A stretch of 64,000 nt of DNA from Brevundimonas sp. PAMC22021 (GTDB taxonomy: Bacteria > Pseudomonadota > Alphaproteobacteria > Caulobacterales > Caulobacteraceae): the NCBI RefSeq assembly GCF_019443405.1, contig NZ_CP080376.1:2604001-2668000 (forward strand), read 5' to 3'. The notes beneath the pieces were generated by a model. It was not told the origin of the DNA, did not search any database, and saw only the letters and a program-made list of their open reading frames with translations. Every line of letters starts with the position of its first letter. Within the stretch, counting starts at the first letter, position 1. The position numbers and the translations under genes were made by a program. Below are positions 1 to 64,000 of this stretch, piece by piece.

Positions 1-57
1 TTGTTCATGTCCCGTTCAACTACAAAGCGCGATCATTGGTCGCTTAGGAGATCATCC

Positions 58-621
58 ATGAAAACCCCCTCGCTGAAGACCCTCGCGCTGGTTGCGACGG
101 CGGGCCTGACGCTCGCCGCCTGCGCCACCGCGACCCCCTATCAACCCGCCGGCTTCAACGGCCAGCGCAACGGCTATGCCGAGCAGCGGCTGGAGAGCAA
201 CCGCTTCCGCGTCAGCTTCTCGGGCAATTCCCTGACCTCGCGCGAGCAGGTCGAGATGAGCCTGTTGCTGCGCTCGGCCGAAGTGGCGGCTGAGAACGGC
301 TACGACTGGTTCGCCACGGTGAACCGCGCCACCGAACGCGACACCCGCTTCTACACCACGCCCGACCCCTTCTATAACCGCTACTACGGCCCGGCGCGGG
401 GTCCGTACTGGAGCCCGTCCTGGCGGTTCTATCGCAGCGGCTTCTGGAGCCCGTGGGGTCCGACCTGGGGCAACGACTTCGACATCCGTCAGGTCGACCG
501 CTACGAGGCCAACGCCGAGATCATCCTCGGCCGCGGTCCCAAGCCCGCCGGCGATCCCAACGCCTTTGACGCCCGCGAGGTGATCCAGAACCTGGCCCCG
601 CGCGTGACGCGTCCGTCGTAA
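58..621 (+). CDS. CC0125/CC1285-family envelope lipoprotein
   Basis: Predicted 187-residue lipoprotein. A hydrophobic signal segment ends in a lipobox LAAC with the lipidated Cys at about residue 22. The middle part (GYAEQRLESNRFRVSFSGN followed by SLTSREQVE) matches my memory of a Caulobacterales lipoprotein family with no assigned function. The second half is rich in Tyr, Trp and Pro. The ATG at 58 is chosen because AGGAG lies about 9 bases upstream; a TTG at the window edge is in frame but would put extra residues before the signal peptide. It probably sits in the inner or outer membrane facing the periplasm (inference). Confidence 0.75.
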   Translation: MKTPSLKTLALVATAGLTLAACATATPYQPAGFNGQRNGYAEQRLESNRFRVSFSGNSLTSREQVEMSLLLRSAEVAAENGYDWFATVNRATERDTRFYTTPDPFYNRYYGPARGPYWSPSWRFYRSGFWSPWGPTWGNDFDIRQVDRYEANAEIILGRGPKPAGDPNAFDAREVIQNLAPRVTRPS

Positions 622-627
622 GGATTG

Positions 628-763
628 TCTCCTCCCCGTCGTCTCGCGATGGGGAGGGGGACCGCCCGCGCAGCGGGGGTGGAGGGGTTCCTGAGGTCTC
701 ACAACCCCTCCGTCACGGCGCAAGTGCGCCGCGCCACCTCCCCACATGTGGGGAGGTGAGCTC
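628..763. repeat. GC-rich palindromic intergenic repeat, copy 1
   Basis: This stretch between two convergent genes is built of arms that can pair: CCTCCCC and GGGGAGG elements, AACCCCTCCGTC, GCGCCGCGCCACC, and a CCTCCCC-ACATGT-GGGGAGG hairpin at the right end. The segment at 701-744 is nearly identical to 57543-57586 near ftsK, so it belongs to a dispersed family. It probably ends transcription from both sides as a hairpin; no long U-tract is present. Confidence 0.75.
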
Positions 764-773
764 AACTTTGTCC

Positions 774-1541
774 TCAGCCGACGCGCGGCGTCTTCAGCCG
801 GCGCTTGTTGGCGTGGCTGGCGGGCGCCTGGCCCATGGCTTCGGGCAGTTCGCCCTTGAAGTAGAACCGCTGCCACGCCTCCTTGGCCGCATCGGGGTCG
901 CCGGAGGCCAGTCGGTTGTTGAAGTCGGTGCGCTGGCGGTTCCAGGCCTCGAACTGATCCCGCATCGTCGGGTTGGAATCCAGGCTGCGGATCACCGGCT
1001 GAAACTGCTCGACCTTCTTGTGCTCGATCAGGTTGATGAAGCAGAAGGGCTCGCCCTTTTCGAACTTCACCCGCCCCGGCCGCGTGAAGATCCAGTTCAT
1101 GGTGAAGGGGAACGGCAGCCAGTCGGTCTCGATCAGGCCGACCAACGGCTGAATGCCGTCCTTCACATGATTGGGCGACCCCGAGCACATCATCCCCCAG
1201 CCCGGCGGCGTGCGGAACAGATACTGCGGATGCATCGTCAGCACCCCGCGCGAGAAGTGCGAGGTGACGAAGTGATCCAGCTCCGGCTGGGGCCGGTCGG
1301 GCGTGATCGTGATGTCTTCCTGACGCGGCCCGCCGGTCCACTCGGCGGCGAAGCCGAACGGGCACAGGATTTCCCACCCCGTGGTGTTGGCCATGTTCAG
1401 CGGCAGGCAGCGATAGGGATGCCGGCTGGCGAAGGCGTCCATCCAGTTGCGTGACTGGCGGCCGGGCACCAGGTCCGGCGGCCGCGCCGACATCGGATAG
1501 CACTCCAGTTCCAACGGGCGATTTTGAACGCTAGTGACCAT
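774..1541 (-). CDS. DUF6065 family protein
   Basis: 255-residue soluble protein with no signal peptide or membrane segment. The sequence ([20 protein letters not shown], then [20 protein letters not shown]) matches the DUF6065 family as I recall it. That family has no known biochemical role. Conserved-looking residues include several Trp, Gly and Pro and the [10 protein letters not shown] segment near the centre. The ATG at 1541 is used; an in-frame Met 16 residues later is possible. The gene is divergent from the ProX-like gene, with 23 bases between starts, so the two probably share a promoter region. Confidence 0.75.
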
Positions 1542-1564
1542 GCAGCCTTCGTAACGCGCCGCTG

Positions 1565-2092
1565 ATGACCGCTCAACCGATCCCCGCCCCCTTGTTCGAC
1601 CGCACGGCGCTTGAAGCCTGGCTCCACGACCACGCCATTCCCTTCCAAACCACCGAACACCCGGCCGTGTTCCGCGTCGAGGAAGGGCTGGACCTCAAGG
1701 CCGCCCTGCCCGGCGCCCACACCAAGAACCTGTTCCTGAAGGACAAGACCGGTCGCCTCTGGCTGATCTCGGCGCGGCAGGACACCACCATCGACCTGAA
1801 GCGAACGCCCGCCGCCATCGGATCGGACCGCCTGTCGTTCGCAAACGAAGCCCTGATGTACGAGACCCTCGGCGTTCGTCCCGGCTCGGTCACGGCGCTC
1901 GGCCTGATCAACGACGCGGACGCCCGCGTGACCTTTGTGCTCGACCAACGCCTGTGGGAAGCCGACACTATCAACTTCCACCCGCTGACCAACACCGCCA
2001 CCACCGCCCTGACCAAGGACGCCTTTAGACGCATCCTGAGGCTGCTGCGCCGGGAGCCGATCGTGGTGGACTTCACCGCTCTGACTGGGTGA
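1565..2092 (+). CDS. ProX/YbaK-type aminoacyl-tRNA deacylase
   Basis: 175-residue stand-alone editing-domain protein of the YbaK/ProX superfamily, often named prolyl-tRNA synthetase-associated domain protein. Family members hydrolyse mischarged tRNA, typically Ala-tRNA(Pro). The pattern [19 protein letters not shown], about residues 52-70, carries the conserved Lys of the fold, and the C-terminal part [12 protein letters not shown] fits the ProX group. No synthetase domain is attached, so it would act in trans on tRNA released from ProRS. It is cytoplasmic and starts with ATG. Confidence 0.85.
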
Positions 2093-2111
2093 GCGTCGTC
2101 GGAACGCTGTC

Positions 2112-2498
2112 TCAGTGGGACGCCGAAAAGCCGCCCAATGCGCCCTCCAGCTCCCGCTGCGAATAGGGCTTGGACAGAAAGACGCTGCGAGCCGGGATCA
2201 GGTCGGCGGCCGGAGTCATGGCGCCGGAGGTCAGGATGATCTCGATCGGGGGCCAGCGGTCGCGGATCGCGGCGGCCAGCAACATGCCGTTCATGCCGCC
2301 CGGCATGTCGATGTCGGTGAAGACGATGCGGATTTCGGTACGCGCCTCGAGAATGGCGACAGCCTCGATGGCGTTGTGCGCCTCGACCGCCGTGTAGCCG
2401 GCCTCTTCGACCATATCGACGGCGGTCATGCGCAGAATGGGTTCGTCCTCGACCACCAGGACCAGGGGCCGGTCGGTCGGTGTCTTCCGATCGTCCAC
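2112..2498 (-). CDS. Receiver-only response regulator
   Basis: 128-residue single-domain CheY-like receiver with no output domain. It shows the acidic pocket E17-D18-E19, the phospho-acceptor D62 in TDIDMPGG, and the conserved Lys in LSKPY near the C terminus. The GTG start is preceded by GGAG at a good distance, and the gene begins right after the stop codon of the HWE kinase, so the two are translationally linked. It is likely a phosphate acceptor or shuttle for that kinase (inference). Alphaproteobacterial receiver-only proteins of this type often work in stress or light signalling. Confidence 0.85.
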   Translation of the reverse strand: MDDRKTPTDRPLVLVVEDEPILRMTAVDMVEEAGYTAVEAHNAIEAVAILEARTEIRIVFTDIDMPGGMNGMLLAAAIRDRWPPIEIILTSGAMTPAADLIPARSVFLSKPYSQRELEGALGGFSASH

Positions 2499-2499
2499 G

Positions 2500-3513
2500 C
2501 TACTTCTCCAGAAGACTGTCGGCTGTCGCGGTGAAGATCACGACGAGGCCATCCGGATCGTAATGCGTTTCGACGCCGCCCGATCCCGCCAGGCCGCCGC
2601 TTATCAGCTTGGAGCCGAAGCTCTTTTTCTCGGGCGAGATCACGGTCGGCCCGCCGCGTTCGCGCCATTCGAGCCGCACCTGCTCACCGTCCAGGCGCCA
2701 ACTCACCGCTACCCGGCCCGCGCCGCCGCTCCAGGCGCCGTGCTTGATGGCGTTGGTCGCCAGCTCGTGAAAAACCAGGGACACATTCTGCGCCACCCGC
2801 GCCGAGACCTTGAGCGGAGGGCCCTCCAGGTCATAGCCGGCTCGGTCGGTCAGCTTGGCCAGGGCCGCGTCGATCAGCGACTCCAGGTCGGCCGACGTCC
2901 AGTCTTGCCGATGCAGAACGTCATGGGCGCTGGCGAGCGCCTGCAGCCGTTGCTCGAACCCGCTGACCGCCGCTTTATCCGAAACCCCTCGCAGGCTCTG
3001 CTTGGCGATGGCCAGCACCACCGACAGCGTGTTCTTCAGCCGGTGCATCGTCTCGCCCATCATCAGGGCGCCGTTGCGCTCGGCCGCGATCCGGTCGGTC
3101 GTCTCCACGGCGATGTCGAGCATGCCCATGATCCGGTCGCCGTCCCGCAGAGGGTTGTAGGAAAACGTCCAGTAGGTGTCCTCGGGATAACCGTTGCGGG
3201 TCATCACCAGGTGCATGTCTTCCATGTAGACGCGCTCGCCCGCGGTCGCCTTCTCCACCAGCGGGCGGATGTCGTCCCAGACGTCGTGCCAGACCTCGTT
3301 GATCGGCTTGCCCAGCGCGTCAGGGTGTCGCTTTCCGAGGAAAGGGATATAGGCCGCGTTGTAGATGAACGTCTGCTCGGGTCCCCAGGTCGCGCAGGTG
3401 GCGAATCCCGTCCCCATCATGATGTCATAGGTGGTGCGCAGCGCATCCGACCAACCAGACCGGGGCCCCAGAGGCGTCGTGGCCCAGTCGAACTCTTCGA
3501 TGATCTGAGGCAT
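2500..3513 (-). CDS. PAS-containing HWE-family sensor histidine kinase
   Basis: About 337 residues. The N-terminal half is a PAS-like sensor region with no membrane segment, so the kinase is soluble. The dimerisation box carries the phospho-acceptor His157 in MHRLKNTLSVV, followed by an ATPase domain with HELATNAIKHG as N-box and EWRERGG, the W-x-E signature of HWE kinases. The ATG at 3513 is chosen over an in-frame TTG at 3534; a purine-rich AAAGGGA abuts the ATG, which is unusually close, so the TTG remains possible. It lies one base upstream of its receiver partner. Confidence 0.87.
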   Translation of the reverse strand: MPQIIEEFDWATTPLGPRSGWSDALRTTYDIMMGTGFATCATWGPEQTFIYNAAYIPFLGKRHPDALGKPINEVWHDVWDDIRPLVEKATAGERVYMEDMHLVMTRNGYPEDTYWTFSYNPLRDGDRIMGMLDIAVETTDRIAAERNGALMMGETMHRLKNTLSVVLAIAKQSLRGVSDKAAVSGFEQRLQALASAHDVLHRQDWTSADLESLIDAALAKLTDRAGYDLEGPPLKVSARVAQNVSLVFHELATNAIKHGAWSGGAGRVAVSWRLDGEQVRLEWRERGGPTVISPEKKSFGSKLISGGLAGSGGVETHYDPDGLVVIFTATADSLLEK

Positions 3514-3613
3514 TCCCTTTGGGGCCAACTCCAAGCCTATGGCCGCCTACCACGCGCGCCGGACCCCTTCAACGCCGGGCCGCTTGTCAGCGTTGCAGCA
3601 GCAGCGGGACGCC

Positions 3614-4423
3614 CTACAGCTTGGTCCGCAGCGACCACAGCTCGGGGAAGCAGCGGCGGGTCAGGGTGGACGCCAGATAGCCCACGCCGTCGGTGCCGCC
3701 GGTGCCGCGGCGGCGGCCGATGATGCGCTCGACCGTCACCACATGCTTGTGCCGCCAGGTCAGCAGGGCGTCGTCGAGATCGACCAGCTTCTCCGCCAGC
3801 TGGTACAGCGCCCACCAGCGGTCAGTGTCGCGATAGACCTCCAGCCAGGCGGCCTCCACGCCGTCGGAAGGCTCATAGGGTCGGCTGACATCGCGGTTCA
3901 GCACGTCGTCCGGCACGGGCAGGCCGGCGGCCGACAGCTGATGCAGGGCATCGTCGTAAAGGCTGGGCTGATCGAGCGCCGACTTCAGGGCGGCGTGCGC
4001 CTCGGGCCGTTCCTCGTGGAAGCGCAGAAAGCTGTCGTCCTTCAGCCCCAGCAGATATTCGACCCGCCGGAACTGATCGCTCTGAAAGCCGGAGGAGGCG
4101 CCCAGCACGCTTCGGAACCGCAGGTAGTCGGCCGGCGTCATGGTGGCCAGGATGTCCCAGCTCTGGGTCATCACCGACTGGATGCGGCTGACCCGCGCCA
4201 GGCTCTTGTAGGCGGGAACCAGGTCGCCCGCGCGCACCAGCGTCTTGGCCAGGGCGATCTCGTGCAGGATCTGCTTGAGCCACAGTTCCTTGGTCTGGTG
4301 GATCACGACAAACAGCATTTCGTCGTGCTGGTCCGACAGCGGATGCTGCGCCGCCAGAAGGTCGTCCAGAGCCAGATAGCCGGCGTAGGTCATGCCCGAG
4401 GGCGAATGCGGATCGGCGCTCAT
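3614..4423 (-). CDS. kynA: Tryptophan 2,3-dioxygenase
   Basis: 269-residue haem dioxygenase that opens the indole ring of L-tryptophan to give N-formylkynurenine, the first step of the kynurenine pathway. Family signatures are intact: FVVIHQTKELWLKQ (substrate site), ASSGFQSDQFRRVE, and the C-terminal WRHKHV followed by GRRRGTGGTDG, with the haem-ligand His in WRHKHV. Length fits the bacterial family. No kynU or kynB gene lies next to it, so the rest of the pathway must be elsewhere or the product must have another fate. Confidence 0.95.
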   Translation of the reverse strand: MSADPHSPSGMTYAGYLALDDLLAAQHPLSDQHDEMLFVVIHQTKELWLKQILHEIALAKTLVRAGDLVPAYKSLARVSRIQSVMTQSWDILATMTPADYLRFRSVLGASSGFQSDQFRRVEYLLGLKDDSFLRFHEERPEAHAALKSALDQPSLYDDALHQLSAAGLPVPDDVLNRDVSRPYEPSDGVEAAWLEVYRDTDRWWALYQLAEKLVDLDDALLTWRHKHVVTVERIIGRRRGTGGTDGVGYLASTLTRRCFPELWSLRTKL

Positions 4424-4470
4424 GGCAAGAGGCCTAACGCGTCAGCCTAAGCCGCCGCAACCGTTTCGGC

Positions 4471-5001
4471 TCAGGGCTGGCCGGCGCCCAGGATGTTCTC
4501 GGCCATCTGGCGCGAGCCGCCAAAGGCATCGCGGTCGCCCTTGTAGATGAACCCGTAGGTCGGATAGACGGTGGAGCCCAGGTCGTTGGAGGGCTTGTAC
4601 CAGACCTTGACCTGCGACCAGTCGTTCGTTGCCGAGACGTCCACCACCGTGACGTTCTCCTCGACCTTGCCACGGCTGCCGCCCCAGTTGGCGTGGGTCA
4701 CACGAACAACGCGGTCGGTCAGGATGTCGGAGACGACGGCGACATGGCCCCGGCTCATGCGGCCCTCGGGGCGGAACACCAGAACCGAGCCGGTCTCCGG
4801 CGCCTTGCCGGTGCGGAACTTGCTCACGGCCTGGTTCCACCAGGTCCAGGCGTCGCCGAAGATGTTGATGCCCGAGAACATGCGGGCGAAGGTGACGCAC
4901 TGCCAATACGGATCATCGGCCCGGGCGGCGGCGGGCGTGACGCTCACCGCGAGAAAACCGAGACTTGCCGCAACCAAGGCGGCCTTGATCCGTTTTGTCA
5001 T
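4471..5001 (-). CDS. Secreted CHAP-domain amidase/peptidase
   Basis: 176 residues with an N-terminal Sec signal peptide ending near AAARA (about residue 28). The CHAP fold follows at once, with the presumed nucleophile Cys35 in WQCVTFAR, the catalytic His86 in RGHVAVV, and an Asn-containing THANWGG. CHAP enzymes cleave peptidoglycan peptides or glutathionyl-spermidine bonds; the signal peptide points to cell-wall work in the periplasm. Caulobacterales have several such short CHAP proteins. It stands alone, 48 bases from kynA and 80 bases from the acyltransferase. Confidence 0.85.
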   Translation of the reverse strand: MTKRIKAALVAASLGFLAVSVTPAAARADDPYWQCVTFARMFSGINIFGDAWTWWNQAVSKFRTGKAPETGSVLVFRPEGRMSRGHVAVVSDILTDRVVRVTHANWGGSRGKVEENVTVVDVSATNDWSQVKVWYKPSNDLGSTVYPTYGFIYKGDRDAFGGSRQMAENILGAGQP

Positions 5002-5080
5002 GCTGTGCCTGCGTGAAGACGTCCCCGTAGGACCAGAGCTAACCGATAGCGCCCGAGTGTTGAAGAACTGTTTCAGTGTG

Positions 5081-6184
5081 TCACAACGGCGCGCCGACGG
5101 GGGTTGACGCGATTTTGGGGCGTCGGGTCATCCCCTTCAAAGCCTTGCGGGCCGGGTGTTCGACCAGGTGGTAGGACGCCGCCGCGACCACCGGCAGAAG
5201 CGCCAGAATGACCAACCACACAAAAAGTTGAAGCTGCTTGTCCGGCGCGCCCGTCGCCCGCGCGGCCAGGTTCACCGCCAGCAGCTTCCACGGCACGCAG
5301 ACCATGTAGACCGAGTAGCTGATCTCCCCGAGATACACGGCCGGGCGCGAGGCAAGCCAGCCCGCGCGCTCGTTCGGCAAGGAGGCCAGCGACAGGATCA
5401 ACCCGCCCGCCAGAAGCACGGTGATCCCGTCCCAAAGCTGCAGCGCCGCGCTGGTGACCAGCAGAACCAGGAAAATCCCAGCCAAGAGCCCGGCCGGTCG
5501 CGCCGGCTGGCGGCGGTAAACCAGGTACAGCGCACAGCCGAACAGGAAGGGCGGCACGATCCGCAGCGCGCCCCAGCGGATCGTCGCCTCCGTCAGCGAA
5601 AACCCGGCCAGACGTTCGAACGCGACATAAACGACGGCCAGAAAGCCGCCCGCCAGCACGACCGCGACCAGCGGGCGCTCGCGCATGCGCCAGGCGACGT
5701 AGGCGAAGGCGGGAAAGCACAGATAGGCGAACCACTCGGCCGAGATCGACCACGACGGATGGTTCCAGCCCGCCACCGGCGCCAGGCCCCAGGCGTGGAC
5801 CATCAAGAGATTTGCCGGCAGCGACGACCAGCTCAGCACATTGCTGTCGACGTTCAGCCCCGCGACCAGCGCCGCCCCCGCCAGCAGCCCCACTCCGATC
5901 AGCGTCGCCAGATGCAGCGGATAGACCCGCGCGATCCGCGCCCACAGGAAGCCTCGATAGGAGAACCGCCCCTCCCCGGCCTGGGCCAGATAGACGTGGC
6001 ACAGGATAAATCCGGACAGCACAAAGAACAGCTCGACGCCCAGATAGCCCTTGGCGACCAGGCCGGGCATCACGCCTCCGCCGGCCAGGTTTTCCCAGAA
6101 GGCGTAGACGGCCACCCAGGCGGCGGCGGCGAAGCGCAGGGCGGTGATCGGCCGAAGGTCGGCGGGGGTCTGGACCGGGGTCAT
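5081..6184 (-). CDS. Acyltransferase 3 family membrane protein
   Basis: 367-residue integral membrane protein with about ten hydrophobic segments. The N-terminal region RPITALRFAAAAWV and the GYLGVELFFVLSGFILCHVY block are typical of the acyltransferase-3 (OafA/YrhL) family, which moves acetyl or other acyl groups onto envelope polysaccharides or lipids. The usual N-terminal Arg is present, but the catalytic His of the R-x10-H motif is not obvious in the first helix. The substrate cannot be told from context because no glycan genes are adjacent. ATG start. Confidence 0.88.
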   Translation of the reverse strand: MTPVQTPADLRPITALRFAAAAWVAVYAFWENLAGGGVMPGLVAKGYLGVELFFVLSGFILCHVYLAQAGEGRFSYRGFLWARIARVYPLHLATLIGVGLLAGAALVAGLNVDSNVLSWSSLPANLLMVHAWGLAPVAGWNHPSWSISAEWFAYLCFPAFAYVAWRMRERPLVAVVLAGGFLAVVYVAFERLAGFSLTEATIRWGALRIVPPFLFGCALYLVYRRQPARPAGLLAGIFLVLLVTSAALQLWDGITVLLAGGLILSLASLPNERAGWLASRPAVYLGEISYSVYMVCVPWKLLAVNLAARATGAPDKQLQLFVWLVILALLPVVAAASYHLVEHPARKALKGMTRRPKIASTPVGAPL

Positions 6185-6286
6185 GCCCCATCATCGCCGC
6201 CGGGGGTTCCGATTCGGTGAATCGCGGTTGTTGCGGCAGCCGTCTTCAACCGAGAGAACACCTCTCAGGGCCGTCGCCCCCCTCGC

Positions 6287-6754
6287 CTAAGCCAAATCCT
6301 CGAGCTCGGCTTCAGTCAGGTCGCCCGGCACGATGGTGACCGGCAGCTTGCGACTGCCCAGTTGCGCCCCGTGCTTGATGATGGCCGAGACCAGCGGCCC
6401 GGGTCCGCGCGAGCCGGACCCCGCCGCCAGCACGAGGATCTTGATCTCCGGATCGTCCGCCACCGCCTTTTTGATGGCGCCTTGGGCGTCGCCCTTTTCG
6501 ATCAGGAAGACGGGCGCGGCGCCGGATCGCTCGGCCGCCTCTTCGCCCAGGCGGTTCAGCAGGGCCTCGGCCTCCTCGCGCTGCTGGCGCTCGATCTCCT
6601 CGCGCGCGCCCGACCAGTGGGCGTCGGTATTGTCCGGCAGCATCCGCAGCATGACGACCCGGCCGCCGGTCGAACGAGCCCGGCGCGCGGCGAAGCGCAA
6701 GGCCGCCGCGAACTCGGGGCTGTCGTCAGCGACGACCAGGAATTTGCGCGCCAT
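6287..6754 (-). CDS. Universal stress protein (UspA family)
   Basis: 155-residue single Usp domain. It begins with ARKFLVVADDSPEFAAALRFA, the usual first strand and helix with Asp and Ser, and contains SGSRGPGPLVS followed by LPVTIVPGDL, which is a variant of the C-terminal nucleotide-binding G-x2-G-x9-G(S/T) motif. It is cytoplasmic and probably binds ATP. It lies nine bases downstream of the glutamate dehydrogenase stop on the same strand, so it may be co-transcribed with that gene. Confidence 0.88.
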   Translation of the reverse strand: MARKFLVVADDSPEFAAALRFAARRARSTGGRVVMLRMLPDNTDAHWSGAREEIERQQREEAEALLNRLGEEAAERSGAAPVFLIEKGDAQGAIKKAVADDPEIKILVLAAGSGSRGPGPLVSAIIKHGAQLGSRKLPVTIVPGDLTEAELEDLA

Positions 6755-6763
6755 GGCCCGGCC

Positions 6764-9700
6764 CTAGCCCTGTTGCGCGGCCGAGACCGCCAGGTCGCGG
6801 ATGGTGGCGTTGGCGATGGTCAGCTTGGCGAAGGTCCAGCCTGAGCCTGAGCCCTCGATCTCGTCGACCGAGGCGCGCACGCCCTCGACCACGGCCTGGC
6901 GGGCGCCGATCCAGGCGTCCACCGCCGCCTCCGCCGCCTCTTCGCTGACGCCCACCGACGGATCGGGGGCGCGGGCCACGGCGCGGGTCAGGGTGCGCTG
7001 TTCGCCCATCAGGTCCTCGATCAGCCGGCGCACGGCCAGCCGGTCAAAGTGATCGGCGGACGGGATCGATCCCGCCGCCGCACGCAGCCGGTCGAAGTCG
7101 AAGGCGGCGCCCACCTGGTGATACAGACGCGCCATGCCGGCCACCGGCCAGCCGGTTTCTGCCGCCAGGTCGCCGATGTCGGACGCCGCCACCAGGGGAC
7201 GCAGGATGGCGACGCCTTGGGTCAGCGCCTCGGGCGCGCCGTGGTCGGCGAAGCGACGCACCCGCTCCTCCAGCCGCGCCTGTTCGAACTGCGACAGCAC
7301 CGCGGGCCCTTCGGCGTAGATGGCCCGGGCGACCGGACTGTAGGTGTCCACCAGAGCCTGAACGCCCTGCCCCGCCTTGGCGCGCCTGGCCATCCAGAAG
7401 GTCTGGCGACGCAGCACCACCGCGATCTCGTTGTACAGGGCGACCTGAGCTTCGGCCGAGATCTTGTGATCCAGGGCCGAGACCGCGTCCCAGGCCTCGT
7501 CCAGGCGGAAGATGCGGCGCGCCGCCTCGAACGCCACCGTCAGCGTGCCCGTGTCGCATTCGGCCGAGCCGCGCAGCCGGTCCGGGAAGGTCGGGCCGCA
7601 CATGTTGACGATCTCGTTCGCCATCACCGTGGCGATGATCTCGCGCCGCAGGCGGTGGCTCTTCATTTCCGGCTCGAACCGCGCCAGCGCCTCGGGGAAG
7701 TAGCGGACCAGCACCTCCTCGAAGGCCGGATCCTCGGGCGCCGAAGACGCCACGATGTCGTCGGACAGCTCCAGCTTGCCATAGGCTGTCAGCACCGCGA
7801 TCTCCGGCCGGCTGAGCGGGGTGGCCGTGGCCATCATCTCGCGCATGCGGGCGTCGTTGGGCAGGCCCTCGACCTTGCGATCCAGCTTTCCGCGCGCGGC
7901 CAGCGTCTGCATGAACCGCTGCTGGGCGTCCAAGGCCTTCGCGCCTTCCGCCTGTTGCAGCGTCAGCGCCAGGGTCTGGTCGTAGTTGTGGGCCAGCACC
8001 TTCAGGCCCACCTCCTCGGTCATGGAGGCCAGCAAGTCGGTGCGCTGGTCCGCCGGCAGCGTGCCGTTGGTGACCGCCGATCCGACCAGGATCTTGATGT
8101 TGACCTCGTGGTCGGAGGTGTCCACGCCCGCCGAGTTGTCGATGGCGTCGGTGTTGATGCGGCCGCCGGCGTAGCCAAAGGCGATGCGCCCGGCCTGGGT
8201 GAAGCCGAGGTTGGCCCCCTCGCCCACCACCTTGACCCGCAACTCGTCGGCGTTGATGCGCAGCGGATCGGTCGACTTGTCGCCGACCTGGGCGTCGGTT
8301 TCGGCCGCCGATTTCACATAGGTGCCGATGCCGCCGAGATACAGCAGCTCGGCCGGGGCCTTCAGGATGGCGCGGATCAGGCTGATCGGATCGAGGCTGT
8401 CCTCTGCGATGTCCAGCGCCGCCTTGATCTGGGGCGACAGCGGGATCGACTTGGCGCCGCGCGAGAACACGCCGCCGCCTTCGGAGATCAGGCTCTTGTC
8501 GTAGTCCTGCCAGGACGAGCGCGGCAGGTCGAACAGCCGCTTTCTTTCGGTCCAGCCGGTCACATGATCCGGGTTCGGATCGATAAAGATGTCGCGGTGG
8601 TCAAAGGCTGCGACCAGGCGCGTGGCCTTGGACAGAAGCGCGCCGTTGCCGAACACGTCGCCCGACATGTCGCCCACGCCGACCATGGTGAAGGGCTCAG
8701 ACTGGATGTCCTTGCCCATCTCGCGGAAGTGGCGCTTGACCGCTTCCCACGCGCCGCGCGCGGTGATGCCCATGGCCTTGTGGTCGTAGCCGACCGAGCC
8801 GCCCGAGGCGAAGGCGTCGCCCAGCCAGAAACCGTAGGCGGCCGAGACGCCATTGGCGATGTCGGAGAAGGTGGCCGTGCCCTTGTCGGCCGCAACCACC
8901 AGATAGGGATCGTCCCCCTCCCAGGCGATCACGTTCGACGGGCGGACCACGCCGCCGTCCGCGCCGATGTTGTCGGTGATGTCCAAGAGGCCCGACAGGA
9001 AGGTGCGATAGGCGCGGATCGCCTCGCCTTGGATCGCCTCGCGATCGCCGGTGCGCGGAAGCTGCTTGGGATAGAAGCCGCCCTTGGAGCCGACCGGCAC
9101 GATCACCGCATTCTTGACCTGCTGCGCCTTGACCAGGCCCAGCACCTCGGTGCGGAAGTCGTCGCGGCGGTCGGACCAGCGCAGGCCTCCCCGCGCCACG
9201 GGACCAAAGCGCAGGTGCACGCCCTCGACATGCGGCGCCCAGACAAAGATCTCACGATACGGCTTGGGCAGCGGCAGATCGTCCAGCTCGCGCGAGGCGA
9301 TCTTGATGGAGATGTGCGGCTTGGGCGCGCCGTCGGCGTCGGTTTGATAGAAGTTGGTGCGCTTGACCGCCCCGATCAGGGCGGCGAGGCGGCGCAGCGC
9401 CCGGTCGTGATCCAGGCTCTTCACCGCCTGCAGCTGGCCGGCGATGGCAGCTTCCTGCTCGGCCACGGCGGCCTGGCGGCCGGCCGCGTCGCCCTCGCCG
9501 GCGAACTTGGCCTCCCACAGCTTCAGCAAGGCGCGCGACACGTCCGGATATTCCCGTAACGCCTCTTCCTGCACCGCCTGGGACGGGTCGAGGCCCGTCT
9601 GCTGGCGATAGCGCGCAAGCGTGCGGATCAGCGCCGCCTCGCGCCAGGACACGCCCAGCTCGACCACCAGTCGGTTGAAGCCGTCGCTTTCGGTCAGGCC

Positions 9701-11610
9701 GGTCCAGGCGGCGGCGAACGCCTGCTCGAACGGGCAGCGGACGGCCTCGAACACCAGCGCCTCGCCGCGCGGGTCCTCCAGCAGGAACTCGTGAACGTGG
9801 ATCTCGGCGTCGCCCGCCGGCCGGATCGGATAGCCGTATTCCTCAAGCGTCTTCAGCCCCATGTCCGCCAGGATCGGCAGGACGTCCGACAGCGGCACCG
9901 CCGCCCCCGGCGATAGAGCTTGAAGCGGAACTGCAGCGGACTGTCGTCGGCATGACGGAAGGCGCGAACGGCCAGCGACGCCTCGCCCTCGCCCACCCGG
10001 GCCAGTGCTTCCAGGTCGATCGCAGCCTCGGCGGCGTCATACCGGTCGCGATAGGCGGCGCCGAAGGCGCGGGCCCAGCGCGCGCTGAGCGGCCCGACCT
10101 CCACCTCCTGCACGCCGTCGCGGCGCAGCGCCGTCTCGAACCGCTCGACCCAGCCGCGCCCCGCCTCGGTCACGTCGGCTTCGACCTGCTGCATGTCCGG
10201 CGTCGGATGGTCGCCGGGCGTCACGCCGATGATGTAGTGGACGCGCACCAGCGGCGCTTCGGACAGCTGCGGGTACCAGGCCGAGACCCGACCGCCCCAG
10301 GCCCGCGCCAGGATCTGGCCGATGCGCTGGCGCACCGCTGCGTCGAACCGCTCGCGCGGAATGAAGCACAGCACCGAGACGAAGCGGTCGAACGGGTCCG
10401 GCCGGGTGAAGATGCGGATACGCGGCCGATCGTAGAGGTGCAGCACGCCCAGCGCGATCGACAGCAGCTCGTCCTCGGTGATCTGGAACAGCTCGTCGCG
10501 GGGGTAATTGTCCAGGATGTTGCGCAGCCGCTTTTCGTTGTGGCTGCCCGGCGCCTTGTCGGCGCGTGCGAGGACGTTGGCGACCTTGCGCCGGATCAGC
10601 GGCACCTCGGCGGCGACGTGGTCATAGGCCTCGGCGGTGAACAGGCCGACAAAGCGCGTCTCGCCCGAGGCGCGGCCGTCCGGGCCGTACTTCTTGATGC
10701 CGATGTAGTCCATGTAGGCGCGGCGGTGCACACGCGAGCGCAGATTGGCCTTGGCTACCGTGACCGGTTCGGACAGGTCCATCTGGCGGCGCATCTGGCG
10801 CGTCAGCACCGCCGGCTCGTTGCCCCGCCGCAGCACGCGCCGTTCGGCGTCACGCAGCACGCCCAAACCCTCGCCCGACTGGCTCAGCGGCGCCTCGGCT
10901 TCGTAGTCGCCGTCCACCGCGCGGGGATAGTCGTAGTCGCGCGCGCCCAGGAAGACAAAGTGGTCGCTCTTGAGCCAACGCAGAAAGGCGACGTTCTCGG
11001 CGACGACCGCCGCTTCGGCGACCGGAGCGCCCGCTTCGAGCTCGGCGATGGAGCGGCGCATCAGATCCAGCATGGCGGGATGGTCGGCCACAGCCTGGTG
11101 CACGTCCGCCAGCGTCGCGGCGAGACCCTCGCCCAGGCTGTCGCGACGCTCCTGCGTCACCGGATCGAGGACCAGCAGGATCACCGACAGACGGCGATCC
11201 TCGCCCATCTCCACCACTGGGTGGAACAGGGCGCGCACCGACACGCCGGCTTCGGCCAGCTCGCCCAATACGCTGTCGACCAGGAAAGGCGCGTCCGCTT
11301 GAACGATGCGCACCAGGTCATAGCCGACGGCGCGTCCCTCCGCGCCCGTCAGCGGCCCTACCGTGATGGTCGGCGCGGCCTGCGGCGCCTGCGCCTCTGC
11401 GGCCCGCCAGCCCTCGACCAGAAGGCAGGCGAAATCCTCACTGTCGATCTGCGGCGTTTCGTCGGCGGAGTAGTCCTCGAACGCCTGGGCCAGAAAGGCG
11501 CGCACGGCCCCAGGGTTCGCGCCGCCGCCGCCGAGGCGGGAAAACGCCTGACTGACGGCGTCCAGATCAGCAGGCGCGGAGGGCTTCGAACGCAGGTCGA
11601 TGGCGGACAT
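6764..11610 (-). pseudogene. gdhZ: NAD-specific glutamate dehydrogenase, frameshifted
   Basis: Large (180 kDa class) NAD-GDH, about 1615 residues if whole, converting glutamate to 2-oxoglutarate and ammonium. The reading frame is split in two: the N-terminal part runs from the ATG at 11610 and ends in a wrong-frame tail near 9853, and the catalytic part (with VPVGSKGGFYPK) resumes from about 9898 to 6764. At the seam, RFKLYRRG should continue into VPLSDVLPILADMGLK; one extra G in the run of five (plus strand 9904-9908) restores this. Everything else looks intact, so this is either a sequencing error or a very recent mutation. In Caulobacter crescentus GdhZ also binds FtsZ and helps coordinate division with metabolism. 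Confidence 0.88.
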
Positions 11611-11735
11611 GAAGAACGGTCTCGCAAGGCGCGGCTGGGCCGCGGAGGGCGCGGCGTACCCGGTCGTCCTGTGACGTCGGAACGCCGCCGTATTCGACTG
11701 ACTAGGCCCGATCCGAAGCGGCGAAAACCCCCAAA

Positions 11736-11768
11736 GAGAAAACCGGGCCCGCCTTTCGGCGGACCCGG
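11736..11768 (-). terminator. Rho-independent terminator of the beta-barrel gene
   Basis: Hairpin 11743-11768 with an 11-base stem (one mismatch) and a GAAA-type loop on the minus strand, followed in the minus direction by TTTTCTCTTTGG. It lies about 55 bases past the stop codon of the outer-membrane gene and before the start of the glutamate dehydrogenase, so it separates the two. Confidence 0.8.
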
Positions 11769-11822
11769 CCTGGATTATCGACGTTTAGTCGAGAAGACGA
11801 CCAAAACCGGCCGTGATCATGC

Positions 11823-12674
11823 CTAGAAGCGGTAGTTCATGCCGAGGCGAACCGCGTGCAGACCGAACTTGCTGTTGGAGCGGATGATGTCCGTGCCCGC
11901 CGTGTTCGGAGCCAGCACGAAAGGGTTGGTGATCGGCGCCGAACCGCGCGTCACGCTGACCACATGGTCGCCCGCGTCCAGCGAGGTGTAGAGGTATTCG
12001 CCGGTCACCGACAGGTTGGGCGCGAGCGCATATTCCACGCCGCCGCCCCATTGGTAGCCGTCCGCGTCCTGGTCATCGACCGTCTCGGAGAAGCTGTTGG
12101 CGGTGTTGGAGCTGAAGAAGCGGTTCTTGACGCGAGCCCAGGCGCCGCCGCCGGTCGCATAGACCAGGGCCGGTCCGACCGCATAGCCGAGCCGCACGCG
12201 CGCCGCCGCCAGCTGCTCCAGCTCGCGGGTGAACACATAGTTGGCGGGCGTGGTGGAGAAGCCGGTCACCGAATCCTCGGCCGCGCCGGCGCTGTATTCG
12301 CCCACGCCGCCGACCACGAAGTTGCCGAACTGCCAGTCATAGCCGCCGCGCACGCCGAACTCGTAGCCGGTCTTGTCGTCCGAGCAACCGTCGGCGGCCA
12401 CGGCGGTGTTGGCCGCGCCGTCGCAGAAGCCGGGGCTGAAGGCGTCGGCGCCGGTTCCGGCGAGGGTGACGGTGTCGCCGAAGTTTCCGTCCAGGTTTCG
12501 GTCGAAGCGCAGGCGCTCGTCGCCCTGATCATTGGCCTGGTTGCCGCCGATAAAGACGCCGACATAGGGGCCGGTCCAGTCGGGGGTCGTCTGCGCCATG
12601 GCGGGCGCGGCCAAGCCGGCGGTCAAAAGGGCGAGCGCGGCCGCCGTCGTGCGAGGGGTCATGGTGGTGGTCAT
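11823..12674 (-). CDS. Outer-membrane beta-barrel protein (OmpA/Omp25-like)
   Basis: About 283 residues. A signal peptide (TTAAALALLTAGLAAPAMAQ) is followed by TPDWTGPYVGVFIGGNQAND, the usual opening of alphaproteobacterial opacity/Omp25-like barrels. Alternating aromatic strands follow, ending in GLHAVRLGMNYRF with a C-terminal Phe, the signal for the BAM complex. There is no peptidoglycan-binding OmpA domain. Two ATGs are possible (12674 and 12662); neither has a strong ribosome site. It has its own terminator, and its long leader contains a hairpin at 12805-12833. Confidence 0.85.
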   Translation of the reverse strand: MTTTMTPRTTAAALALLTAGLAAPAMAQTTPDWTGPYVGVFIGGNQANDQGDERLRFDRNLDGNFGDTVTLAGTGADAFSPGFCDGAANTAVAADGCSDDKTGYEFGVRGGYDWQFGNFVVGGVGEYSAGAAEDSVTGFSTTPANYVFTRELEQLAAARVRLGYAVGPALVYATGGGAWARVKNRFFSSNTANSFSETVDDQDADGYQWGGGVEYALAPNLSVTGEYLYTSLDAGDHVVSVTRGSAPITNPFVLAPNTAGTDIIRSNSKFGLHAVRLGMNYRF

Positions 12675-13063
12675 TTGATCGATCGCCGCGAACGGCTGGA
12701 GGTTGGCGACAGCCCGTCCCGCCCGATCAACGACGACCCCCAACGGCCGTTCCCTCCTGCAGAGAGGCTGCGACAAACCGTGGCATTGAGGGCACAAACA
12801 ACAAGGCCGCCGGACCGGGGGAGTCCGACGGCCTGCTTTGGCCGGCGCCGAGGGGGAGGGAGGTGGCACCGGTCGGGCGTCGCGAACAGGAGGGGATGGG
12901 CCCGCGACGATGGGCGGTAGATAGGCCCCTCGGTCGGAGCCGCAAGGGGCTGTCCGATCTATTTGCGAATCTGTCGCGCGGCAGGCGGTCGCACCGCCTG
13001 AAGGCGTCGCGCGCGAGGGCTCTGGGCCTTGCAAGGCGAAGGGGGCGAGCGCATTTCCCCGCC
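12675..13063. other. Intergenic region between divergent genes
   Basis: 389 bases without a gene between the divergent outer-membrane gene and the nfu gene. It must hold the promoters of both. It contains the hairpin at 12805-12833 listed separately. I do not see convincing -35/-10 pairs or a small coding sequence in the rest. The part at 12940-13060 is GC-rich, and open frames crossing it show no family resemblance. Confidence 0.6.
12805..12833 (-). terminator. Terminator-like hairpin in the leader of the barrel gene
   Basis: GGCCGCCGGA and TCCGACGGCC pair with one mismatch around a nine-base loop. On the minus strand the hairpin is followed by TTGTTGTTTG. It lies about 130 bases before the start codon of the outer-membrane gene on the same strand, a place where a terminator would act as an attenuator or end a short leader RNA. 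No upstream gene on that strand needs a terminator here. Confidence 0.5.
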
Positions 13064-13621
13064 ATGTTCATCCAGACCGAACCCACGCCCAATCCCAATG
13101 TGCTGAAGTTCCTGCCCGGCCGGGACGTTTCGCCCGCCGCCGCGCTGGAATACCGCACGGTAGACGAGGCGACGGCCTCGCCGCTGGCCGAGGCCCTGTT
13201 CGAGCTGGAGGGCGTCGGCGGCGTGTTCTTTGGCGGCGACTACGTGTCCGTGACTCGCGAAGCTCAGGGGCTCGACTGGTCCGAGATGAAGGCGCCGATC
13301 CTGGGCGTCATCATGGATCATTTCGTCTCGGGCCAGCCGCTGCTGCGCGCCGGCTGGGATCAGGCGGAGGAGACGGGCGAGGACAGCGAGGTGGTGGCCG
13401 AGATCAAGGCGCTGCTCGACAGCCGGATCCGCCCGGCCGTGGCCCAGGACGGCGGCGACATTCTGTTTGACGCCTTCAACGAGGAGACGGGCGTGCTGAG
13501 CCTGCGCATGCGCGGCGCCTGCGCCGGCTGCCCCTCGTCCTCGGCCACGCTGAAGGCCGGCGTCGAGCAGATGATGAAACACTATGTGCCCGAGGTGACG
13601 CGCGTCGAGCAGACGCTGTAG
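13064..13621 (+). CDS. Nfu-type iron-sulfur cluster carrier
   Basis: 185 residues with two domains. An N-terminal Nfu_N domain (MFIQTEPTPNPNVLKFLPGR) is followed by a C-terminal NifU domain with the cluster-binding CAGCPSS (C-x2-C), about residues 158-161. Nfu proteins accept a 4Fe-4S cluster from the scaffold and deliver it to targets such as MiaB and other radical or respiratory enzymes. MiaB is encoded a few genes downstream in the same direction. The ATG at 13064 is the start that begins the family's conserved N terminus. Confidence 0.92.
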   Translation: MFIQTEPTPNPNVLKFLPGRDVSPAAALEYRTVDEATASPLAEALFELEGVGGVFFGGDYVSVTREAQGLDWSEMKAPILGVIMDHFVSGQPLLRAGWDQAEETGEDSEVVAEIKALLDSRIRPAVAQDGGDILFDAFNEETGVLSLRMRGACAGCPSSSATLKAGVEQMMKHYVPEVTRVEQTL

Positions 13622-13639
13622 CGCGCCAGGGGACTATTC

Positions 13640-14311
13640 ATGATCGTCCTGGTGATCGACACGGCGCTGGGCGCCTGCACCGCCGCCGTGTTCGACGGCG
13701 AGCGGCCGCTGGGCGTGCGTTCCGAGCCGATGAGCAAGGGCCATTCCGAACGGCTGGGCGGCTTTGTGCGCGACGCGGTGGCGGAGGCCGGGATCGGCTT
13801 CGACTTGGTTGAGCGGATCGGCGTCACCGTGGGTCCGGGATCGTTCACGGGCCTGCGCGTGGGCCTGGCCTTTGCGCTGGGACTGGGCGAGGCGCTGGAC
13901 CGGCCGGTGGTCGGCCTGTCGGCTCTGGACGCCCTGGCCGCCTCGGTTTCGGGCGATGAGCCCACGGCGGCCCTGATCGATGCTCGGCGCGAGCAGGTCT
14001 ATGCGCGCCTGTTCCGGAATGGAGCGCCGCAGGGCGAAGCCGAGGCGCTGCCGTTGGCCGAGGCCGCGGCACGGTTGACCGGAGGGGACTGGCGGCTGGT
14101 CGGCTCGGGCGCGCCGGTGGTCGTGACCGCTCATCCCGAGCTGCGGGCGGCGATCGAGCCGCTGCCGGCGCCGAGCCCAGCGGCCCTGGCGCGCCTGACG
14201 ATCGCGCTCGACCCTGAGGCGCACCCGCCCCGGCCGCTGTATCTTCGCGCGCCGGACGCCACGGCGCCGACCCGCCTGCCGGGCCAGCCACGTCAGGCGG
14301 CCGTGAAGTGA
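13640..14311 (+). CDS. tsaB: tRNA threonylcarbamoyladenosine biosynthesis protein TsaB
   Basis: 223 residues. ASKHA-fold partner of TsaD in the complex that makes t6A37 on tRNAs reading ANN codons. Signatures are the opening IVLVIDTALGACTAAVFDG, the MSKGHSERL segment and VGPGSFTGLRVGLAFA. TsaB lacks catalytic activity itself and serves as the scaffold dimer for TsaD and TsaE, which are not in this window. Its stop codon overlaps the GTG start of rimI (GTGA), so the two are translationally coupled. Confidence 0.95.
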   Translation: MIVLVIDTALGACTAAVFDGERPLGVRSEPMSKGHSERLGGFVRDAVAEAGIGFDLVERIGVTVGPGSFTGLRVGLAFALGLGEALDRPVVGLSALDALAASVSGDEPTAALIDARREQVYARLFRNGAPQGEAEALPLAEAAARLTGGDWRLVGSGAPVVVTAHPELRAAIEPLPAPSPAALARLTIALDPEAHPPRPLYLRAPDATAPTRLPGQPRQAAVK

Positions 14312-14751
14312 CGTCGACGGCGTCGTCCGCCGACGTGCACCGGCTGGCCGCCATCCATGCCGAAGTCTTTGCCTCGCCCTGGAGCGCGGCCGAGCTGGAG
14401 GCGCTGCTCGCCCAGCCGGGGGTGCTGGTGGTGGCCGACGACGACGGCTTCATCATGCTGCGCGTGGTGCTGGATGAAGCCGAAATCCTGACGCTGGCGG
14501 TTCGACCCACAGCGCGGCGGCAGGGCCTCGGCGGTCGATTGACGGGGCAGGGGGCGCTTGAGGCCTCGCGCGCCGGCGCCCGTCGACTGTTCCTGGAGGT
14601 CGCCGAAGACAACGACGCGGCGCTGGCCCTCTACGCCCGCGCTGGATTTGTCTCGACCGGTCGGCGCAAGGGCTATTATCCGTCTTCGGACGGCCGGCGC
14701 ATCGACGCCGTGGTAATGAGCCTCGATCTCGCATCGCCGGTTCTTCCCTGA
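14308..14751 (+). CDS. rimI: Ribosomal protein S18 alanine N-acetyltransferase RimI-like
   Basis: 147-residue GNAT-fold acetyltransferase. The acetyl-CoA pyrophosphate loop is visible as RPTARRQGLGGRLT, with the ILTLAV strand before it and the EVAEDNDAALALYARAGF helix after it. RimI acetylates the N-terminal Ala of S18, and its position directly after tsaB is the common alphaproteobacterial arrangement. GTG start overlapping the tsaB stop. A different protein substrate cannot be excluded from sequence alone. Confidence 0.9.
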   Translation: MTSTASSADVHRLAAIHAEVFASPWSAAELEALLAQPGVLVVADDDGFIMLRVVLDEAEILTLAVRPTARRQGLGGRLTGQGALEASRAGARRLFLEVAEDNDAALALYARAGFVSTGRRKGYYPSSDGRRIDAVVMSLDLASPVLP

Positions 14752-14778
14752 CGCGCGATCAGCCCCTATTCTCCGCGC

Positions 14779-15264
14779 ATGGACCGGATCGAGAAACTTT
14801 GCGCCGACCGCGGCATGCGCATGACCGAGCAGCGGCGCGTCATCGCGCGGGTGCTGTCCTCGGCCGAGGACCATCCGGACGTGGAGGAGCTGTATCGCCG
14901 CGCTTCCTCCATCGACCCGCACATCTCGATCGCCACAGTCTACCGCACCGTGCGCCTGTTCGAGGAAGCGGGCGTGGTCGAGAAGCACGACTTCGGCGAC
15001 GGCCGCTCGCGCTATGAGGAAGCGGGCGACGACCACCACGATCACCTGATCGACACTCGGACCGGCGAAGTGATCGAGTTCTTCGACGCCGAGATCGAGC
15101 GGCTGAAGTCCGAGATCGCCAAGCGGCTGGGGTTCGAACTGATCGGGCACAAGCTGGAGCTCTATGGCGTGCCGATCGAAGGCGCCGAGCCGTCCTCGCG
15201 CGAGGGTCTGATCTTCACCCGTCACGCCGCGCGGGTGAACCCGGCCGACGTGGACGTGCCCTGA
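14779..15264 (+). CDS. fur: Fur-family metalloregulator
   Basis: 161-residue Fur family repressor. Winged-helix DNA-binding domain in residues 1-85 with the recognition helix in [17 protein letters not shown]. The dimerisation and metal-binding part includes [18 protein letters not shown], with the His/Asp/Glu ligands of the regulatory site. The C-terminal C-x2-C structural zinc motif is absent, as in many alphaproteobacterial Fur/Mur proteins. The N-terminal start is well conserved. It lies between rimI and miaB; the position close to iron-sulfur genes fits a role in iron homeostasis. Confidence 0.92.
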
Positions 15265-15293
15265 CGGCTGGCGCCCCCGCCTTGCCCGCGCCC

Positions 15294-15317
15294 GTTTCGG
15301 CGATCATAAGCCGAAAC
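15294..15317 (+). promoter_or_regulatory. Perfect inverted repeat ending at the miaB start codon
   Basis: GTTTCGGC, eight bases of spacer, then GCCGAAAC, ending one base before the chosen ATG at 15318. The repeat takes the place where a ribosome site should be. It could be an operator for a dimeric regulator or an RNA hairpin that hides the start of miaB. Confidence 0.5.
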
Positions 15318-16727
15318 ATGACCGATACCCTCGTTCCCGCCGGGTCGGAGCAGGCGCCCAAGCGCCTGTTCATCAAGACCTACGGCTGCCAGATGAACGT
15401 CTATGACTCCGAGCGCATGGCCGACGTGCTGCGCCCGCTGGGCTATGCCGAGACGGACACGCCGGACGACGCCGACTTCGTCATCCTGAACACCTGCCAC
15501 ATCCGCGAAAAGGCGGCGGAGAAGGTCTACTCCGAGCTCGGCAAGCTGAAGGAGCTGAAGCAGGCCAAGGCGCAGGCGTCCGGCGCCGCCATGACCATCG
15601 CCGTGGCCGGCTGCGTGGCCCAGGCCGAAGGCGAGGAGATCATGCGTCGCCAGCCGGCGGTGGACCTGGTCGTCGGCCCGCAGGCCTATCACCAGCTGCC
15701 GGAGCTTCTGACCCGCACCGCCCGCGCGCGCGGCGAGCGGATCGGCGCAGACTTCGCCCCCGTCGACAAGTTCGACGCCCTGCCGGCCGAGCGCGGCGGC
15801 ACGGGCGTCACCGCCTTCCTGACGGTGCAGGAAGGCTGCGACAAATTCTGCACCTTCTGCGTGGTGCCCTATACGCGCGGCGCCGAATGGTCGCGGCCGG
15901 TCATCAAGGTGCTGGAGGAGGCGAGGGCGCTGGCCGCACGCGGCGTGCGCGAGGTCACCCTGCTGGGCCAGAACGTCAACGCCTATGACGGCGAGGGCCC
16001 GGACGGAACGCCTTGGACGCTGGCGCGGCTGGCCTATGCCCTGGCGGAGGTCCCGGGCCTCGACCGCATCCGCTACACCACCAGCCACCCCAACGACATG
16101 GGCGAGGACCTGATCGCGGCGCACGCCGATCTGGACGCCCTTATGCCTTATCTGCACCTGCCGGTGCAGTCGGGCTCGGACCGCATCCTGCGGCTGATGA
16201 ACCGAAAGCATGGGCGCCAGAAGTATTTCGACCTGATCGCCCGCATCCGCGAGGCCCGGCCGGATCTGGCGCTGTCCGGCGACTTCATCGTCGGCTTCCC
16301 TGGCGAGACGGACCAGGACTTCGAGGACACGCTCGATCTGGTGCGGCAGGTGCGATACGCCAGCGCCTTCTCCTTTATGTATTCGCCCCGTCCCGGCACG
16401 CCCGCCGCCGGCATGGCCAAGCAGATCGAGCCGGAGGTCGCCAAGGCGCGGCTGCACCAGCTGCAGGCGCTGTTGCTGGAACAGCAGGTCGCCTTCAACG
16501 CGTCCCAGGCCGGACGCGTGCTGCCGGTGCTGTTCGAGAAAAAGGGCCGCCACGGCGCCCAGGCCATCGGCCGCTCGCCCTATCTCCAGTCGGTGCACGT
16601 CGAGGAGGCGGATCATCTGATCGGCCGGATCGTGCCGGTGGAGGTCGTCAGCGGCCAGCAGAACAGCCTGACCGGGCGGCTGATCGCGGACGCCTCCGAC
16701 CACAATGCAGAAAGCAAAGCAGCCTGA
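15318..16727 (+). CDS. miaB: tRNA-2-methylthio-N6-isopentenyladenosine synthase MiaB
   Basis: 469-residue radical-SAM methylthiotransferase that adds the 2-methylthio group to i6A37 of tRNA. Domains in order: N-terminal UPF0004 domain with cluster Cys in YGCQMN, NTCHIRE and AGCVAQ; radical-SAM domain with [16 protein letters not shown] (C-x3-C-x2-C); C-terminal TRAM domain. All six cluster cysteines are present. The ATG at 15318 fits the family; an in-frame TTG at 15282 would add twelve residues. phoH starts at the base after its stop codon. Confidence 0.96.
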
Positions 16728-17711
16728 ATGGCGAGAGACTCCGAATTCCTGCCCCTGAACGACGCCGAATTGAGGGCGGTGATCGGGCCGAACAGCCGCC
16801 ACGTCGCCCTGATCGAGGACGCCTTCAAGGTGCTGGTCGAGGCGCCGGGCGGCGGCGTTTCGATCAACGGCGGCGCGCGTGACCGGCAGGATGCGCGCAC
16901 CGTGATCGAGGACCTGGCCAAGCGATCCGAGATGGGCGCCGAGGTGACGGAGGCGGACGTGCGCACCGCGCTCGCGAATGTTCGCGGGGGCAAGGGGGCG
17001 GGCATGGCGCTCGCCGGCGTGTCGCTGCCTGTGGGCAAGCGCGGCGCGATCGTGCCCAAGACGCCGGCCCAGGCCGCCTATCTCGACATGCTGGGGCGCT
17101 GCGAGCTGAGCTTCGGCGTGGGCCCGGCGGGGACCGGCAAGACCTTTCTGGCGGCGGCCTATGGCGCTTCGCTGCTGAGGCGTGGGCAGGTGGATCGGCT
17201 GGTCATCACCCGTCCGGCGGTCGAGGCGGGCGAGAAGCTGGGCTTTCTGCCCGGCGACCTGAACGAAAAGGTCGATCCCTATCTGGCGCCGATCTGGGAA
17301 GCCCTGAACGAAATCCTGGGGCCTGAGGACGTGCAGCGCCGGCGCGACAAGGGCGAGATCGAGGCCGCGCCGATCGCCTTTATGCGCGGCCGCACGCTGA
17401 GCCACGCCTTTATCATCGTGGACGAGGCGCAGAACACCTCGCGCATGCAGATGAAGATGGTGCTGACCCGGTTGGGCGAGGGCGCGCGCATGGTGGTGAC
17501 GGGCGACCCGTCGCAGATCGACCTGTTGAACGCGCGAGATTCCGGCCTGGCGCACGCCCTGCGCATCCTCGACGGGGTCAAGGGCGTGGGCGTGCTGAAG
17601 TTCGCCGCGGGTGACGTGGTCCGCCACGCCATGGTGGAGCGGATCGTCAAGGCGTATGACGCCGACGCCGCCCGCAGCCGCCCCGGTCCGGACCTCGAAG
17701 ACGCCGGATGA
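16728..17711 (+). CDS. phoH: PhoH family ATPase
   Basis: 327 residues. Cytoplasmic P-loop ATPase with Walker A GPAGTGKTFLAAAYG at about residue 130 and Walker B FIIVDEAQN, plus an N-terminal KH-like RNA-binding region of the PhoL type. PhoH-like proteins next to ybeY are thought to act in RNA or ribosome metabolism; the pairing phoH-ybeY is widely conserved. The stop codon overlaps the ybeY start (ATGATGA). Confidence 0.93.
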   Translation: MARDSEFLPLNDAELRAVIGPNSRHVALIEDAFKVLVEAPGGGVSINGGARDRQDARTVIEDLAKRSEMGAEVTEADVRTALANVRGGKGAGMALAGVSLPVGKRGAIVPKTPAQAAYLDMLGRCELSFGVGPAGTGKTFLAAAYGASLLRRGQVDRLVITRPAVEAGEKLGFLPGDLNEKVDPYLAPIWEALNEILGPEDVQRRRDKGEIEAAPIAFMRGRTLSHAFIIVDEAQNTSRMQMKMVLTRLGEGARMVVTGDPSQIDLLNARDSGLAHALRILDGVKGVGVLKFAAGDVVRHAMVERIVKAYDADAARSRPGPDLEDAG

Positions 17712-18160
17712 TGATCGAGGTCGAAGTCGAGCATGACGCCTGGACCCAGGTCTTGCCGGACGTCGAGGCGCGGGTGCGTCGCGCCGGAGAGGCGGCGCTG
17801 GGCAAGGCCGAGGGCGAGGTCGTTGTGCTGCTGAGCGACGACCAGGCGGTACGCGACCTGAACGCCCGGTTCCGCAACAAGGACAAGCCGACCAACGTCC
17901 TGTCCTTCCCGGCCGCGGAAAGCGCCGCGCCGCATCTGGGCGATGTGGTGCTGGCTTACGGCGTCTGCTCTGCGGAAGCGGAAACGCAGGGCAAGACCCT
18001 GTCGGATCATCTGACCCATTTGGTGGTCCACGGCGTGCTGCACCTCCTGGGCCGCGACCATGAGGACGACTTGGAGGCCGAAGAGATGGAAGGCGAGGAG
18101 CGCGCCATTCTTGCCGATCTCGGCGTCCTCGATCCGTACCGGAACGACCATGCCGTTTGA
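17708..18160 (+). CDS. ybeY: Endoribonuclease YbeY (rRNA maturation)
   Basis: 150-residue zinc-dependent endoribonuclease involved in 16S rRNA 3' end processing and 70S quality control. The zinc motif H-x3-H-x5-H is visible as HGVLHLLGRDHEDD near residue 110, and RNKDKPTNVLSFP is the other family block. Two consecutive ATGs (17708 and 17711) can serve as start. It overlaps phoH upstream and lnt downstream, so the three are one operon. Confidence 0.95.
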   Translation: MMIEVEVEHDAWTQVLPDVEARVRRAGEAALGKAEGEVVVLLSDDQAVRDLNARFRNKDKPTNVLSFPAAESAAPHLGDVVLAYGVCSAEAETQGKTLSDHLTHLVVHGVLHLLGRDHEDDLEAEEMEGEERAILADLGVLDPYRNDHAV

Positions 18161-19754
18161 GGCGGTGCAGGCCAAGGTGAGGGCTTGGCCCGAGGCGCGA
18201 CGCAAGCCGTTCCTGCGCTGGGTCCGGATCGCGCTGGCGCTGCTGGCCGGCGCGGGCGCGGCGCTGGCGCATCCGCCGTTCGGCGTGCTGCCGGGCCTGC
18301 TCGGCTATCCGCTGCTGATGATCCTGAGCGAGCGGTCGGATCGGCCGCGCGGCGCCTTCTGGATGGGGTGGCTGGCGGGCTTCGCCTACTTCTTCATCGG
18401 CTGCTGGTGGGTGGCGGAGGCCTTTTTCGTCAATCCCGAACAGGCCTGGATGGCCCCGTTCGCGGCCAGCCTGCTTCCAGCCGGCCTGGGCCTGTTCTGG
18501 GGATGCGCCTGTGTGTTGTATCGCCGATTTGCGCCGCTCGACACGCGACGGGCGCTGCTGTTCGCCGCCCTGTTCTGTCTGTTCGAATGGCTGCGCGGCA
18601 ACATCCTCACCGGTTTTCCCTGGAACCCGGCGGGGGCCAGTTGGCGCGCAGGCGGCGCGGTGTCGCAGTTCGCCTCGGTCGCCGGGGTCTATGGGTTGAG
18701 CCTGCTGACGGTCCTGGCCGTTTGCGCCTTTGCGCCCCTGATCGGGCCGGGCGGCCGGCGCGACCGATGGATCGCGGCGGGCGCGGGCGTGGCGGTGCTG
18801 ATGGCCCTGTTCGCCGGGGGCTCCGCGCGGCTGGCGCAGTCGAACCTGAGGCTGACCGACACGACCGTCCGCATCGTCCAGGCCGACGTGGAGCAGGAAT
18901 CCAAATGGTCGCCGGAAAGCTATCGCTCCATTGTCGATCGTTATCTGGCCCTGACATCCCAGCCCGGATCACGCCTGCCCGATGTGGTGGTGTGGCCCGA
19001 AGGCGCGCTGCCGGCCACGGCCAACGACGTCTTCGCATCCACCGACGGACAGGCGCTGGCAGAGGCGCTAAGGCCCGGCCAGACCCTGCTGATGGGCCTG
19101 TCGCGCGGCGAAGCGGCGGCCGATGCGGCGGACGGCGCACGTTACTACAACAGCCTGTTCGCCTTGCATGACGAAGGCGCGGGGCTGCGGATCGCGTCCG
19201 TCTACGACAAGCACCGGCTGGTGCCGTTCGGCGAGTATCTGCCGCTGGGCGGGCTGATGAGCACGCTGGGCGTGCGCAGCCTGGTGCACGTGCCGTCGGA
19301 CTTCAGCGCCGGGCCAGTCCCTGCGCCCATCGACCTGCCGAACGCCCCGCGCGTGCAGCCGCTGATCTGTTACGAGAGCCTGTATCCGGGCTTTACGCCG
19401 GGCGCGGCGGATCGTCCGCAGTGGATCGTCAACGCCTCCAACGACGCCTGGTTCGGCAAGACGTCGGGTCCGCGCCAGCATCTGAATCTCGCCAGCTACC
19501 GCGCGATCGAGACGGGCCTGCCCATCGTGCGGGCGACGCCCACGGGCGTCTCCGCCATGATCGATTCGTGGGGCCGGATCGTCGATGGCCAAAGGCTGGA
19601 GCCCGGCGTCATGGGCGTGATCGACGCCGCGCTGCCGGCGCCGACCGGCGTCACCCCGTTCGGCCGCTGGGGCGATGGTCTGTTCTGGCTGATGCTGATC
19701 GCCGCCGGGGTCGCCGGCGGCCGGCCGGCGCGACGCGGGAGGCTGCGCTGGTAG
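18150..19754 (+). CDS. lnt: Apolipoprotein N-acyltransferase
   Basis: 534-residue inner-membrane enzyme that adds the third acyl chain to lipoproteins. Six or so N-terminal transmembrane segments are followed by a periplasmic nitrilase-like domain with the Glu in VVWPEGALP, the Lys in YDKHRLVPFGEYLP and the nucleophile Cys in LICYESLYPGF. The ATG at 18150 overlaps ybeY by 11 bases. It would finish maturation of lipoproteins such as LptE and MltA in this window, and its product is the preferred substrate of the LolA route. A CorC-like gene that often lies between ybeY and lnt is absent. Confidence 0.95.
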   Translation: MPFEAVQAKVRAWPEARRKPFLRWVRIALALLAGAGAALAHPPFGVLPGLLGYPLLMILSERSDRPRGAFWMGWLAGFAYFFIGCWWVAEAFFVNPEQAWMAPFAASLLPAGLGLFWGCACVLYRRFAPLDTRRALLFAALFCLFEWLRGNILTGFPWNPAGASWRAGGAVSQFASVAGVYGLSLLTVLAVCAFAPLIGPGGRRDRWIAAGAGVAVLMALFAGGSARLAQSNLRLTDTTVRIVQADVEQESKWSPESYRSIVDRYLALTSQPGSRLPDVVVWPEGALPATANDVFASTDGQALAEALRPGQTLLMGLSRGEAAADAADGARYYNSLFALHDEGAGLRIASVYDKHRLVPFGEYLPLGGLMSTLGVRSLVHVPSDFSAGPVPAPIDLPNAPRVQPLICYESLYPGFTPGAADRPQWIVNASNDAWFGKTSGPRQHLNLASYRAIETGLPIVRATPTGVSAMIDSWGRIVDGQRLEPGVMGVIDAALPAPTGVTPFGRWGDGLFWLMLIAAGVAGGRPARRGRLRW

Positions 19755-19825
19755 GCGGCGAGGCAAATGCGCGCGGGGGCGAGAGGGAAAAGGACGAAGG
19801 CGCCACTCGCCACATCGACCTGGCG

Positions 19826-20209
19826 ATGGGAGCGCGCCTGCGTGAGCTGCGCGAGGCCATGGGCCTGTCGCGCCAAGCGGTGGCCGAGGCGCTGCAGGTC
19901 TCCGAAAGCCGCATCCAGCACCACGAAGGCGGCGAGCGCGTCCCGGCCGCACGGCTCTGGCAGTTCTGCAACATCTATGGCGTGGATGTGCACGAGGTGT
20001 TCGGCGGCCTGCCGTCCTCGGTCGGCCCCCAGGCCGCCCTGGCTGAACCCGGCGTGAGGGAGGCCGGCGCCCGCTTCGAGACCGAGACCGCCGCCACCCC
20101 CGAACTGTGCGCCATTATGGAGGCCGCCGCCCAGCTGTCGCCGTTCGAGCAGAGGTTGGCGCTCGCGGCGATTCGCGGCATGGGCACGCGAAAGTTGAAA
20201 CGGCCATGA
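19826..20209 (+). CDS. XRE-family helix-turn-helix regulator (1)
   Basis: About 127 residues. N-terminal HTH (MGARLRELREAMGLSRQAVA, then ALQVSESRIQHHEGGERVP) followed by a short alpha-helical tail (MEAAAQLSPFEQRLALAAIR). The HTH reading QHHEGGERVPAARLWQFCNIY is a variant of the common alphaproteobacterial QKYEKG form. The ATG at 19826 has no clear ribosome site. It follows lnt by 71 bases on the same strand; an XRE gene after lnt is common in this class. Confidence 0.85.
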   Translation: MGARLRELREAMGLSRQAVAEALQVSESRIQHHEGGERVPAARLWQFCNIYGVDVHEVFGGLPSSVGPQAALAEPGVREAGARFETETAATPELCAIMEAAAQLSPFEQRLALAAIRGMGTRKLKRP

Positions 20210-20268
20210 AACCGCCAGACAAGCGTGACCGTATAAAGCAAAGCTGATAAGGCGCGCCAACGCGCGAG

Positions 20269-20709
20269 ATGAACGAGGCGAGAATGGCCAGAGGCACAGG
20301 CGAAGATGGTCCCCACCCGGTAGACCGCCATGTGGGCCGCAGGGTGTGCGAAAAGCGGATCAGCCTGGGCTACAACCAGAGCGACCTGGGTCGCGCCCTG
20401 GGCCTGACCTTTCAGCAGGTGCAGAAATACGAAAAGGGCACGAACCGGATTTCGGCGTCCAAGCTGTGGGACATCGCGCGCTTCTTCGGCGTTCAGCCCG
20501 GCTATTTCTACGAGGGCCTGAATCCCGGCATGGCCGAGGATGAGGGCGAGGGTCGGGCCGCCGGCTTCGACCACGACTTCCCCGCCACCCGCCACACCAT
20601 CGAGATCGCGCGCCTGACCCCGCAATTGCCGGTGCGCAAGCAGAAGCTGGTTCTGGAGATGATCCGCGAAATGGCGGGCGTCGCTTCGGCCGAAGCCGAT
20701 CAGGACTGA
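20269..20709 (+). CDS. XRE-family helix-turn-helix regulator (2)
   Basis: 146 residues. HTH at about residues 20-75 with VGRRVCEKRISLGYNQSDLG and the recognition part TFQQVQKYEKGTNRISASKL, a class very widespread in alphaproteobacteria. The C-terminal tail is acidic and helical. It looks like a diverged paralogue of the preceding regulator. A second ATG at 20284, preceded by GAGGCGAG, may be the real start. The stop codon lies inside a perfect hairpin shared with the convergent Gre gene. Target genes are not known. Confidence 0.87.
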   Translation: MNEARMARGTGEDGPHPVDRHVGRRVCEKRISLGYNQSDLGRALGLTFQQVQKYEKGTNRISASKLWDIARFFGVQPGYFYEGLNPGMAEDEGEGRAAGFDHDFPATRHTIEIARLTPQLPVRKQKLVLEMIREMAGVASAEADQD

Positions 20710-20717
20710 TCGGCTTC
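20692..20717. terminator. Hairpin across two convergent stop codons
   Basis: GAAGCCGATCA, loop GGAC, TGATCGGCTTC: an 11-base perfect stem that covers the end of the XRE gene and reaches the last codon of the Gre gene. It can fold in transcripts from both strands. No U-tract follows on either side, so termination may be partial or Rho-assisted, or the hairpin may protect the 3' ends. Confidence 0.55.
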
Positions 20718-21195
20718 AGTTGACGGCGGTGATCTCCACCGCCTGGCCCGCAACAACGGCTTCATCCCCGACCCGCTTGCCCAGCAGCGCGCGCGCCAAA
20801 GGCGACACGTGGCTGACGGTGCCGTGTTCTGGATCGGCCTCGTCCTCGCCGACGATGCGCCAGGCCTGGGCGCGACCGTCCTCGCGCAGGATCGACACGC
20901 GCGAGCCGAAGCGGGCGGCGCCTCCGCTGTTCCCGGTCTCCACCAACTGCGCCGTGCCGCGCCGCGCCGACCAGTAGCGCAGGTCGCGCGTCGCCCGCGC
21001 CATGGCGGTGCGGTCGGTCTCGATGGACCCTTTGGCGTGAGCTGCGGCATAGGCGGCGCGCGCCTCGGACAAGGCCGCTTCGATCTGCTGCAGGCCCTCG
21101 GGCGTGACGAGGTTCGGATGCGGCGAGATCGGCCGGTCCGGCAGGTCGGCGGCGGTGGCTTCCAGATCTTCTTCGCGAGTAAAGGCGACGCTCAT
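20716..21195 (-). CDS. GreA/GreB-family transcription factor
   Basis: 159 residues. The C-terminal part (ARFGSRVSILREDGRAQAWR, later VSPLARALLGKRVGDEAV) is the FKBP-like domain of Gre factors, which binds RNA polymerase. The N-terminal coiled coil (residues about 25-85) lacks the usual D-x2-E-N-A-E-Y tip motif of GreA. It belongs to a proteobacterial subgroup that begins with AFTREEDLEATAADLPDRP. Classic Gre factors rescue backtracked polymerase; with an altered tip, this one may block or modulate the secondary channel instead (inference). Confidence 0.85.
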   Translation of the reverse strand: MSVAFTREEDLEATAADLPDRPISPHPNLVTPEGLQQIEAALSEARAAYAAAHAKGSIETDRTAMARATRDLRYWSARRGTAQLVETGNSGGAARFGSRVSILREDGRAQAWRIVGEDEADPEHGTVSHVSPLARALLGKRVGDEAVVAGQAVEITAVN

Positions 21196-21261
21196 TCACG
21201 TCATATGGCGAGAGACACCGCCTATGGCCAGCGCGGGCGCAGCAGGGCAAAGGCTGGGCGA

Positions 21262-22506
21262 ATGACCGATGCGCCTTTTCCTGTCCGCCACGTCGCCGTG
21301 ATCGGCGCCGGCCCCGCCGGGCTGATGGCGGCCGAGCGTCTGGCGGGCGCCGGCGTGCGGGTGACGGTGCACGAGCGGATGCCGTCCGTGGCGCGCAGAT
21401 TCCTGATGGCCGGACGCGGCGGGCTGAACCTGACGCATTCGGAGCCGCTGGACGCGTTCCTCCCGCGCTATGGCGGCGAGCGGGCGAGCGTCGGCAGATG
21501 GATCGAGGCTTTCTCGCCGGAGGACCTGATCGGCTGGGCCGAAGGGCTGGGCCAGCCGACGTTCGTGGGCTCCAGCGGGCGGGTGTTTCCCCGCGCCATG
21601 AAGGCCTCGCCCCTGCTGCGAGCCTGGCTGGAACGGTTGGAGGCGCTGGGGGTCGAGGTGCGCACGCGCTCGCGCTGGGTCGGGTGGCGCGACGGGGCGC
21701 TGGTGCTGGAGACGCCGGACGGAGAGCGGTTGGAGCGGCCCGACGCCGTGGTGCTGGCCTTGGGCGGCGCCAGCTGGCCGCGCCTGGGCTCGGACGGGGC
21801 CTGGCGGCCGTGGCTGGAAGGCGCGGGCGTGGCTGTCGCGCCGTTCCGGTCCGCCAACGCCGGCTTCAACATCGCTTGGTCCGAGGCGTTCAGGACGCGC
21901 TTCGCCGGCCAGCCGCTGAAGGCCGCCTTTTCTTTCGGCGGGCGCACCATCCGAGGCGAGGCGATGATCTCCGCCTATGGCGTAGAGGGCGGAGCGGTCT
22001 ATGCGCTGTCTGCAGTCTTGCGTGAGGCGATCGATGCGGACGGGCAGGCGGTGCTGAGCATTGATCTGAAGCCTGATCTCAGTCTTGAACGGCTGATCGA
22101 TCGGCTGGAGCGGCCACGCGGCAAGGCCAGCCTGTCGAACCATCTGCGCAAGGCCGCGGGGCTGGAGCCGCTGGCCGTCGGCCTGATGCGCGAGGCCGGC
22201 GAGCTGCCGGTGCAAGGTCCGACGTTGGCCGAACGGATCAAGGCGACGCCGCTGCGGCTCATCGCCATGCAGGGACTGGACCGCGCCATCTCCTCGGCCG
22301 GCGGCGTGCGTATGGACCAGACGAACGCCGGCCTGATGCTGAAGGCGCGGCCCGGCGTGTTCGTCGCCGGCGAGATGCTGGATTGGGAGGCGCCGACCGG
22401 CGGCTATCTGCTTCAGGCCAGTTTCGCCTCGGGCGCTGCGGCGGCGGCGGGCGTGCTGTCGTGGCTGGGCTTGTCGGCGGATGATCGGGCGGGAGGAACC
22501 GCCTGA
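21262..22506 (+). CDS. TIGR03862-type FAD-dependent flavoprotein (BaiN-like)
   Basis: 414 residues. Begins with the FAD Rossmann motif VAVIGAGPAGLMAAERLAGA, then the family block MAGRGGLNLTHSE and SSGRVFPRAMKASPLL. The C-terminal part PGVFVAGEMLDWEAPTGGY contacts FAD again. The family (HI0933/BaiN-like, TIGR03862) is common but its substrate is not established. The ATG at 21262 begins the conserved N terminus. Its 3' end is followed by the TMEM175-like gene on the same strand. Confidence 0.88.
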   Translation: MTDAPFPVRHVAVIGAGPAGLMAAERLAGAGVRVTVHERMPSVARRFLMAGRGGLNLTHSEPLDAFLPRYGGERASVGRWIEAFSPEDLIGWAEGLGQPTFVGSSGRVFPRAMKASPLLRAWLERLEALGVEVRTRSRWVGWRDGALVLETPDGERLERPDAVVLALGGASWPRLGSDGAWRPWLEGAGVAVAPFRSANAGFNIAWSEAFRTRFAGQPLKAAFSFGGRTIRGEAMISAYGVEGGAVYALSAVLREAIDADGQAVLSIDLKPDLSLERLIDRLERPRGKASLSNHLRKAAGLEPLAVGLMREAGELPVQGPTLAERIKATPLRLIAMQGLDRAISSAGGVRMDQTNAGLMLKARPGVFVAGEMLDWEAPTGGYLLQASFASGAAAAAGVLSWLGLSADDRAGGTA

Positions 22507-22543
22507 TCTTTCGACGCTTCCCCTTGCGAAGGTCGGAAACCCC

Positions 22544-23233
22544 ATGCCCCAAACCGCCCCGCAGGTCGCCGAAGAGTCGACCACCGACCGCAAGACCTTT
22601 CGGCTGGAGGCGTTCAGCGACGCGGTGCTGGCGATCGCCATGACCCTGCCGCTGACCGAGCTGCTGCTCGACCCGATCCCCGACGGGGGACCGCTGACCG
22701 AAGCCTATCGGGAAACGATCCCGATCTACTTTTCCTATGTTTCAAGCTTCGTGGTGATCGGCGTCTACTGGGCGCATTCGCACTTCAGCGGCAAGATCTA
22801 CCGAAAGACCGACCACGGCTTCAACCTGCTGACCCTGGTGTTCCTGGTCTCGGTCAGCGTGACGGCGGTGCCGAACACGCCGTTCTTTCTGCACATCGAC
22901 GATCCGGACAATGTGCAGCTGGCGTCATCGGTCTACAGCTGGACACTGGCTGGCCCATCGATCGCCTGGCTGGTGCGGTGGTTGTACGGCGTCCGCGCCG
23001 GCCTGCTCGATCCGACTCTGACGTCCGCCTATGTGCGGCGCGCCACGCTGAAACACGCCGCCGCCGCCGTGGCCTTTGTGGCGGCCGCGCTGATCACCCA
23101 GGCCGGCTTCTGGCGCGTCGGCATGGGGCTCGACGCCTTGCTGATCGCCAGCTATCTGCTGCCGCCGATGAAGCCGCTGTACCAGCCGGGTCAGGCGCCG
23201 GAGGACGACATCCAGGAAGCGGACGAGCGCTGA
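22544..23233 (+). CDS. TMEM175-family ion channel-like protein (DUF1211)
   Basis: 229 residues with about six transmembrane helices. The first helix carries FRLEAFSDAVLAIAMTLPL, containing the F-S-D motif that defines TMEM175/DUF1211 proteins. Bacterial members form tetrameric potassium-selective channels, although function is unproven for most. The ATG at 22544 is chosen because an earlier in-frame ATG (22481) overlaps the flavoprotein and adds an unrelated stretch. The stop codon directly abuts that of the convergent divL gene. Confidence 0.88.
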   Translation: MPQTAPQVAEESTTDRKTFRLEAFSDAVLAIAMTLPLTELLLDPIPDGGPLTEAYRETIPIYFSYVSSFVVIGVYWAHSHFSGKIYRKTDHGFNLLTLVFLVSVSVTAVPNTPFFLHIDDPDNVQLASSVYSWTLAGPSIAWLVRWLYGVRAGLLDPTLTSAYVRRATLKHAAAAVAFVAAALITQAGFWRVGMGLDALLIASYLLPPMKPLYQPGQAPEDDIQEADER

Positions 23234-25579
23234 TCAGACCGCGCCGTCCTCCTCCAGCACCAGCTCCGGCGGAGCGTTCACCGGATCGGCGCGCAGGGGC
23301 AGGTGCAGAATAAAAGTCGCGCCCTTGCCCGGCTCGCTTTCGACCTCGGCCCAGCCGCCGTGCAGCTCGACCAGCGCCTTGACCAGGGCCAGGCCGACGC
23401 CCGGCCCGCCGCGCTCGCGTCGCACGAAGCGATCAAAGACGTGGGCCTGCATGTGATAGGGGATGCCGCGCCCGGTGTCGGCGATGCGGATGCGCACCTC
23501 CGACGGACCGCGCTCGGCGCTGAGCGACACCGCCCCGCCTTCTCCAACCGCGCGCGCGGCGTTGTCCAGCAGATGATCCAGCGCCTGTCCGATGCGCCCC
23601 GCATCGGCGCGGATCGGGCCCAGCCCGTCGGGGCACGAGACGGTCAGGATCGCGCCACGCCCCTTCACCCGAGCGCGCACCTTGTCGGCCGCTTCATCCA
23701 GCAGGTCGCAGACGCGCAGGTCGCCCAAGGACAGCTCCATCTCGCCGGCGTCGATCTGGGCCATGTCCAGCACGTCGTCGATGGAACGGGCCAGGTGGCT
23801 GGCCGCGACGCGGATGGCGCCGGCGTGCTGACGGCTGCGCTCGGGCAGATCGCCCAGCGTCTCCAGCAGCTCGGAATAGCCGACAATGGTAGTCAGCGGC
23901 GTGCGCAGTTCATAGGAGACGCTGCCCACGAACTCGCGCTTCAGCGCCTGGCTTTCGGCCAAGGCGGCCTCGCGTTCGGCGAGCGCCTTTTCGAGCTTGC
24001 GGCGCGCGGTGACGTCCGAGAAGGCCACCAGGGTGGCGCCGTCCGGCAGCGGCCGGGTCTGCCATGCGGCCATGCGGCCGTCGGCGGTGCGGCTCTCGCC
24101 CGAGATGGCGACGCGGCTTTCGGGATCGGGATCGGCCACGCGCGCCTTCAGCCCCAGCCACAGGGCGGGATCAGGCAGCACCGCCTTGCACAACTCGGCG
24201 ATGGCGTCGAAGTCGCGCGCCTGCGCCAGCCGCTCGCCCGACAGGCTCCAGAAGCTCTCGAACGCCTCGTTGTGCAGGCGCAATCGTCCATCCGAGCCGA
24301 ACACGGCCACCGCGTCGTTCAGCTTGTCCAGCGTGGCGGTCTGGACCTGCAGCTGAGCGTTGAAGCGGCTGCGCAGCTTCAGCTCGTCGGTGATGTCCGA
24401 GAACAGCAGCAGGACGCCCCCCAGCGGGTGCGGCTGGCGCACCACGCGCAGGGTGCGGCCGTCGGGTAGGGACCAGCTGTCGTCCGGCGCGGCCTCCGAC
24501 GCTTCGTAGAACTCGAGCTCGCGCGCCTTCCAGCCGGCGTAATCGACGACTTCGGGCAGCTGACGACGCTGGCGTAGGCGGTCGAGCAGTTCGGCATGGG
24601 TCGGCCGCTCGTCCAGCCAGGCGGGATCGATGTCGAACAGGGTCTGGAAGGCGGTGTTGTGAAAGGCCAGGCGGCGCTGCGGGCCGAAGATGGCCACGGC
24701 GTCGGCCAGATGGTTCAGCGTCTCGTCGTGGGCCTCGACGTGGCGGCGCAGGGTGTCGCGGGTCTCCTCCGCCTCGGTCATGTCCAGGGCAAAGGCCAGC
24801 ACCGCGCCCGTGCCGCCCGCCGCCGGCTCGGCCAGGATGCGCCAGGCGCGGCGGCGACCGCCCCCGGTGGTCCAGCGAAAGCCCTCCTGCCGCACGCCCA
24901 GCCGCATGGCCTCCGCCACCAAGGCGTCGGCGCCGCGATCGAATGTCAGGCCCTTTTCCTGCGCCTCGGCGAGATCGGCGGCGCGCACCTCGCTCAGCCA
25001 GGCGCGGTTGGCCCAGGCCAGGCGTCCGGCGGCGTCCACCACCCAGGTCGGGACGGGCGAGGCGTCGGCCAGAACGCCCAGGCCGCTCTCGGCCGCATCG
25101 CCGCCGCCCATGCCGGGCAAGGCGTTTTCCAGCGGCGACAGGCGCAGCCAGGCGGCGCCGCCGGCGACCCGCCCCGCCACGCGCCAGGGTCGGGCGTCGC
25201 CAGGCGCCTCGATCAGGGCGTCGAACGGCTCGCCCGCTTCGACCAGGGCGCGGATGCGCTCGTCCTGGGTCGGCGCCAGCAGCGCCAGCACGGCCCCCGG
25301 CGAGGCCCAGGCGTCGCCGGTCAGGGCGGCGGTCGCGTCGGGCGGGCCGGCCAGGGCGTCGGCGGCCCCGTCAGGCGTCAGCGACAGGCTGATTTCGTCC
25401 ATCGCCGCCAGGGCGCCGTTGCGGCGCGCCAGGTCCGCCTGCAGGGCCTCCAGCCTCTGGGCGTCCGACGCGGCCTGAGCCTGCAGACGCGCGCGCAGGC
25501 GCACGGCCCAGGCGCTGACCGCAAGGGCCAGGCCGGCCGCGCCCGCGGTTGCGACATAGGCGATGTCGGCCTCGGCCAT
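23234..25579 (-). CDS. divL: Atypical tyrosine kinase-like sensor DivL
   Basis: 781 residues. One N-terminal membrane anchor (residues about 8-27), several PAS-like domains, then a dimerisation/phospho-acceptor helix and an HATPase domain (LDHLLDNAARAV; ADTGRGIPYHM; GVGLALVKALVELHGG). The acceptor position in SVSYELRTPLTTIVGYSELL is Tyr556 instead of His; the codon TAT lies at 23912-23914. This is the hallmark of Caulobacter DivL, which binds CckA and DivK and so controls CtrA activity at the new pole. The start at 25579 follows GGAGAC. It fits with the CtrA box at the origin about 7 kb away. Confidence 0.93.
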   Translation of the reverse strand: MAEADIAYVATAGAAGLALAVSAWAVRLRARLQAQAASDAQRLEALQADLARRNGALAAMDEISLSLTPDGAADALAGPPDATAALTGDAWASPGAVLALLAPTQDERIRALVEAGEPFDALIEAPGDARPWRVAGRVAGGAAWLRLSPLENALPGMGGGDAAESGLGVLADASPVPTWVVDAAGRLAWANRAWLSEVRAADLAEAQEKGLTFDRGADALVAEAMRLGVRQEGFRWTTGGGRRRAWRILAEPAAGGTGAVLAFALDMTEAEETRDTLRRHVEAHDETLNHLADAVAIFGPQRRLAFHNTAFQTLFDIDPAWLDERPTHAELLDRLRQRRQLPEVVDYAGWKARELEFYEASEAAPDDSWSLPDGRTLRVVRQPHPLGGVLLLFSDITDELKLRSRFNAQLQVQTATLDKLNDAVAVFGSDGRLRLHNEAFESFWSLSGERLAQARDFDAIAELCKAVLPDPALWLGLKARVADPDPESRVAISGESRTADGRMAAWQTRPLPDGATLVAFSDVTARRKLEKALAEREAALAESQALKREFVGSVSYELRTPLTTIVGYSELLETLGDLPERSRQHAGAIRVAASHLARSIDDVLDMAQIDAGEMELSLGDLRVCDLLDEAADKVRARVKGRGAILTVSCPDGLGPIRADAGRIGQALDHLLDNAARAVGEGGAVSLSAERGPSEVRIRIADTGRGIPYHMQAHVFDRFVRRERGGPGVGLALVKALVELHGGWAEVESEPGKGATFILHLPLRADPVNAPPELVLEEDGAV

Positions 25580-25727
25580 GGACGTATGATGTCTCCGTGG
25601 GCGACGTCCGCCCGATTCGGCGTTTACCATACCCCGGACCGGTGAAAAGCGATGCGTCCGCAGACGGATCAGCGGCGGCGTTCGGCCGTCTTGTGACGAG
25701 GCGCGCAATGGTCATACATCCCGAGAC

Positions 25728-26141
25728 ATGAACGCCCATGCCCCGCTCGATCAGGTCGCCCCGTCGCTCGACGACTTCGCCCGCCTCGCGCGAGAGGCTT
25801 TTGACGCCCTGCCCGAGCCGTTCCGCAGGGCGGCGGGCGAGGTGGTGTTCCGCATCGACGACTTCGCCGACGAGACGACGCTGAGCGACCTGGGCATCGA
25901 AGACGCGTTCGAGCTGACCGGCCTTTACCACGGGGTGGACATCGGCCAGCGAGACGGGCTGGGTCCCGCCGCCGAGCCGTCGCGCGTGTTTCTGTATCGC
26001 CGACCGATCCTGGACGAATGGTGCGAACGGGGCGACGTGACCCTGTCCGACCTGATCGCGCATGTGCTGATCCATGAGATCGGCCACCACTTCGGCCTGT
26101 CGGACGACGACATCGACGCGATCGAGGCGAACGCTGACTGA
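25728..26141 (+). CDS. Metallopeptidase family protein (zincin-like, PF06262 type)
   Basis: 137 residues, cytoplasmic, minimal zincin. The zinc motif H-E-x2-H appears in HVLIHEIGHHFGLSDDDIDAIE near the C terminus, which is the pattern of the PF06262 family. The N-terminal part (LDDFARLAREAFDALPEPFR) is the other family block. The peptide substrate is not known. Divergent from divL with 148 bases between starts. Confidence 0.9.
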   Translation: MNAHAPLDQVAPSLDDFARLAREAFDALPEPFRRAAGEVVFRIDDFADETTLSDLGIEDAFELTGLYHGVDIGQRDGLGPAAEPSRVFLYRRPILDEWCERGDVTLSDLIAHVLIHEIGHHFGLSDDDIDAIEANAD

Positions 26142-26207
26142 ACGGGCGCGAGGTCGATCGAGCCGCTTCACGCAATCAGCGCGACCGAACGCAGCGGCAG
26201 GCTATGA

Positions 26208-27353
26208 TCAAGGCGTCAAGCGCGGAACCAGCCGCCAGATGCGCAAGGGATGCCGCACCGAACCGGCCTCGGCGCCGGCGGCCTGGCCCCGACCCATGTA
26301 GAGGTCGGCGCGAACGGGGCCGCGAATGGCCGAGCCGGTGTCCAGCGCCATCACCAGCCCGCGATAGCTGGAGCGCGCGCCGCGAAGGTTTCCGCCGTCC
26401 GCCTCGACCCAGGCGAGATCGCCATAGCGCCAACTGGCCGGATCGATCGCGATGGCGCGCCGCGCCGGCAGCGGCACGCCGGCCGCGCCCGCCGGATCGC
26501 CGCCGTCGTCCGGATCGGTCCTGAAGAAGATGTAGCGCGGGTTCAGCGCCATGACCCTTTGCGCCTCTGTACCGCGATGGTCCGCCAGCCAACGGCTGAT
26601 GGCCTCTCCCGAGGTTCCGTTCGCCGGCAGCAGGCCTTGCTGCGCCATCGGCCGCGCGATGCCCACGAAAGGCTTGCCGTTGTCGGCCGCATAGGCGGCG
26701 CGCATTCGCCCGCCGTCCTCGAACGTCAGATAGCCCGAGCCCTGGATCTGCATGAAAAACAGGTCCTCGGCCCGCATCCAGGCCAGCGCCCGGTCCGCGC
26801 GCGCGCCGCCCTCGATCGCCGAACGATCACCGGCGCTCTTGGGACTGGCGGGGACGGGAAGGACGGGGGCCGAGAACTCCGGATCGGGTCGCCGGCGGGC
26901 CGGATACTCGGGCGCGAAATAGGCGGTCAGCAGGCTGGGACGGTCCGGCGACGGATCGGCCTCGATCGCCGTGAAGCTGGCTTCCAGAAACGCGCGCGCG
27001 TCGCTGGGCGTCACGCGGCTCGCGGCGAGCCCCTTGGCGCGTTCGCACAGTCGGCGCGCGGCCGTCTCGCGCGAGACGCCGCAGCCGCGAAGATAGGCGT
27101 TGAAGGCGCCTAGGTGATCCTCCTCCGCCCAGCCGGGCAGGGCGGCGGGGCTGACCCCCGGTCCCGGCTGGGGCGAAACCGGCAGAGGCGGCGTAGGCGT
27201 CGTGGGAGCGGGATAGGCCGGCCGCGTCGGCGCAGGCGGGGCGGCGGTCGAACAGGCGGCCAGCCACAAGCCGATCACGCCCATGGATGCGCCGATCAGG
27301 ACGCGGGAACTCACCCGCCCCTGGCGTCCCCGCGCCGCCACGACGTGGCTCAT
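26208..27353 (-). CDS. mltA: Membrane-bound lytic murein transglycosylase A
   Basis: 381 residues. Signal sequence with lipobox LAAC at about residue 34, a Pro-rich linker, the MltA domain ([20 protein letters not shown], later [12 protein letters not shown] and [14 protein letters not shown]) and the C-terminal 3D domain with its three Asp ([20 protein letters not shown]). It cleaves glycan strands of peptidoglycan, forming 1,6-anhydromuramic ends, from the inner face of the outer membrane. The ATG overlaps the stop codon of the upstream Tim44-like gene by one base. Confidence 0.95.
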
Positions 27354-28003
27354 CAGGCCGAGGCCGCCTCGACGCGGGCCAGCACCCAGTTGGGATCGGA
27401 GGCGCCCAGCGTCCGCTCGAACGTCCAGTGTTCGGCGGTGCGGCGTTCTTCCGTGGTCGGCTCGCCGGTGAGCTGGTCGGCCGACTGACCGGCCGCATTG
27501 ACCACCTTGCTGCGCAGCTCGGCCAGGAAGCGCACCTTGGTCACGGCGCGGTCACCCTCCACCGTGCCGCTCTCCAGGTCGGCGCGGGGCGGATAAAGGA
27601 ACTCGACCTGTTCGGTCTCGCCCCGGGTTTCGCGCGCGGCGATGCCGGCCTCGAACGAGTTCATCACGGCGGGCGCGAGCAGCGGCTTCAGCGTCGTGCG
27701 ATCACCAGAGGCGTAGGCCCGCACGATGGTCTCATAGGCCTGGCGCGCGCCCTCCAGGAAGCGGGCCGGATCAAAGCCGGGATCGCGCGCCTTCAGGCCG
27801 GCGATGGCGGCCAGCGTCGCCGCGTCCACTCCGGGGGTCTTTGGAACCGCCGGTTGGTCCGGTCCAGCCGGGGAGGGCAGGGGCGTGCGAGCCTTGTTGT
27901 CCTCGGGCTGGCGACCGACGCGCTTGCCCAGCACATTGTAGAGCTGGAACAGCACAAAGGCTGCGATCAGGGCGAAGATCACGATCTGGAACGAAACCGG
28001 CAA
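27353..28003 (-). CDS. Tim44/TimA-family inner-membrane protein
   Basis: 216 residues with an N-terminal membrane segment ([20 protein letters not shown]), a Pro-rich linker and a C-terminal Tim44-like domain ([27 protein letters not shown]-like end [20 protein letters not shown]). In alphaproteobacteria this family (TimA) is the bacterial relative of mitochondrial Tim44 and is usually encoded beside mltA and secB, as here. The start is TTG, which is rare but places the membrane segment at the N terminus. Role probably in membrane protein handling (inference). Confidence 0.9.
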
Positions 28004-28186
28004 GGCGTCTGTCCTGTCTTGGGAGGCCGGACTCCGCCGGCCGTTACACGCTTAGGCACACATATAGGGCAGAGCAAGGCGATCCGCTCCCTTCGGACCG
28101 CACGCGACGTTGCGGCCAAGCGTCCCGCCATGGTAGTCGCCCGGCCTTCATTCCGCCTTCGGGCGCTTAAATCCACGGCCCTATCC

Positions 28187-28711
28187 ATGACCGACGCCGC
28201 CCCGCCCGCCGACCTGCCGCAAGGCGACCAGCCGCAAGATCAGGCCCTGCAAGGCCAGCCCGCCGGCCCCGGCTTCCGCATCCTGGCCCAGTATGTGCGC
28301 GACTTCTCGTTCGAGAACCCGCGCGCGCCGGAATCGCTGCGCATCGACGGCAAGCCCGCGATCGACCTGGGCGTCGAGATGGCGGCGCAAGGCCGTCCCG
28401 ACGGCCTGTTCGAACTGGACCTGAAGCTGTCGGTCAAGGCGACGCACGAGAACCAGCCGGTGTTCCACGTGGAACTGGTCTATGGCGGCTTGTTCCAGCT
28501 GGCCAATGTGCAGGAGCGCGACATCGAGCCGCTGCTGCTGATCGAATGTCCGCGCTACCTGTTCCCGTTCGCCCGCGAGATCATCTCGGGCGCCACGTCG
28601 GACGGCGGCTTCTATCCGCCCTTCATGCTGGACCCGATCGACTTCGCCGCGATCTATATCGCCCGCCAGCAGCAGATCGCCCAGGGTCCGACCGAAGCCG
28701 GGATGGCGTAA
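28187..28711 (+). CDS. secB: Protein-export chaperone SecB
   Basis: 174 residues. Tetrameric cytoplasmic chaperone that keeps preproteins unfolded for SecA. Recognised by [19 protein letters not shown], the strand [14 protein letters not shown] and the C-terminal [19 protein letters not shown] with [15 protein letters not shown] Pro/Gln-rich N-terminal extension precedes the core. The codons for VFHVEL form a near-perfect ParB site (28461-28476). Divergent from timA, convergent with dnaQ. Confidence 0.96.
28461..28476. promoter_or_regulatory. Candidate parS site inside secB
   Basis: TGTTCCACGTGGAACT. It matches TGTTYCACGTGRAACA at 15 of 16 positions and contains the full 14-base palindrome. 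It lies within codons for a segment conserved in SecB proteins, so part of the match may be due to coding constraint. It lies about 4.3 kb from the origin, on the side opposite parAB. Confidence 0.6.
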
Positions 28712-28725
28712 GCATCTAAAGATCT

Positions 28726-28876
28726 CCCTCCCCCTCGGGGGAGGGTCGTCGCGCTAGCGACGGGGTGGGGGCGGCTCGGCGACAAGCCGCCCTTCTCTTC
28801 GCTTGTAGCGATGGATCACCTTGCCGCCCCCACCCGACCGCTGCGCGGCCACCCTCCCCGGACGGGGAGGGAAAGG
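28726..28876. repeat. GC-rich palindromic intergenic repeat, copy 2
   Basis: Between the convergent genes secB and dnaQ. Inverted elements CTCCCTCCCC, CGGGGGAGGG, GGGGTGGGGGCGGC, GCCGCCCCCACCC, CACCCTCCCC and GGGGAGGGAAAG form two or more nested hairpins. It resembles copies 1, 3 and 4 in composition and order but is more diverged. It probably works as a two-way terminator. Confidence 0.65.
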
Positions 28877-29602
28877 TCACGCCGCCGCGTCTTCCTGAAC
28901 GACCTGAACGCCCTGAGCCGACCACAGCGAGTGGTCGCTCAACACCGATCGCAGGAACTCGACATGAGCGGCGCGTTCGGCAGGCGTCGACAGGGGCGCC
29001 AGCGGCCGGGGTCGTGGCGGATAGGCTGTGGCGGCGACTGCCGCTGAGGCGCCGCCCGCGCGCGCGCCCGACAGGTCCAGCACCCGCTCCTTGCCGCCGC
29101 GCAGCTCGAGATAGACCTCGGCCAGCAGGCGCGCGTCGATCAGCGCGCCGTGCAGGCTGCGTTCGACCAGCGAAATCTTGAAGCGCTTGCACAGGGCGTC
29201 CAACGAGTTGGCCATGCCGGGGAACCGCTTCTGCGCCAGTTGCAGCGTGTCGATCCAGCGCGCCTCGCCCGTGATCGGGTGACCGCAACGGCCGCATTCG
29301 TGGTCAATGAAGTTGCGGTCAAAGGCGGCGTTATGGGCGATGATCTGGGCGTCGCCGATGAAGTCCATCAGGTCGTGGACGACCTCGTGGAACTTGGGCG
29401 CGTCGCGGACCTTGTCGTCTGTGATGCCGTGGACCTTGATCGCATCGGGCGGGATCAGCCGCTCTGGATTGACGAAGCGGTGAAAGGTCCGGCCGGTCGG
29501 CAACAGGTCCTCAATCTCGATGCAGCCGACCTCGATCAGCCGGTCGCCCGTCTTCGGGTCGAAGCCGGTGGTTTCGGTATCCAGAACGATCTCGCGCGCC
29601 AT
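28877..29602 (-). CDS. dnaQ: DNA polymerase III epsilon subunit (proofreading exonuclease)
   Basis: 241 residues. DEDDh 3'-5' exonuclease with motif I VLDTETTGFDPKTGDRLIEVG, motif II HNAAFDRNFIDHE and motif III near the LHGALIDARLLAEVYLEL block, with the metal-binding Asp and His residues present. It proofreads in the core of the replicative polymerase with DnaE. The C-terminal tail (about 60 residues) would bind the alpha subunit. It ends the ppsR-maf-aroE-coaE-dnaQ operon that leaves the origin. Confidence 0.95.
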   Translation of the reverse strand: MAREIVLDTETTGFDPKTGDRLIEVGCIEIEDLLPTGRTFHRFVNPERLIPPDAIKVHGITDDKVRDAPKFHEVVHDLMDFIGDAQIIAHNAAFDRNFIDHECGRCGHPITGEARWIDTLQLAQKRFPGMANSLDALCKRFKISLVERSLHGALIDARLLAEVYLELRGGKERVLDLSGARAGGASAAVAATAYPPRPRPLAPLSTPAERAAHVEFLRSVLSDHSLWSAQGVQVVQEDAAA

Positions 29603-29640
29603 GGCTTCTTAATGGGCGTGTTCGCACCTTTGCGAAAGAG

Positions 29641-30258
29641 TCACGGGCGGCGCCGAGGTGATGTCCACAGCGGATTGAGCACCGTAGCGACCACAGCCCG
29701 CACCTGATCTCGCGCCGCCTCCATCCCCTCGCCCGTCTCGATGACGAAGTCGGCCCGCGCGCGTTTCTCGGCGTCCGGCGTCTGGCGGGCGAGGATGGCG
29801 TCCAGCCGCTCGCGGGTCATGCCTGGACGGGCCAGAACGCGGGCGGCCTGCACCTCGGCGCGCGTGGTGACCACCACCACCGCGTCCACGGCGGCGTAGA
29901 CGCCGGTCTCGAACAGCAGGGGGATGTCCAGAACCGCTAGGCGCACGCCGGCGCGTTCCGCCGCCTCCAGATCGGCCGATCGCCCCTGCAGCACCAGCGG
30001 GTGCACGATCGTCTCCAGCCGCCGGAAGGCGGTCTCGTCGCGTCCCAGCGCCTCGGCCAGGCGCGCACGATCGACCGCGCCATCGATGACGACGCCAGGA
30101 AAGGCGTCCGCGATCGGGCCGACCGCCGCGCCGCCCGGTGCATAGAGGGCGTGCACGGCCGCATCGGCGTTCCAGATCAGGGCGCCGAACTCTGCGAACA
30201 TTGCCGCCGTGGTCGACTTGCCCATGCCGATCGATCCGGTCAGCCCCAGCACGATCAC
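29641..30258 (-). CDS. coaE: Dephospho-CoA kinase
   Basis: 205 residues. Last step of coenzyme A synthesis, phosphorylating the 3'-OH of dephospho-CoA. The P-loop [17 protein letters not shown] is at residues 5-21, with the CoA-site block [20 protein letters not shown] and [10 protein letters not shown]. The GTG start overlaps the stop codon of aroE (GTGA). A gap of 38 bases separates it from dnaQ. Confidence 0.95.
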
Positions 30259-31079
30259 GCGGCCGTCTCCAGATGGCGGATCAGCAGCGCGCGGAGGTCG
30301 AGCGGCGGCGGCGCCTGACCGAAGGCGCCTTCGAACAGCGGCGCCGCCTGGCCGATCAGCATGGCCAGTCCGTCCACGACGACAAGGCCGCGGGCGCGCG
30401 CCGCCTGCAGAAAGGGCGTGACGACCGGCCGATAGGTCATGTCCATCACCACCGCGTCGGCGCGCAGGCGGGCGAGGTCAAACTCCGGCTGAACGCTGAG
30501 GGCGTTGATCACCAGGTCGGCGTCGTCCAGCGCCTCGTCTCCGGCCGCCTCCACTCCGTGCCCCAGATCGGCGGCAAGCGCCGAGGCCCGCTCGTGTGTT
30601 CGGTTGACGATGCGCACCTCCGCGCCCGCCTGGACCAGCGCGCCCGCGCCCGCCCGCGCCGCGCCGCCCGCGCCCAGCAGCGCGACGCGCGCGCCGTCCA
30701 GCATCAGCTTCGGCGCCTGGGTCTTCAACGCCGTCAACAGCCCCAATCCATCCGAGCTGTCGGCCCGGATGCGGCCGTCCTCGAACAGCAGGATGTTGGC
30801 CGATCCCGTCAGGCGCGCCGCCTCGCTGGCCTCGTCCGCATGGGCGAACGCCTGTTCCTTGAAAGGGGCGGTGACGTTCAGCGCCCGGATCATGCCGGCG
30901 CGACCGGCGGCGACCAGCGTCTGGAATCCCGCCTCGTCCATAGGAGAAAAAGGTACATAGGCCGCATCCAGCCCCGCCGCCTCGATCCAGGCGTTGTGGA
31001 TCACCGGGCTGAGGGAATGAGCGACCGGCCTCCCGACGATGCCCAGGACGACGGCCCCGCCCGTGATGCGCGCCCTCAT
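30255..31079 (-). CDS. aroE: Shikimate dehydrogenase
   Basis: 274 residues. Reduces 3-dehydroshikimate with NADPH in aromatic amino acid synthesis. Substrate-binding motif [16 protein letters not shown] near the N terminus, the catalytic Lys in [13 protein letters not shown], the Rossmann motif [12 protein letters not shown], and the NRTHERA NADP loop. The ATG at 31079 overlaps the maf stop codon (ATGA), which decides the start against an in-frame GTG-type extension upstream. Confidence 0.95.
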
Positions 31080-31672
31080 GCCGGCAACGCTCCGACGTGG
31101 CGAAGCTGTTTCAGCACCGCCCACAGAGGCAGGCCCAGCACGGTGAAATAGTCGCCGTCGATCCGCTCGAACAGCTGGGCGCCCAGCCCCTCCAGCCGAT
31201 AGGCGCCGACGCAGGACAGCAGCGCCTTGCCCTCGGCCTGGAGGTAGGCGCCCAGGAAGGCGTCGGAGAACGGCCGCACCTGCATGGTCGCGGTCTCGAC
31301 GCCCGACCAGACCACCTCGCCGCCGCGCGCCAGCGCCGCGCCCGAATGGAGCGCATGCGAGCGACCGCGCATGGCCGACAATCGCGCTTTCGCCTCTTCA
31401 AGCGACCGGGCCTTGGAGACCAGGCCGCCGTCGAAGGCCAGCGTCTGGTCGCCGCCCAGCACCCAGGCGTCCGGTTGCAGACGCGACACCGCCACCGCCT
31501 TGGCCTTTGCCAACTCCACGGCGAGAGCGGCGGCGTCGATCACGCCGAGTTCGGCCTTGAGCGCCGCCTCATCGACCGGCGCGACCTCGACGCGGAACAG
31601 GACGCCCGCGCCCTGCAGCATCTCGCGCCGGGCGGCGCTGCCCGACGCCAGGATCAGCTCGGGGGCGCTCAC
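31076..31672 (-). CDS. maf: Maf-family nucleotide pyrophosphatase
   Basis: 198 residues. Maf/YhdE/YceF family house-cleaning enzyme that hydrolyses non-canonical or modified NTPs. Opening block LILASGSAARREMLQGAGV, the catalytic VLGGDQTLAFDG and the SYRLEG-like C-terminal region (VGAYRLEGLGAQLFERIDGD). The GTG start overlaps the ppsR stop codon (GTGA). Its place next to the origin operon is conserved in Caulobacter. Confidence 0.94.
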   Translation of the reverse strand: MSAPELILASGSAARREMLQGAGVLFRVEVAPVDEAALKAELGVIDAAALAVELAKAKAVAVSRLQPDAWVLGGDQTLAFDGGLVSKARSLEEAKARLSAMRGRSHALHSGAALARGGEVVWSGVETATMQVRPFSDAFLGAYLQAEGKALLSCVGAYRLEGLGAQLFERIDGDYFTVLGLPLWAVLKQLRHVGALPA

Positions 31673-32562
31673 CAGCTGGCGCCCACGCGCTGGGTGCGAC
31701 GCTCGTTCAGCAGGTTGACGATGGCGGCGGCGGTTTCCTCGACCGAGCGGCGGGTCACGTCGATGGTCGGCCAGCCGCGTCGCTCAAAGGCGCGGCGCGC
31801 CTTGATGGTCTCGTCGCGTACGGCGTCCTGGTCGGTATAGGTCGAGCCCTGGTTGGCGTTCAGGTTGTCGATGCGGTTTCGGCGGATCTGCACCAGGCGA
31901 TCGGGCGAGACCGTCAGACCGATGACCAGCGGGTTCTTCAAACCCGTCAGCCGCTCGCCGTCCTCCTGGCCCGGCACCAGCGGCACATTGGCGGCCCGGA
32001 TGCCGCGGTGCGCCAGATAGATGCAGGTCGGCGTCTTGGAGGTGCGGCTGACCCCGCACAGCACCACGTCCGCGCCCTCCAGCTGTTCGGACGTGCCCTG
32101 GCCGTCGTCATAGGCCATGGCGAAATCCAGCGCCGCGATGCGGTTGAAATAGTCGTGGTCCAGCGCGTGCTGGGCCCCGACCCGCTTTGACAGCGAGGCT
32201 CCCAGATACCGCGACAGGGCGCCGACCAGCGGATCGAGCGCGCCGATCTGGGGCATGTCCAGACGCCTGCAGCCTTCCTCCAGCTGCTCGCGCAGATCGC
32301 GGTCCACCAGGGTGTGGAGAACCACGCCCGGCGCGGTCTCGATCTCTTCCAGCACCCGATCCAGCTGCTTGGACGAACGAACCAGGGCGTAGATGTGCTC
32401 GATCGGAATAACCCCGTCGAAGCGGGCCGTGACCGCCTTGGCCATGGCGTTCAGCGTCTCGCCGGTCGAGTCCGACACAAGGTGGACGTGGAAATAGGTG
32501 GCCAGCCGAAGCGGCGCCGCCGTTCTGCCGGGACCTCTGCCGGGACTTGTAACTGGGCTCAT
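31669..32562 (-). CDS. ppsR: Pyruvate phosphate dikinase / PEP synthase regulatory protein
   Basis: 297 residues (DUF299 family). Bifunctional ADP- or ATP-dependent Thr kinase and Pi-dependent phosphorylase that switches PPDK or PEP synthase off and on. Begins with FHVHLVSDSTGETLNAMAKA and contains the P-loop-like GVSRTSKTPTCIYLAHRG. The ATG at 32562 has GAGG at a good distance; an upstream ATG at 32574 is possible. It is the first gene of the operon leaving the origin and corresponds to the gene flanking Cori on that side in Caulobacter. Confidence 0.93.
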   Translation of the reverse strand: MSPVTSPGRGPGRTAAPLRLATYFHVHLVSDSTGETLNAMAKAVTARFDGVIPIEHIYALVRSSKQLDRVLEEIETAPGVVLHTLVDRDLREQLEEGCRRLDMPQIGALDPLVGALSRYLGASLSKRVGAQHALDHDYFNRIAALDFAMAYDDGQGTSEQLEGADVVLCGVSRTSKTPTCIYLAHRGIRAANVPLVPGQEDGERLTGLKNPLVIGLTVSPDRLVQIRRNRIDNLNANQGSTYTDQDAVRDETIKARRAFERRGWPTIDVTRRSVEETAAAIVNLLNERRTQRVGASW

Positions 32563-32588
32563 GGCGGGCCTCATCTGGCTTGATCGAC

Positions 32589-32597
32589 TGTGGACAT
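32589..32597 (-). promoter_or_regulatory. DnaA-box-like site
   Basis: Minus strand ATGTCCACA, seven of nine matches to TTATCCACA. It lies 27 bases upstream of the ppsR start. Confidence 0.4.
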
Positions 32598-32736
32598 CCG
32601 GTGGGCGCCCGAGCTCGAATTTCCGTCCGCATCCTATAGCGCCGGCCGCGAGCTAGAGCGAGCGGGGGACCGTGAGGATGACTCCGATCCCGCGCGGTCA
32701 AACTATCCAGCGCGGGACAGCCGGATCGATCGTACC

Positions 32737-32745
32737 TGTGGATTT
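32737..32745 (-). promoter_or_regulatory. DnaA box (best candidate)
   Basis: Minus strand AAATCCACA; the core ATCCACA is intact and is the same core as in the Caulobacter G-box TGATCCACA. It lies 14 bases before the degenerate CtrA box. Confidence 0.55.
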
Positions 32746-32758
32746 TCTTACCAAAGGG

Positions 32759-32772
32759 TTAACGCCAGTTAG
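32759..32772. promoter_or_regulatory. Degenerate CtrA site
   Basis: TTAACGCCAGTTAG, that is TTAA-N6-TTAG. One half is perfect and the second has one mismatch; spacing is one base shorter than the standard N7. Confidence 0.4.
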
Positions 32773-32810
32773 CTATCTTCCATGCGTCAAGGCCCGCAAA
32801 GCCGCCCATC

Positions 32811-32825
32811 TTAAGGGTTCATTAA
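32811..32825. promoter_or_regulatory. CtrA binding site (perfect TTAA-N7-TTAA)
   Basis: TTAAGGGTTCATTAA. Exact match to the CtrA consensus. In Caulobacter, CtrA bound in Cori blocks replication starts in swarmer cells and represses a hemE promoter. Confidence 0.8.
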
Positions 32826-32881
32826 GGATCGGCGAGCGGCGCCGGCCGCCTCGGGAGGCCTCTGGATGTTCCGGCAGGCTG

Positions 32882-32890
32882 CGTGGATAT
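32882..32890 (-). promoter_or_regulatory. DnaA-box-like site
   Basis: Minus strand ATATCCACG, seven of nine matches to TTATCCACA with the TATCCAC core kept. Confidence 0.4.
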
Positions 32891-32956
32891 CCGCTTTTGT
32901 TCTCGGGATGACTGCGGATTCATCCTCGTCATTCCATGGCCCTACCTGCTTCCACG

Positions 32957-32990
32957 ATTCTTCTAATTCTTATTTTGATTAGGGATTGAG
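32957..32990. other. AT-rich segment, candidate unwinding element
   Basis: The most AT-rich stretch of the intergenic region. It contains CTAAT-N10-ATTAG (32963-32982) as an inverted repeat and a WATCAA half of an IHF-type site on the minus strand. It lies 33 bases before the hemE start. Confidence 0.5.
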
Positions 32991-33022
32991 CGCGGGGGGT
33001 GGGGACCGTAAGCCTTCAGACC

Positions 33023-34072
33023 ATGACCACGCCTTTGCTGACCACGCCTCTGCTCATCAGGGCCTTGCAAGGCGAGACGCTGGACCGGCCGCCGGTCTGG
33101 TTCATGCGTCAGGCGGGACGCTATCTGCCGGAATACCGCGCCCTGCGCAGCCAGGCGCCGGACTTCATCGCCTTTTGCCTGAACCCGGAGATGGCGGCCG
33201 AGGCGACTCTGCAGCCGATGCGGCGGTTCGGCTTCGACGCCGCCATCATCTTCGCCGACATCCTGCTGATCCCTCGCGCCCTGGGCCAGGACGTGTGGTT
33301 TGAGGCGGGGGAGGGGCCAAGGCTTGGCCGCATGCCCGAGCCGGATCAGATGCGTCCGCTCGCCGCCTCCGCCGGAGAGCATCTGTCGGCGGTCGGCGGC
33401 TCGCTCAGCCGGGTGCGGGCGGCGTTGGAGCCCGAGCGGGCGCTGATCGGCTTTTGCGGCGCGCCCTGGACCGTGGCGACCTATATGCTGGACGGCGAGG
33501 CCCGCACCATCGGCAAGGGCGAGCGGACGCAGGCGCGAACCTATGCCTATGCCGATCCCCGGCGGGTCGAGGCGACGCTGGAGGTGCTGGTCGAAGCCAG
33601 CGCCCATTATCTGAAGATGCAGGCCGACGCCGGCGCACAGGTTCTCAAGATTTTCGAAAGCTGGGCGGAAGGGTTGCCCGACGACCTGTTCGAGACCTTG
33701 GTGCTGCGGCCGCATCAGGCGCTGGTGCGGCGCGTTCGGGAGCTGGGCGTCACGGCCCCGCTGATCGGCTTCCCGCGCGGCTCGGCGGCCTTGGCCGAGC
33801 GTTACGCCCAGGAGGTCGCGGTGGACGCGGTGGCGCTGGACACCGCCTGTCCGCTCGAGGTCGGTCGCCGCGTCCAGGCGATCAAGCCGATCCAGGGCGC
33901 GCTCGATCCGCTGCTGCTGCGCGCCGGCGGCGAGGCGCTGGATCGTCGCGTCGATCAGCTGATGGAGGCCTGGGGGCAAGGGCCGTGGATCTTCAACCTG
34001 GGGCACGGCATCCTACCGGACGTGCCGATCGCCCATGTGGAGCGGGTGCTGACGCGGATCGGCGCCCAATGA
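33023..34072 (+). CDS. hemE: Uroporphyrinogen decarboxylase
   Basis: 349 residues. Removes four carboxyl groups from uroporphyrinogen III to give coproporphyrinogen III in haem synthesis. Signature RPPVWFMRQAGRYLPEYR near residue 20 and FCGAPWTVATYMLDG. The ATG at 33023 is chosen over a GTG at 32999. The gene flanks the origin, as in Caulobacter, where its promoters lie inside Cori. The stop codon overlaps the hemH start (ATGA). Confidence 0.96.
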   Translation: MTTPLLTTPLLIRALQGETLDRPPVWFMRQAGRYLPEYRALRSQAPDFIAFCLNPEMAAEATLQPMRRFGFDAAIIFADILLIPRALGQDVWFEAGEGPRLGRMPEPDQMRPLAASAGEHLSAVGGSLSRVRAALEPERALIGFCGAPWTVATYMLDGEARTIGKGERTQARTYAYADPRRVEATLEVLVEASAHYLKMQADAGAQVLKIFESWAEGLPDDLFETLVLRPHQALVRRVRELGVTAPLIGFPRGSAALAERYAQEVAVDAVALDTACPLEVGRRVQAIKPIQGALDPLLLRAGGEALDRRVDQLMEAWGQGPWIFNLGHGILPDVPIAHVERVLTRIGAQ

Positions 34073-35151
34073 CCGACATGCCGGCGGAAAGCGGCGTCAA
34101 GGGTCGGCGCATCGCGGTGGTGCTGTTCAACCTCGGCGGGCCGGACGACCAGGCTTCGGTGAAGCCATTCCTGTTCAACCTGTTCAACGATCCGGCGATC
34201 ATCGGACTGCCGGGCTTTGCGCGCACGCCTCTGGCCCGGCTGATCTCGTCGCGCCGGGAGAAGACGGCCCAGGCCAACTACGGCCTGATGGGGGGCGGCT
34301 CGCCGCTGCTGCCCGAAACGCGCAAGCAGGCTGAGGCTCTGGAGAGTTCGCTGAACGACCGGCTGGGCGGCGACGAGGTGCGGGTGTTCATCGCCATGCG
34401 CTATTGGCGGCCGCTGACGGAGGAGACCGCAGCGGACGTCGCCGTGTTCGGCCCCGACGAGATCGTGCTGTTGCCCCTCTACCCGCAGTTCTCGACCACC
34501 ACCTCCCAGTCGTCGCTGAAGCTGTGGAATGAGGCCTACGCCGGCTCCGGCCGGTCGCGCACCGTCTGCTGCTATCCGGAGGGCGCGGGCTGGATCGAGG
34601 CGCAGGTCGAGGCGGTCCGACAGAAGCTGGTCGAAGCCGGCGACCAGCGGGTGCGGGTCCTGTTCTCGGCCCATGGCATTCCCGAAAGCTTGGTCGAGAA
34701 GAAGGGCGATCCCTATCAGGCGCAGGTCGAGGCGACGGTGGCCGCCGTGGTCGCGCGGCTGGCGGTCGAGGGGATCAGCATCGATCACGCCCTGTGCTAC
34801 CAGAGCCGGGTCGGGCCGATGAAATGGCTGGGGCCGTCCACGCCGGAGGCGTTGGAACAGGCCGCGCGCGATCGCGTCGGCGTGGTGGTTGTCCCGATCG
34901 CCTTTGTGTCCGAGCACGTCGAGACCCTGGTCGAGCTGGACATCGAATATGGCGAACTGGCGCACAGGCTGGGCGTGGCGCCCTATCTGCGCGCGCCGGC
35001 CGTGGGGGCCGAGCCGGCTTTCATCAGCGGTTTGGCCGACGCCGTGCTGGACGCCCTGCCGCGCATCGGATCGGCTCCGTTCGGCCCCGGGTGTCGCAAG
35101 CCGTGGAAGGCTTGCCCCCACCTCTGCCCGGGAAAGGCTGAAGCCGCATGA
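34069..35151 (+). CDS. hemH: Ferrochelatase
   Basis: 360 residues. Inserts Fe2+ into protoporphyrin IX. Blocks VVLFNLGGPDDQASVKPFLF, YGLMGGGSPLLPET, YPQFSTTTSQSS, the catalytic His in LFSAHGIPESLV, and CYQSRVGPMKWLGPSTPEAL. The C terminus has CRKPWKACPHLC (C-x6-C-x3-C), and there is a CC pair in the middle. Caulobacter and mycobacterial ferrochelatases are known to carry a 2Fe-2S cluster, and these Cys are likely ligands. Overlaps hemE upstream and hemJ downstream. Confidence 0.96.
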   Translation: MTDMPAESGVKGRRIAVVLFNLGGPDDQASVKPFLFNLFNDPAIIGLPGFARTPLARLISSRREKTAQANYGLMGGGSPLLPETRKQAEALESSLNDRLGGDEVRVFIAMRYWRPLTEETAADVAVFGPDEIVLLPLYPQFSTTTSQSSLKLWNEAYAGSGRSRTVCCYPEGAGWIEAQVEAVRQKLVEAGDQRVRVLFSAHGIPESLVEKKGDPYQAQVEATVAAVVARLAVEGISIDHALCYQSRVGPMKWLGPSTPEALEQAARDRVGVVVVPIAFVSEHVETLVELDIEYGELAHRLGVAPYLRAPAVGAEPAFISGLADAVLDALPRIGSAPFGPGCRKPWKACPHLCPGKAEAA

Positions 35152-35612
35152 CCGCCTATGACCTCGCGCGGGGCCTGCACATCCTGGCGGTGATCGCCTG
35201 GATGGCGGGCCTTTTGTTCCTGCCTCGGCTCTATGCCTACGACGCGGAGCAGGCGGCGAAGCCGGAGCCTCTGCGCGGCGAGATGCAGGCGCTGCTGCGG
35301 ACGTGGCAGACGCGGCTGCTGCGCATCATCGTCAATCCGGCGATGATCCTGGCCTGGGGCTTCGGCCTCTGGCTGATCCACCTGGACACGGTTGCGCGCG
35401 GCGCGGCGTTTCTGCTCGAGCCGTGGATGCTGACCAAGCTGGCCGGGGTGCTGCTGCTCAGCGGCTGGCATGGCTTTCTGGCCGGACAGCGCCGGAAGAT
35501 CGCGGCGGGAGCGTCCAGATACTCCAGCCGCTTCTGGCGCATGACCAATGAGGTTCCGTTCCTGCTGGCCATCGTCATGGTGCTGTCGGTGACGACGGAG
35601 TGGCGGTTCTAG
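35148..35612 (+). CDS. hemJ: Protoporphyrinogen oxidase HemJ
   Basis: 154-residue inner-membrane protein with four helices. HemJ oxidises protoporphyrinogen IX to protoporphyrin IX, the substrate for the ferrochelatase encoded just before it. Conserved His in ARGLHILAVIAWMAGLLFLP near residue 11 and a Lys in LTKLAGVLLL match the residues reported as needed for haem binding and activity. Its ATG overlaps the hemH stop codon, so hemE-hemH-hemJ form one operon. Confidence 0.92.
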   Translation: MTAYDLARGLHILAVIAWMAGLLFLPRLYAYDAEQAAKPEPLRGEMQALLRTWQTRLLRIIVNPAMILAWGFGLWLIHLDTVARGAAFLLEPWMLTKLAGVLLLSGWHGFLAGQRRKIAAGASRYSSRFWRMTNEVPFLLAIVMVLSVTTEWRF

Positions 35613-35827
35613 AGCCGCCGCTCAGCTTGACCTCGCCTGCCGCCTGTGGTTCCGCTGTTCGCGAACCGTGAGGCGAGACCCGCCTGCGGTCCCTCTCTCT
35701 TTGCGACGCCTGCCGATCGACCGGCGGGAGCCCGTCGCGCCTCCCTGTCTGCGGCCCCTGGCCGACAATCTGGATGAACAGCGCCCGCGCGGGGATCGCC
35801 CGCGTGCGCGCGACCGCGAGCCCTGCC

Positions 35828-37240
35828 ATGACCGACGTCCGCGACACCGACATCACCACGCCCGAGGCAGAGACCCTGGATGCCGATCAGGTCCAGGACA
35901 GCCTGCCGACCGGCGACGAGGGCGTGGTCGATCAGGAGGCCAATGAAGAGGACGACGGAGAACCCGTCGTCTCCAACGGCCGCATCACCCTGGCCGAGCT
36001 GAACGAAAAGACCCCGGCCGATCTGGTCGCCTTCGCCGAGGGGCTCGAGGTCGAGAACGCCTCCAACCTGCGCAAGCAGGACCTGCTGTTCGCCATCCTC
36101 AAGGCCCTGGCCGAGGAAGAGGTGGAGATCATCGCCGACGGCGTTCTGGAGATCCTGCCGGACGGCTTCGGCTTCCTGCGCAGTCCGGACGCCAACTACC
36201 TGCCGGGACCGGACGACATCTATGTCTCGCCCTCGCAGATCCGCCGCTTCGGCCTGCGCTCGGGCGACACGGTGCACGGCGCGGTGCGCGGCCCCCGTGA
36301 GGGCGAGCGCTATTTCGCCCTGCTCAAGGTCGACACAATCAATCTGGAAGACCCCGAGGCGGTCAAGACCAAGGTCCTGTTCGACAACCTGACCCCGCTC
36401 TATCCCGAAGAGCGCCTGAACATGGAAATCCAGGACCCGACGCTTCGCGATCGCTCGGGCCGGGTCATCGACATCGTGGCGCCGCTCGGCAAGGGCCAGC
36501 GCTGCCTGATCGTGGCCCCGCCGCGCGTCGGCAAGACGGTGATGTTGCAGAACATCGCCAAGTCGATCGAGCGCAACCACCCGGAGGTCTTCCTGATCGT
36601 CCTGTTGATCGACGAGCGCCCGGAAGAAGTCACCGACATGCAGCGCACCGTGAAGGGCGAGGTCGTGGCCTCCACCTTTGACGAGCCGGCCACCCGCCAC
36701 GTCGCCGTCGCCGAAATGGTGATCGAAAAGGCCAAGCGCCTGGTCGAGCACAAGAAGGACGTGGTGATCCTGCTGGACTCCATCACCCGCCTGGGCCGCG
36801 CCTACAACGCCACGGTGCCGTCGTCGGGCAAGGTGCTGACGGGCGGCGTCGACGCCAACGCCCTGCAACGGCCCAAGCGCTTCTTCGGCGCGGCGCGCAA
36901 TGTGGAGCAGGGGGGCTCGCTGACCATCATCGCCACGGCCCTGATCGACACCGGCAGCCGGATGGACGAAGTGATCTTCGAAGAGTTCAAGGGCACCGGC
37001 AACTCGGAAATCGTGCTCGACCGCAAGGTCGCCGACAAGCGCATCTTCCCGGCCATCGACGTGCTGAAGTCCGGCACCCGCAAGGAAGACCTGATCACGC
37101 CCAAGGAGCAGCTGGCCAAGACCTATGTCCTGCGCCGCATCCTGAACCCGATGGGACCACAGGACGCTATCGAGTTTCTTCTCGACAAGCTGCGTCAGTC
37201 GAAGAACAACTCGGACTTCTTCCAGTCGATGAACACCTGA
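35828..37240 (+). CDS. rho: Transcription termination factor Rho
   Basis: 470 residues. Acidic N-terminal extension (about 45 residues, [11 protein letters not shown]), then the Rho_N and cold-shock RNA-binding domain ([20 protein letters not shown]), and the hexameric ATPase with Walker [14 protein letters not shown] and Walker [14 protein letters not shown], plus the Q- and R-loops. The ATG at 35828 is chosen because earlier starts add an unrelated stretch. The 215-base leader has no clear hairpin; rho genes are often autoregulated in this leader. Position near the origin fits its high dosage. Confidence 0.95.
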
Positions 37241-37259
37241 GACAAGCGGCGCGAGCCGA

Positions 37260-37275
37260 TGTTTCACGTGGAACG
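37260..37275. promoter_or_regulatory. parS site between rho and mnmE
   Basis: TGTTTCACGTGGAACG. 15 of 16 matches to TGTTYCACGTGRAACA, in non-coding DNA 20 bases after the rho stop codon, so no coding constraint explains it. Confidence 0.8.
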
Positions 37276-37297
37276 AAGATGATGGCGAGGACGCTCC

Positions 37298-37420
37298 ATC
37301 CTCCCCTCTTGGGCGAGGGGGACCGCGGAGCGGTGGAGGGGGTTAGCCCCACACGCATTGCTTGTGGTCAGCTTCCTCCGCCATGCTGCACATGGTCCCC
37401 CTCCCCCAAGAGGGGAGGAT
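37298..37420. repeat. Long inverted repeat before mnmE (repeat family copy 3)
   Basis: Arms 37298-37324 and 37394-37420 are 27 bases each and pair with a single mismatch (ATCCTCCCCTCTTGGG against its complement CCCAAGAGGGGAGGAT). The right arm includes the GAGGGGAGG ribosome site of mnmE, which starts at 37425. The unit GAGGGGGACCGCGGAGCGG is shared with copy 1 in outline. Confidence 0.8.
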
Positions 37421-37424
37421 CGAG

Positions 37425-38732
37425 ATGACCGACACTATCTTCGCTCTCGCCACACCGCCGGGACGCGGCGCCATCGCCGTGATCCGCCTGTCTGGCCCCG
37501 GGGTTGATGAAACCCTGAAGCAACTCGGTGCGGGCGCCCTGACGCCGCGGCTGGCCGCCGTCCGAACCCTCTCTTATGCAGCCGAGCACATCGATCAGGC
37601 TCTGGTTCTGCGCTTCGTCGCGCCGGGGTCCTACACCGGCGAAGACGCGGCCGAGCTGCACCTCCATGGCGGTCGCGCCGTGGTGGAGGCAGCCCAGCGC
37701 GCGTTAATTGCGCTCGGCCTGCGACCGGCCGAGCCGGGGGAGTTCACACGACGCGCCTTCCAGAATGGCCGCATGGACCTGACCCAGGCCGAAGCGGTCG
37801 CCGACCTGATCGACGCCGAAACGGCCGCCCAGGCGCGCCAGGCGCTCGGTCAGCTCGAGGGTCGGCTGAGCGAAACCTATTCCGGTTTTCGCCGCGATCT
37901 TCTGCACGCGCTCGCCCTGATCGAAGCCGAGATCGACTTCCCGGACGAAGACGTGCCGGACAATCTCGCGCTGACTGCCGGCCCCGTGCTGGACCGGCTG
38001 GCCAATGACTTCCGCGCCGCCATCGCCACCGGAGAGCGCGGCGAGCGGGTGCGCGAAGGCTATCGCATCGTCCTGATCGGCGAAACCAACGCCGGCAAGT
38101 CGTCGTTGTTCAACGCCCTGGTGCAGCGCGAGGCCGCCATCGTCACGCCGATCGCGGGGACCACCCGGGACGTGCTGGACGCCGATCTGATCATCGGCGG
38201 CTACGCCGTCACCCTTTCCGACACCGCCGGTCTGCGCGACAGCGACGACCCGGTGGAGGCCGAGGGCGTTCGACGTGCGCGCGCTCGCGCGGAGGCGGCG
38301 GACCTTCGCCTGTGGGTCCGCGCGCCCGGCGATCCGACCAGTGCTGCGGCGACCTATGTGCGCCCCGGCGATCTTGTCATCGCCAACAAGGCCGATCTCG
38401 GCGGCGGCCTGTCGGGCGAAGAGTTGGAGGTGCTGAACGTCAGCACCCGCTCGGGCGAAGGACTGTCGACACTACACGACTGGCTTGCCGCACGTCTTCA
38501 ACGCGACCTCGCCGGCGCCGATTTCCCCGCGGTCACCCAGGCGCGTCACCGACTGCGCTTGGAAGAGGCGCTTCAGTCGGTGGAGGCGTCCCGACACATG
38601 CTGAGCCGATCGCCCGAGATGGCGGGCGAAGATCTGCGACGGGCGGGGGAGGCGCTAGCGCGCGTCACCGGCGCGATCGGTGTCGAGGACATACTCGGCG
38701 AGGTGTTTTCCACCTTCTGCATCGGGAAGTAA
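37425..38732 (+). CDS. mnmE: tRNA modification GTPase MnmE
   Basis: 435 residues. Works with MnmG to make cmnm5U34 on tRNAs. N-terminal folate-binding domain ([20 protein letters not shown]), helical domain, inserted G domain with G1 [12 protein letters not shown]2 [10 protein letters not shown]3 DTAGLRD and G4 NKAD, and the C-terminal catalytic Cys in FSTFCIGK. The ATG at 37425 has GGGGAGGAT upstream, which is also part of a long inverted repeat. Followed by a parS site and mnmG. Confidence 0.96.
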
Positions 38733-38738
38733 TACCGA

Positions 38739-38754
38739 TGTTCCACGTGAAACC
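38739..38754. promoter_or_regulatory. parS site between mnmE and mnmG
   Basis: TGTTCCACGTGAAACC. 15 of 16 matches to the consensus, in non-coding DNA just after the mnmE stop. Confidence 0.8.
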
Positions 38755-38817
38755 CAGCTAGGCGGCGCCTGCCTGCTACGCTGGCGAAGGCGCGCGTTTT
38801 CCCCTATGTGGCGGCGC

Positions 38818-40695
38818 ATGCACTCCACGCCAGACACCAGCTTCGACGTCATCGTCATCGGCGGCGGCCATGCCGGCTGTGAGGCGGCGGCGGCGTCCGC
38901 TCGCGTGGGTGCGCGCACCCTGCTGCTGACGCAGAAGCTTGAAACCATCGGCGAGATGTCGTGCAATCCTGCGATCGGCGGGCTCGGGAAGGGCCACCTG
39001 GTGCGCGAGATCGATGCGCTGGACGGGCTGATGGGGCGACTGGCGGACATCTCGGGCATCCAGTTCCGCCTGCTCAACCGTTCAAAGGGGGCGGCTGTGC
39101 GTGGCCCGCGCAGCCAGATCGATCGTCGACTCTATCGCGAGGCCATGCAGGCCGAGTTGGCCCGGACCCCCAACCTGAACCTGAAAGCGGGAACCGCAGA
39201 ACGGCTGTTGATGGACGGCGAGCGCGTTGTCGGTGTGGTCACCGGCGACGGCGAAACGCTCAAGGCGGCGGCGGTGGTGCTGACGACCGGCACCTTTCTG
39301 AACGGCGTGATCCATCGCGGCGACGAACGCATCCCGGCAGGTCGCTTTGGGGAAGCGGCCTCCATCGGACTGGCGGCGGACCTTCATGCGGCGGGCCTCA
39401 GCCTCGGTCGCCTCAAGACCGGCACGCCCGCGCGGCTCGACGGACGCACCATCGCTTGGGACCGGCTGGAGATGCAGGCAGCCGATGATCAGACGACGCC
39501 TTTCTCCTTCCTGACCGACGCGATCCGCGTGCCGCAGATCCAGTGCGGCATCACCCACACCACGGCCGAGACGCACCGGATCATCGCCGAGAACCTGGGC
39601 GAAAGCGCCGTCTATGGCGGACACCTGTCCGGACGTGGCCCACGCTATTGTCCGTCGATCGAGGACAAGGTGGTGCGGTTCGCAGACAAATCCAGCCACC
39701 AGGTCTTTCTGGAGCCGGAAGGGCTGGACGATCCTACGGTCTATCCGAACGGCGTCTCCACCTCGGTCTCTGAAGCGACGCAACTGGCGTTTCTGCGCAC
39801 CATGCCCGGCTTGGAGCAGGTCGAAGTGTTCCGCTACGGCTACGCCATCGAGTATGACTATGTCGATCCGCGCGAACTGACGCCGGCGCTGGAGGTCAAG
39901 CGTCGTCCGGGACTGTATCTGGCTGGCCAGATCAACGGCACCACGGGCTATGAAGAGGCGGGCGCGCAGGGACTGATGGCGGGTCTCAACGCCGCGCGTG
40001 CGGCGGCGAACCAGGCTCCGGTCGTGCTGGGCAGGGAGCAGGCCTATATCGGCGTGATGATCGACGACCTGGTGACGCGCGGGGTGACCGAGCCCTATCG
40101 CATGTTCACCAGCCGGGCCGAGTACCGGCTAACGTTGCGAGCCGACAATGCCGACCAGCGGCTGACGCCGCTCGGCGTGGACGTCGGCTTGGTGGGAGCA
40201 CAACGCCTCGCGCGGTTTGAGGCCAAGGCGGCGCAGCTCGCCGAGGCGAGCCGGATCGCGCGCGAGCGGCTGTTCACTCCCGGCGAGGCCAACGCTGTCG
40301 GCGTGCCCGTCAATGCCGATGGCCGCCGCCGCTCGATGCGCGACCTTCTGGCGTTTCCAAACGTCTCACTGGCTCTGTTCGAAACCGCAGTGCCCGAGAT
40401 CGCCGGGTGGAGCGCCGAGGTGCGCGAGCAGGTTGAGATCGACGCCGGCTACGCCTCCTACCTTGATCGGCAGGCGATGGATGCGGAAGCCTTGCGCCAG
40501 GAAGAATCCCTGACCCTCTCGGCCGATCTGAACTATGACGCCATCGGCGGTCTGTCCAACGAGGTGCGGGAAAAGCTCATGCGCGTGCGGCCTCGCACCC
40601 TGGGTCAGGCCGGTCGCATCGAAGGCGTGACGCCCGGCGCCCTGACGGCGCTTCTGGCCCACGTCCGTCGCGGCAACTCTTCGGCCGCCGCCTGA
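38818..40695 (+). CDS. mnmG: tRNA uridine-5-carboxymethylaminomethyl modification enzyme MnmG
   Basis: 625 residues. FAD-dependent partner of MnmE. FAD Rossmann motif [20 protein letters not shown] near the start, then [20 protein letters not shown], catalytic Cys region [14 protein letters not shown], and the C-terminal helical domain ending in [14 protein letters not shown]. Length fits the family. The ATG at 38818 is used; another ATG lies four codons upstream and the start is not decided by a clear ribosome site. rsmG follows after one base. Confidence 0.96.
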
Positions 40696-40696
40696 G

Positions 40697-41317
40697 ATGA
40701 ACGCGAGCCAGTTCGCTCAAGCCGCCGACGCCACGCCGGATCAGATGGCCGATCTGGAGGCGTTCCGAGACCGCCTGGAACAGGTCAATGCGGTGATGAA
40801 CCTGATCGGTCCGGACACCCTGCCAGACTTCTGGAACCGCCACGCCTATGACAGCGCGCAACTGCTGGGCCATGCACCGGACGCACGCACCTGGGCCGAT
40901 CTCGGCGCCGGGGCTGGCTTTCCGGGGCTGGTTCTGTCGATCCTGCTGAAAGGGAGGGAAGGGGCGCACGTCTGGCTGATCGACAGCCTCGGCAAGCGGT
41001 GCCGCTTCCTTCAGGAGGTGGTGGATTATCTCGCGCTGCCCGCCACCGTGATCAATGGGCGGGCCGAGGCGCAGACGCTTTCGGTGGATATTATCACCGC
41101 GCGCGCCGTCGCTCCGCTCGACAAGTTGCTCGGTTATGCACAGCCATACTTCGAGCGCGGGGCGGAGGGTCTTTTCCTGAAGGGCGAAAAGGCCGAAACC
41201 GAAGTGGCGGCCGCGCGCGCGGCTTGGCGTTTCGATGTGTCCCTGTCGACCTCCGAAAGCGATCCACGTGGCCGCATCGTCCATGTCCGGAGTCTTCGTC
41301 GTGCCCGCTCAGCGTAA
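40697..41317 (+). CDS. rsmG: 16S rRNA (guanine527-N7)-methyltransferase RsmG
   Basis: 206 residues. SAM-dependent methyltransferase acting on G527 of 16S rRNA. Motif I is ADLGAGAGFPGLVLSILL, followed by VWLIDSLGKRCRFLQEV; FWNRHAYDSAQL is the N-terminal family block. The ParA start codon lies inside its last 35 bases. In gene order mnmE-mnmG-rsmG-parA-parB it is the classic origin-proximal member, once named gidB. Confidence 0.95.
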   Translation: MNASQFAQAADATPDQMADLEAFRDRLEQVNAVMNLIGPDTLPDFWNRHAYDSAQLLGHAPDARTWADLGAGAGFPGLVLSILLKGREGAHVWLIDSLGKRCRFLQEVVDYLALPATVINGRAEAQTLSVDIITARAVAPLDKLLGYAQPYFERGAEGLFLKGEKAETEVAAARAAWRFDVSLSTSESDPRGRIVHVRSLRRARSA

Positions 41318-42113
41318 GCCCGCCCGAGTTCTCGCCATTTCCAACCAAAAGGGCGGCGTCGGCAAGACCACCACCGCCATCAACCTGGGCACCGCTCTGG
41401 CCGCCATCGGCGAGAAGGTACTGATCGTCGACATGGATCCGCAGGGCAATGCCTCCACGGGGCTTGGTGTTCCACGTGAAACACGGCGAGTGACGATCTA
41501 CGATGTGGTGGTGGATGGCCGGTCGATCCAGGATGCGGCCGTGGAAACGCTGGTGCCGGGGTTGGCCATCGTTCCCGCTGATGCGGACATGTCGGGCGTC
41601 GAGATCGAGCTCAGCCAAGCCGACCGACGGTCCTACCGGTTGCGGGACGCCTTGCGCGCGCATGACTTGGGCATGACGCCGTATGACTATGTGCTGATCG
41701 ACTGCCCGCCGTCTTTGAACCTTTTGACGCTGAACGCCATGGCGGCAGCCGACGCGGTGCTGGTGCCGCTGCAGTGCGAGTTCTTTGCGCTGGAGGGTCT
41801 CAGCCAGCTGATGCGCACGGTGGACATGGTGCGGCAGAGCCTCAATCCTGGCCTTGAAATCCAGGGGTTGGTGCTGACCATGTACGACCGGCGCAGCAGC
41901 CTGTCGGGTCAGGTGGCCAACGACGTTCGCGCCCACTTCGGCGACAAGGTCTATGACAGCGTCATTCCCCGCAACGTGCGGGTGGCCGAGGCGCCTTCGT
42001 TCGGCAAGCCGGCGCTGATCTATGATCTGAAATGCACCGGCAGCCAGGCCTATCTCAAGCTGGCGCGCGAACTGGTGCAGCGCGAACGCAAGCGACTGAA
42101 GCACGCAGCCTGA
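41283..42113 (+). CDS. parA: Chromosome partition ATPase ParA
   Basis: 276 residues. Deviant Walker A NQKGGVGKTTTAINLGTALA, Walker A' VDMDPQGNASTGLG and Walker B DYVLIDCPPSLNLLTLNA. ParA-ATP binds DNA nonspecifically and forms the gradient along which ParB-parS is pulled. The ATG at 41283 overlaps rsmG by 35 bases; a GTG at 41301 is an alternative. It contains a perfect parS at 41468-41483 in its own coding region. Followed after 17 bases by parB. Confidence 0.96.
   Translation: MSGVFVVPAQRKPARVLAISNQKGGVGKTTTAINLGTALAAIGEKVLIVDMDPQGNASTGLGVPRETRRVTIYDVVVDGRSIQDAAVETLVPGLAIVPADADMSGVEIELSQADRRSYRLRDALRAHDLGMTPYDYVLIDCPPSLNLLTLNAMAAADAVLVPLQCEFFALEGLSQLMRTVDMVRQSLNPGLEIQGLVLTMYDRRSSLSGQVANDVRAHFGDKVYDSVIPRNVRVAEAPSFGKPALIYDLKCTGSQAYLKLARELVQRERKRLKHAA
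41468..41483. promoter_or_regulatory. Perfect parS site inside parA
   Basis: TGTTCCACGTGAAACA. 16 of 16 matches. It lies in codons for VPRET, which are not part of a catalytic motif. Confidence 0.88.
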
Positions 42114-42130
42114 AGCGGACGGACAAAGAC

Positions 42131-43021
42131 GTGGCGGAACGACAAAGAGGACTGGGGCGAGGGTTGTCGGCCCTGATGGGCGAGGCGGCGACCGAGGCCC
42201 CGATCGCGGCCGGCGCGCCTGCACCCGCCGGCGTGCAGCGTGTGCCGATCGAAAGCCTGAAGCCCAACCCGGATCAGCCGCGCAAGCTGTTCTCCCGCTC
42301 GGACATGGAGGAGCTCGCCGCCTCCATCCGCGACAAGGGGGTGCTGCAGCCGATCCTGGTGCGCAGCCAGCCGGACGAGCCGAGCGTGTGGCAGATCATT
42401 GCCGGCGAACGCCGCTGGCGCGCGTCCCAGGTCGCCCGCCTGACCGAAGTGCCGATCGTCGTGCGCGAAATGGACGACGTCGAAGTGTTCGAAGTCGCCA
42501 TCATCGAGAATGTTCAGCGCGCCGACCTCAACCCGCTGGAAGAGGCCAACGCCTATGGCCTGCTGATCGAACGCCATGGCCGCACCCAGGACGAGATCGC
42601 CGGAATCGTCGGCAAGAGCCGCAGCCACGTCGCCAACACCCTGCGGCTGCTGCAGCTGCCGATGGGGGTGCTGAACCATGTGATCGACGGCAAGCTGACC
42701 GCCGGTCACGCCCGCGCCCTGATCACTGCGCCCGATCCGCAGGCCCTGGCTGAACAGGTCATCCGCGAAGGCATGAACGTGCGCCAGACCGAGGCGCTGG
42801 CGCGTCGCGCGGCCGAAGGTCCGCCTCAGCCCAAGCCGACTTCGAAAGGTGCGTCGGGAAGCGGCCGCAACGAGGATATCGCGGCGCTGGAGCAGGATCT
42901 GCTGGACGTGCTCGGGCTCAAGGTTTCCATCGGCTATCGCGATGGTGCGGGCGAGGTGGTGGTGAAATACGCCTCCCTCGAACAGCTCGACGACATCTGC
43001 CGCAGATTGATGCAGGCCTGA
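42131..43021 (+). CDS. parB: Chromosome partition protein ParB (CTPase)
   Basis: 296 residues. N-terminal RGLGRGLSALMG box for ParA activation, CTP-binding ParB/Srx domain with GERRWRASQVA and ENVQRADLNPLEEANAY, HTH with TQDEIAGIVGKSRSHVANTL, and a C-terminal dimerisation domain. It loads at parS as a CTP-dependent clamp and spreads. Starts with GTG, 17 bases after parA. All five parS sites listed would be its binding sites. Confidence 0.96.
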   Translation: MAERQRGLGRGLSALMGEAATEAPIAAGAPAPAGVQRVPIESLKPNPDQPRKLFSRSDMEELAASIRDKGVLQPILVRSQPDEPSVWQIIAGERRWRASQVARLTEVPIVVREMDDVEVFEVAIIENVQRADLNPLEEANAYGLLIERHGRTQDEIAGIVGKSRSHVANTLRLLQLPMGVLNHVIDGKLTAGHARALITAPDPQALAEQVIREGMNVRQTEALARRAAEGPPQPKPTSKGASGSGRNEDIAALEQDLLDVLGLKVSIGYRDGAGEVVVKYASLEQLDDICRRLMQA

Positions 43022-43046
43022 TCCCCACGGCGTGATAAGGTGCGGC

Positions 43047-43232
43047 ATGACCGATGACGCACAGCCTCTGACCGCCACCGAAAAGCTCAGGCAGGCGGTC
43101 GCCGCCAAGAAGGGCGTCAAGGGCGCGCCTGGCGTGGCGCATGAGAGCGGACGCGCGGCCGAAAAGGTCGTGGCCCAGCGCAACCAGACCCTGGCCAAGC
43201 CGGCCTTCCGCAAGGCGTCCAAGCGCGGCTGA
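43047..43232 (+). CDS. Small basic protein of unknown function
   Basis: 61 residues, Lys/Ala-rich and basic (TATEKLRQAVAAKKGVKGAP, later AEKVVAQRNQTLAKPAFRKA). No known domain. The ATG at 43047 is preceded by AAGG at seven bases; a longer frame starts at 43032. It lies 25 bases after parB on the same strand, so it is probably part of the parAB operon. Could be a DNA- or ribosome-associated protein (inference from charge only). Confidence 0.65.
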   Translation: MTDDAQPLTATEKLRQAVAAKKGVKGAPGVAHESGRAAEKVVAQRNQTLAKPAFRKASKRG

Positions 43233-43238
43233 GGCGGC

Positions 43239-44291
43239 TCAGAGCCCGAGCCGCCGCGCCCGTCCGGCGATCTCCAGCAGCAGCCGTTCGGCGATCAGCT
43301 GATCCGGCATGCCCGTGGTCTTGGTGGCCACATCGGCGGTGTTGATGCTATCCAGCACCTCGTCCAACGCCTCCAGCCGCCAGGCGCGGGCCTGGCGCAG
43401 CATTTCGGCCTCCTGCTTCCAGAATACGCCGGCGGCCTTGGCGGCTTCCTTGGCATTGGCGCCGTTGGTCTGAAGAACATTGATGCGACGCAGCTTGCCG
43501 AGATGCAGCGCCGCCTGACGCACCGCCATGACTGACGACTCGCCCTCGGCCAACGCGCGGCGCAGACCGGATTGCGCCGGACCCGCCCGCGCGCCGAACG
43601 CCTGGAGCGCCGCGTCCTGAAGCGAGGCGTCCGGCTCGACGCCGAGATGTCGATCCAGCTCCTCGCTGTCGATGGTCTTGCCCGATCCCGGTCCGATGAA
43701 CAGCGCCAGCCGCTCGATCTCCTGCCGCATCAGCCCCCGCTCCCGCGGCAGGCGAGCGACGAAGCGGTCCAGCGCATCGGACGTCAGGCCCACCTTGTCC
43801 GCCGCCAAGGCTTCGCGCGTCATGCGGGCCACGTCGCCGGTCTCGTCCTCGTAGCAGACGATGCCGACCGCGCCGGCCTCCTTTTCGGCGGTCTTGCGCA
43901 GGGCGGAGTCGCGGCCGAGCTGGCTCGCCTCGACTACCAGCATGGCGTCGGGATTGAAGCCGCCCTCGGCGTGGGTCTTGACCGCGGCCGCCAGCATCTT
44001 GTCCACCGACGCCTTGTCCGACGAAAGCCGCACCCGCACCAACCGTCGCCCGCCCATCATCGACAGGGCGGTCAGCGCCTCTTCCAACCTGGCCTCGTCG
44101 CCGTCGATGTCGCTGTCGGTCAGGACGGTGACGTTGAACGGGTCGTTCAGGTCGGGCGTCACCGTGCGGCACAGGATCTCGGCGCGCTCGGTCACGCCCG
44201 ATCGATCCCTGCCGTGGATCACGGCCGCACGGACGGCGCGATCGGGCGCCTTGAGGAAACGCTCGATCTCGGCCCGTTTGGAGAGGATCAC
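43239..44291 (-). CDS. holA: DNA polymerase III delta subunit
   Basis: 350 residues. Clamp-loader subunit that opens the beta clamp. Recognised by VILSKRAEIERFLKAPDRAV at the N terminus, DPFNVTVLTDSDIDGDEARL and the helical C-terminal part (LLLEIAGRARRLGL). Starts with GTG overlapping the lptE stop codon (GTGA). The trio leuS-lptE-holA is a conserved operon in proteobacteria. Confidence 0.93.
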   Translation of the reverse strand: MILSKRAEIERFLKAPDRAVRAAVIHGRDRSGVTERAEILCRTVTPDLNDPFNVTVLTDSDIDGDEARLEEALTALSMMGGRRLVRVRLSSDKASVDKMLAAAVKTHAEGGFNPDAMLVVEASQLGRDSALRKTAEKEAGAVGIVCYEDETGDVARMTREALAADKVGLTSDALDRFVARLPRERGLMRQEIERLALFIGPGSGKTIDSEELDRHLGVEPDASLQDAALQAFGARAGPAQSGLRRALAEGESSVMAVRQAALHLGKLRRINVLQTNGANAKEAAKAAGVFWKQEAEMLRQARAWRLEALDEVLDSINTADVATKTTGMPDQLIAERLLLEIAGRARRLGL

Positions 44292-44788
44292 CGGCCGGCC
44301 GACGCCGGGTTCAGGGCCTGGGCCAGGTCGAGGCGGATCATGCGAGACAGCTCGGCGGCTGCGCGCTCCTCGCCGTCCTGCTGGGCGGCGATGGCGGCAT
44401 AGGGCTGGTCCGCCGCCTCGTAGGTGGTGGTGACGGTCTCGTCGCCAGTCAGGGCCGGGCGCCCATCCAGCGGCGTCAGCACCCAAACCGCACGCACCGT
44501 CAGCTCATAGCGCGAGGCAGTGTCGTCGATGCGCCGCCCCAGCGCCCGACGGCTCTGCTCGACCGAGGTCTCCAGCCGGTACAGGGCAGGGGAGGCGCGG
44601 TCGAAGCCAAGCGCGTCCTCCAGCTGCTCACGCAATCGGTAGCCGAGCCGATTGTCCGGCGTCGACACGGCGATCCGGCGCAGACCCGATCCGGTCGCGG
44701 GTTCGGCGTACATGGGCGTAAAGCCGCAGCCGGCCAGACTGCCCGCCAGACCGCTCGCCAGCATCAGCGAAAGCGCCGCGCGCCGCAT
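44288..44788 (-). CDS. lptE: LPS-assembly lipoprotein LptE
   Basis: 166 residues. Lipoprotein with lipobox LAGC (Cys near residue 21) followed by GFTPMYAEPATG, the usual LptE opening. It forms the plug of the LptD barrel that places LPS in the outer leaflet. The rest is poorly conserved, as normal for LptE. It overlaps leuS upstream by one base (TAATG) and holA downstream by four. Confidence 0.92.
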   Translation of the reverse strand: MRRAALSLMLASGLAGSLAGCGFTPMYAEPATGSGLRRIAVSTPDNRLGYRLREQLEDALGFDRASPALYRLETSVEQSRRALGRRIDDTASRYELTVRAVWVLTPLDGRPALTGDETVTTTYEAADQPYAAIAAQQDGEERAAAELSRMIRLDLAQALNPASAGR

Positions 44789-47337
44789 TAGGCGGCCACC
44801 AGATTGACGATGCGGTCCTTCACCACGACCACCTTTCGGATGCTGAGTCCCTCTAGTCGGGCTTTCACCGTCTCATCGGCCAGGACGACGGCTTCGACCT
44901 CGGCCGGTTCCGTTCCACGTGGAACACGAACCTCGGCCTTTCGCTTGCCGTTGATTTGCACCGGCAGCACCACCTCGTCGTCGGCGGCTAGAGCCGGGTC
45001 ATAGACGGGCCAGGGCGCATCCAGGATCATCCCGTCCTCTGCCAGACGGGTCCAGCATTCCTCGGCCAGGTGCGGGGTGAAGGGCGCGACTAACCGCGCC
45101 AGCGCCGACAGCGCCTGAGCCTTGGCGTCACCGCCGGCCTTGTCGTGCGCCTTCACCGTGGCCACGAACGCATAGAGCTTGGCGATGGCCGAGTTGAAGC
45201 GGAAGCCCTCGACGCCTTCAGTGACCGCCTTGATGGCCTTGTGCGTCTCGCGGATCAGGCTCTTGTTCTGCGCCTCGTCGCCGGCAGCGGACGGGTCATA
45301 CGCGTCGAACTCGCTCCAGACCCGGCCGACAAAGCGGCTCGCGCCTTCGACCCCGCCCGTGGTCCACTGAACGTCGCGCTCCGGCGGGCTGTCGGACAAG
45401 ACAAACAGGCGTCCGGCGTCCACGCCATAGGCATCGACGATCTCCTGCGGCGCGACCACGTTCTTCTTGGACTTGGACATCTTTTCGATGTCGCCGATGG
45501 TCAGGGTCTCTCCGGTCGACAGCCGCCGGGCCGAGCGGGCGCCGCCCTCGTTGGCCAGCTCGACATCCGTGGGCTCGACCCACTGGCCGCCCTCGGTGCG
45601 ATAGGTCTCGTGCACCACCATCCCTTGCGTGAACAGGCCGGCGAACGGCTCCTTCACGTTCATCAGGCCCGCGTTCGTCAGGGCCCGGGTGACGAAGCGG
45701 GCGTAGAGCAGGTGCAGCACCGCATGCTCCACCCCGCCGATGTACTGGTCCACCGGCAGCCAGCGATCGGCCGCGGCGGTGTTGATCGGCTCGGCCGCGC
45801 TCGGATCGGTGAAGCGGGCAAAATACCAGGAGCTGTCGACGAATGTGTCCAGCGTGTCCGTCTCGCGCACCGCGTCCTCGTCGCAGGTCGGGCATTTGAC
45901 CTGCTTCCAGCTCGGATGCCGATCCAGAGGATTGCCCGGCACGTCGAACGTCACATCCTCGGGCAGCACGACCGGCAGCTGATCGGCCGGCACGGGCACG
46001 GGGCCGCAGGACGGGCAGTGGATAATCGGGATGGGGCAGCCCCAGTACCGCTGACGGCTGACGCCCCAGTCGCGCAGGCGATAGATGGTCGCGCCCTGAC
46101 CCTGGCCGGCACCCTCGATGCGGCGGACGGCTTCCGCCTTCGCCGCCTCGATGTCGAGACCGTCAAGGAAGTCGGAATGGAAGATCAGGCCGGGGCCGGT
46201 ATAGGCTTCCGCATCCACCGCAAAGTCGTCGCCGGCGCCGTCCGGCCGCACGACGGGGATCACCGGCAGGCTGTATTTGCGGGCGAAGTCCAGGTCGCGC
46301 TGGTCGTGCGCCGGACAGCCGAAGATGGCGCCCGTGCCATATTCCGACAGGATGAAGTTGGCGATCCAGACGCTGACCTCGCGGCCGTCGAACGGATGGC
46401 GCACGGTCAGGCCGGTGTCCCAGCCGATCTTGGGAGCCTGCTCGATCTCGGCCTGCGAGGCGCCGCCCTGGCGGCACTGGGCGACGAAGGCGGCCACTTC
46501 CGGGTTCGCGTCGGCCAGCGACTTGGAGATTGGATGATCGGGCGCCAGGCCCAGGAAGCTGGCGCCGAACAGGGTGTCGGGTCGGGTGGTGTAGATCTCC
46601 ACCCCGTCTTCGAACCCGGCCGGCGGCTCGCCCGCCCACTTCCAGGTCATGCGCAGACCCTTGGACCGGCCGATCCAGTTCTCCTGCATCAGCCGAACCT
46701 TGTCCGGCCAGCGGTCCAGGTCCTTGAGCCCATCGATCAGGTCGTCGGCATAGTCGGTGATGCGCAGGAACCACTGGTTAAGCTTGCGCTTTTCGACAAC
46801 CGCGCCCGAGCGCCAACCGCGCCCGTCGATCACCTGCTCGTTGGCCAGCACGGTGTTGTCCACCGGGTCCCAGTTGACCACCCCGTCCTTGCGATAGATC
46901 AGGCCGCGTCGATACAGCTCCAGGAACCAGGCCTGCTGCTTGCCGTAGTATTCGGGATCGCAGGTGGCGAACTCTCGCGACCAGTCCAGCGACAGCCCCA
47001 ACAGCTTCAGCTGTTCGCGCATCGCCGCGATGTTGGAATAGGTCCAGCCCTTGGGGTGAATGCCGCGCTCCATGGCCGCGTTCTCGGCGGGCATGCCGAA
47101 GGCGTCCCAGCCCATGGGGTGCAGCACGTCGAACCCCTGCGCCCGCTTGGAGCGCGCCACCACGTCGCCCATGACGTAGTTGCGGGCATGCCCCATGTGG
47201 ATGTTCCCCGAAGGATAGGGAAACATTTCAAGGACATAGTATTTCGGTCGGCCGGTATCCCGGGTGACGAAGGCGTCGGCTTCGGCCCAGCGGGCCTGTT
47301 GGCGGGGTTCGGCGGTCTTGGGGTCGTATCGGGCCAC
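44788..47337 (-). CDS. leuS: Leucyl-tRNA synthetase
   Basis: 849 residues. Class I synthetase. HIGH-like motif [11 protein letters not shown], large CP1 editing insert, zinc-ribbon-like Cys pair CPSC and CPTC, and [10 protein letters not shown]. The start is GTG at 47337, giving [16 protein letters not shown], which is the family N terminus; longer frames add an unrelated N terminus. A candidate parS site (44911-44926) is in its 3' part. Confidence 0.96.
44911..44926. promoter_or_regulatory. Candidate parS site inside leuS
   Basis: CGTTCCACGTGGAACA. 15 of 16 matches to TGTTYCACGTGRAACA with the full palindrome, in the C-terminal coding part of leuS. Confidence 0.75.
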
Positions 47338-47354
47338 GGGCGTCCTGAAAGGCA

Positions 47355-47372
47355 GAGGGGCTCGCGCCCCTC
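47355..47372. other. Hairpin before leuS
   Basis: GAGGGGC-TCGC-GCCCCTC, a seven-base stem with a tetraloop, 17 bases before the leuS GTG. On the minus strand it is followed by TGCCTTTC. It could end the upstream lipoprotein transcript or act in the leuS leader. Confidence 0.4.
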
Positions 47373-47466
47373 GCACTCCACTAGCCCGAAGGGCGCAGAC
47401 GCCCAAGAGATTATGGCGCTCAAGCAGGCCAAAGGCCGATAGCGCCACAGAGAAAAGCCGTGGGCC

Positions 47467-47922
47467 TTAACCCGCGTTGGCGAGGTTCAGCTGGCGCGCC
47501 TTGGTCAGGATGGCGTTTTCTAGGTCCGCCTCGGTCTGGGCGGCGACGGGGGCGCCCGTCCACTGGCCGTCGGCGCCGCGCACCTCCTTGACCACGGTGA
47601 CGTTCAGCGCATCGGCGCGCAGACGGGTGTCCAGGATGAAGACGGTGGCCTTGAACCGCTCATTGGGCGTCTGCGGATTGATGTACCAGTCATAGTTGAT
47701 CACGCCGCCCCACGGATCGGCGGTCACCAGCGGCATGAAGCTGAGGGTGTCCAGCGAGGCGCGCCACAGATAGCCGTTGACGCCGATGCCCTGCTGCACG
47801 TCGGCGCGGGGCGCGCGGCGCTCTCCGCCGACGAACGGCAGGCTGGAACAGCCCGCCAGCGCCACGCCCGAGGCGACCAGGGCGACCGTCGCGCCGCGAA
47901 CCAAAGCCTTGTTGAGGCCCAT
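47467..47922 (-). CDS. DUF3576-family lipoprotein
   Basis: 151 residues. Signal peptide with lipobox LAGC followed by SSLPFVGGERR. The core (IGVNGYLWRASLDTLSFMPL, then VTADPWGGVINYDWYINPQ and NERFKATVFILDTRLRADAL) matches the DUF3576 family of alphaproteobacterial lipoproteins. No activity is known. ATG at 47922. It precedes leuS on the same strand, an arrangement seen in Caulobacterales. Confidence 0.85.
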   Translation of the reverse strand: MGLNKALVRGATVALVASGVALAGCSSLPFVGGERRAPRADVQQGIGVNGYLWRASLDTLSFMPLVTADPWGGVINYDWYINPQTPNERFKATVFILDTRLRADALNVTVVKEVRGADGQWTGAPVAAQTEADLENAILTKARQLNLANAG

Positions 47923-48249
47923 CGGGATAGTCTCCAAACCAAGTGATCGCGGACGGTCCGTCACGCGCGCGGTTGATCCGGCGCACCGTGACCGCAGCGA
48001 TCTTCTATAACACGGCGAAAAGGGGCGATGACAAGGCGGACGCCGGTCGGCGGCGCATCGCCCCTTTGGCGGTTTCCGCCGCATTGCCGTGACGTCGGCG
48101 ACACATGGCGCGGGCAAGATGTCGAGGAACCGGCTCCAGACGTTGACGTTGCGTTGACCGGGCGAGCGGCGGGTGTCTAATCCACCGGCTCACGGCGAAA
48201 ACGCCGGTTCAGGAAGTTCTGCGCCTTTTTAGGCGTCGAAGGGTTGGAA
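47923..48249. other. Intergenic region between DUF3576 gene and ntrZ
   Basis: 327 bases between divergent genes. I see a sigma70-like promoter for ntrZ at 48154-48181, direct repeats TTGACGTTGCGTTGACC, and a small hairpin CGGCG-AAAA-CGCCG near 48193. No coding sequence is apparent. The promoter of the DUF3576 gene must also lie here but I cannot point to it. Confidence 0.55.
48154..48181 (+). promoter_or_regulatory. Possible promoter of ntrZ
   Basis: TTGACC at 48154-48159 and TCTAAT at 48176-48181 with a 16-base spacer. It lies about 70 bases before the ATG. An alternative -35 (TTGACG) is at 48143. Confidence 0.4.
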
Positions 48250-48648
48250 ATGCGTGCTGGCGGCCTGTCGATATCGGCGTTGAGCCTTGCCGTGCTGTTA
48301 AGCACGGGCGCCGTCGCGCATGCGCAAGGCCAGGCTCAGGCGAACCGGGGCCAGGCGCTTACCCTGTCCGAGGCGGCCAACGCCCAGCGCGCCGCGCCGA
48401 GCCAGCGACGCGGTCTGCGCCTGAACGACCGTGGCCGCTGGGGTCTCGACTTCAACCTGAACCAGCCGGTCGGCCGCGAGCAGGACTGGAGCGACGTGGA
48501 GGCGGGCGCCTACTATCGTCTCAACGATCGCCTGCGCGTGGGCGCAGCGGCCGGCCTCGCCGCACCCGAGACCGACCCGGCCCGCGCCCCCGAGACCGGC
48601 GCCCGCACCCAGCCGCGCGTGCGCCTGGAAAGCATCTTCAAGTTCTAG
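48250..48648 (+). CDS. ntrZ: NtrZ-family periplasmic regulatory protein
   Basis: 132 residues. Signal peptide (ISALSLAVLLSTGAVAHAQ), then a short periplasmic part with RRGLRLNDRGRWGLDFNLNQ and the terminal PRVRLESIFKF. This matches NtrZ of Caulobacter, a periplasmic protein reported to modulate the NtrY sensor kinase. No ntrY or ntrX gene is in the window. ATG at 48250, preceded by a GAAGGGTTGGAA ribosome site. Overlaps the end of the convergent ThiE-like gene by 11 bases. Confidence 0.8.
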   Translation: MRAGGLSISALSLAVLLSTGAVAHAQGQAQANRGQALTLSEAANAQRAAPSQRRGLRLNDRGRWGLDFNLNQPVGREQDWSDVEAGAYYRLNDRLRVGAAAGLAAPETDPARAPETGARTQPRVRLESIFKF

Positions 48649-49303
48649 CAGGCTGGGCGAACGCGGCCTGGATCGCCTCGACGCCGGCGATCCCGCATGC
48701 GCCGCTTTCCGCCAGCCCAGCCGCACGCGCGCCATTGACGCCGCCAAGCGCATAGACCGGGCACGGCGCCGCCAACGTCCTCGCCCTGAAGGCGCTCACG
48801 CCCAAGGCCGGCTTGCGCGCCGAGGCGCCTCCGGCCGGGAACACCGGCGACAGCACCAGCGCGTCGACATCAACCGCCCCGATCTGCAGCGGCGCGCCGT
48901 GCCAGGCTGAGGTCAGCAGCCAATCTGGCCGGATGCGGCGCATCGCTGTCGCCTCGGCCATTGCGCGCTCCGGCAGGTGAACCCCGTCCGCCTCTAGCCT
49001 CACCGCCAGATCGGCGTCCCGCCCGACCAGCAGGCGTACTCCACGTCCGGCCGTCGCTGCTCTCAGCCGCTGCCCGATCTCCAGCGCCTCGGCGCGGCCG
49101 AAGGCGCGAAACACCACGCCGGCCCCCCTCGGCAGCCGCGCCGCCGTCTCCCAGGGGCGCGGCGTTCGATCCGGATCGGTGAAGAACAGCAGGGGCGGCA
49201 GACGTCCCGCGCCTGGGCTGACAGCGATGGCGGCGCGGTTTAGATCAAGCGCGGCGTTCCAGAGCGCGCGCGCCTCGTCGCTGTAGTCTTCCGGCAGGAT
49301 CAT
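48638..49303 (-). CDS. Thiamine phosphate synthase-like protein (ThiE/TenI family)
   Basis: 221 residues. TIM-barrel of the ThiE/TenI family: RLEADGVHLPERAMAEATAM, SAWHGAPLQIGA, then ALVLSPVFPAGGAS and PVYALGGVNGARAAGL. The second half is good ThiE/TenI, but the N terminus is shorter than ThiE and the HLGQxD-type substrate residues are not all present, so it may be a TenI-like paralogue. No other thi gene is adjacent. Its ATG overlaps the start of the divergent yggS gene. Confidence 0.8.
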   Translation of the reverse strand: MILPEDYSDEARALWNAALDLNRAAIAVSPGAGRLPPLLFFTDPDRTPRPWETAARLPRGAGVVFRAFGRAEALEIGQRLRAATAGRGVRLLVGRDADLAVRLEADGVHLPERAMAEATAMRRIRPDWLLTSAWHGAPLQIGAVDVDALVLSPVFPAGGASARKPALGVSAFRARTLAAPCPVYALGGVNGARAAGLAESGACGIAGVEAIQAAFAQPART

Positions 49304-50027
49304 GACCGCTTCATCCCCCGCCAACCGACCCGCGTCCATCGCCGAACGCATCGGCGCCGTGCGCGGTCGCATCGCAGCGGCCGCTCGCGCTGCGGGCCGC
49401 GACCCGGCGGGCGTGATCCTGACAGCCGTATCCAAGACCCAGTTACCTGAGGCGATCGACGCCGCCTTGGCCGCCGGTCTGCGCGTGTTCGGCGAGAACC
49501 GGGTGCAGGAGGCGCAGGGCCGCTGGACTTCTCGCCGCGCCGATCTCCCGGACCTTCAAGTTCGGCTGATCGGTCCCTTGCAGACCAACAAGGTCCAAGA
49601 CGCCGTGGCCCTGTTCGACGTGATCGAAAGCGTGGACCGCGAGAAGCTCGCCCGCGCCCTGGCCGACGCGGGTCAGAAGGCGGGCATCCAGCCGCGCGTC
49701 CTGATCCAGGTCAACACCGGCGCCGAGCCGCAAAAGGCCGGCGTTCATCCCCGCGACGCCGATGCCCTGGTCGCTCATGCTCGTGACTGCGGCCTGAGGG
49801 TCGAGGGCCTGATGTGCATTCCGCCGGCCGAGGAAGCCGCAGGCCCCCACTTCGCCTTGTTGGCCCGCATCGCTGAACGCAATGGCCTGTCGGTCTTGTC
49901 CATGGGCATGAGCGGCGACTTTGAGACCGCGATCCGCCTTGGCGCCACGCATGTCCGGGTCGGTTCGGCGCTGTTCGGGGAACGAAATCCGCCGGTTGCG
50001 CCCTCTAAAGATGCGCCCGCGCTGTAA
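49302..50027 (+). CDS. YggS-family PLP homeostasis protein
   Basis: 241 residues. Single TIM-barrel PLP-binding protein (YggS/PROSC) with the Schiff-base Lys in LTAVSKTQLPEAIDAALAAG, FGENRVQEAQGRW, and the C-terminal SMGMSGDFETAIRLGATHVR phosphate site. These proteins buffer free PLP. ATG at 49302. The opposite start codon of the ThiE-like gene covers 49301-49303, so the two divergent starts share bases. Confidence 0.93.
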   Translation: MTASSPANRPASIAERIGAVRGRIAAAARAAGRDPAGVILTAVSKTQLPEAIDAALAAGLRVFGENRVQEAQGRWTSRRADLPDLQVRLIGPLQTNKVQDAVALFDVIESVDREKLARALADAGQKAGIQPRVLIQVNTGAEPQKAGVHPRDADALVAHARDCGLRVEGLMCIPPAEEAAGPHFALLARIAERNGLSVLSMGMSGDFETAIRLGATHVRVGSALFGERNPPVAPSKDAPAL

Positions 50028-50089
50028 CGCCGCGTGATTTCCATCGTTCAAGCCTTGGCGTAGCCGTCAAGCCCCGCCATTCTGTTGTG

Positions 50090-50776
50090 ATGCCCGCCCC
50101 AAAGACCATCCTGATCATCGACGACGACGACGACCTGCGCGAGGCCCTGGCCGAGCAGCTGGCCCTGCACGAGGAGTTCCGCACCGTCCAGGCCGCCACC
50201 GCCACCGACGGCGTGCGTATGGGCCGCGAGGTGCGGGCAGACCTGATCCTGCTGGACGTCGACCTGCCTGACATGGACGGGCGCGAGGCCTGCCGCCTGC
50301 TGCGCAAGGACGGCGTGTCCACGCCGGTCATCATGCTGACGGCCCAGGCGGCCGACGCCGACACCATTCTGGGACTGGACGCCGGCGCCAACGACTATGT
50401 CACCAAGCCCTTCCGCTTCGCCGTCCTGCTGGCCCGCATCCGCGCCCATCTGCGCAGCCACGAACAATCCGAGGATGCGGTCTTCTCGATCGGTCCCTAT
50501 GAGTTCCGACCCGCCGCCAAGGTCCTGGTGGACGCCAAGGATCGCAAGATCCGGCTGACGGAGAAGGAAACCAACATCCTGAAGTACCTCTACCGCGCCG
50601 GGGCCAAGCCGGTGTCGCGCGAGGAGCTGCTGACCGAAGTGTGGGGCTACAACGCCGGCGTGACCACCCACACGCTGGAAACCCACATCTATCGCCTGCG
50701 CCAGAAGATCGAGCCCGAGCCCGGCCAGGCGCGCCTGCTGCTGACGGACGCCGGCGGCTACCGGCTGCAGCCCTGA
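50090..50776 (+). CDS. cenR: OmpR-family response regulator CenR
   Basis: 228 residues. Receiver with acidic DDDDD (residues 11-15), phospho-acceptor D56 in LLDVDLPDMDG, and Lys in DYVTKPFRF, then a winged-helix output domain (IRLTEKETNILKYLYRAGAK, ETHIYRLRQKIEPEPG). In Caulobacter the essential regulator CenR, which controls the cell envelope, is encoded near the origin on this side, so the identity is likely. The kinase CenK is not in the window. ATG at 50090, one codon after a GTG. Confidence 0.85.
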   Translation: MPAPKTILIIDDDDDLREALAEQLALHEEFRTVQAATATDGVRMGREVRADLILLDVDLPDMDGREACRLLRKDGVSTPVIMLTAQAADADTILGLDAGANDYVTKPFRFAVLLARIRAHLRSHEQSEDAVFSIGPYEFRPAAKVLVDAKDRKIRLTEKETNILKYLYRAGAKPVSREELLTEVWGYNAGVTTHTLETHIYRLRQKIEPEPGQARLLLTDAGGYRLQP

Positions 50777-50780
50777 CGCT

Positions 50781-51620
50781 TCAGGCGGCGCGCCACTCGC
50801 TGAGCACCGCGCCCTGCGCGTCCTCGAAAGCGACGCGGTCCAACCGAACGGCGCCAATGCAGACCGGCCGCTGATCGGGACTGGCGGCGCGGCAGCGGAT
50901 GGCGCGGCCGTCGGAGAAGGCGGCCATGCGTCCTTCCAGCACCAGGCGATACCCGCCAGGCGGGACCGCGGCCGGCTGGTCGTTCTCGCCCCGGACCACG
51001 AAGCTGTAGGCGCGTCCGTTGCGCCGCCCCAGGCGAGAGCCGTCAGCCTCGAACACCGCCGCCAGCCCCATCGTCTGCGGCGACGGCGCACCCGTTTCGC
51101 TGGCCAGCGGGTCGGACGCCGCGCCGGGGCAGCTCTCGCTCCGCATCCAGGGCCGCGTCAGCCAGAAGCCCTCCGCCGCCTCCCAGGTCTCGGCGCCGCC
51201 CGCGATCAGCGGTGACCCTGTCCAGTCGCCCGGCGACAAGGTCAGCCTGAGCGTCCTGCCATCCGCCCCCCGCGCGGCGCTCGCAAGACCTTCTTCGGTC
51301 AGACCTTCGGCCTCCGCCGGCACGGCGCCCGCGCAGCCAAAAGCCTGGCGCACCACAAAGCGCCGGCCGGCCAGGGACGTGTCCGCGCCTCCGGGCGTTC
51401 CCGCCGCATAGGCCGAGGCGGCGGCGTCAAGCGCCTGCAGCAGTTCGGCGCGATCCAGGGTCGGATCGTGCGCGATGGCTACGGCCGGCGGAGCGCTGAC
51501 CGGGGGGACGACGGCCGGAACCGGGGGTGGCGCTTCCTTGCGCTCGCAGGCGGAAAGACCAAGGGCGGACGCCGCAAGGATGACCATCGACGGGCGGATC
51601 AGCGCGACCGGTTTGAACAT
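50781..51620 (-). CDS. Lipoprotein of unknown function
   Basis: 279 residues. Signal peptide with lipobox-like LSAC (near residue 25) and then a Pro-rich linker (ERKEAPPPVPAVVPPVSAPP). The rest is a beta-rich periplasmic part with four Cys (FGCAG, SCPG, IRCRA, PVCIGA) that could form disulfides. No family recognised. Convergent with cenR with four bases between stops. Confidence 0.75.
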   Translation of the reverse strand: MFKPVALIRPSMVILAASALGLSACERKEAPPPVPAVVPPVSAPPAVAIAHDPTLDRAELLQALDAAASAYAAGTPGGADTSLAGRRFVVRQAFGCAGAVPAEAEGLTEEGLASAARGADGRTLRLTLSPGDWTGSPLIAGGAETWEAAEGFWLTRPWMRSESCPGAASDPLASETGAPSPQTMGLAAVFEADGSRLGRRNGRAYSFVVRGENDQPAAVPPGGYRLVLEGRMAAFSDGRAIRCRAASPDQRPVCIGAVRLDRVAFEDAQGAVLSEWRAA

Positions 51621-51702
51621 GCAACCCTTCTAGCATGGGAGTCTCTGAAAGAGCCCGTCATGACGGTTGACGCAAGCTAAGGGAAACGGTCTGCAGGCCC
51701 CT

Positions 51703-53112
51703 ATGACTTTTGACCAAGCCGTGGCGCTGACGGTGCTTGTCGCTGTCGTGGGCGTGCTGATCCATGGCAAGGCGCGGGCCGACGTTGTGGCTCTCACTGG
51801 AGCGGCCGTCCTGCTGTTGCTGGGCGTGGTGCGGCCGGTCGAGGTGCAGGGCGCCTTCGCCAGCCCGGCGGTGATCGCCCTCGCCGGCCTGTTCGTGATC
51901 GCCTACGCCATCGAAATGTCGGGGCTGCTGGGGCTGCTGATCCGCAACGCCACGCGTCTGGCGGCGCGCATCGGCGCGGCGGGAATCTGGATCGTGATCG
52001 GCCTGTGCGGCTCGGTAGGCGGCTTTCTGAACAACACACCGGTGGTGGTGCTGGCCGCCCCGGTGATCCGTGACGTGGCCCAGTCGCTGCGCCTGTCGCC
52101 CAAGCGGTTCCTGATGCCGCTCAGCCATGTGACGGTGATGGGCGGCCTGCTGACCCTGATCGGCACCTCGACCAACCTCCTGGTCAACGACATGGCGCGT
52201 AACGCCGGCCAGCCGGTGTTCAGCCTGTTCGAGATCACGCCGGTGGGCCTGTGCATCGCCGCGACGGGCGGCTTGTGGCTCTATTTCGTGGGCGCGCGTC
52301 AGCTCGGCCGGTCCGTCGCCATGGATGAAGCCGAAGCGGTCCGCGTGGCCGAGTTGGAGGAAGCGCGTCGGACGGCCAGCCTGGAGGCGTCGCGCCGCCG
52401 GCGGCGGGTGCTGCCGTTCGGCCTGCCGCGCATCGGCGAGGCGCGCAACCTGTCCGATGGCTCAGGCGACGCCAATCTGGGCGATGTAGAGCTATACGGC
52501 GCCGCCGATCGGCCTTTCCGCCTGCGGCCGGCGCTGATGTCGCTGGGCGTGTTCGTCCTGGTCATCGCAGCGGCCGGCTTCGGCTGGGCGCCCATCGCAG
52601 CTGCGGCCTTTTCTGGCGCGGTGGCCTTGATCCTCCTGCGGGTCATCACGCCGGAGGAGGCCTACGCCGGCCTGCGTCCGGAAATCCTGCTGCTGATCGC
52701 GGGCATGGTGGTGGTGGGCACGGCCATCGAGGTCACGGGCCTCGCTCAGGCCGGCGCCGAGCGGCTGATCGACGTGATCCGGCCGCTTGGACCCATGGGC
52801 GCGCTGATCGTGCTCTACGGCGTGACGCTGCTGGCGACTGAGCTCCTTTCCAACGCCACGGTGGCCGTGCTGATCACGCCCGTAGCGGTGGCTCTGGCGG
52901 AGAGCCTTGGGGTCGATCCCCGGCCTTTCCTGGTGTGCGTGATGATGGCGGCCTCGACGGCCTTTGCGACGCCCTTCGGCTATCAGACCAATGTGCTGGT
53001 CTTCAACATGGGCGGCTACAGCTACATGGACTTCGTCAAGGTCGGCGCGCCGCTGAACCTGATCACCTGGCTCGCGGCCATGGTGGCGATCCCGATCTTT
53101 TTTCCGTTCTAG
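51703..53112 (+). CDS. SLC13-family anion permease
   Basis: 469 residues. Divalent anion:sodium symporter-like protein with about eleven membrane segments in two repeats. Each repeat carries an N-x-T/A signature: GGFLNNTPVVVLAAPVIRDV and LLSNATVAVLITPVAVAL. A long hydrophilic loop (about residues 205-270) separates the halves, shorter than the TrkA_C-containing members. Substrate (sulfate, dicarboxylate or other) cannot be decided. ATG at 51703. The stop overlaps that of xth. Confidence 0.9.
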   Translation: MTFDQAVALTVLVAVVGVLIHGKARADVVALTGAAVLLLLGVVRPVEVQGAFASPAVIALAGLFVIAYAIEMSGLLGLLIRNATRLAARIGAAGIWIVIGLCGSVGGFLNNTPVVVLAAPVIRDVAQSLRLSPKRFLMPLSHVTVMGGLLTLIGTSTNLLVNDMARNAGQPVFSLFEITPVGLCIAATGGLWLYFVGARQLGRSVAMDEAEAVRVAELEEARRTASLEASRRRRRVLPFGLPRIGEARNLSDGSGDANLGDVELYGAADRPFRLRPALMSLGVFVLVIAAAGFGWAPIAAAAFSGAVALILLRVITPEEAYAGLRPEILLLIAGMVVVGTAIEVTGLAQAGAERLIDVIRPLGPMGALIVLYGVTLLATELLSNATVAVLITPVAVALAESLGVDPRPFLVCVMMAASTAFATPFGYQTNVLVFNMGGYSYMDFVKVGAPLNLITWLAAMVAIPIFFPF

Positions 53113-53906
53113 AGGTCCAGATCGACCGTCACCGGCGCGTGGTCGCTGGGGCGGTCCCATTCGCGCACGTCGTCGTGGATGCGGGCGGTTTGGGGCGCCA
53201 CCGCCGGGGTCAGGCCGGGCGAGGTCCAGATGTGATCCAGCCGAAGGCCGCGGTTCGACTTTCTGAAGTCGGCGGCGCGATAGCTCCACCAGCTGGCCAG
53301 CTTCTGCGGCTCGGGAAAGCGGTCGCGCAGCACGTCGGCGAAGCCGCCCGTTTCCTGAAGCCGATTCAGCGTCTCCACCTCGATCGGCGTGTGGCTGACG
53401 ATCTTGGACATGTAGCGGTGGTTCCAGACGTCGTTCTCGCCCGGCGCGATGTTGAAGTCGCCGGCCAGCACCAGCGGCGCGGCCTTGTCCCGGCGGCCGA
53501 TCTCGTCGGTCAGCCGTTCGTAGAAGTCCATCTTGTGATCGAACTTGGGGTTCAGCTCACGGTCCGGCGTGTCGCCGCCGGCCGGGATGTAGAAATTCTG
53601 AACGTCCACGCCCGCGATCCGACCGGAGACGCAGCGCGCGTGCCCCAGCTTGCAGACCTCAAGCGTCGCATTCTCCTCGATCGGCAGGCGCGAGGCGATG
53701 GCGACGCCATGCCAGCCCTTCTGGCCCCGCACCCGCAGATACGGCAGGCCCATGTCCTCGAACGCCGCGCGCGGGAACTGGTCCGTAGTGCACTTGATCT
53801 CCTGCAACATCAGGACGTCCGGCGCGCGCTCGGCCACGAACCGCGCCACCTGGTCGATGCGCAGGCGAACCGAGTTGATGTTCCAGGTGGCGAGGCGAAG
53901 CGTCAT
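53109..53906 (-). CDS. xth: Exodeoxyribonuclease III
   Basis: 265 residues. AP endonuclease of the exoIII family. LRLATWNINSVRLRIDQVAR, the metal-binding Glu in MLQEIKCTTDQFP, LVLAGDFNIAP with Asp and Asn, and RLDHIWTSPGL and the final SDHAPVTVDLDL with the catalytic His. It acts in base-excision repair. Last gene of ftsK-lolA-xth. Confidence 0.95.
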   Translation of the reverse strand: MTLRLATWNINSVRLRIDQVARFVAERAPDVLMLQEIKCTTDQFPRAAFEDMGLPYLRVRGQKGWHGVAIASRLPIEENATLEVCKLGHARCVSGRIAGVDVQNFYIPAGGDTPDRELNPKFDHKMDFYERLTDEIGRRDKAAPLVLAGDFNIAPGENDVWNHRYMSKIVSHTPIEVETLNRLQETGGFADVLRDRFPEPQKLASWWSYRAADFRKSNRGLRLDHIWTSPGLTPAVAPQTARIHDDVREWDRPSDHAPVTVDLDL

Positions 53907-53947
53907 GGCCCGCGCCTTAGCAGGCCAGACGCCTCATACCTAGCAAG

Positions 53948-53980
53948 GCGCTCAAGCGGCGAGCGACCGCGTCGCGAGCG
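53948..53980. repeat. CTCAAG-type hairpin repeat (family B, copy 1)
   Basis: GCGCTCAAGCGGCGAGCG followed by ACCGCGTCGCGAGCG. It matches 54895-54927 at about 28 of 33 positions and resembles the units at 59264-59405 on the minus strand. Located between xth and lolA. Confidence 0.6.
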
Positions 53981-53988
53981 TAGCGACC

Positions 53989-54687
53989 CTAATTGCGTCC
54001 CGGACGGCGGGTCGGGTCGCGCAGCTGGAACAGGCTGGCCGAAAGGCCCGACGCCGGTTGAAGGCTGGTCAGCTGGGTGCGCGTGCGCTGGCCTTGCGCA
54101 TCGGTGATGGTCCATTCGCGCAGGCGCATCGGGCTGCCGGCAAAGGCCAGGATGACCTGGCCATCGTTCGGCCGGCGGCTGTCGCGCGCGGTGATGGCGA
54201 AGGCGCCGGAGTCCATCCGCGTCACCCGCTCGATCCGCACGCCCTGGTCCAGCCGGACGTTGCGGGCAAGGAAGGTGGACAATGGCGTGGCGCTCAGCGG
54301 CACCTGGCGGAAGACGTTCAGGCGCGGATCATAGCGTTTGACGTTCGACCCATCCGAGACGACCAGCAGCCCTTGCGGGTTGGTGTACTCGAACCGCATC
54401 TTGCCCGGCCGCTGCAGGTAGAAACGGCCCTCGCGGCGCTGGGCGCCGCTGGTCTCGACAAAGGTCCCCTGGGCCGCGCTCAGGTTCTGCAGATAGGTCT
54501 GCGCCTGCTGCAACGCGGCGCGATCCTCGGCCGACAGATTGCTCTGCGCATCGGCCGGCAGGGCCGCGCCGAGAGCGGCCAGGCCCGTCAGGGCGCCCAT
54601 GCCGAGCAGGAGATTGCGGCGGGCGGCGTCGTGCTGGTCGACGGCGATGGCGCGGGCTGAAGCGCGGGTGGCGGCGCGTTGGGTCAT
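53989..54687 (-). CDS. lolA: Outer-membrane lipoprotein carrier protein LolA
   Basis: 232 residues. Periplasmic chaperone that carries lipoproteins from LolCDE to the outer membrane. Core blocks AAQGTFVETSGAQRREGRFY and LQRPGKMRFEYTNPQGLLVV with SDGSNVKRYDP. The signal region has a 22-residue n-part with a twin Arg (ARRNLLLG) and hydrophobic core ending in ALPADA, so it looks Tat-like. The ATG at 54687 is chosen over longer frames. Confidence 0.92.
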   Translation of the reverse strand: MTQRAATRASARAIAVDQHDAARRNLLLGMGALTGLAALGAALPADAQSNLSAEDRAALQQAQTYLQNLSAAQGTFVETSGAQRREGRFYLQRPGKMRFEYTNPQGLLVVSDGSNVKRYDPRLNVFRQVPLSATPLSTFLARNVRLDQGVRIERVTRMDSGAFAITARDSRRPNDGQVILAFAGSPMRLREWTITDAQGQRTRTQLTSLQPASGLSASLFQLRDPTRRPGRN

Positions 54688-54894
54688 GGTCTTCTTCTCG
54701 CTCCCGTTCGGGATTGTGGGTGTCGCCTTCATGCCGGGCCGGCTTGGCGTCCGCATGACGCCAGCCTGGCCATATTCCGGCGCTCCGATGAAGCAGCGTT
54801 CATCGCAGACGGCCAAGCTTGGCTTGGAGGCGGGAGAAGAACGTGGTCAAGCCCACACCGTTCCTCTTCGCCCTCGAGGGGAGCGGGCAATCCG

Positions 54895-54927
54895 GCGCTC
54901 AAGCCGCGAGCGGCCGCGCCTCGAGCC
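54895..54927. repeat. CTCAAG-type hairpin repeat (family B, copy 2)
   Basis: GCGCTCAAGCCGCGAGCG followed by GCCGCGCCTCGAGCC, between ftsK and lolA. Same unit as 53948-53980 with a few changes. Confidence 0.6.
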
Positions 54928-54935
54928 GGGCGCCC

Positions 54936-57416
54936 CTAGATTATAGGCGGAGGGCCGGCGAGCACCTCGCGCTTGCCGGCGTGGTTGGCGGGGCTGACCA
55001 CGCCTTCCTGTTCCATGCGTTCGATCAGTGTGGCGGCGCGATTGTAGCCGATCTGCAGCCGGCGCTGGACGTAGGAGGTCGAGGCCTTGCGGTCGCGCGT
55101 CACCACTGCCACGGCCCGGTCGTACAGGTCGTCTCCGGTGCCGGCGCCGTCCTCGCCACCCATCGCGCCGTCGCCGTCGCCGTCTGGCTCGTCGGTGATC
55201 AGGTCGAGGTAGTCGGGCTCGGCCTGGCTACGCAGGTGCTTGCACACCTCCTCCACCTCGTGGTCGCCGACGAACGGACCGTGCAGGCGGGTGATGCGCC
55301 CGCCGCCGGCCATATAGAGCATGTCGCCTTGACCCAGCAGCTGCTCGCCGCCCTGTTCGCCCAGGATGGTGCGGCTGTCGATCTTGGACGTGACCTGGAA
55401 GGAGATGCGGGTCGGGAAGTTGGCCTTGATGGTGCCGGTGATGACGTCCACCGACGGCCGCTGCGTCGCCATGATCAGGTGGATGCCGGCGGCGCGCGCC
55501 ATCTGGGCCAGGCGCTGGACGGCGCCTTCCACGTCCTTGCCGGCGACCAGCATCAGGTCGGCCATCTCGTCCATCACCACGACCAGATAGGGCATGGGCT
55601 CGGGCCGGATCTTCTCGGATTCGTAGACCGGGCGGCCCTGCTCGTCGAAGCCGGTCTGGACCGTGCGTTCGAAATGCTCGCCCTTCTTCTGCGCCTCGAC
55701 CGCGCGCTCGTTGTAGGAGGCGACGTTGCGCACGCCCAGCTTGGACATGCGGCGATATCGGTCCTCCATCTCGCGCACGGTCCACTTCAGCGCCACGACC
55801 GCCTTCTTGGGATCGGTGACGACCGGCGCCAGCAGGTGCGGGATGCCGTCATAGACCGACAGCTCCAGCATCTTGGGATCGATCATGATGAAGCGGCATT
55901 CGGCCGGCGAATGGCGATACAGGATCGACAGGATCATGGCGTTGACCCCCACCGACTTGCCCGAGCCGGTGGTGCCCGCGATCAACAGGTGCGGCATGCG
56001 TGCGAGGTCCGCCACATAGGGCTCGCCGCCGATGGTTTCGCCCAGCGCCAGCGGCAGAAGGTGGCCCTTCTTGTCGTATTCGGCGCTGGCCAGCAGGTCG
56101 CGCAGGTACACCGTCTCGCGCTTGGCGTTAGGCAGTTCGATGCCGATGGCGTTACGGCCCTGTACCACGCTGATGCGGCAGGCGCGCGCGGACATGCTGC
56201 GGGCGATGTCGTCGGCCAGGGCCACGACGCGGCCGTGCTTGACCCCCGGCGCGGGCACCAGCTCATAGAGGGTGACGACAGGACCCGGGCGGATCTGGTC
56301 GATCTGGCCGCGCACGCCGAACTCCTGCAGCACGCCTTCCAGCATCTTGGCGTTGGCCTTCAGCGACTCCTCGTCGACCGAGGCGGTGCGCTGAACCGGC
56401 TTGGCCAGGATGCCGAGCGGAGGCAGGTCGAACTCGCCCTCGGGCCGGGCGAAGTCGAAGGCGGTCTGGTCCACGTCCGTGCGCGCGGGCCTGGGCGCCT
56501 TCACCGCCGCCACGCGCGGCTCGGGGGCGGAGGCGGCGGTGCGCTGTGCGGGCGTGGCCGGAACCGGCATCAGCGGAGCCTGGTCGTCGGCGTCTTCATC
56601 TTCCCACGGCGGCGGGGCCGAGAAGGTGTCGGCGTGCGCCTCGGCCGCCGCTTCACGTGAAATGGTTTGGCGGGAGAGGCCTTGCGCACCGTCATCCAGG
56701 GTGGGCTCCTGCGCGACGTCAGCGGCGCGGACGCGCGGCTTGCGAGCGGGGTTGGGCGCGGGCGGCGCCTTGACCTCCGGCGTCGGCTGGCGCGCGCGAC
56801 GCAGCGATCGGCCCCAGTGCAGGGCGTCGCCCAAATCCGCGATCCTCAGCCCCACGGCGTATCCGCCCGCCCACAGGCCGGCGATCAGGAACAGCAAGCC
56901 CGCGATCCACCGGCCGCCCGGCATCCTCAGCGCCGCCACGCCGGTTGCGAACAGACCGGTGACCCCGTCGCCCCAAAGGCCGCCCAGCCCCGTTGCCAGC
57001 GGCCAGGCGGCTGGTGCGACGGGCGCCGACAACGCCGCCGACAGCGCCAGCACCGATCCGGTGGCGGCCAGCGCCTTCAGAGGCGTCGGCGTCAGCCTCT
57101 GACCCAGCGCATCGCCCACCGCCCGCGCCAGCCCGAAGGCGATCAGCAGCAGGGCCGCCGGCCACGCGGCCAACCCCAACGTCTGCATGAACAGGTCGGC
57201 GAACAGCGCCCCGTTCATCCCCAGCCAGTTGCTCGGAGCGGCGGTCGAGGCCGCGTTCAGGCTCGGATCGGCCGGGTTCCACGACACCAACGCCACCAGC
57301 AGCAGCGCCGCCAGCAAGGCCTGCAGCACGCCCCGGAACCGCACAACAAAGGGCGCGCCCCACAGCACGCGAGCGCTGATCCAGGCTTGATGGCCGATGG
57401 CGAGGGCGGTGGACAT
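54936..57416 (-). CDS. ftsK: DNA translocase FtsK
   Basis: 826 residues. Four N-terminal membrane helices, a Pro/Ala-rich linker, the alpha/beta motor with Walker [19 protein letters not shown] and Walker [13 protein letters not shown], and the C-terminal gamma winged helix ([20 protein letters not shown]). It coordinates division with terminus segregation. The linker is short compared with E. coli, as in Caulobacter. A CtrA-like site lies about 55 bases upstream, and an imperfect parS-like core (56649-56664) is in the linker codons. Confidence 0.96.
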
Positions 57417-57470
57417 GACGGGGCGGACACCCTTGGCGCGAACGATCCGCCCCTTGTCGCGCCAACAGGG

Positions 57471-57485
57471 TTAAGAGGCGTTTAC
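57471..57485. promoter_or_regulatory. CtrA-like site upstream of ftsK
   Basis: TTAAGAGGCGTTTAC, TTAA-N7-TTAC: one mismatch to the CtrA consensus. It lies 55 bases upstream of the ftsK ATG, a suitable promoter position. Confidence 0.45.
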
Positions 57486-57542
57486 CAGCCGTCGGGGAGG
57501 AGAGGTCTGCGGCGGCGGATCTACTCACTGCCGGCTCCGACC

Positions 57543-57790
57543 AGAACCCCTCCGTCACGGCGCTGACGCGCCGCGCCACCTCCCCATCGCTCCGCGACAG
57601 GGAGGAGAAGGACGATCGTTGTGCTCTCCTCCCCATCCGCGTCGCGGATGGGGAGGTGGCTCGGCAGCGTAGCTGACGAGACGGAGGGGTCTGCGGTGCT
57701 GGATGCACTCACCACCCTGTGTCGGCCAGAACGCGTCACCGCGCTGACGCACCTCCCCATTGCTGCGCAACAGGGAGAAGGGTGGACGGC
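57543..57790. repeat. GC-rich palindromic intergenic repeat, copy 4
   Basis: The left end (AGAACCCCTCCGTCACGGCG to 57586) is almost identical to copy 1 at 701-744. Then come CTCCTCCCCATCC and GGATGGGGAGGTGGC, GACGGAGGGGT, and a partial third unit GCGCTGACGCACCTCCCC. It looks like two or three repeat units in inverted order. Confidence 0.75.
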
Positions 57791-57817
57791 GAGAGGCTGG
57801 GGCGCGACAAGGCCGGC

Positions 57818-59071
57818 ATGACCCAGGCTGAAGATCACGACATCATCATCGCCGGCGCGGGCCTGTCGGGCGCGACGTTTGCGCTGGCGGCGGCGCAGGG
57901 CGGGCTGAAGGTCGTGATGATCGATTCCCAGCCCTTCGACGCACAGCTGGCGCCCACCTTCGACGGCCGCTCGACCGCCATCGCCTTTTCCACGTTTCGT
58001 ATGCTGGACGTGCTGGGACTGGGTGAAGCGCTGCGGCCGCACGCGTGTCGCATGGACCGCATCCTGGTGACGGACGGCCGCAGGCCCGGCGCTGCGAGCC
58101 GCCCGGCCTCGCCGGCGTTTCTGCGCTTCGACGCCGATGAGATCGGCGGGCGCACCGGCGGCGAGCCGCTGGGCTATATGGTCGAGAACCGCCGCATCCG
58201 CGCGGCCTTGGCGCAAGGCGTGCAGACGGCGGGCATCGAAGTGCTGGCGCCCGCCTCCGTCGCCTCGGTCGAGGCCGGGCCGGGCCGCGCCACCGTCACC
58301 CTGTCGGACGGGAGGGCGCTGCATGCGCCGCTGGTGGTCGGCGCCGAGGGGCGTCAGTCGCGCGTGCGCACGGCTGCGGGCATCGATACGGTGGGCTGGA
58401 GCTATGGCCAGAGCGGGGTGGTGGCGACGGTGCGGCTCGGCCGCGACCACGGCAATGTGGCGCACGAATATTTTCTGCCCGGCGGGCCCTTCGCCATCCT
58501 GCCTCTGACCGATCAACGGGCCAGCCTGGTTTGGACGGAGACCACGCGCCGAGCCGAGGCGTTGCGAGACGCGTCCGACGCCGCCTTCCACGCGCATCTG
58601 ATGCGCCGCTTCGGCGACTTCCTGGGCGAGGTGACGGTGGAGGGGCCGCGCTTCGTCTATCCCTTGGCGCTGTCCTTGGCCGAGCGGCTGCATGCGCCGC
58701 GCATCGCCCTGATCGGCGACGCCGCCCACGGCGTGCACCCAGTGGCGGGGCAGGGGCTGAACATGGGGCTGAAGGACGCCGCCGCCCTCGCAGAGGTGCT
58801 GACGGACGCGGCGCGTCTTGGCGAGGACATCGGCTCGGAGACGGTGCTGGAACGCTACGCCCGCTGGCGTCGGTTCGACAACGCCGCCCTGGCCGCGGGC
58901 TTTGACGCCTTTGTGCGCCTGTTCTCCAACGACCTCGCGCCGGTTCGGCTTGTGCGAAATCTCGGCATGGCCGCCGTCAACCGCATCGCCCCCTTGCGCC
59001 GCGCCTTCATGCATGAGGCCGGCGGCGCCACCGGCGACCTGCCGCGCCTCCTGAAGGGCGAATGGCTCTAA
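57818..59071 (+). CDS. UbiH/COQ6-family FAD monooxygenase
   Basis: 417 residues. Aromatic-ring hydroxylase fold of ubiquinone synthesis: FAD motif [18 protein letters not shown], the DG motif region [12 protein letters not shown], and the [24 protein letters not shown] block. The family (UbiH/F/I/L) hydroxylates the benzenoid ring at different positions; the exact position cannot be told here. ATG at 57818 begins the family N terminus. The stop overlaps the Trm112-like gene on the other strand. Confidence 0.92.
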
Positions 59072-59262
59072 TCCAGCTGACGCGCCTCTTCCGCCAGCAT
59101 GATCGGCACGCCCTCGCGGATCGGATAGGCCAGCTTGGCGCCGGCCGAGACCAGTTCGTTGGCGGCGCGGTCATAGGTCAGCTTGCCCCGCGTCACCGGA
59201 CACACCAGCACCTCCAGCAGGCGCGGATCGACCGAGGCGGGCGTGTGGAAGGCGTCGGACAT
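59068..59262 (-). CDS. Trm112/YcaR-family small protein
   Basis: 64 residues. [20 protein letters not shown], then [17 protein letters not shown] is the Trm112/YcaR family. Only one Cys of the zinc knuckle is present, so it likely does not bind zinc as eukaryotic Trm112 does. Family members serve as partner proteins of methyltransferases or unknown enzymes. ATG at 59262. Confidence 0.85.
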
Positions 59263-59263
59263 C

Positions 59264-59405
59264 TTCAGGGGCCTATCGCGCGTCGCGCTACTTGAGGGCA
59301 CGCTTTTAGGGGCTATCGCGCGGTCGCGCTACTTGAGCCATTCTTTGAGGGCTACCGTGCTTCGCACGACTTGAGCCCAGGCGCAGGGCTTATCTCGCGC
59401 GCTTG
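59264..59405. repeat. Tandem array of degenerate hairpin units (family B)
   Basis: Four units of about 33 bases between the Trm112-like and the Lon-N genes. Each has the form GGGGCTATCGCGCG then TCGCGCTACTTGAG, with variants GGGCTACCGTGCTTCGCACG and GGGCTTATCTCGCGCGCTTG. Each unit can fold on itself. The minus-strand form CTCAAG plus CGCGACCGCGCG links it to the copies near lolA. Confidence 0.65.
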
Positions 59406-60080
59406 CTACTGCATGGAGGGAGAGGCGTCGTCGCCGGCGTCGGCGGCGTCGATGCGCATCAGGGCGGTCAGGGCCTGGCCGCGTCGCAGCAGGTCTGCGG
59501 CTTCCAACAGCGCCTGCTTCTCCGCCGGCTCGAACGGCAGGGCCATGGACAGGCTGTTGATCAGCGCCTCGACCGGCGCGCCCTCGGCCGTGTCCCAGTC
59601 GATCTCCAGCGCCCGATGCTCCAGATAGACCCGCAAGGCGTCCAGGAATCCATGTCGATCGAACGCCTCGTCATCTGCGTCCGGCGCGATCAGGTCGGCT
59701 TCAAACGGCGAAAAATCCGCCCGCACCGTCCGGTAGGGCGCCTTGGACGGCAGCTCGCTCGTGATCCGGAAACGGCTGATCCCGGTCAGGGTGATCAGAT
59801 AGCGCCCGTCGGACGTTTCGGCGAAGGAGGTGATCCGCCCCGCGCAGCCGATCGGCGACAGACCCGGCAGTTCGCGCGACCCTCCGCTCGGCTGGACCAT
59901 GCCGATGATCCGGTCGCCGGCCATGGCGTCGTCGATCATGTTCAGATAGCGCGGCTCGAAGATGTTCAGCGGCAGTTGGCCGCGCGGCAGCACGATGACC
60001 CCGCCGATCGGAAACACCGGGATCACCTGCGGCAGGTCCGCCGCCCTGTTGTAGCCTTGCGCCATCGACTTCCAGGTCAT
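59406..60080 (-). CDS. LON N-domain (substrate-binding) protein
   Basis: 224 residues. Lon substrate-binding domain alone (IPVFPIGGVIVLPRGQLPLN, FEPRYLNMIDDAM, GCAGRITSFAETSDGRY) without the AAA or protease parts. Such stand-alone proteins may target substrates to proteases, but this is unproven. Start at 60080, with a second ATG five codons later with a closer ribosome site. It is 30 bases downstream of the CnoX-like gene. Confidence 0.88.
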   Translation of the reverse strand: MTWKSMAQGYNRAADLPQVIPVFPIGGVIVLPRGQLPLNIFEPRYLNMIDDAMAGDRIIGMVQPSGGSRELPGLSPIGCAGRITSFAETSDGRYLITLTGISRFRITSELPSKAPYRTVRADFSPFEADLIAPDADDEAFDRHGFLDALRVYLEHRALEIDWDTAEGAPVEALINSLSMALPFEPAEKQALLEAADLLRRGQALTALMRIDAADAGDDASPSMQ

Positions 60081-60110
60081 GTGGGAGGGCAGGTCATGCG
60101 GGACGGCAGG

Positions 60111-61013
60111 TCACGAGAACAGGATCGACGACAGCCGCCGCCGTCCGTCCTTGGCCACGTCCGACATGGCGCCGGCGGCCTCGAACACGGTCAGCAGCTG
60201 CTTGCGCGCCGCCTGTTCGTTCCACTCGCGATCCGCCTGCACGATGGCGAGCAAGTGATCGGCTGCGCCCTTCATGTCGCCGGACGCCGCCAGCGCCTGG
60301 GCCAGGTCGAAGCGGGCCTGGTGGTCGTTGGGATCGGCCGCGATGCGGGCCTCCAGCTCGGCGTTCTCGCCGGCGGCCGGAGCCGAGGCCGCCAGCGCCA
60401 GCTGGGCCCGTACGCTCTGCACCGACGGTTCGGTGGAGTCCTGCGGCGCCATGGCGATGGTCTGGCGCGCCTGTTCGACGTCGCCGCCGGCCAGATAGAC
60501 GCGGGCCAGTCCCGCAATGGCCTTGGGGTTCTCCGGCTCGATCGACAGCACATGCGCATAGGCCTGCGCCGCGCCGCCGAAGTCGTTGAGGCCCAGAGAC
60601 TCCTCCCCCATGGCCAGCACCTCGTCGATCTCGGGCGAGGCCCCGCCCGCGCCGCCGGTCAGCTTTTCGATAAAGGCCTTGATCTGGCTGTCCGGCACCG
60701 CGCCCTGGAAGCCGTCCACCGGCTGGCCGTTGACGAAGGCGTAGACGGTGGGGATCGACTGCACCCGCAACTGGCCGGCGTAGGCCGGGTTCTTGTCCAC
60801 GTCGATCTTGACCATCCGCACCTTGCCGCCGGCGGCGCGCACGGCCTTTTCCAGTGCGGGGCCCAGCGTCCGGCACGGCCCGCACCAGGTCGCCCAGAAA
60901 TCCACGATCACCGGCGTGGTGCGCGAGACCTCGATCACGTCGGTCATGAAGCTGGCGTCCGAGCCGTCCTTGATCAGGTCGTCCTTGGCGGTGGTCGGGT
61001 CGGCGAAGGTCAT
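60111..61013 (-). CDS. Thioredoxin-TPR co-chaperone (CnoX/YbbN-like)
   Basis: 300 residues. N-terminal thioredoxin domain with active site WATWCGPCRTLGPAL near residue 40, then TPR-like repeats (PENPKAIAGLARVYLAGGDV; DPNDHQARFDLAQALAASGD) and a final helix (FEAAGAMSDVAKDGRRRLSS). This matches CnoX/YbbN, a chaperedoxin that protects proteins from oxidative aggregation and passes them to GroEL or DnaK. In many CnoX the active-site Cys are lost, but here both are present. Confidence 0.92.
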   Translation of the reverse strand: MTFADPTTAKDDLIKDGSDASFMTDVIEVSRTTPVIVDFWATWCGPCRTLGPALEKAVRAAGGKVRMVKIDVDKNPAYAGQLRVQSIPTVYAFVNGQPVDGFQGAVPDSQIKAFIEKLTGGAGGASPEIDEVLAMGEESLGLNDFGGAAQAYAHVLSIEPENPKAIAGLARVYLAGGDVEQARQTIAMAPQDSTEPSVQSVRAQLALAASAPAAGENAELEARIAADPNDHQARFDLAQALAASGDMKGAADHLLAIVQADREWNEQAARKQLLTVFEAAGAMSDVAKDGRRRLSSILFS

Positions 61014-61146
61014 GGATCGGTCCCTGTTCAGGTCGGTAACGCGCGAACGGGAGAGATGGTCGCCCCCGCGCCCGGACTCAAGCGCCCGGATCGGAAACCG
61101 TCGCCGTTCTGGTGTGTTCCGTCAGCGAAGAAGAGGAACCTCCCCA

Positions 61147-61632
61147 ATGAACTCCGCCAACGACCACGACATCAAGGTGCTGAACGACCTGCTGGAATCC
61201 ACGCTGGACAGCGTCGACGGCTATCGCGAGGCGGCCAAGGACACGGATCAGCCGCGCTATCGCGGCCTGTTCGAGCAGCGGGCGCAGGAGCGCGGACGCG
61301 TCGCCGCCGATCTGCAAGCGGCGGTGCGGAGCCTGGGCGGAGAGCCGGATCACGAGGGCTCGATCCTGGCCAAGGCGCACCGGGCGTTTCTGGACATCAA
61401 ACATGCGCTGTTGCGCGACGACCAGTCGGTCGTCGCCTCGGTCGAAAGCGGCGAGGACCACTTGAAGGCCCGGTTCGAACGGGCGCTGGAGGACCAGCGC
61501 ATCTCGGCCACCACGCGCGACGTGATCCGCCGCGCCTACGCCTCCGTTCAGGTCGGCCACGACGAGATGAGCGCGCTGAAGCACAGCCTGGAAGGCCAAC
61601 GCGACGCGTCCAGCCCGCTGTACCCGCAGTAG
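61147..61632 (+). CDS. PA2169-family four-helix bundle protein (DUF2383)
   Basis: 161 residues. Ferritin-like four-helix protein of the PA2169/DUF2383 family: NDHDIKVLNDLLESTLDSVD, FEQRAQERGRVAADLQ, AHRAFLDIKHALL and GHDEMSALKHSLEG. Glu and His residues could bind metal, but activity is not known. ATG at 61147 with AGAGGAACC upstream. Strong bidirectional terminator follows. Confidence 0.88.
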   Translation: MNSANDHDIKVLNDLLESTLDSVDGYREAAKDTDQPRYRGLFEQRAQERGRVAADLQAAVRSLGGEPDHEGSILAKAHRAFLDIKHALLRDDQSVVASVESGEDHLKARFERALEDQRISATTRDVIRRAYASVQVGHDEMSALKHSLEGQRDASSPLYPQ

Positions 61633-61642
61633 AAACAACAAA

Positions 61643-61666
61643 GGCCCCGGCGTTTCCGCCGGGGCC
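61643..61666. terminator. Bidirectional rho-independent terminator
   Basis: GGCCCCGGCG-TTTC-CGCCGGGGCC: a ten-base perfect stem. On the plus strand it is followed by TTGTTC and on the minus strand by TTTGTTGTTTC. It ends both the PA2169-like gene and rplS. Confidence 0.9.
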
Positions 61667-61691
61667 TTGTTCATGCCGTGAGGCCGGGAAA

Positions 61692-62111
61692 TCAGCCCTC
61701 GGTCGTCTCGGCCGAGCCCGTATCCGGAACCACCGCACCCTTGGCGGGACGCACGGTCTGACGCTCGGCGATCCGGGCCGACTTGCCGCGACGATCGCGC
61801 AGGTAATACAGTTTGGCGCGACGCACCACGCCGCGACGCTTGACCTCGATCGACTCGATGTTCGGCGACAGGATCGGGAACTTGCGCTCCACGCCTTCAC
61901 CGAAGGAGATCTTGCGGACGGTGAAGGTCTCGTTCACGCCGCCGCCGTCGCGGGCGATGCAGACGCCTTCAAAGGCCTGAACGCGCTCGCGCTCGCCTTC
62001 CTTGATGCGCACGTTGACGCGCAGGGTGTCGCCCGGCTGGAATTCGGGAATGGTGCGATCGCCGAGGACGCGCGCCTTTTCTTCGGCAGCGAGTTGCTGG
62101 AGAAGGTTCAT
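61692..62111 (-). CDS. rplS: 50S ribosomal protein L19
   Basis: 139 residues. [60 protein letters not shown], and [20 protein letters not shown] are typical L19 sequence. The C-terminal extension (about 25 residues, after [12 protein letters not shown]) is alphaproteobacterial. Downstream of trmD, as usual. Confidence 0.97.
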
Positions 62112-62147
62112 GGTTCTTGTCTCCTGGGCTTTAGCGCCCTTTAGCTG

Positions 62148-62861
62148 TCATTTGGCGGGGCGAGCGGCCCAGAGGTCCGGACGCCGTTCCCGCGTGGTCT
62201 CTTCCCGCTGCGCCTGGCGCCACCGTTCGATCCTTGCGTGATCGCCCGACAGCAGCACCTCGGGTATCTCCAGCCCCTCGAACGTCCGCGGTCTCGTGTA
62301 CTGCGGATGCTCCAGAAGCCCGTCCTCGAAGCTTTCGGTGCTCAGGCTCGCGGCCTGGCCCAGAACTCCGGGGATCAGTCGTACGCACGCCTCGATCACC
62401 AGCATCGCCGCCGCCTCGCCGCCGGCGAGAACCGCGTCTCCGACGGAGACCTCCTCGAACCCGCGCGCGTCGAGCACGCGCTGGTCCACCCCCTCGAACC
62501 GGCCGCAAAGGACGACAACGCCGTCCGATTTCGCCCAGTCCTTGACGCGCGCCTGGGTCAGGGGCCGACCCCGGGCGCTCATGTACAAAAGCGGCCGCCG
62601 CGACCCGGAGTCGCCCTCGACAGAATCAAGAGCGCGGGCCACCACGTCCGCCTTCAACACGGCTCCCGGCCCGCCACCCGCGGGGGTGTCGTCCAGGAAG
62701 CCGCGCTTATCGGTGGAAAAGTCGCGAATGTCCACTGTTTCCAGCGCCCACAGCCCCTTCTCCCGCCACGCCGTGCCGATCAGCGACACCCCCAACGCGC
62801 CCGGAAAGGCCTCGGGGAACATGGTCAGGACGGTGGCGGTGAAGGGACGGGCGGCGGTCAT
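62148..62861 (-). CDS. trmD: tRNA (guanine37-N1)-methyltransferase TrmD
   Basis: 237 residues. SPOUT knot methyltransferase making m1G37. [40 protein letters not shown], the knot [20 protein letters not shown], and [21 protein letters not shown]-terminal LEGPHYTRP-like block is [20 protein letters not shown]. Usually preceded by rimM, which is not here; a GST gene is upstream instead. Confidence 0.96.
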
Positions 62862-62908
62862 GGCGCGCGCTCATAGCGCAAAACCATCGGCCGCGCGCCT
62901 GCGGCCAG

Positions 62909-63541
62909 TCAGGCTTGGGGGGCCGGCGGGATCAGGGCGTCGTCGGCCGCTGCCGCCCGACGATAGGCGTCCCGCGCCGTCAGTCGCGCCGCATAGGCGG
63001 TGAACGCCTCGCGCTCCGGCAGGGTCTTGAACTGCATGCCCCAGAGCACTTGGGAGCCCAGATAGACGTCGGCGGCCGTGAACCGCTCGCCGCACAGCCA
63101 GGGATCGGCCGAGGCGACGGCGCCTTCCAGCGCATCGACCATCTGCTCGAAAGAGCCGTAGCCCACCATGCCCGCGCGTTCGGCCGGAGCCAGCAGGTTC
63201 AGCGCCTTGGCCGTCACCGCCGCCTCCATCGGCCCGGCTGCGAAGAACAGCCAGCGGTAATAGAGGGCGCGCAGGGGATCGCTCGGCGCGGGCGCCAGTT
63301 CGGCCTGCGGAAAGGCGTCGGCCAGATAGGCGCAGATCGCCGCCGCCTCGGTCACCACAGCCTGGCCATGCACCAGGGTCGGCACCTTGCCCATCGGGTT
63401 GACGGCCAGGAACTCGGGGGACTTGAGCTGCTCAAAGGCCCGAACCTCCACCTGATAGGGCTGTTCGATCTCCTCCAGCATCCAGCGCGCGATGCGGCCC
63501 CGGGACATGGGATTGGTGTAGAGCACGAGGTCGTTGGTCAT
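62909..63541 (-). CDS. Glutathione S-transferase family protein
   Basis: 210 residues. Thioredoxin-like N-domain (LVLYTNPMSRGRIARWMLEE, NPMGKVPTLVHGQAVVTEAA) and all-helical C-domain. The Ser in NPMSRGR is at the position of the catalytic residue, and PT with TEAA binds glutathione. Substrate unknown. ATG at 63541, directly before the DUF885 gene's stop region. Confidence 0.9.
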   Translation of the reverse strand: MTNDLVLYTNPMSRGRIARWMLEEIEQPYQVEVRAFEQLKSPEFLAVNPMGKVPTLVHGQAVVTEAAAICAYLADAFPQAELAPAPSDPLRALYYRWLFFAAGPMEAAVTAKALNLLAPAERAGMVGYGSFEQMVDALEGAVASADPWLCGERFTAADVYLGSQVLWGMQFKTLPEREAFTAYAARLTARDAYRRAAAADDALIPPAPQA

Positions 63542-63563
63542 GGCGTGTGTCTCTCCATTATCT

Positions 63564-64000
63564 TCAGGATTGGCCGCCGCCCGCCGCGATCCAGGCGTCG
63601 ACCTGTTCCTCCAGCACGTCCAGCGGCACCGAGCCCGAGCCCAGCACGACCGCGTGGAAGGCCTTGATGTCGAAGCGGTCGCCCAGCGCCGCGCGCGCCT
63701 TGTCGCGCAATTCCTCGATCTTCAGCTCGCCGATCTTGTAGCTGGTCGCCTGGCCCGGGTTGGTGATGTAGCGCTCGACCTCCTTGACGATGTCGCGCTC
63801 GCTCAGGAGCGAGTTCTGGCGGAAGTAGTCGATGGCCTGTTCGCGCGACCACCGCTTGGCGTGCAGGCCCGTATCGGTGACCAGCCGCACCGCCCGCCAC
63901 AGCTCGGTCGAGAGCCGGCCGAAGTCGGAGTAGGGGTCCTGGTAGAAGCCCATCTCCTTGCCCAGTCCCTCGGCGTACAGGCCCCAGCCTTCGGCATAGG
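63564..64000 (-). CDS. DUF885-family protein, C-terminal part (cut by window edge)
   Basis: The frame is open to the edge at 64000. The visible 145 residues (AEGWGLYAEGLGKEMGFYQ, then YSDFGRLSTELWRAVRLVTD, TGLHAKRWSREQAIDYF, NPGQATSYKIGELKIEELRD, FDIKAFHAVVLGSGSVPLDV) are the end of DUF885, a predicted zinc metalloprotease family related to carboxypeptidase M32 and M2. The zinc motif lies outside the window. Confidence 0.88.
   Translation of the reverse strand, partial: YAEGWGLYAEGLGKEMGFYQDPYSDFGRLSTELWRAVRLVTDTGLHAKRWSREQAIDYFRQNSLLSERDIVKEVERYITNPGQATSYKIGELKIEELRDKARAALGDRFDIKAFHAVVLGSGSVPLDVLEEQVDAWIAAGGGQS

Follow-up and report, generated by a model that had tools for sequence, protein, structure and literature searches.

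The Cori of Caulobacter crescentus is the textbook example of a replication origin on which a cell-cycle regulator sits. CtrA excludes DnaA at Cori, an activity described as mattering most under stress, and the weakening of all five CtrA sites of Cori is reported to perturb the laboratory cell cycle only mildly (PMC4468827). The location of the origin and its control by CtrA are already known in Caulobacter, and a CtrA-free origin has been reported in Sinorhizobium meliloti (PMC4433202). The locus analyzed here belongs to a Brevundimonas genome of 2,915,592 bp in a single contig, and the window, i.e., the whole stretch of 64,000 nucleotides under analysis, corresponds to positions 2,604,001–2,668,000 of that genome. 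A gene-free region of 460 bases beside hemE (32563..33022) had been proposed to be the chromosomal origin. The region between the two genes was indeed found to be gene-free, but the gap proper extends over 32575–33022, with the ATG of ppsR on the complement at 32574 and the probable ATG of hemE at 33023 as its edges. The gap and its neighbors are as follows:

31669..32574, minus strand: ppsR-type regulator (COG1806/DUF299), left boundary; NCBIfam NF003742, 320.6 bits at a cut-off of 225
32575..33022, no strand: origin region (ppsR-hemE gap), Cori counterpart by neighborhood and strand bias; gene-free, AT-richest 460 bp
32950..32989, no strand: AT-rich element, 30% GC, kept in relatives
33023..34072, plus strand: hemE, right boundary; TIGR01464, 358.2 bits; ATG at 33023 as the probable start

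Among all 460-bp stretches of the window, the gap is the richest in AT. The AT-rich end before hemE described in the original prediction is present, the 40-mer of lowest GC content in the gap (30%) being located at 32950; this element is probably an unwinding element and/or the promoter region of hemE. The hemE/COG1806 (ppsR) flanks and the AT-rich stretch of a Cori-type origin were thus both found. The nearest matches to hemE were from B. albigilva (88%) and a Brevundimonas MAG (87%).

Strand bias was evaluated over ∼30% of the chromosome, comprising 40 stretches of 20 kb and the window, using GC skew and the orientation of GGGNAGGG, which we take to be a KOPS-type motif. When the gap was taken as the origin and 1.205 Mb as the terminus, the GGGNAGGG copies of the sampled 30% were oriented 86 to 16 on the right arm, and the left arm gave 28 to 95. 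The best origin split by GGGNAGGG was at 2.55–2.62 Mb, with a score of 143, and that by GC skew at 2.655–2.69 Mb, with 18,529; an origin placed at 2.635 Mb scored 137 and 18,389, respectively. The two best splits flank the gap (2.637 Mb), and neither contains it. Both measures placed the terminus at 1.175–1.24 Mb, the point opposite the gap being 1.179 Mb. On the scale of the chromosome, the skew check proposed for the origin pointed to the right region, the best splits bracketing the gap, but the local minimum is 20–25 kb to the left. In a continuous 165-kb stretch, the turning point of GGGNAGGG was observed at 2,611–2,617 kb, i.e., 20–25 kb left of the gap (2,636.6–2,637.0 kb), and a simple two-state model of the local strand bias excluded the gap by >2 log units. 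GC skew within the 64-kb window by itself was uninformative. In window coordinates, the local turning point corresponds to 7365–12853 (genome 2,611,365–2,616,853), and the GC-skew minimum at genome position 2,615,419 falls within it. Rearrangement can displace skew.

The partitioning genes and sites lie to the right of hemE:

37260..37275, no strand: parS-like site, 2 mismatches
38739..38754, no strand: parS-like site, 2 mismatches
41468..41483, no strand: parS-like site, 1 mismatch
41235..42113, plus strand: parA (ParA/MinD-type ATPase), start not fixed; the family scores shown are all below their cut-offs, and the name rests on its place as well
42032..43021, plus strand: parB, start not fixed; TIGR00180 above cut-off

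The parS-like sites adjoin rsmG, parA, and parB; the sites are 4–9 kb from hemE, and together with parAB they are located about 4–10 kb from the gap, a proximity expected of a Cori-type origin. A parS-like cluster ∼4–10 kb from hemE was found in all eight genomes searched, with extra copies 16–324 kb off in five of them (distances calculated manually). The dnaA gene of the present genome is located at G000:C1:194676-195158 (194.7 kb), ∼473 kb from the hemE origin. This distance and the displaced skew minimum would be expected if the gap were a mere CtrA-regulated promoter of hemE or ppsR, with initiation taking place near the skew minimum 20–25 kb to the left or near dnaA. However, no rival AT-rich gap comparable to the present one was found at window 7–14 kb, and parABS adjoins hemE. 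Of 28 single-contig Brevundimonas genomes, 27 had a dnaA–hemE distance of 137 kb or more (calculated manually, with rounded genome lengths for some) and G050 one of ∼21 kb, and dnaA is therefore no origin marker in this genus. A role of the gap as a promoter only is thus very improbable. In 13 of these single-contig genomes, dnaA is placed at most 1.4 kb from the start of the contig. The position of dnaA should be treated with caution as a poor guide to the origin in Brevundimonas. The identity of the gap as the origin, as originally put forward, is supported by chromosome-wide strand bias, parABS, neighborhood, and AT-richness, and within the limits of skew, the origin is very probably located at this gap.

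The CtrA sites of the gap are two in number, and both align with the corresponding boxes of relatives:

32748..32762, plus strand: CtrA box I, TTACCAAAGGGTTAA, 7 of the 8 defining bases
32811..32825, plus strand: CtrA box II, TTAAGGGTTCATTAA, perfect

The perfect box and the second, degenerate site of the original prediction are both present, with box I 63 bp upstream of box II. The perfect pattern TTAAN7TTAA occurs four times in the whole genome, box II being one of the four, and the reversed pattern used as a control does not occur. On dinucleotide shuffling of 32575–32998, 23 of 17,814 sequences contained a perfect site, and 22 of 17,814 contained at least two sites with no more than one mismatch. 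CtrA sites, GANTC sites, and AT-richness exceed chance expectation in the gap. The genome also harbors a full-length CtrA gene (G000:1906709) with 85% identity to the C. crescentus query. With one perfect box and one 7/8 box, the gap carries the CtrA boxes of a Cori-type origin, the count being two and not five as in C. crescentus; five boxes are a feature of C. crescentus, four of which are kept in freshwater Caulobacter according to PMC4468827, and are therefore not required for a Cori-type origin. A perfect CtrA-type site, TTAAGTCAAGATTAA, was also observed at L254:2196-2210 (G000:C1:62695-62709), upstream of an ABC-transporter-like gene, and was letter-identical in several Brevundimonas genomes among the matches listed.

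For comparison across the genus, 131 genomes were considered, of which 125 ppsR-hemE gaps, the present one included, were kept; four genomes without a hemE match, G068 with a fragmented hemE, and L243 (G092), which showed no ppsR on a 501-base piece, were left out. The gaps of the relatives end at the start of the hemE alignment and may therefore contain a little coding sequence. At least one box with ≤1 mismatch was found in 104 of the 125 origins (84 with at least two and 20 with a single one), and none in 21. Perfect boxes were absent from 55 origins, including the 21 box-free ones, whereas 60 origins had one and 10 had two. Outside the box-free clade described below, a box pair at a spacing of 60–65 bp was present in 74 of 106 Brevundimonas origins, and the commonest spacing over all box pairs was 64 bp (41 pairs). 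In the nearest clade, the places of boxes I and II are mostly occupied by CTAAYGRRRGGTTAA and TTAAGGTTTCRTTAG with one mismatch each, the second being perfect in a few; box I of the nearest relatives is normally imperfect, mostly CTAA...GGTTAA. The first comparison covered 81 sequences, 20 of which were dropped for want of a ppsR match. Relatives with a hemE 60–75% identical (Caulobacter, Phenylobacterium, and others; L013–L032 except L017) had at least one box in 19 of 19 gaps, with 45 sites against 1.0 expected and varied arrangements, while in more distant gaps boxes were found in 10 of 24 (16 sites vs. 3.6 expected). One to three boxes with ≤1 mismatch were counted in 18 of these 19 Caulobacter-type relatives and six in one, and by this measure a count of two is not low.

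It had been proposed that the present origin has one strong CtrA site in place of the five in Caulobacter, and that its control by CtrA may be simplified or moved to other sites. The gap does hold a single perfect box, with only four in the genome, and in Hyphomonas neptunium a CtrA-bound site is reported next to the origin (PMC7200025). However, the 7/8 box lies at the distance typical of the genus, the pair recurs in 74 of 106 origins whereas two perfect boxes occur in only 10 of 125, and a count of two is within the 1 to 3 boxes of 18 of 19 Caulobacter-type relatives. Of that proposal, the single perfect box stands; a simplified or shifted control is unlikely in this species, and it is in another clade that loss of the boxes has occurred. 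The reading of a single site was rejected, as the upstream box belongs to a spaced pair. The present species has the two-box layout typical of the genus, with the second box perfect and with no species-specific simplification.

A further alternative is that the boxes are relics, i.e., CtrA is irrelevant at the present origin, and box I is decaying, at the beginning of a loss like that of the diminuta clade. In favor of this, box I is degenerate, flanking motifs of relatives are missing here, and on the tree the loss of boxes takes three changes, one of them spanning 19 species. But box II is perfect, which is not so of any box in 55 of the 125 origins (21 of them box-free), and the nearest relatives normally have an imperfect box I as well, with the spacing kept; decay of the pair is hence judged improbable.

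The remaining motifs of the gap are as follows:

32589..32597, minus strand: DnaA-like box ATGTCCACA, 2 mismatches
32604..32609, no strand: GGCGCC copy, matched in the alignment by a conserved copy of relatives
32680..32684, no strand: GANTC (CcrM-type) site
32737..32745, minus strand: DnaA-like box AAATCCACA, 2 mismatches, directly before CtrA box I
32829..32837, plus strand: slot of the DnaA-like box (mostly TTGTCCACC) beside CtrA box II in near relatives, missing here
32838..32843, no strand: GGCGCC copy
32882..32890, minus strand: DnaA-like box ATATCCACG, 2 mismatches, within GTGGATATCCGCTTTTGTTC
32917..32921, no strand: GANTC site
32956..32960, no strand: GANTC site
33000..33005, minus strand: W-box-like TCCCCA, only copy in the gap

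The three DnaA-like boxes of the original prediction are present (32589, 32737, and 32882), but each has two mismatches, and together they are not clearly beyond chance. Where a Cori-type origin would carry moderate G-boxes and weak W-boxes, the gap holds five DnaA-like 9-mers, all with two mismatches and none better, and one TCCCCA; five matches are more than its own shuffles give, of which 1.4% reached that number, but 142 of 3,177 overlapping windows of the 64-kb stretch had at least five matches of that quality. The DnaA-like boxes of the gap are hence not clearly beyond chance for the window, and their use as proof of an origin was rejected because weak matches of this kind are common across it. 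The position of AAATCCACA is occupied by TTTTCCACA in most near relatives, the CTGTGGA core of ATGTCCACA is enriched at Brevundimonas origins, and the GTGGATATCCGCTTTTGTTC surrounding ATATCCACG is kept across the nearest clade. In the aligned origins, no DnaA-like box was found directly after CtrA box II here, unlike in the nearest relatives. The one W-box-like motif that had been noted was confirmed as TCCCCA, which occurs at least once in 75 of the 125 genus origins, whereas TCCCCG is absent from the gap; zero copies of it were found in only four of the 125 origins, the present one included. It is in its DnaA motifs that the present origin is unusual, lacking TCCCCG and the TTGTCCACC-type box beside box II. 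The three GANTC sites likewise proved correct (32680, 32917, and 32956; 0.42 expected per 460 bp nearby).

Nineteen of the 21 box-free origins form one clade, which includes B. diminuta (SH-aLRT of 99 in a quick tree built on 933 alignment columns of the coding flanks, in which the clade rows L212 and L230 have a deviant composition). The fewest changes needed for box loss on this tree were 3, compared with a mean of 19.7 on shuffling, and a single change covers the 19 species. The gaps of the clade are L154, L156–L158, L162, L164, L166, L171, L176, L180, L189, L193, L194, L199, L201, L202, L212, L221, and L230; the named locus of B. diminuta 3F5N (L033) is without a box. No CtrA box was found in the coding flanks of the 19 clade origins either. 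Of the 21 box-free genomes, 20 were found to encode CtrA itself (18 of 19 in the clade), the exception being G053, which is 66% complete, and perfect CtrA-type sites occur elsewhere in all 21. Over the 19 clade genomes, the perfect pattern TTAAN7TTAA was counted 120 times vs. 79 for the reversed pattern, with four of the 19 not above the control, and this excess is hence only modest. In G037, a member of the clade, the GGGNAGGG switch at 2.54–2.68 Mb brackets hemE (2.563 Mb); GC skew was less clean, with its best split at 20–150 kb.

The clade origins are rich in GGCGCC, with 6–11 copies each (mean of 8.5, 19 of 19) compared with a mean of 2.1 (0–7) in the other 106 origins; the G037 sample, in which single windows reach 6, gave a background of ∼1.2 per 500 bp, and mononucleotide shuffles gave 0.4. 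All 19 clade origins thus show an excess of what is, by prediction, a methyltransferase-type target (PMC7987155, Table 1). Sampled 500-bp windows contained up to 6 copies in both the present genome and G037, and the non-clade origin L151 has 7, and the lower end of the clade range is therefore not unique. Triples of GGCGCC within a short distance numbered 48–59 per genome in four diminuta-clade genomes, 20 in the present genome, and 4 in G100. The view of GGCGCC as a repeat exclusive to origins had to be qualified, as it is frequent elsewhere in these genomes. Copies flanked by A/T numbered 3–10 per origin in all 19, whereas the sample of G037 gave 0.27 per 500 bp; their densest cluster in 400 kb of G037 was 5 in 500 bp, inside an open reading frame. 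What is distinctive is the count of GGCGCC across all 19 clade origins, with A/T-flanked copies. The extended form, wider than the 6-mer, reads A/T A/T C GGCGCC C, i.e., AACGGCGCCCAG, and was found in forward orientation (≤1 mismatch) in 19 of 19 clade origins and 34 of the 106 others; in 25 of these 34, its beginning coincides with the final two bases of a CtrA box. A helical phasing was not supported for the array (Rayleigh of about 0.2). The separate box losses in L163 and L209 are without an array (3 and 2 GGCGCC, respectively) and give no support for a link between array and loss. GANTC sites averaged 5.95 per origin in the clade vs. 2.35 in the others, with only 2–3 in the sub-branch L212/L221/L230.

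GGCGCC is listed as the predicted m5C target of the orphan methyltransferase Bresu_0174, with a homolog in C. crescentus, in Table 1 of PMC7987155, and its methylation was not detected by the sequencing of that study. Relatives ∼61–70% identical to the DNA cytosine-5 methyltransferase predicted in the present genome were found in 8 clade genomes and 3 others among those examined. In the clade genomes G033, G055, G010, G053, G034, G115, G122, and G057, the methyltransferase examined was only a 43–46% relative of it. Four genomes without any match to a C5-methyltransferase had 0–2 GGCGCC at the origin, which is only suggestive since three of the four are close kin. The methyltransferase of the present genome (L316, G000:C1:2578151-2579212) is located ∼58 kb from the origin; the GGCGCC prediction concerns Bresu_0174 and may not apply to it. 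It could be speculated that the diminuta clade swapped the control of its origin by CtrA for the GGCGCC array (AACGGCGCCCAG) with, in most members, extra GANTC sites, the array being read by an orphan cytosine-5 methyltransferase and/or a binding protein. This would amount to a Dam/SeqA-like control arisen separately in alphaproteobacteria, with CtrA and the array-binding factor competing at the overlap before the boxes were lost, and with the present species keeping the CtrA branch. As a whole, such an exchange is considered decidedly doubtful.

Taken together, the ppsR-hemE gap is read as the site at which this Brevundimonas species starts to replicate its chromosome, a positional ortholog of Cori, with the CtrA pair acting as a brake on DnaA, a reading to which a probability of roughly 0.78 is assigned. 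The pair of sites, its conservation, and its spacing are observed, and binding by CtrA and DnaA, repression, and timing at the present origin are proposed by analogy. DnaA would assemble on weak boxes, one of which lies directly before CtrA box I here and in most near relatives, and would then open the AT-rich stretch before hemE. Phosphorylated CtrA may occupy both CtrA boxes, which are separated by about six helical turns (63 bp here and most often 64), and would keep DnaA away from the origin in non-replicating cells, following the C. crescentus model.

The genus Brevundimonas offers natural variants of this system, with a two-box pair in most species and a clade of 19 species without boxes though CtrA remains, and the role of CtrA at the origin and its replacement could hence be tested by comparing close relatives. 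In the literature searched, neither the box pair of Brevundimonas nor its loss was found described, nor was any origin with a GGCGCC array, and an earlier description is possible. The origin of E. coli, oriC, carries an array of GATC sites acted on by Dam and SeqA. The GGCGCC array of the diminuta clade resembles it as a functional analogy only, in that there are many short methyltransferase-type motifs per origin. The origin of S. meliloti is described as having no CtrA motifs and no binding by CtrA (PMC4433202), which is a precedent for the diminuta clade only; S. meliloti belongs to another order, and the present origin, unlike that of S. meliloti, retains CtrA boxes. In H. neptunium, a different genus, ChIP-seq has revealed a CtrA site adjacent to the origin (PMC7200025). 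Compared with Cori, the present origin differs in having two CtrA boxes at 63 bp where Cori has five, in the distance of 473 kb to dnaA, and in having three parS-like sites vs. one main site. It is similar to Cori, as far as the latter is described in the sources cited, in the hemE/COG1806 flanks, the CtrA boxes beside weak DnaA or, here, DnaA-like boxes, and the AT-rich region, as well as in a parS near the origin, which in C. crescentus is about 8 kb from Cori (PMC4468827, PMC1914354, PMC6399470).
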